A stretch of DNA of 15,023 nucleotides from Clostridia bacterium. GTDB lineage: Bacteria > Bacillota > Clostridia > Oscillospirales > CAG-272. The notes below the pieces were generated by a model, which ran no database searches, was not told the origin of the DNA, and saw only the letters and a program-made list of their open reading frames with translations. This document shows positions 1 through 15,023 of the stretch, in pieces (the stretch's first letter is position 1; each line of letters opens with the position of its first letter). Both the position numbers and the translations under genes were made by a program. The stretch covers positions 1 through 15,023 of the forward strand of contig JAGDBW010000122.1 in assembly GCA_017958845.1 (NCBI GenBank), written 5' to 3'.

Positions 1-275
1 CCAAGGACAAAAAAAGTACGTCCGCTCCCGCCCCGGGCGTCGCCGCCCGCGCGGGATCGTCGTCCGTGCGCGCCGGAGACCTCCGACGCCGGACACCGAG
101 CGCGGCCCCGCCGCGCAAAAAAAGCAAAAAAGAGAACCGAAAGAGGGCCGCCCTGCCGCGCGGGGCCAGAGCAGGGAAAGCCCCCAACCAAAAGACAAAA
201 AGGACCCAAAACGAACCCAAACGACCCCAAAAAAGGTCAAACCCCGCCCCGCGCGATCCCGCGAGGCGACGTCGG
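1..275. other. Gene-free A/C-rich spacer downstream of clpP
   Basis: I see no credible gene here. On the minus strand clpX often follows clpP, but nothing like it begins inside the window. The spacer holds a compound inverted repeat at 26-56: outer arms TCCCGC and GCGGGA enclose CGGGCG, a TCGC loop and CGCCCG. A second inverted repeat has arms CCCTGC at 151-156 and GCAGGG at 171-176. For minus-strand transcription a run of seven T follows the first hairpin only after about ten bases, so it is a weak terminator candidate for clpP. From 190 to 241 there are short A-runs spaced mostly 10-11 bases apart. Confidence 0.55.
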
Positions 276-860
276 TCAGGCGCGCTTTTCGATCACACGG
301 TCGATCAGACCGTATTCTTTCGCCTCCTCGGCGGTGAGAAAGTTGTCGCGTTCGGTGTCGCGGCACACGGTCTCATAGTCCTTGCCCGTTTCCTGTGCGA
401 GGATCCGGTTGAGCTTTTCGCGGATGCGGATGATGTGGTCGGCGTGGATCTTGATGTCCGACGCCTGCCCCTGCATACCGCCGAGCGGCTGGTGGATCAT
501 GATCTCGCTGTTCGGGAGAGCAAAGCGCTTGCCCGGCGTGCCCGCCGCGAGCAAAAACGCGCCCATGCTGGCGGCCATACCGATGCAGATGGTGGACACG
601 TCGCATTTGATAAAGCGCATCGTGTCATAGATCGCCATCCCGGCCGAGATGGAGCCGCCGGGGCTGTTGATATAAAAGTTGATGTCTTTGTCGGGGTCCT
701 GCGCTTCGAGGTAGAGCATCTGCGCCACGATCAGCGAGGCGGTCGCGTCGTTGACCTCGTCGCCGAGAAAGACGATGCGGTCGTTGAGCAGACGCGAGTA
801 GATGTCATACGAGCGTTCTCCGCGGTTGGTCTGTTCGACAACAATAGGGACCAGTGGCAT
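276..860 (-). CDS. clpP: ATP-dependent Clp protease proteolytic subunit ClpP
   Basis: Serine peptidase of family S14. ClpP forms the double-heptamer chamber that degrades cytoplasmic proteins unfolded and fed in by ClpX or ClpC. The 194-residue product has the usual length. The catalytic triad is visible: Ser98 in GMAASMGAF, His123 in MIHQPLGG and Asp172 in RDTERDNF, nearly the spacing of the E. coli enzyme. The glycine-rich NSPGGS segment at 65-70 is also present. I chose the ATG at 858-860, reading [10 protein letters not shown], because GGGAGG lies seven bases upstream. A TTG nine codons earlier has no such site. The gene follows tig by 54 nt with no clear terminator between, so it is probably read from the tig promoter, with perhaps a weak extra promoter in the gap. 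Confidence 0.97.
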
Positions 861-914
861 AATCGTTCCTCCCAAAAAAAGTAGCAAAGCGGATAAAAAA
901 CGTCACGCGGGCGG

Positions 915-2192
915 TCAGGCCTTGACCACCGCTTTTTCTTTGACCAGATCCATGGCGGCTTTGACGGCCAGGTCGGCCTTGATGTCGTCGTGCGACACCA
1001 TCTCCTTGACGCGCTCGATCGGCACGTTGTAGGCGTCGCTGATGCGCTGATACTCGGCCTCGATCTCCTCGTCCGAGACGGACACCTCCTCTTTGTTGGA
1101 GATGTATTCCAGCGCCAGACGCAGCTTGACCTGCTTTTCGGCCTGCGGACGCAGCTGCGCGCGCAGGGCGTCGATGGTCAGCCCCGTATACTTAAAGTAG
1201 GTGGACAGATCCAGCCCCTGCATCCGCAGACGGCTGTCATAGTCGCGCACCTGGTTGTCGGTCTCGGCGGCAAACATCGGCTCTGGGATCTCGGCTTCCA
1301 GCTTTTCGATCAGGGCGTCGCACAGAGCGGACTCAAAGGCGTTTTCGGCCGCTTTTTCGTTCTTCTCGGCGAGTTTTGCCCGCACGTCGGCTTTGTATGC
1401 ATCCATCGTGTCAAATTCGGAGATATCCTTGGCAAACTCGTCGTCCGCCTCGGGCAGCTCGCTCTTGGTGATCTTGTGCACCTTGACGGCAAAGACGGCC
1501 TCTTTTCCGGCCAGCTCTTTGGCGTGATAATCTGCGGGGAAGGTCACCGTCACGTCAAACTCGTCGCCGACGGAGTGCCCGACGATCTGCTCCTCAAAGC
1601 CGGGGATAAAGGAGCCGCTGCCCAGTTTGAGCGGATGCTCCTTGGCGCTCCCGCCCTCAAAGGCCACGCCGTCGATCGTGCCGACATAGTCGATGGTCAC
1701 GGTATCGTCGTTTTCGGCCGGGCGGTCGGTCACGTCCACCGTGCGGGCGTTGCGTTCCTGCATCCGCCGCACTTCCGCTTCCACGTCCTCGTCCTTGACT
1801 TCTTGCGCTTTCTTTTCGGCCTCGATGCCGAGATAGCCCTCGACTTTGACTTCGGGCTTCACGTACACCACGGCGCTCATCGTGGGGTCGCCTTCCAGCG
1901 ACAACACGTCAAACTCGGGGCGCCCGACCACGTCCAGCTCCGCCTCCTTGACGGCGGCCTCATAGGCGTCGGGGAGCACTTCGTTGACGGCGTCCTCAAA
2001 AAAGATGCCCTTCCCGTACATTTTTTCCACGATCGCGCGAGGCGCTTTTCCTTTTCTGAAACCGGGAATATTAAAGTTCGGCAGCTTCTTTTTGGCCACC
2101 TCGTCCACCGCGGCCTCAAAGGTCGCGCGCGAGACCGAAAACGTCAGTTCCCAGCGTTTGTCTTCTTTTTGTTCCTTTTTGATCAGCGACAT
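915..2192 (-). CDS. tig: Trigger factor, ribosome-associated chaperone and prolyl isomerase
   Basis: Trigger factor binds the ribosome beside the exit tunnel and shelters nascent chains. The 425-residue product matches the family length (E. coli has 432). The N-terminal domain carries the ribosome-binding signature GFRKGKAP at residues 44-51. A central FKBP-type isomerase domain covers roughly 155-245 and includes VTIDYVGTIDGVAFEGG and GSFIPGFEEQIVG. The rest is the charged helical C-terminal domain that forms the chaperone arms. The ATG at 2190-2192 is preceded by a purine-rich AAGGAAA site. A sigma-A-type promoter at 2277-2305 gives a leader of about 75 nt. clpP follows at 54 nt, the classic tig-clpP pair. 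Confidence 0.97.
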   Translation of the reverse strand: MSLIKKEQKEDKRWELTFSVSRATFEAAVDEVAKKKLPNFNIPGFRKGKAPRAIVEKMYGKGIFFEDAVNEVLPDAYEAAVKEAELDVVGRPEFDVLSLEGDPTMSAVVYVKPEVKVEGYLGIEAEKKAQEVKDEDVEAEVRRMQERNARTVDVTDRPAENDDTVTIDYVGTIDGVAFEGGSAKEHPLKLGSGSFIPGFEEQIVGHSVGDEFDVTVTFPADYHAKELAGKEAVFAVKVHKITKSELPEADDEFAKDISEFDTMDAYKADVRAKLAEKNEKAAENAFESALCDALIEKLEAEIPEPMFAAETDNQVRDYDSRLRMQGLDLSTYFKYTGLTIDALRAQLRPQAEKQVKLRLALEYISNKEEVSVSDEEIEAEYQRISDAYNVPIERVKEMVSHDDIKADLAVKAAMDLVKEKAVVKA

Positions 2193-2276
2193 GATCTTTC
2201 CTTCCCCCGACGCGCGCCGTCAGAGCATCCGCGTCCGGTCTTGTGTAATATGGGTCAAAATATCAACCAAACAAAT

Positions 2277-2305
2277 AAAATAGCATAGATGAGAAAAAAA
2301 GTCAA
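2277..2305 (-). promoter_or_regulatory. Sigma-A-type promoter for tig-clpP
   Basis: Read on the minus strand, TTGACT (2300-2305) and TATTTT (2277-2282) are separated by exactly 17 bases, with a T-rich spacer. Transcription would start near 2270, about 75 nt before the tig ATG. A single GGTCAAA heptamer at 2253-2259 resembles half of a CtsR operator, but the second half is missing. Confidence 0.75.
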
Positions 2306-2374
2306 GAGAAAAAAGTCGTCCCGCCGCCGCAGACCGCGCCACCCTGTCGGCGCGCCGTTTTCCCGTTTGCCGCG

Positions 2375-2392
2375 CGGGTCGTTTCCGACCCG
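2375..2392. other. Perfect hairpin just downstream of the phosphoesterase gene
   Basis: CGGGTCG (2375-2381) and CGACCCG (2386-2392) form a 7-bp stem. On the minus strand the loop reads GAAA, a GNRA tetraloop. It begins 12 bases past the phosphoesterase stop codon. No T-run follows directly on the minus strand, so it may be an RNA 3'-end or stability hairpin rather than a full intrinsic terminator. Confidence 0.4.
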
Positions 2393-2404
2393 GCCCGGCG
2401 CTCG

Positions 2405-3148
2405 TCACGCGTCCGTCGGCCGCACCAAAAGAGGCAAAAACCCCAGCGCGTCGGCGGCGACGAGGGTCATACGGATCCCCTCGGTTTCAAAGGACGTCGC
2501 CGTCGCCCCGTGTATGTGCCCAAAGTAGCATCGCCCGATCCCGTGCTCTTTGAGCACGTCGAGCAGCGGCGCGCATACGCCCGCTCCCCACACGACGGGA
2601 AAGTGAAAAAAGACCACGCGCTCCGTCTCCCGCGGCAGCCCCCCGGCCCGCGCCGCCTCGTCGGCGGCGGCGAGCGACAGGCGCAGGCGGCCGACCTCCC
2701 GGAGCACGATCTTTTCGTGATCGGCCTCCGTCAGGCCCCGGCTCTCGCCCTCCGCGTCAAAAAACCATCCGCGCGTCCCGCACAGCAGCATCCCGTCGGC
2801 GGCGTGCGCGTTGTTGTGGAGAAACGACAGCGTCCCCAGCCCCTCCTCGCGGCAAAAGCGGCCCATCTTGGCCGCCGTCGACCACCAGTAGTCGTGGTTG
2901 CCGCGGAGCAGGATCTTGCGCCCCGGCAGCCCGTCGAGAAAGCGCAGATCCGAGAGGGCCTCGGGCAGGGTGAGCGCCCAGGAGATGTCTCCCGCGACCA
3001 CCACCGTGTCGTTCTCTCCGACCACGGCGCGCCACCCGCGGGACAGTCTGTCGGTATATCCGGCCCACCTGGGCCCAAAGACCTCCATCGACTTGTCGGT
3101 GCCGTCGGCGGTGGACAGATGGAGATCCGCGATCACAAAAACGGCCAT
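2405..3148 (-). CDS. Calcineurin-like metallophosphoesterase
   Basis: A 247-residue cytoplasmic member of the binuclear metal phosphoesterase superfamily. The motifs appear in order: DLHLS (Asp8, His10), GDISW (Asp54), GNHDYW (Asn84, His85), a lone His182 in FFHFPVVW, and FGHIHG (His211, His213). GNHDYWW and CGTRGWFF are typical of a clostridial subfamily whose substrate is, to my knowledge, not established. There is no signal peptide or membrane segment. The ATG at 3146-3148 follows GGGAG by five bases. The gene is divergent from the DUF1540 gene across an 81-nt gap and lies upstream of tig, which has its own promoter. The fold is secure; the physiological substrate is unknown. Confidence 0.9.
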   Translation of the reverse strand: MAVFVIADLHLSTADGTDKSMEVFGPRWAGYTDRLSRGWRAVVGENDTVVVAGDISWALTLPEALSDLRFLDGLPGRKILLRGNHDYWWSTAAKMGRFCREEGLGTLSFLHNNAHAADGMLLCGTRGWFFDAEGESRGLTEADHEKIVLREVGRLRLSLAAADEAARAGGLPRETERVVFFHFPVVWGAGVCAPLLDVLKEHGIGRCYFGHIHGATATSFETEGIRMTLVAADALGFLPLLVRPTDA

Positions 3149-3189
3149 ATACGCTCCCGGTGAATAAATCCGTCGTCAAAAGGGAAAAA

Positions 3190-3214
3190 CTGTCACAGGT
3201 CAACTGACCGACAG
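3190..3214. promoter_or_regulatory. Nested inverted repeat in the divergent phosphoesterase/DUF1540 gap
   Basis: Outer arms CTGTC (3190-3194) and GACAG (3210-3214) enclose inner arms GGTCA (3198-3202) and TGACC (3205-3209). Three unpaired bases lie on the left side and a two-base centre between the inner arms. It sits just before the DUF1540 ribosome-binding site, within 70 nt of the start of the divergent gene. It could be a dyad operator serving both genes or a leader hairpin. I found no convincing -35/-10 pair for either gene in this gap. Confidence 0.4.
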
Positions 3215-3229
3215 AAAGGAAAATCCATC

Positions 3230-3427
3230 ATGGACGAGAAAAAGAACAACGCAAAGAATCCGCACGGCAAGCCGACCCGCGGCGTCTCCTGCGACGTCAA
3301 AGAATGTTCCTACCACGACGGAAAAAACACCTGCACGGCCGGAGAGATCAGCGTCGGTCCCGCCTATGCGCAGACGGGCAGCGAGACGGTCTGTGCGACC
3401 TTCAAGCCCAAGGAGTTCAACGGCTGA
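3230..3427 (+). CDS. DUF1540 domain small cysteine protein
   Basis: A 65-residue protein with four cysteines (21, 26, 35 and 55) in the pattern C-x4-C-x8-C-x19-C. The fragments GVSCDVKECSYHDGKNTC and ETVCATFKP match the DUF1540 family, which is widespread in Clostridia. The cysteine spacing suggests metal binding, but I know of no established function. Its N-terminal 18 residues are lysine- and asparagine-rich. AAAGGA lies 11 bases before the ATG. The last 11 bases overlap the 3' end of thrC, which runs the other way, so the two transcripts must be complementary at their ends and no terminator can sit between the genes. Confidence 0.85.
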   Translation: MDEKKNNAKNPHGKPTRGVSCDVKECSYHDGKNTCTAGEISVGPAYAQTGSETVCATFKPKEFNG

Positions 3428-4922
3428 GCCGCATCCTGGCGGCAAAGGCCGCCAGATCCTCTCCCACCCGATCCACGTCGATCCCGTCGCCAAAGCGGAC
3501 CGGCTTCTCCGCCAGACCGCACAGAGGCGCGGGGATCGGCTCGCGGGTCGCGGCGTGCAGCAGAGCCATCGCGTCCTCGCCCGCTTCGGGCACACGGTCG
3601 GCGATGGCCGTGTATACGCTCTCGGAAAACTTGTAGGGAGACGCGGTGGACACCACCAGGACCCGGCGCGCGGCGTCGGGTTCTTTTTCCCAGCGGCGCG
3701 CGGCCGAGAGGGCGACCGCCGTGTGGGGGTCGCACAGATAGTGCCGGTCGGCCCAGGTCCGCGCGATGGTCTCCAGCGTCGCCTGCTCCCCGGTGTCAAA
3801 AGCGACAAAGTCCTCGCGCAGCTTGGTCAGCACGGCCTCCTCGACGCCAAACACGCCGCAGTCGCGCAGTCTCTCCATGCAGCCGGTCGTTTCCACCGGC
3901 CCGGCGACAAAGGAGAGCAGGCGCTCCAGGTTGCTCGCCGTCAGGATATCCATGGAGGGCGAGATCGTATGCCAGAACTCACGGCGGGTGTCGTACACCC
4001 CCGTCTCAAAAAACTCGGTCAGCACGTTGTTCTTGTTGGACGCGCAGATCAGCCGCCCAAAGGGCACGCCCATCTTTTTGGCCATCCACGCGGCCAGAAT
4101 GTTTCCAAAGTTGCCGCTCGGCACGCACACGTCGGCCTCCTCGCCCGGCAGCAGCGCGCCGTTGCGCACCATCGCGTTGTAGGCGTACACATAGTACACG
4201 ATCTGACTGACCAGCCGCCCCCAGTTGATGGAGTTGGCCGAGCAGAGAAACATCTTCTGCCTGTGCAGTTTCTTGCGCATCCGCCGGTCGGCGAGCATGG
4301 TCTTGACGGCCTTCTGCGCGTCGTCAAAGTTGCCGTTGATGCCCGTCGCCGAGACGTTTTCGCCCTCCTGGGTGATCATCTGCAGCCGCTGGGTATCGCT
4401 GACCCCCTCAGAAGGAAAAAAGACCTTGATCGCCGTCCCCGCAACGTCGCAAAAACCCTCCATCGCCGCCTTTCCGGTGTCGCCCGAGGTCGCGGTCACA
4501 AAGAGCGCCGTGCGCTTTTCGCGCAGCTTTTTCATCGCGCGCACCACCAGGCGCGGCAGCATCTGCAGCGCCATGTCCTTAAAGGCGCAGGTCGGCCCGT
4601 GCCACAGCTCGCATACAAATATCTTGTCGTCCAGCATACGCAGCGGCGCCGCCCCGTCGGGGAACTTGGCCTCGCCGTATGCCTGCTCCGCGTCGGCTCG
4701 CAGTTCTCTAAGCGAAAAACACGGAAAATAGCGGTGCAAAACGTCCGCCGCCACGGCGGGATAGGGCTGCCCCGCCAGCGCCTCCAACTCTCCTTTGTCA
4801 AAGGCGGGTATCTCCGTCGGCAAAAACAGGCCGCCGTCCTCCGTCAGTCCCCGCAGGATGACCTCCGCGGGAGAATAGCGGTTGTTGTCGCCGATGCGGG
4901 TCGACACATACTTGATGCTCAT
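3417..4922 (-). CDS. thrC: Threonine synthase
   Basis: A pyridoxal-phosphate enzyme converting O-phosphohomoserine to threonine, the last step of threonine synthesis. The 501-residue length fits the long bacterial/yeast form. The N-terminal MSIKYVSTR and DGGLFLPTEIP are family hallmarks. The cofactor lysine is Lys115 in the CAFKDMALQ motif. ATSGDTGKAAMEGF and the phosphate-cradle motif PSGNFGN follow. The ATG at 4920-4922 has GAGG seven bases upstream. It lies 51 nt downstream of the M19 dipeptidase-like gene on the same strand, probably as the last gene of that transcript. No thrB or hom gene is in the window, but an ApgM-like protein that may be a homoserine kinase is encoded about 4.2 kb away. 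Confidence 0.96.
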   Translation of the reverse strand: MSIKYVSTRIGDNNRYSPAEVILRGLTEDGGLFLPTEIPAFDKGELEALAGQPYPAVAADVLHRYFPCFSLRELRADAEQAYGEAKFPDGAAPLRMLDDKIFVCELWHGPTCAFKDMALQMLPRLVVRAMKKLREKRTALFVTATSGDTGKAAMEGFCDVAGTAIKVFFPSEGVSDTQRLQMITQEGENVSATGINGNFDDAQKAVKTMLADRRMRKKLHRQKMFLCSANSINWGRLVSQIVYYVYAYNAMVRNGALLPGEEADVCVPSGNFGNILAAWMAKKMGVPFGRLICASNKNNVLTEFFETGVYDTRREFWHTISPSMDILTASNLERLLSFVAGPVETTGCMERLRDCGVFGVEEAVLTKLREDFVAFDTGEQATLETIARTWADRHYLCDPHTAVALSAARRWEKEPDAARRVLVVSTASPYKFSESVYTAIADRVPEAGEDAMALLHAATREPIPAPLCGLAEKPVRFGDGIDVDRVGEDLAAFAARMRLSR

Positions 4923-4973
4923 ACACGATCCTCGTTTTCCATTTTGTTTTATTTTTTCATGTTCGTTTCATTT

Positions 4974-5915
4974 TCATGTTTCGCTCTCGGCCCGGCCGTC
5001 TCCGGCAGCGCCCGGCGAGAGGGCCTCTGAGACGGTCGGAGCGCCCCATCGCTCAAAAAAGGCCGCCGCCGTCCCCCAGGTCATCCGCTCGATCGCACAG
5101 GCAGAAAAGCCGGCGTCGCTCAGCGCCTCCGCGAGCCGCGGCAGGTCCCGCAGGCCCCGCAGACCGCCGGGCAGATCGGTCGTACCGTCAAAGTCGCATC
5201 CGAGGCACGTCGCCTCCCCCACGCCATTCTCATAGGCGCGGGTCAGCTGCGCGCAGACGGCGGACAGATCGCCGCCGCCGAGGAACGCACACACAAGGGG
5301 GATCCCGATCACGCCGCCCAGCGCCGCGACCCGCCGCGCCTCCTCGTCGGTGAGGTTGCGGCTGTGCGGGCAGAGCGAAGCGAAAGCCGAATGTGAAAAG
5401 CAGACCGGTTTGCCCGCGCTCTCCGCCATGGTCAGCACCTGATCGGCGGTCTTGTGCGAGGCGTGCGAGAGGTCGGGGATCAGCCCCAGCGTCAGGCACT
5501 CGGCCACGACCGAACGCCCAAAGGGCGTCAGCCCCGTGTCAAACGCCGCGTCGTGCGCGGAGCAGATGGGTCCGTCGCCGGACCAGGTCAGCCCGATGAG
5601 CGAAAACCCGGCGTCTTTCAGTCTCCGCAGCCGCGAGAGATCCCCCTCCAGCAGCCGCGCGTCCTCCACGGCCGCGTACGCCCGGAGAGCGGTCTGCCCG
5701 GCCGTCGCTTTCCGCAGGCCGTCGTAGGCGTCCCACAGATGCCGCCACGCTTCCGCGTCGCTGTCTCTTTTGTCCGACCAGATGGCAAAGACCTGCCCCG
5801 CGCTCTCAAAGGCCCCGAGCGCCGAGGCGTTCACAGCCAGCCGCTCGTCGGATATGGCCAGGCCTTCGCGCTGCATCCGGTGCGCCGTGTCACAATGAAG
5901 ATCAAAGTATTTCAT
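4974..5915 (-). CDS. Peptidase M19 (membrane/renal dipeptidase) family protein
   Basis: A 313-residue zinc hydrolase of the amidohydrolase-like M19 family, whose members cleave dipeptides or related compounds. Visible metal and active-site positions: His7 and Asp9 in FDLHCDT, Glu84 as likely bridging carboxylate in VEDARLLEGDL, His151 in PDLSHAS, His175 in CFSHSAF, Arg186 in CPHSRNLTDEE and the GCDFDG motif with Asp241. No signal peptide is seen, so it is probably cytoplasmic, unlike the anchored mammalian enzyme. The usual asparagine of the C-terminal 'GxN' helix is replaced by WGTAAAFF. The ATG at 5913-5915 matches the family N-terminus, but GGAGG lies 14 bases upstream, a long spacing. It sits between yraN and thrC on one strand. 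The substrate is not predictable from sequence. Confidence 0.9.
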   Translation of the reverse strand: MKYFDLHCDTAHRMQREGLAISDERLAVNASALGAFESAGQVFAIWSDKRDSDAEAWRHLWDAYDGLRKATAGQTALRAYAAVEDARLLEGDLSRLRRLKDAGFSLIGLTWSGDGPICSAHDAAFDTGLTPFGRSVVAECLTLGLIPDLSHASHKTADQVLTMAESAGKPVCFSHSAFASLCPHSRNLTDEEARRVAALGGVIGIPLVCAFLGGGDLSAVCAQLTRAYENGVGEATCLGCDFDGTTDLPGGLRGLRDLPRLAEALSDAGFSACAIERMTWGTAAAFFERWGAPTVSEALSPGAAGDGRAESET

Positions 5916-5981
5916 GTCAGATCGTTTCTCCTCCGAAACAATCTATGAACAGAATCGATCAGACAGACCGCGCCCGCGCCG

Positions 5982-6425
5982 TCAAGAGCGAAAGGCGTCC
6001 GTCAGATGCCGGATCTCCACGTCCGGCTCGCCGTCGTCCGAGCGACGGACGACGACCTCCACCACGTCAAAGCGGATGCGCCGCTCATCCTCCGGAGACA
6101 GCGCCCCCGAGGCGGCCGTCCGCAGATGCCGCCGCTGACGGGGAGAGACCAGCCGCCCGGGAGGGCAAAACGGCTCGACGCCCGCCCGCTCGGAGCGCGT
6201 CTTGACTTCGCAAAAGACCAGCTCCGCCCCCACCCGGGCCAGGATATCCACTTCGTGGCCGTTGCGGCGGCAGTTGCGGCCGAGGATCGTGTAGCCCTCC
6301 TCGACCAGCCGCCGCGCCGCCGCTTCCTCGCCCCAGCGTCCCAGCGCCGCGCGATCGTCGCCCGACGGCGGGGGAGGGAGGGGCGCGTTTTTCTTGTTCT
6401 TGATCCGCTCGGACAGGCGCGTCAT
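5982..6425 (-). CDS. yraN: YraN family (UPF0102) nuclease-fold protein
   Basis: A 147-residue protein of the YraN/UPF0102 family, which has a restriction-endonuclease-like fold and an uncertain role. The family block [17 protein letters not shown] (29-45) is followed by the putative catalytic residues Glu58 and Asp60 in GHEVDIL and Glu73/Lys75 in FCEVKTR. The first 25 residues are basic and proline-rich, beyond the usual domain. The ATG at 6423-6425 shares four bases with the rnhB stop (ATGA overlap), which fixes the start and implies translational coupling. rnhB-yraN is a common pairing in Bacillota. Confidence 0.92.
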
Positions 6426-7024
6426 GACCGCTCCAAAAAACCGAGAAAGCTCTTGCGATGCAAGGGGCACGGCCCCAGCCGACGGATCGCGTCCATGTGT
6501 TCTTTGGTCCCGTACCCCTTGTGTCTGGCAAAGCCGTAGCCGGGGTAGAGCCGGTCGTGCTCCAGGCACAGCCGGTCGCGCGACACTTTGGCGAGGATCG
6601 CCGCCGCGGCGATCGAACAGGAGAGCGCGTCGCCTTTGATCACGGCTCTCGCCGGGATGTCAAAGCCGCGCGCGACGTTCCCGTCGATCAGGGCCAGGTC
6701 GGCCTTGACCGACAGGCCGTCGACGGCGCGCCGCATCGCCAGCAGATCCGCCTCCAGGATATTGAGCCGGTCGATCTCTTCCACCGACGCCGACGCCACG
6801 CACCAGCTGATCGCCGACGCGCATATCACGTCAAAGAGCGTCTCGCGCCGCTTGGGCGAAAGTTTTTTGCTGTCGTCCAGTCCGGGAATCTCCAGACCGG
6901 GCGGGAGGATCACCGCGGCGGCAAAGACCGGTCCCGACAGAGGGCCGCGTCCGGCTTCGTCCACACCGCACACCCGCGCATAGCCCTCGGCCATGCGGGC
7001 GTTTTCTATCTCATAGTTCGGCAT
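6422..7024 (-). CDS. rnhB: Ribonuclease HII
   Basis: RNase HII removes single ribonucleotides misincorporated in DNA and cuts RNA/DNA hybrids. The 200-residue product has the full motif set: [14 protein letters not shown] with catalytic Asp22 and Glu23, LDDSKKLS (49-56), ALIDGN with Asp114, [20 protein letters not shown] with Asp132, then HKGYGT. The ATG at 7022-7024 gives an N-terminus in line with the family. An AAGGA lies 15 bases upstream, which is long; a second Met at residue 11 has no better site. The gene starts 11 bases after rbgA ends and overlaps yraN by four bases, so the three are almost certainly one transcript. Confidence 0.96.
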
Positions 7025-7035
7025 AGTCCGTCTGT

Positions 7036-7914
7036 TTATTCCTTTCCGCCTTCGGGCGGCCGCTCCAGCGACATACGCCCGGGTACCGCGGCGCGGAATT
7101 CGTCGAGGAGCATCGTCGCCGTCCTCAGATCGTCCACCTCGCCGCCGCGGACCACAAAGCCGCGCTTTCGCCCGATCATCTCAAAGAGCGCCGGCGCCTC
7201 CGCATCGAGGGCCGCCTCGTCGAGACGGTAGCGGGCGAGCAGCAGGTCGGGGTAGGTCCGCCGCAGGCGATCCGTCAGGATCACGGCCAGCTCCTCCACG
7301 TCGAGGATCCGGTCGCGGATGGCGCCGGTCAGCGCCAGGTTCTCGCCGGTCACGCGGTCGTCAAATTTGGGCCACAGCACCCCCGGCATATCGAGCAGAT
7401 CCAGACCGCCCCCGGCCGAGACCCATTGTTTGTCCATCGTCACGCCCGGCCGGTCCTCCACCTTGGCTTTCTTTGCGCCGCACAGGCGGTTGATCAGCGA
7501 GGATTTTCCCACGTTCGGGATGCCGGCCGCCATCGCCTTGAGCCGTCGGCCCTCCATCCCCTTTTGGCGGTAGCGCTCGAGTTTTTCCGCCAGCGCCTCG
7601 CGGATCGCGGGGACGATGCGGTCGATGTGCTCGCCGGTCTTGCAGTCGATGGCCAGACACGGCGTCTTTTCATGCCCGGCAAACCACGCCGTCCACTCGG
7701 CCGTGACGGACGGGTCGGCCAGCGACGATTTGTTGAGCAGGATCAGCGACGGCTTGTCGCCCAGGATCGCCCGGATATCCGGGTTGCGGGAGGAGAGCGG
7801 GATACGCGCGTCGAGGATCTCCAGGACGATATCCACTTCGGGCAGCAGCTCGGCCATCCGGCGGCGCGTCTTGGCCATATGCCCGGGGAACCATTGAATG
7901 ACGGTAGAGGACAC
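7036..7914 (-). CDS. rbgA: Ribosome biogenesis GTPase RbgA (YlqF)
   Basis: A circularly permuted GTPase needed for late assembly of the 50S subunit. I start it at the GTG at 7912-7914 (292 residues, reading [15 protein letters not shown]). AAGGGG lies six bases upstream and this matches the known N-terminus. Upstream TTG and ATG codons at 7968 and 7953 lack ribosome-binding sites. Permuted G motifs: G4-like NKSS at 61-64, P-loop [12 protein letters not shown] at 131-142 and G3 [10 protein letters not shown] at 175-184. The C-terminal RNA-binding part ends near FVVRGGEVD. Oddity: the G4 motif, normally NKxD, lacks its aspartate (AAC AAA TCG TCG). rnhB follows at 11 nt, and lepB lies upstream across a 305-nt spacer. 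Confidence 0.94.
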
Positions 7915-8219
7915 CGCACACCCCTTTCCGGAGCCGAAAACGCTCCCGATCATCCGAAAAAATCGCAAAAAGCGCGGCGCCCGACGGTCAGCCCCCGGCC
8001 CGCCCGCTCAATAGTCAAAAATGTTCACGGCAGCCCGCCGCTCAAAAAACTCAAATCGGCCGGCCGCTCACAAAACCAAAAAAACTCACATCAGCTCGCC
8101 CGCGCCGCCTCTCCCAAACGAGAGGGCGCAAACGAGAGCGCGTACACAAAAGGACGCAAACAAAAGCGTGCAAACGAGCGCGACCCGCCGCGCTCAAAAA
8201 AAGCGAACCGACCGCGCCG
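7915..8219. other. 305-nt spacer between lepB and rbgA, no gene seen
   Basis: No credible gene is present on either strand. The plus strand is rich in short A-runs. An 8-nt motif, CAAACGAG, occurs three times at 8115-8122, 8129-8136 and 8171-8178, the first two 14 bases apart. Two inverted repeats occur: CCTCTC/GAGAGG (8108-8113, 8120-8125) and GAGCGCG/CGCGCTC (8176-8182, 8189-8195). I found no good promoter for rbgA. A spacer this long is unusual between these two genes, which are often close together. Confidence 0.5.
8176..8195 (-). terminator. Possible weak terminator after lepB
   Basis: Seven-base arms GAGCGCG and CGCGCTC flank a six-base loop, starting 24 bases past the lepB stop. On the minus strand the stem is followed only by a broken T-rich stretch (GTTTGC, then TTTTGTTTG), so termination would be inefficient. 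A run of seven T lies before the stem rather than after it. Confidence 0.35.
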
Positions 8220-8828
8220 TCAGCGCGAAAAGAAGGTAAAAGGCGCCAGCCGGATGAGCACCCGCCCCAGCACGGCCCGACGGTCGATCAGACCAAAATC
8301 GCGGGAATCCAGCGACTTGTTGCGGTGGTCCCCCATGACAAAGAGCTTGCCTTCCGGTATCACCATATCGATCACTTCGCTGTGGGGATCGGCGCCGTCA
8401 TAGTAGAGATAGGCCGACTCGTCCACCTTTTCTCCGTCCACGTACACGCCCGCGCGCCGGATCTGCCCGTCATAGACCTCCCCGTCGCGCGCGTCCGGGA
8501 TGATGAGCAGATGCTGCCCCTCCACGGCGATCACGCGCTTGACCAGCGCAGAACTCTGCCCGGGCGAGTGATCGTTGACCGACAGATCGTCAAAGACCAC
8601 GATATCCCCCGGCTGAGGGCTAAAAAAGACCCCGGACACCAACAGATGCTCGCCGTCCTCCAGCGTCTTCTGCATGGAGGGGCCGTCCACCATCGCGTGG
8701 CGGAACAAAAACAGCGTCAAAAGCAGGACGGTCACCACCGTCAGCGCCAGCAGCTCGATCACCTCGCAGACGGAGATGACCGTGCGCCGGACGAGCGACG
8801 GTTTTCCATTCGTGTTGGGAGTGTTCAT
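8220..8828 (-). CDS. lepB: Signal peptidase I
   Basis: Type I signal peptidase, which removes signal peptides from exported proteins at the outer face of the membrane. The 202-residue product has a cytoplasmic N-terminus, one hydrophobic segment at about 23-42 and the catalytic domain outside. The nucleophile is Ser51 in GPSMQKTL and the general base is Lys97 in ALVKRVIAVEG. The conserved box GDHRNKSLDSRDFG is near the C-terminus. The ATG at 8826-8828 follows AAAGGA. A strong hairpin (8842-8860) lies just upstream of that ribosome-binding site. No clear promoter was found in the 273-nt gap upstream, so it may be read from the apgM-like transcript or from an unrecognised promoter. Confidence 0.95.
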   Translation of the reverse strand: MNTPNTNGKPSLVRRTVISVCEVIELLALTVVTVLLLTLFLFRHAMVDGPSMQKTLEDGEHLLVSGVFFSPQPGDIVVFDDLSVNDHSPGQSSALVKRVIAVEGQHLLIIPDARDGEVYDGQIRRAGVYVDGEKVDESAYLYYDGADPHSEVIDMVIPEGKLFVMGDHRNKSLDSRDFGLIDRRAVLGRVLIRLAPFTFFSR

Positions 8829-8841
8829 CGGCTTCCTTTCC

Positions 8842-8860
8842 CGTCCGCCGCCGGCGGACG
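8842..8860 (-). promoter_or_regulatory. Hairpin next to the lepB ribosome-binding site
   Basis: CGTCCGCC (8842-8849) and GGCGGACG (8853-8860) form a perfect 8-bp GC-rich stem around three bases. In the lepB mRNA it ends a few bases before the AAAGGA site. It could protect or restrict the ribosome-binding site, or serve as a DNA dyad for a regulator. Confidence 0.4.
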
Positions 8861-8979
8861 CGTCTCAAAAAGTCACAAAAAAGCGGAGCGTCGTCCGCCT
8901 GTCGTTTGCCGCGCGGGACGTCGTCGTTTTTTGTGTCGGGGGCGTCTGTTTTTCGCGGACGCGTCTTCCGTGTCCGCCG

Positions 8980-9056
8980 CCCCCCAAAAAGCGCCACAAA
9001 AGCGCCGCAAAAGCGCCGCAAAAGCGCCCCAAAAGCGCCCGAAAAGCTCTCAAAAA
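8980..9056. repeat. Seven 11-nt tandem units with helically phased A-tracts
   Basis: Seven consecutive 11-base units start at 8980, 8991, 9002, 9013, 9024, 9035 and 9046. The core consensus is GCGCCNCAAAA. Units at 9002 and 9013 are identical; the outer ones are degenerate. Each unit ends in four or five A, so the A-runs recur every 11 bases, close to one helical turn, as in intrinsically bent DNA. The period is not a multiple of three, so the repeat was not selected as protein. It lies between the 3' end of the apgM-like gene and lepB. Confidence 0.8.
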
Positions 9057-9078
9057 GCGCCCCGTCCGAAGAAACGAG

Positions 9079-9092
9079 CCGGGATCGCCCGG
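9079..9092 (-). terminator. Possible weak terminator after the apgM-like gene
   Basis: CCGGG and CCCGG arms flank an ATCG loop, starting about 10 bases beyond the stop codon at 9102. On the minus strand it is followed by CTCGTTTCTTCGG, only a mild T-rich stretch. The 11-nt repeat with its minus-strand T-runs begins about 20 bases further on and may assist. Confidence 0.25.
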
Positions 9093-9101
9093 GAGCGGAG
9101 T

Positions 9102-10307
9102 TTACGCAAACAGCCGGGACAGCAGCCCGGTCCCCGGACCGACAAAGTGATCTGTCCCGCTTGCGCTCTCTTCGTCAAAGCGCCCGACCCCCGTCCCGGG
9201 GCGGTCGGAGCGATACAGCAGATACGGGACCGGGTCGGACGTGTGCGTGCGCACCGACACGGGCGTCGGATGATCGGGCAGGAGCAGCAGGCGATAGCCC
9301 TCGCCGCGCCCCTCGAGATACGAGACCAGAGGCGCGAGCAGCCGTCTGTTCGCCTCCTCGATGCAGCGCACTTTGCCCGCCGCGTCGGCGTGATGGCCGC
9401 ATTCGTCCGGCCCCTCGATATGCACAAACACAAAGTCCGCGCCCCCCTCAAAGGCGCGCACGGCGCAGGCCGCCTTGGCGTCATAGTCGGTGTCGACCGT
9501 CCCGGTCGCGCCCGGCACGTGCGGGACGTCCATCCCGGCGGCGAGGCCGATGCCGCGGATCAGGTCCACCGCGCAGACGACCGTCCCGCGCAGCCCCCAC
9601 TTGTCGGCAAAGGCAGGCAGAGCCGGTGCTTTGCCCGGACTCCAGAACCACAGCGAGTCGGCGGACAGCTGTCCCCGCTCGCGCCGCGCCCGATTGACGG
9701 GGTGGTCGCGCAGGATGTCGGCGCTCCTCTCCATCATGGAGCGGAACGGCGCGCCCGCCGCGCCCCGGGGCAGATACGGGCCGATCGCCCGACCGATGAT
9801 GTCGTGCGGCCGCGCAAAGTCGACGGCGGGATCCCCGCCGTCCCACAGCATACAGTGCCGGTAGCTGATCCCGCAAAAAAAGCGGATGCTCCCGGTGTCG
9901 AATTCGGCTTTCAGCGCCTCGATGAGTTTTCGCGCTTCCTCGGTCGTGATCTCCCCTGACGAGTGATCCAGCATCACGCGCTCGGCATAGGTCGGTCCGT
10001 CCGAGAGGGCGACGAGGTTGGCGCGGTAGGCCACGTCCTCCTCCCGCATGGTCAGGCCCATGCTCAGGGCCTCCAGGGGCGACCGCCCGTGCGAGTAGAG
10101 TCGCGGATCGTAGGAGAGGATGGAGAGGTTGGCGGTGTCGCTCTCCGGCACCATTCCGGCGGGGACGTTCAGCACCGTGCCGATCTCGGCCCGGGCCGCC
10201 AGCCCGTCCAGGACGGGCTTGTCCGCGGCGGCGAGAGGCGTGCGGCCGCCCGGAGTCGCACCGGGCAGATCGGCCGCGCCGTCATAGACCAAAACGAGAT
10301 ATTTCAT
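9102..10307 (-). CDS. ApgM-type cofactor-independent phosphoglycerate mutase / proposed homoserine kinase
   Basis: A 401-residue member of the alkaline-phosphatase superfamily, of the archaeal-type phosphoglycerate mutase group. Family blocks: KYLVLVYDGAADLP with metal ligand Asp9, the phospho-acceptor region PESDTANLSILSYDP, GRSPLEALSMG, MLDHSSGEITTEEARKLIEA, ISYRHCMLWDGG, a C-terminal metal-binding GPDECGHHAD, and LLPDHPTPVSVRTHTSDPVP. Members in Clostridia and methanogens have been proposed as homoserine kinases where thrB is absent; thrC in this window is consistent with that but not proof. I chose the ATG at 10305-10307 because it fits the family N-terminus. No strong ribosome-binding site precedes it, and an upstream GTG would add 11 unlikely residues. 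A promoter lies at 10396-10424. Confidence 0.88.
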   Translation of the reverse strand: MKYLVLVYDGAADLPGATPGGRTPLAAADKPVLDGLAARAEIGTVLNVPAGMVPESDTANLSILSYDPRLYSHGRSPLEALSMGLTMREEDVAYRANLVALSDGPTYAERVMLDHSSGEITTEEARKLIEALKAEFDTGSIRFFCGISYRHCMLWDGGDPAVDFARPHDIIGRAIGPYLPRGAAGAPFRSMMERSADILRDHPVNRARRERGQLSADSLWFWSPGKAPALPAFADKWGLRGTVVCAVDLIRGIGLAAGMDVPHVPGATGTVDTDYDAKAACAVRAFEGGADFVFVHIEGPDECGHHADAAGKVRCIEEANRRLLAPLVSYLEGRGEGYRLLLLPDHPTPVSVRTHTSDPVPYLLYRSDRPGTGVGRFDEESASGTDHFVGPGTGLLSRLFA

Positions 10308-10320
10308 GTCAGAGCCGTTC

Positions 10321-10334
10321 CGTCGGGCCCGACG
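10321..10334. promoter_or_regulatory. Perfect 14-bp palindrome in the apgM-like leader
   Basis: CGTCGGGCCCGACG is its own reverse complement. It lies 14 bases upstream of the ATG, inside the predicted transcript. It could be a repressor site or fold as a 5-bp hairpin with a GGCC loop near the translation start. In GC-rich DNA such a palindrome can also arise by chance. Confidence 0.3.
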
Positions 10335-10395
10335 CCCCACCCCAAAAAAGCGAGGGGGAGCCGCGCCGTCCGGTCTTTCTTATTTGACAGAATAA

Positions 10396-10424
10396 AGTAT
10401 AACAAAAAAAAGAGAGAAAGGCAA
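10396..10424 (-). promoter_or_regulatory. Sigma-A-type promoter for the apgM-like gene
   Basis: On the minus strand, TTGCCT (10419-10424) and TATACT (10396-10401) are separated by exactly 17 bases including a run of eight T. Transcription would begin near 10389, giving a leader of about 80 nt that contains the palindrome at 10321-10334. Confidence 0.75.
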
Positions 10425-10539
10425 CCCCTTCTCCCAAAAAACAAAGCGACAAAGCCGCCCCCGCGCCTCCCCGACCAAACGCCAAAGCCGCCCTCTCCCG
10501 AAAAAAAACAAAAAATCCCCCCAACTCACAAAAAAACTC

Positions 10540-10568
10540 TTGCTTTTTTGCCGCCCCCGTGTTACAAT
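10540..10568 (+). promoter_or_regulatory. Sigma-A-type promoter for rplS
   Basis: TTGCTT (10540-10545) and TACAAT (10563-10568) are separated by 17 bases. The start would be near 10575, giving a leader of about 83 nt before the rplS ATG. Confidence 0.75.
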
Positions 10569-10574
10569 GCACAT

Positions 10575-10657
10575 GTTATGCCCCCGTGGCAGCCAAATCG
10601 AACAGTCCTCTGTGAATGCTCCACACGAATGTTCAAGCGAGAAGGAGGAAGCCAAAG
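10575..10657 (+). promoter_or_regulatory. Candidate L19 ribosomal-protein leader RNA
   Basis: The untranslated leader contains nested pairing: GAACA (10600-10604) with TGTTC (10630-10634), enclosing TGTG (10611-10614) with CACA (10622-10625) around a seven-base loop. A strong AAGGAGG ribosome-binding site follows. Ribosomal-protein autoregulatory leaders of this size are known upstream of rplS in Bacillota, so the position fits, but I cannot run the covariance model here. Confidence 0.45.
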
Positions 10658-11005
10658 ATGGATAAAGTATCGGCTTTTACAAGTGAGCAGCTCAAAGCAG
10701 ACGTCCCGCAGTTCGCCATCGGCGACACGGTCCGCGTCCACAACAAGATCAAAGAAGGCTCCCGCGAACGCGTGCAGATGTTCGAGGGTACGGTCATCGC
10801 CCGTCACGGCGGCGGGATCTCCGAGACCTTTACGGTCCGTCGGATCTCCTACGGCGTCGGGGTAGAAAAGACCTTCCCGATCCATTCGCCCAACGTCGAG
10901 GCCGTCGACGTGCTTCGCCGTGCGGTCGTCCGCCGCGCCAAGCTCTACTACCTGCGCGACAAAGTCGGCCGCGACGCCAAACTCAAAGAAAAGATCAACA
11001 AATAA
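10658..11005 (+). CDS. rplS: 50S ribosomal protein L19
   Basis: A 115-residue ribosomal protein L19, located at the 30S-50S interface. Family blocks: [59 protein letters not shown] and the lysine-rich end [19 protein letters not shown]. The ATG at 10658 has AAGGAGG nine bases upstream; an in-frame ATG at 10616 lies inside the predicted leader structure and is rejected. The gene has its own promoter and ends two bases before a strong intrinsic terminator, so it is probably a single-gene unit. In many Bacillota it is followed co-directionally by lepB and rbgA; here those genes lie on the other strand, with the apgM-like gene between. Confidence 0.97.
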
Positions 11006-11006
11006 A

Positions 11007-11037
11007 GAAAAACGCCGCTTTCCGAGCGGCGTTTTTC
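11007..11037. terminator. Strong bidirectional intrinsic terminator
   Basis: Arms GAAAAACGCCGCT and AGCGGCGTTTTTC pair perfectly over 13 bp around a TTCCG loop. The plus strand has a T-run after the GC-rich core, and the A-run on the other side gives the same on the minus strand. It lies between convergent rplS and the HIT-family gene and can serve both. Confidence 0.93.
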
Positions 11038-11104
11038 TCACCCGTCCGGTCACCCGTCCGGGCGCCTCGTCCCGCACCGTGCGGGGCAGGGCAGAGCCGG
11101 GCGA

Positions 11105-11443
11105 TCAGCCCATTTCCTCGGGCAGTTTCCTGCCGCCCAGCAGATGACAGTGCAGATGCCGCACGCTCTGACAGCCGTCCTCGCCCACGTTGGTGATGAC
11201 GCGATAGCCCCTCGTCAGCCCGCACGCGCGCGCCACCTTCGGCACAGCGCCAAAGACGTCGGCCGCCACCCCGGCCGTCTGTGCCGTCAGCTCGTCCGCC
11301 GACGCGACGTGCGTTTTGGGGATGATGAGCGCGTGCACCGGCGCCTGCGGCTGAATGTCAAAAAAGGCCAGCACCCGCTCGTCTTCATAGATTTTCTTGC
11401 AGGGGATCTCCCCCGCCGCGATCTTGCAAAAGATGCAGTCCAT
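11105..11443 (-). CDS. HIT family protein (Hint-like nucleotide hydrolase)
   Basis: A 112-residue histidine-triad protein of the Hint branch, whose members hydrolyse adenosine phosphoramidates and related aminoacyl-adenylates in the cytoplasm. The triad is HLHCH at 96-100, with His98 as the expected nucleophile, followed by LLGG. Cys3 and Cys6 in CIFCKI, with His45 and His96, form the usual zinc site. ALIIPKTHVAS is the other conserved block. The length is standard. The ATG at 11441-11443 follows a GGAGGG-type site. It has its own extended -10 promoter, is convergent with rplS and is divergent from the U32 gene. The exact physiological substrate cannot be told. Confidence 0.93.
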   Translation of the reverse strand: MDCIFCKIAAGEIPCKKIYEDERVLAFFDIQPQAPVHALIIPKTHVASADELTAQTAGVAADVFGAVPKVARACGLTRGYRVITNVGEDGCQSVRHLHCHLLGGRKLPEEMG

Positions 11444-11478
11444 ACTTTCTCCCTCCCGTCGAGCTGCTTTTCGCTTTC

Positions 11479-11507
11479 ATTGTAGCATACCCCGCGCGCC
11501 TTTTCAA
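11479..11507 (-). promoter_or_regulatory. Extended -10 promoter for the HIT gene
   Basis: On the minus strand, TTGAAA (11502-11507) and TACAAT (11479-11484) have a 17-base spacer, and TGC directly before the -10 gives an extended -10 element. The start would be near 11472, about 29 nt before the ATG. Confidence 0.8.
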
Positions 11508-11536
11508 CCAAAACGGAAAAAAAGAAAGGACCCGCC

Positions 11537-12769
11537 ATGACCACCCCCGAGATCCTCTCCCCCGCCGGCAATGAGGAAAAGATGCAGGCCGCCCTGCGCT
11601 ACGGCGCCGACGCCGTCTATCTGGCGGGCAAGGCCTACGGTATGCGCGCCTCGACCGACAACTTTACCCCCGACGAGATGCGCCGGGCCGTCGCCTGGGC
11701 CCATGAGAAAAACAAAAAAGTCTACGTGACCGTCAACACCCTGCCGCGCGAGGACGAACTGCCGGCTCTGTGCGCCTACCTCGGCGACCTGGGTGAGATC
11801 GCGCCCGACGCGCTGATCGTCGCCGACCTCGGCGTCTTTGAAATGGCCAAAAAATATGCCCCCCGCGTCCCGCTCCACGTCTCCACCCAGGCCGGCTGCG
11901 TCAACTCCGCGTCGGTCAACTTCTGGTACGGCATGGGCGCACGGCGCGTCATCCTTGCGCGCGAGCTGTCGCTGTCCGAGATCCGCGCCATCCGCCGCGC
12001 GACCCCGCCCGACGTGGAGCTGGAGGTGTTCGTCCACGGCTCCATGTGCGTCTCTTTCAGCGGCCGCTGCCTGCTCTCCAACTACCTGACCGGCCGGGAC
12101 GGGAACCGGGGGCAGTGCGCCCAGCCCTGCCGCTGGAACTACGCCCTGCGCGCCTACGCCCTCGAAGAAGAAAAGCGCCCCGGCTCCTTTCTGCCCGTCG
12201 AGGAGCACGGCGGGGAGACCTTTGTCATGTCCTCGCGCGACCTGTGCATGATCGGACACATGGAGGACCTCCTGGAGGCGGGCGTCTCGTCCTGCAAGAT
12301 CGAAGGCCGCGCCAAGAGCGCCTGCTACGCCGCCGTGACCGCCAACGCCTACCGCCTTGCCGCCGACGCCGCGGCCGCCGGCCGCCCCTTCGACCCCGCC
12401 CTTTTGCGCGAGGTGGAGAGCGTCTCTCACCGCACCTACGACACCGGCTATTTTTACGCCGACCCGCGCCGGGACGCGGAGACCGTCGCCGCCGACGGCT
12501 ACCTGCGCGAAAAGGCCTGGCTCGCCACCGTCCTCGACTACGACCCCGCCTCCGGCACGGCCCTGTGCCGCCAGCGCAACAAGTATATCGCCGGTCAGCC
12601 GCTCGAAGTGCTCACCCCCGGCCGCACGGGCGTCGCCGTCACCCCCTCCGCGCTCACCGACCCGGACGGCGCGCCCATCGACAGCACCCCGCACCCGGGC
12701 ATGCTCTTCCGCCTCGCTCTGCCCATCCCGGTCATGCCGGGCGACCTGCTCCGCGAGGCCGACGACTGA
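11537..12769 (+). CDS. U32 family protein, likely tRNA uridine hydroxylation enzyme (TrhP/YrrO-like)
   Basis: A 410-residue member of the peptidase U32 family. Bacterial relatives (TrhP, YrrN/YrrO) take part in prephenate-dependent hydroxylation of wobble uridine in tRNA, while RlhA hydroxylates 23S rRNA, so 'protease' is probably a misnomer. The barrel start PEILSPAGNEEKMQAAL and the signature ELEVFVHGSMCVSFSGRC are clear. Cys171, Cys178, Cys194 and Cys198 match the expected iron-sulfur ligands. SSCKIEGRAKS and SHRTYDTGYFY follow, then a small C-terminal domain. AAAGGA lies eight bases before the ATG. It is divergent from the HIT gene by 93 nt; I found no clear promoter for it. Which RNA position it modifies is uncertain. 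Confidence 0.92.
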   Translation: MTTPEILSPAGNEEKMQAALRYGADAVYLAGKAYGMRASTDNFTPDEMRRAVAWAHEKNKKVYVTVNTLPREDELPALCAYLGDLGEIAPDALIVADLGVFEMAKKYAPRVPLHVSTQAGCVNSASVNFWYGMGARRVILARELSLSEIRAIRRATPPDVELEVFVHGSMCVSFSGRCLLSNYLTGRDGNRGQCAQPCRWNYALRAYALEEEKRPGSFLPVEEHGGETFVMSSRDLCMIGHMEDLLEAGVSSCKIEGRAKSACYAAVTANAYRLAADAAAAGRPFDPALLREVESVSHRTYDTGYFYADPRRDAETVAADGYLREKAWLATVLDYDPASGTALCRQRNKYIAGQPLEVLTPGRTGVAVTPSALTDPDGAPIDSTPHPGMLFRLALPIPVMPGDLLREADD

Positions 12770-13043
12770 CGCCAAAAGCGCAAAAATATCACAAAACCCC
12801 CGCCGCGATCACACGCAAAGCCGACCACCCCTCCCGCCATGACACCTCCGGCCGAAAAAGACCACCTCCGGCCGAAAAAGACCACCCCGGCCGACAAAAC
12901 CAACCGCACCGACAAAATCAAACGAAAACAGATCGGGCGGAACAGCGCAAAGAGCGCTGAAACAAAAGGCGCACGATTGTCGGCGAAGCACCCGAAAAGC
13001 CACAAATTGTTTATAAAAAATTGTTAATATTCCAAAAAAGTTA
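12770..13043. other. T-poor spacer after the U32 gene
   Basis: No credible gene. In 12771-12960 I count 70 A but only 10 T in 190 bases, a very strong skew. It includes the 20-nt direct repeat at 12844-12883, a small inverted repeat AGCGC/GCGCT (12944-12948, 12954-12958) and A-runs about 8-11 bases apart at 12774-12796. No proper terminator for the U32 gene is visible. From about 13003 the sequence becomes A/T-rich on both strands (TTTATAAAAAATTGTTAAT), which could act as an UP element for the promoter at 13044. Confidence 0.6.
12844..12883. repeat. 20-nt tandem direct repeat
   Basis: Two perfect adjacent copies of a 20-base unit start at 12844 and 12864, each with core TCCGGCCGAAAAAG. A third, shortened and diverged copy follows at 12884-12901. 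The period is about two helical turns and each unit carries a five-base A-run plus the palindrome CGGCCG. Confidence 0.85.
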
Positions 13044-13072
13044 TTGACATCGCGTTTCATTTGCAATAGACT
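13044..13072 (+). promoter_or_regulatory. Strong sigma-A-type promoter with AT-rich upstream element
   Basis: A perfect -35 box TTGACA (13044-13049) and TAGACT (13067-13072) are separated by 17 bases. The 40 bases upstream are A/T-rich. The start is predicted at about 13079-13080, exactly where the first RNA hairpin begins. Confidence 0.75.
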
Positions 13073-13078
13073 ACAGGT

Positions 13079-13256
13079 AGGATCGCACAAGCGATCCGAC
13101 CGAGACAAAAGACGTACCCACACCGAGACACACCCGACGACGTGCGCCCGACCACAGCCGCACCGACAGCCGAGTCGCCTCGCGGACAGGCGCGCATCCG
13201 CCGATGCTTGCGGCGCACGAAAGACGGACATCCCGTTTTCGCGCGCCGTTTTTTAT
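13079..13256 (+). ncRNA. Predicted structured untranslated RNA (independent sRNA or attenuator leader)
   Basis: About 175 nt lie between a consensus-like promoter and an intrinsic terminator with no start codon preceded by a ribosome-binding site. It opens with a 7-bp hairpin with arms GGATCGC (13080-13086) and GCGATCC (13091-13097) and an ACAA loop. A T-poor linker at 13098-13175 follows; across 13096-13173 the tetramer CCGA occurs seven times. Two small hairpins come next (CGCCT/AGGCG, 13176-13192; GCAT/ATGC, 13194-13207) and then the terminator. It resembles no RNA family I recognise. It is either a free small RNA or the leader of the lipoprotein gene at 13306, whose expression would then need read-through. 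No other good promoter was found for that gene. Confidence 0.55.
13211..13256 (+). terminator. Intrinsic terminator of the predicted RNA
   Basis: The outer stem CGGCGC (13211-13216) pairs with GCGCCG (13243-13248). An inner stem continues through one A-C mismatch and one bulged A up to ACGG/CCGT around an ACATC loop, about 15 pairs in all including one G-T. TTTTTTATTT follows immediately. Confidence 0.8.
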
Positions 13257-13305
13257 TTGATACTGTATATTGTTCATCTCAAATAACGAAAGAAGGAGTC
13301 TCGTT

Positions 13306-14241
13306 ATGAAAATAAAAGCTTTTTGTCTTTTGATAATCCTCTGTCTGTTTCTTCTTTGCATACCGTTGTCGTCCTGCCAACAAACCGATACGACAGAAAA
13401 AAGCACCACCGTGATAGCAAATACCGAAAGCAACAGTTCTGTCTGGAGGAGAGTCACATACGAGTTCGGATCGATCAAAGATATCGAAATTTATGCGCGC
13501 ACACAGTCTGCCGACCCGGCCGATTATCCCGACACCGCCGCTTCAACCATCAACAGTCTCGTTTCCCGTTCAACCACAATAGGTATATATGATCCGGTCG
13601 AGCAAACGTTCATAGAAGTTCATCAGGTCAATGTCGTAGAAGACTATGGTTACAAATCTCTGTTTGACCTGTTTGATACCGACGAAGATTCTTTTGAGAG
13701 TGCCTACGCCATCCTAAGTCCGCTTCTGGACGGAGTTTATAATGTCATATATACATTCGTGACAGATGACGCAAGAGTGTCAGTTTCCTCAGTGTTTCTT
13801 GCCGGCACGGACACCCTCGATACATTGCAAAAGATGTCGGGGGTCATGTTCTTTCCTGATGATATCTTGGTGATCGACGGAAAAGCCCACCAAATCAACA
13901 ACTTTCTGCATACGAGAACGCCATTGCAGCTTCCCGACAAAGTCGTCACATACGGAGAAGAAGATAGTATACAAAACGCGCTGGTTGTTCGTGATACTGA
14001 TGTCGGACAGGTTGTCTATTGGGTCGAGGACGGGTTTAAACATTGCGCCTATATTCAAGTCGATGGTTTTCTTGTCACCGTCCACTATGCTGCAGAAGCC
14101 GATACATTGACCCGCTTAGACTTTGATCGGTTCTTATCCACTCCAAAATACGCCCCCTTCGCCGCCCTCTTCTCCGAGGACGACGCGGTCTTTGAGGCGG
14201 CGATGGAGCGCCTGACGGGCGGCCCTGCTCTCGAAGATTGA
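13306..14241 (+). CDS. Putative lipoprotein of unknown function, first of a tandem pair
   Basis: A 311-residue protein with a lipoprotein signal peptide: basic MKIK, a hydrophobic core at about 5-20 and lipobox LSSC with Cys24 as the lipidated residue. A Ser/Thr-rich linker (25-45) precedes a domain I do not recognise. It should be anchored to the outer face of the membrane. The fragment VTYEFGSIKDIEIYARTQS and a later YIQVDGFLVTV resemble parts of the next gene product. The ATG at 13306 has GAAGGAG seven bases upstream. Sampled GC is about 40%, far below the roughly 68% of the U32 gene, but the last 30 or so codons (14150-14235) jump to about 72%. It is preceded by the predicted structured RNA. 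Confidence 0.85.
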   Translation: MKIKAFCLLIILCLFLLCIPLSSCQQTDTTEKSTTVIANTESNSSVWRRVTYEFGSIKDIEIYARTQSADPADYPDTAASTINSLVSRSTTIGIYDPVEQTFIEVHQVNVVEDYGYKSLFDLFDTDEDSFESAYAILSPLLDGVYNVIYTFVTDDARVSVSSVFLAGTDTLDTLQKMSGVMFFPDDILVIDGKAHQINNFLHTRTPLQLPDKVVTYGEEDSIQNALVVRDTDVGQVVYWVEDGFKHCAYIQVDGFLVTVHYAAEADTLTRLDFDRFLSTPKYAPFAALFSEDDAVFEAAMERLTGGPALED

Positions 14242-14288
14242 TCGCCTTTTTCCGCAAGACAGAATGTCACAGAAAGGTGGCTTTAAAC

Positions 14289-15023
14289 ATGAAAAAAAGA
14301 GTGTTTTTACCGTTGATTCTTTTGTTGAGCGTTGTATGTTCTTGTATGTTTTCCACATCTTGTCACAGCGGCGAAGAACAACGGCAAACGACCGAAGAAG
14401 TGAAAAGCCAAAGCGAAAACGACCATTCCGAAGTGGCAGAGGGCGATCTGGTGGTGTATGAGTTTAGGTCGATGCAGGATATGCACACCTATATTACCAC
14501 CGGCTCCACCGATTCGGACGATTATCAATACCCCGGCGGCATCCTCTTTAACCAAACGGCGGCAGAACGCGCACGCGAGTACGGCTACCGGCCGTTGTGG
14601 CAGTATTTTGACATTGATCCGGAACAATATGAGCGCAACGTATGCGGTTTCAGTTTTGATGCCGACAGACCCCGTATTCTCCATACGGTCTATTGCATGG
14701 ATGAGATCGGCGTTTCATTGATCGCGGCCTCTCAGTATTATAGAGAGGGGTTGCCCTGTTTATTTGATTACTATGTGGCATTCTATGGGGACGAAGTTCT
14801 TCGCCCGACCGAGACCGAAAGCGACATGGTGCTGTTTTCAAACAGAAAAGAGGTAGAAAACGGCTACATTCGCAGAGAATACGGCGACTCATACGTACTG
14901 TATCGTATCACAGACGGAAAGTTTGTATCGTTCGCGTATGTGGTTGACGGCGCGCTGTTGACGATTCGTCAGATTCATCTTACGACAGATATGACCCACC
15001 GGGATTTGGGAGAGATCACGACC
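14289..15023 (+). CDS. Putative lipoprotein of unknown function, second of a tandem pair (cut by window end)
   Basis: Open from the ATG at 14289 to the window edge, 245 codons without a stop, so the C-terminus is missing. MKKR and a hydrophobic stretch start a lipoprotein-like signal. The lipid cysteine is ambiguous: VCSC (Cys19) or STSC (Cys25), the latter with an unusual -3 residue. A charged Glu/Gln/Ser-rich linker follows. VVYEFRSMQDMHTYITTGST and, near the edge, AYVVDGALLTIRQ align by eye with the first lipoprotein, suggesting paralogues. AAAGGTGG lies about eight bases before the ATG. It begins 47 nt after the first gene with no terminator seen, so the two are probably co-transcribed. 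No function is recognised. Confidence 0.82.
   Translation, partial: MKKRVFLPLILLLSVVCSCMFSTSCHSGEEQRQTTEEVKSQSENDHSEVAEGDLVVYEFRSMQDMHTYITTGSTDSDDYQYPGGILFNQTAAERAREYGYRPLWQYFDIDPEQYERNVCGFSFDADRPRILHTVYCMDEIGVSLIAASQYYREGLPCLFDYYVAFYGDEVLRPTETESDMVLFSNRKEVENGYIRREYGDSYVLYRITDGKFVSFAYVVDGALLTIRQIHLTTDMTHRDLGEITT

Follow-up and report, generated by a model that had tools for sequence, protein, structure and literature searches.

Two lipoprotein-like genes in this Clostridia contig are preceded by what we tentatively read as an attenuated 5′ leader, one that would limit, and possibly regulate, lipoprotein expression. The window, meaning the whole stretch of DNA that was analyzed, comprises 15,023 nucleotides and is the entire contig G000:C104 of a 67%-complete genome (G000). 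We infer that a sigma-A-type promoter at 13044-13072 is used to start a transcript from ~13079, whose first 19 nt would fold as a hairpin, perhaps shielding the 5′ end. An unstructured C/A-rich linker would come next, followed by a strong intrinsic terminator at 13210-13254, where most transcripts would stop and leave a leader RNA of ~176-178 nt. Those that read through would supply the two lipoprotein genes, which start at 13306, and some signal would alter termination. The promoter match, the hairpin, the terminator, the ribosome-binding site and the co-directional genes 51 nt downstream are all present in the sequence.

The locus has the makeup of an attenuator, namely a promoter, a leader with an intrinsic terminator, and a co-directional gene behind it. 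We also counted in favor of this reading that the lipoprotein gene is preceded by a good ribosome-binding site and lacks a good separate promoter. Against it we counted the lack of a homologue, the weak −10 element, a middle region that resembles shuffled sequence, and promoter-like matches at 9/12 positions in the gap before the gene. If the reading is correct, the locus is a further example of a gated lipoprotein operon, from a Clostridia lineage that is uncultured. It also offers a calibration: when read from sequence alone, a promoter-hairpin-terminator layout can mark a transcription unit that is real and yet not indicate a new class of structured RNA. The features are as follows.

11537..12769, + strand: upstream gene, U32 peptidase family protein (Pfam PF01136, 1.7e-88)
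12999..13043, + strand: A+T-rich, UP-element-like stretch, 80% A+T over 45 nt 5′ of the −35 element
13044..13072, + strand: sigma-70-type promoter match by pattern, TTGACA-17-TAGACT, predicted start ~13079
13080..13097, + strand: perfect 7-bp hairpin GGATCGC-ACAA-GCGATCC at the RNA 5′ end; as DNA, an inverted repeat at the start site
13098..13142, + strand: C- and A-rich unstructured linker with CCGA tetramers (MFE 0.0 for 13099-13142)
13141..13148, + strand: candidate antiterminator strand CGTGCGCC, complementary to 13212-13219 in the terminator 5′ arm
13143..13206, + strand: G+C-rich middle with weak hairpins (z 0.19, same as shuffles)
13171..13214, + strand: 44-nt block, 34/44 identical to the G000:C10 (L069) leader in an ungapped local alignment
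13210..13254, + strand: intrinsic terminator with an imperfect stem (13210-13249) and a run of T (13249-13254) (−25.3 kcal/mol, z −5.0)
13290..13298, + strand: ribosome-binding sequence AAGAAGGAG, a sequence match 5′ of the ATG at 13306
13306..14241, + strand: lipoprotein-like P0003, 311 aa, near-orphan; lipoprotein label by eye from the N-terminus
14289..15023, + strand: lipoprotein-like P0002, running off the contig; distant paralogue of P0003 (23% identity, E 3e-10, single comparison)

Promoter, folded ends and terminator

The promoter, the 5′ hairpin and the terminator are very probably real. An initial annotation of this DNA had proposed that the RNA has its own promoter, and both the pattern at that site and a genome-wide control support it. 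TTGACA at 13044-13049 and TAGACT at 13067-13072, separated by a 17-nt spacer, agree with 10/12 consensus positions, and TTGACA-N16-18-TANNNT matches the genome 85 times vs 2 for a reversed control pattern. Apart from the window promoter, 83 distinct matches were located in extracted loci; 80 were long enough for comparison and 3, being too short, were dropped. The promoter stands behind 80% A+T DNA within a 62% G+C window, the joint-highest upstream A+T content among 81 promoter matches (mean of the 80 others 43%, highest 80%). Its −10 element is weak, with only 4/6 consensus positions, where 70 of the 80 others have five or six (3/6, n = 2; 4/6, n = 8; 5/6, n = 30; 6/6, n = 40). A promoter scan of the entire window gave 5 matches vs 2.1 in shuffles, and a scan of 12000-15023 gave 1 vs 1.8, which is no excess.

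When each part was folded and compared with 500 dinucleotide shuffles, the RNA proved to have two strongly folded ends and an ordinary interior. The perfect hairpin that had been described at the predicted first base is present at 13080-13097 (z −6.5; 0/500 shuffles equal it). A perfect stem of at least 7 bp at the predicted start recurs in 2/80 other promoter matches, L211, where it is nearly all A/T, and L257. The linker and the middle hairpins together fold no better than shuffles (z 0.13). The whole RNA scores z −3.4, equaled by 1/500 shuffles, and a separate run gave z −2.8 (1/200). The linker had also been credited with seven CCGA tetramers, and seven are indeed found in ~80 nt spanning 13096-13173 (at 13096, 13100, 13123, 13134, 13148, 13163 and 13170), plus one at 13201. 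Across 13079-13257 this makes 8 vs 3.2 expected (~2.5x; 7/2000 shuffles reach 8), a density of 45 per kb vs 8 per kb on the window + strand. The 274 bases 5′ of the promoter hold 6 vs 3.3 expected (1.8x; reached by 147/2000 shuffles). CCGA thus appears enriched in the transcript, yet we give this little weight and do not count it as significant, because CCGA is the commonest of the 256 tetramers and was chosen post hoc.

The terminator had been described as a long, imperfect GC-rich stem followed by six T, and its folding bears this out: none of 500 shuffles is as good. The stem consists of 7 bp, a mismatch, 4 bp, a bulged A and 5 bp around a loop of 5. Terminator pattern scans allow no bulges, so they do not list it. 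The next ATG, expected ~50 nt farther on, lies at 13306, 51 nt beyond the terminator. That this ATG lacks a good promoter of its own is a fair statement, and not an absolute one, since the gap (13255-13305) holds promoter-like matches, the best being TTGATA-16-TCAAAT and TTGATA-19-AATAAC at 9/12 positions. Neither combines the −10 A (position 2) and T (position 6) with 16-18 spacing.

Attenuation would be expected to involve alternative folds, and the predicted folding offers one candidate. In the MFE structures of prefixes ending at 13225-13245, 13141-13148 pairs with 13212-13219 (8 bp), and the terminator displaces this helix at 13250. This modeled switch resembles attenuator behavior; the sole antiterminator candidate is not significant, as 126/2000 shuffled upstream sequences pair equally well with the terminator arm.

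Comparable layouts in the same genome

The other promoter matches of this genome indicate what such a layout often represents, namely tRNAs or attenuated leaders. Of the 80 other promoter rows, 14 are followed within 300 nt by a terminator whose energy is −12 kcal/mol or lower, and the terminator of the window is the second strongest of the resulting 15. Rfam, run on 70 of 79 promoter loci, finds families in five of the 14: three tRNAs (L180, L185, L243), an L10 leader (L186) and a tandem c-di-GMP-I riboswitch (L197). Four more, none of them reaching a family match, we assign by eye, three presumably to T-boxes (L202/L203, and L213 twice) and one (L237) to what we take to be the leader of a gene resembling a uracil permease. 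The other five (L181, L190, L198, L207, L219) are without assignment, which we counted against the attenuator reading; the stem of L190 and that of L207 fall within the earliest open frame that has a ribosome-binding sequence. L213 (G000:C86:3407-4226) and L203 (G000:C54:906 onward), whose leaders we regard as T-box look-alikes, carry GGTGGTACC near the terminator and are not in the Rfam list at gathering score. A very G+C-rich leader at L219 (G000:C113:416-700; 260 nt at −135 kcal/mol) precedes a gene that looks zinc-ribbon-like by eye, and this leader has no Rfam match.

In L186, L197 and L237, the terminator falls shortly before a co-directional start codon, as it does in the window, and these recognized rows are attenuated leaders. 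Because of this precedent, we favor attenuation over the free small RNA, though we do not regard it as proved. The L10 leader (RF00557) and the c-di-GMP-I riboswitch (RF01051) share with the window a TTGACA-type promoter, a leader of 100-300 nt, and an intrinsic terminator shortly 5′ of a ribosome-binding site and start codon. They differ in that the window leader has no known aptamer or protein-binding fold, and no homologues of it were found. The initial annotation had offered two readings, a stable small RNA or an attenuator gating the lipoprotein genes. Both remain the leading ones, and the genome control leans to the attenuator.

Alternative readings

The main rival, which we consider possible though rather unlikely, is a small RNA of ~176-178 nt that stands on its own; the lipoprotein genes would then have a separate transcript. 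Here the 5′ hairpin and terminator would protect the RNA, and its unpaired, C-rich linker might base-pair with the G-rich ribosome-binding sites found in target mRNAs. The complete promoter and terminator, the A+T-rich upstream DNA, the two strongly folded ends and the unstructured linker are all consistent with this, as are the weak promoter-like matches 3′ of the terminator. Against it stands the company that such RNAs keep in this genome, where the Rfam-named stable RNAs with a promoter-terminator layout are tRNAs. A terminator followed by a gene occurs in 0/2 of the tRNA rows judged: no ribosome-binding sequence with a start codon turned up for L180, and in L185 the sole candidate frame begins before the terminator. 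Known small RNAs offer partial likenesses. Some trans-acting bacterial small RNAs have C-rich unpaired seed regions; the window RNA shares with these a 5′ hairpin, an unpaired C-rich linker and a terminator, and differs in that no homologues of it were found. In length it is near the 180-200 nt of 6S RNA (RF00013). A long closing helix joins the ends of 6S RNA, whereas the ends of the window RNA fold locally.

Searches for relatives also weigh against a free small RNA. The initial annotation had seen no fit to 6S, SRP, tmRNA, T-box or familiar riboswitches, and the whole window has no Rfam match at gathering score, and 12900-13400 searched up to E 5 yields only Histone3 (17.2 bits, cut-off 34) and sX14 (14.3 bits, cut-off 80). 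The only genome match to 6S RNA lies elsewhere (G000:C200:2111-2304, 70.7 bits). By its lack of an Rfam match the locus differs from the raiA-motif RNA of Clostridia (ModT; PMC11706538), a structured noncoding RNA of Bacillota. A DNA search of 97 other genomes returned no convincing homologue; its matches apart from the window have E values of 0.008-1 (best 0.008), and those listed are short (~16-52 nt). A one-sequence covariance model (R1) gave five matches with E <= 0.5 in 68 other genomes of the genus, the best in G009 at 0.038. We rejected all five (L064-L068) as homologues, as they lie inside coding frames. In 295 genomes of the order (own + 294), R1 finds only its own genome at E <= 0.01. 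Searches of more than 40 genomes apply stricter filters, by which weak matches are lost. The proposal of a new structured RNA is not supported: the middle folds like shuffles and no convincing homologue emerged by DNA, covariance model or neighboring proteins. The locus is not a demonstrated new structured RNA class.

A second alternative, which strikes us as unlikely, invokes ordinary neighbors with no regulation at the RNA level: 13210-13254 would end the U32 transcript, and the repeat at 13080-13097 would be a putative DNA operator for a repressor. It gains from the fact that, in a scan made without bulges, no terminator is listed on the + strand from 12770 up to the promoter. It gains also from L257, whose 9-bp G+C-containing inverted repeat at the start site suggests that +1 operators may occur here. 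That repeat, AATGAGACG-GTG-CGTCTCATT (G000:C220:9783-9812 and downstream), lies near the predicted start, 5′ of a gene that we take, by eye, to encode a LexA-like repressor, and is perhaps the operator of this gene. With up to 2 mismatches, GGATCGCNNNNGCGATCC has 23 sites vs 4 for its reversed control, which is a poor one because it holds CTAG; this tetramer is rare in many bacteria. The genome holds no second copy of the repeat at 0 or 1 mismatch, which argues against this reading. Among the 22 other 2-mismatch sites, 14 were viewed; 13 of these fall in stop-free frames of >300 codons, none has an adjacent promoter match, and no site recurs. Scans of three neighboring proteins name no regulator, and this reading leaves the promoter between U32 and the terminator unexplained.

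It is improbable, in our judgment, that the arrangement is a chance assembly within an intergenic region that is long and biased, the terminator alone being functional. The weak −10 and the lack of excess in the 12000-15023 scan would fit such an origin, but the perfect TTGACA, the 17-nt spacing, the A+T-rich upstream DNA in so G+C-rich a window, the 85 vs 2 genome control, and a 7-bp hairpin without mismatches, placed at the predicted start and rarely equaled at other promoter matches, all speak against it.

We give still less credence to a small, lineage-specific, riboswitch-like element with at least two genome copies, one in the lipoprotein leader and one in the G000:C10 leader, in which a closing helix would take the terminator 5′ arm (GCGGC) and so prevent termination. 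The second leader (L069:143-393; G000:C10, minus strand) is 213 nt long, lies behind TTGACA-16-TATAAT and precedes a gene that looks membrane-protein-like by eye. Its first half is A/C-rich and its second half G+C-rich, it shares the 44-nt block, and R1 ranks it second in its own genome (14 bits, E 0.22). The local score of the block, 38, is the best among 80 leaders (next 28) and is reached by 0/2000 shuffles. Among 40642 tiles of collected loci, L009, itself chosen from 98 genomes with the same query, scores 41, and loci not so chosen (L091, L135) score up to 34, so that real G+C-rich DNA comes near this score or exceeds it. The block lies 92 and 109 nt from the TTGACA promoter in the two copies. 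A consensus fold of the two leaders has two-sided changes in 4/21 pairs, and G000:C10's own best fold differs from it. Its stability is reached by 145/1000 column shuffles, the fold being derived from the same two sequences; its two-sided changes are reached by 41/1000 and its covariation score by 22/1000, with two sequences only. A search with model R2 yielded no further copy in the collected loci (93 and 75 sources; best other match E 0.12).

Lipoprotein genes and their neighborhood

The genes that the attenuated leader would gate are nearly without relatives. A search of ~5.8 billion proteins with P0003 found two at E <= 0.001 (98% and 40% identity). Among 69 genomes of the genus it occurs only in its own (1/69), and it has no Pfam or NCBIfam match above cut-off. 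No match was obtained when P0003, P0005 and the 98%-identical protein, P0004, were aligned against genome_contigs, where near records may be absent, or when P0003 was searched in viral_contigs. For P0002, other genomes gave no more than two partial matches, both weak (E 0.004 and 0.007). The tandem pair (13306-15023) has 47-48% G+C inside the 62% G+C window, and was possibly acquired or is fast evolving.

For the upstream U32 gene, 62/69 genus genomes have a match. Its named relatives, among the 80 of 237 listed, are mostly from Clostridia/Oscillospiraceae metagenome-assembled genomes at 46-55% identity, although very near records may be absent. In 26 of 29 U32 loci in other genomes, a tblastn search from the L033 protein places nearby a gene that we assume to be undecaprenyl-diphosphatase-like; the exceptions are L032 (where the contig ends 3 bases past the match), L034 and L052. 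The gene is found in 2/80 more distant U32 loci and not in the window. Because this usual companion of U32 is missing here, the intergenic region of the window looks lineage-specific. Within that region, 5′ of the promoter, 12844-12883 holds two exact tandem copies of a 20-nt unit, ACCTCCGGCCGAAAAAGACC, and after them comes a third copy that has diverged.
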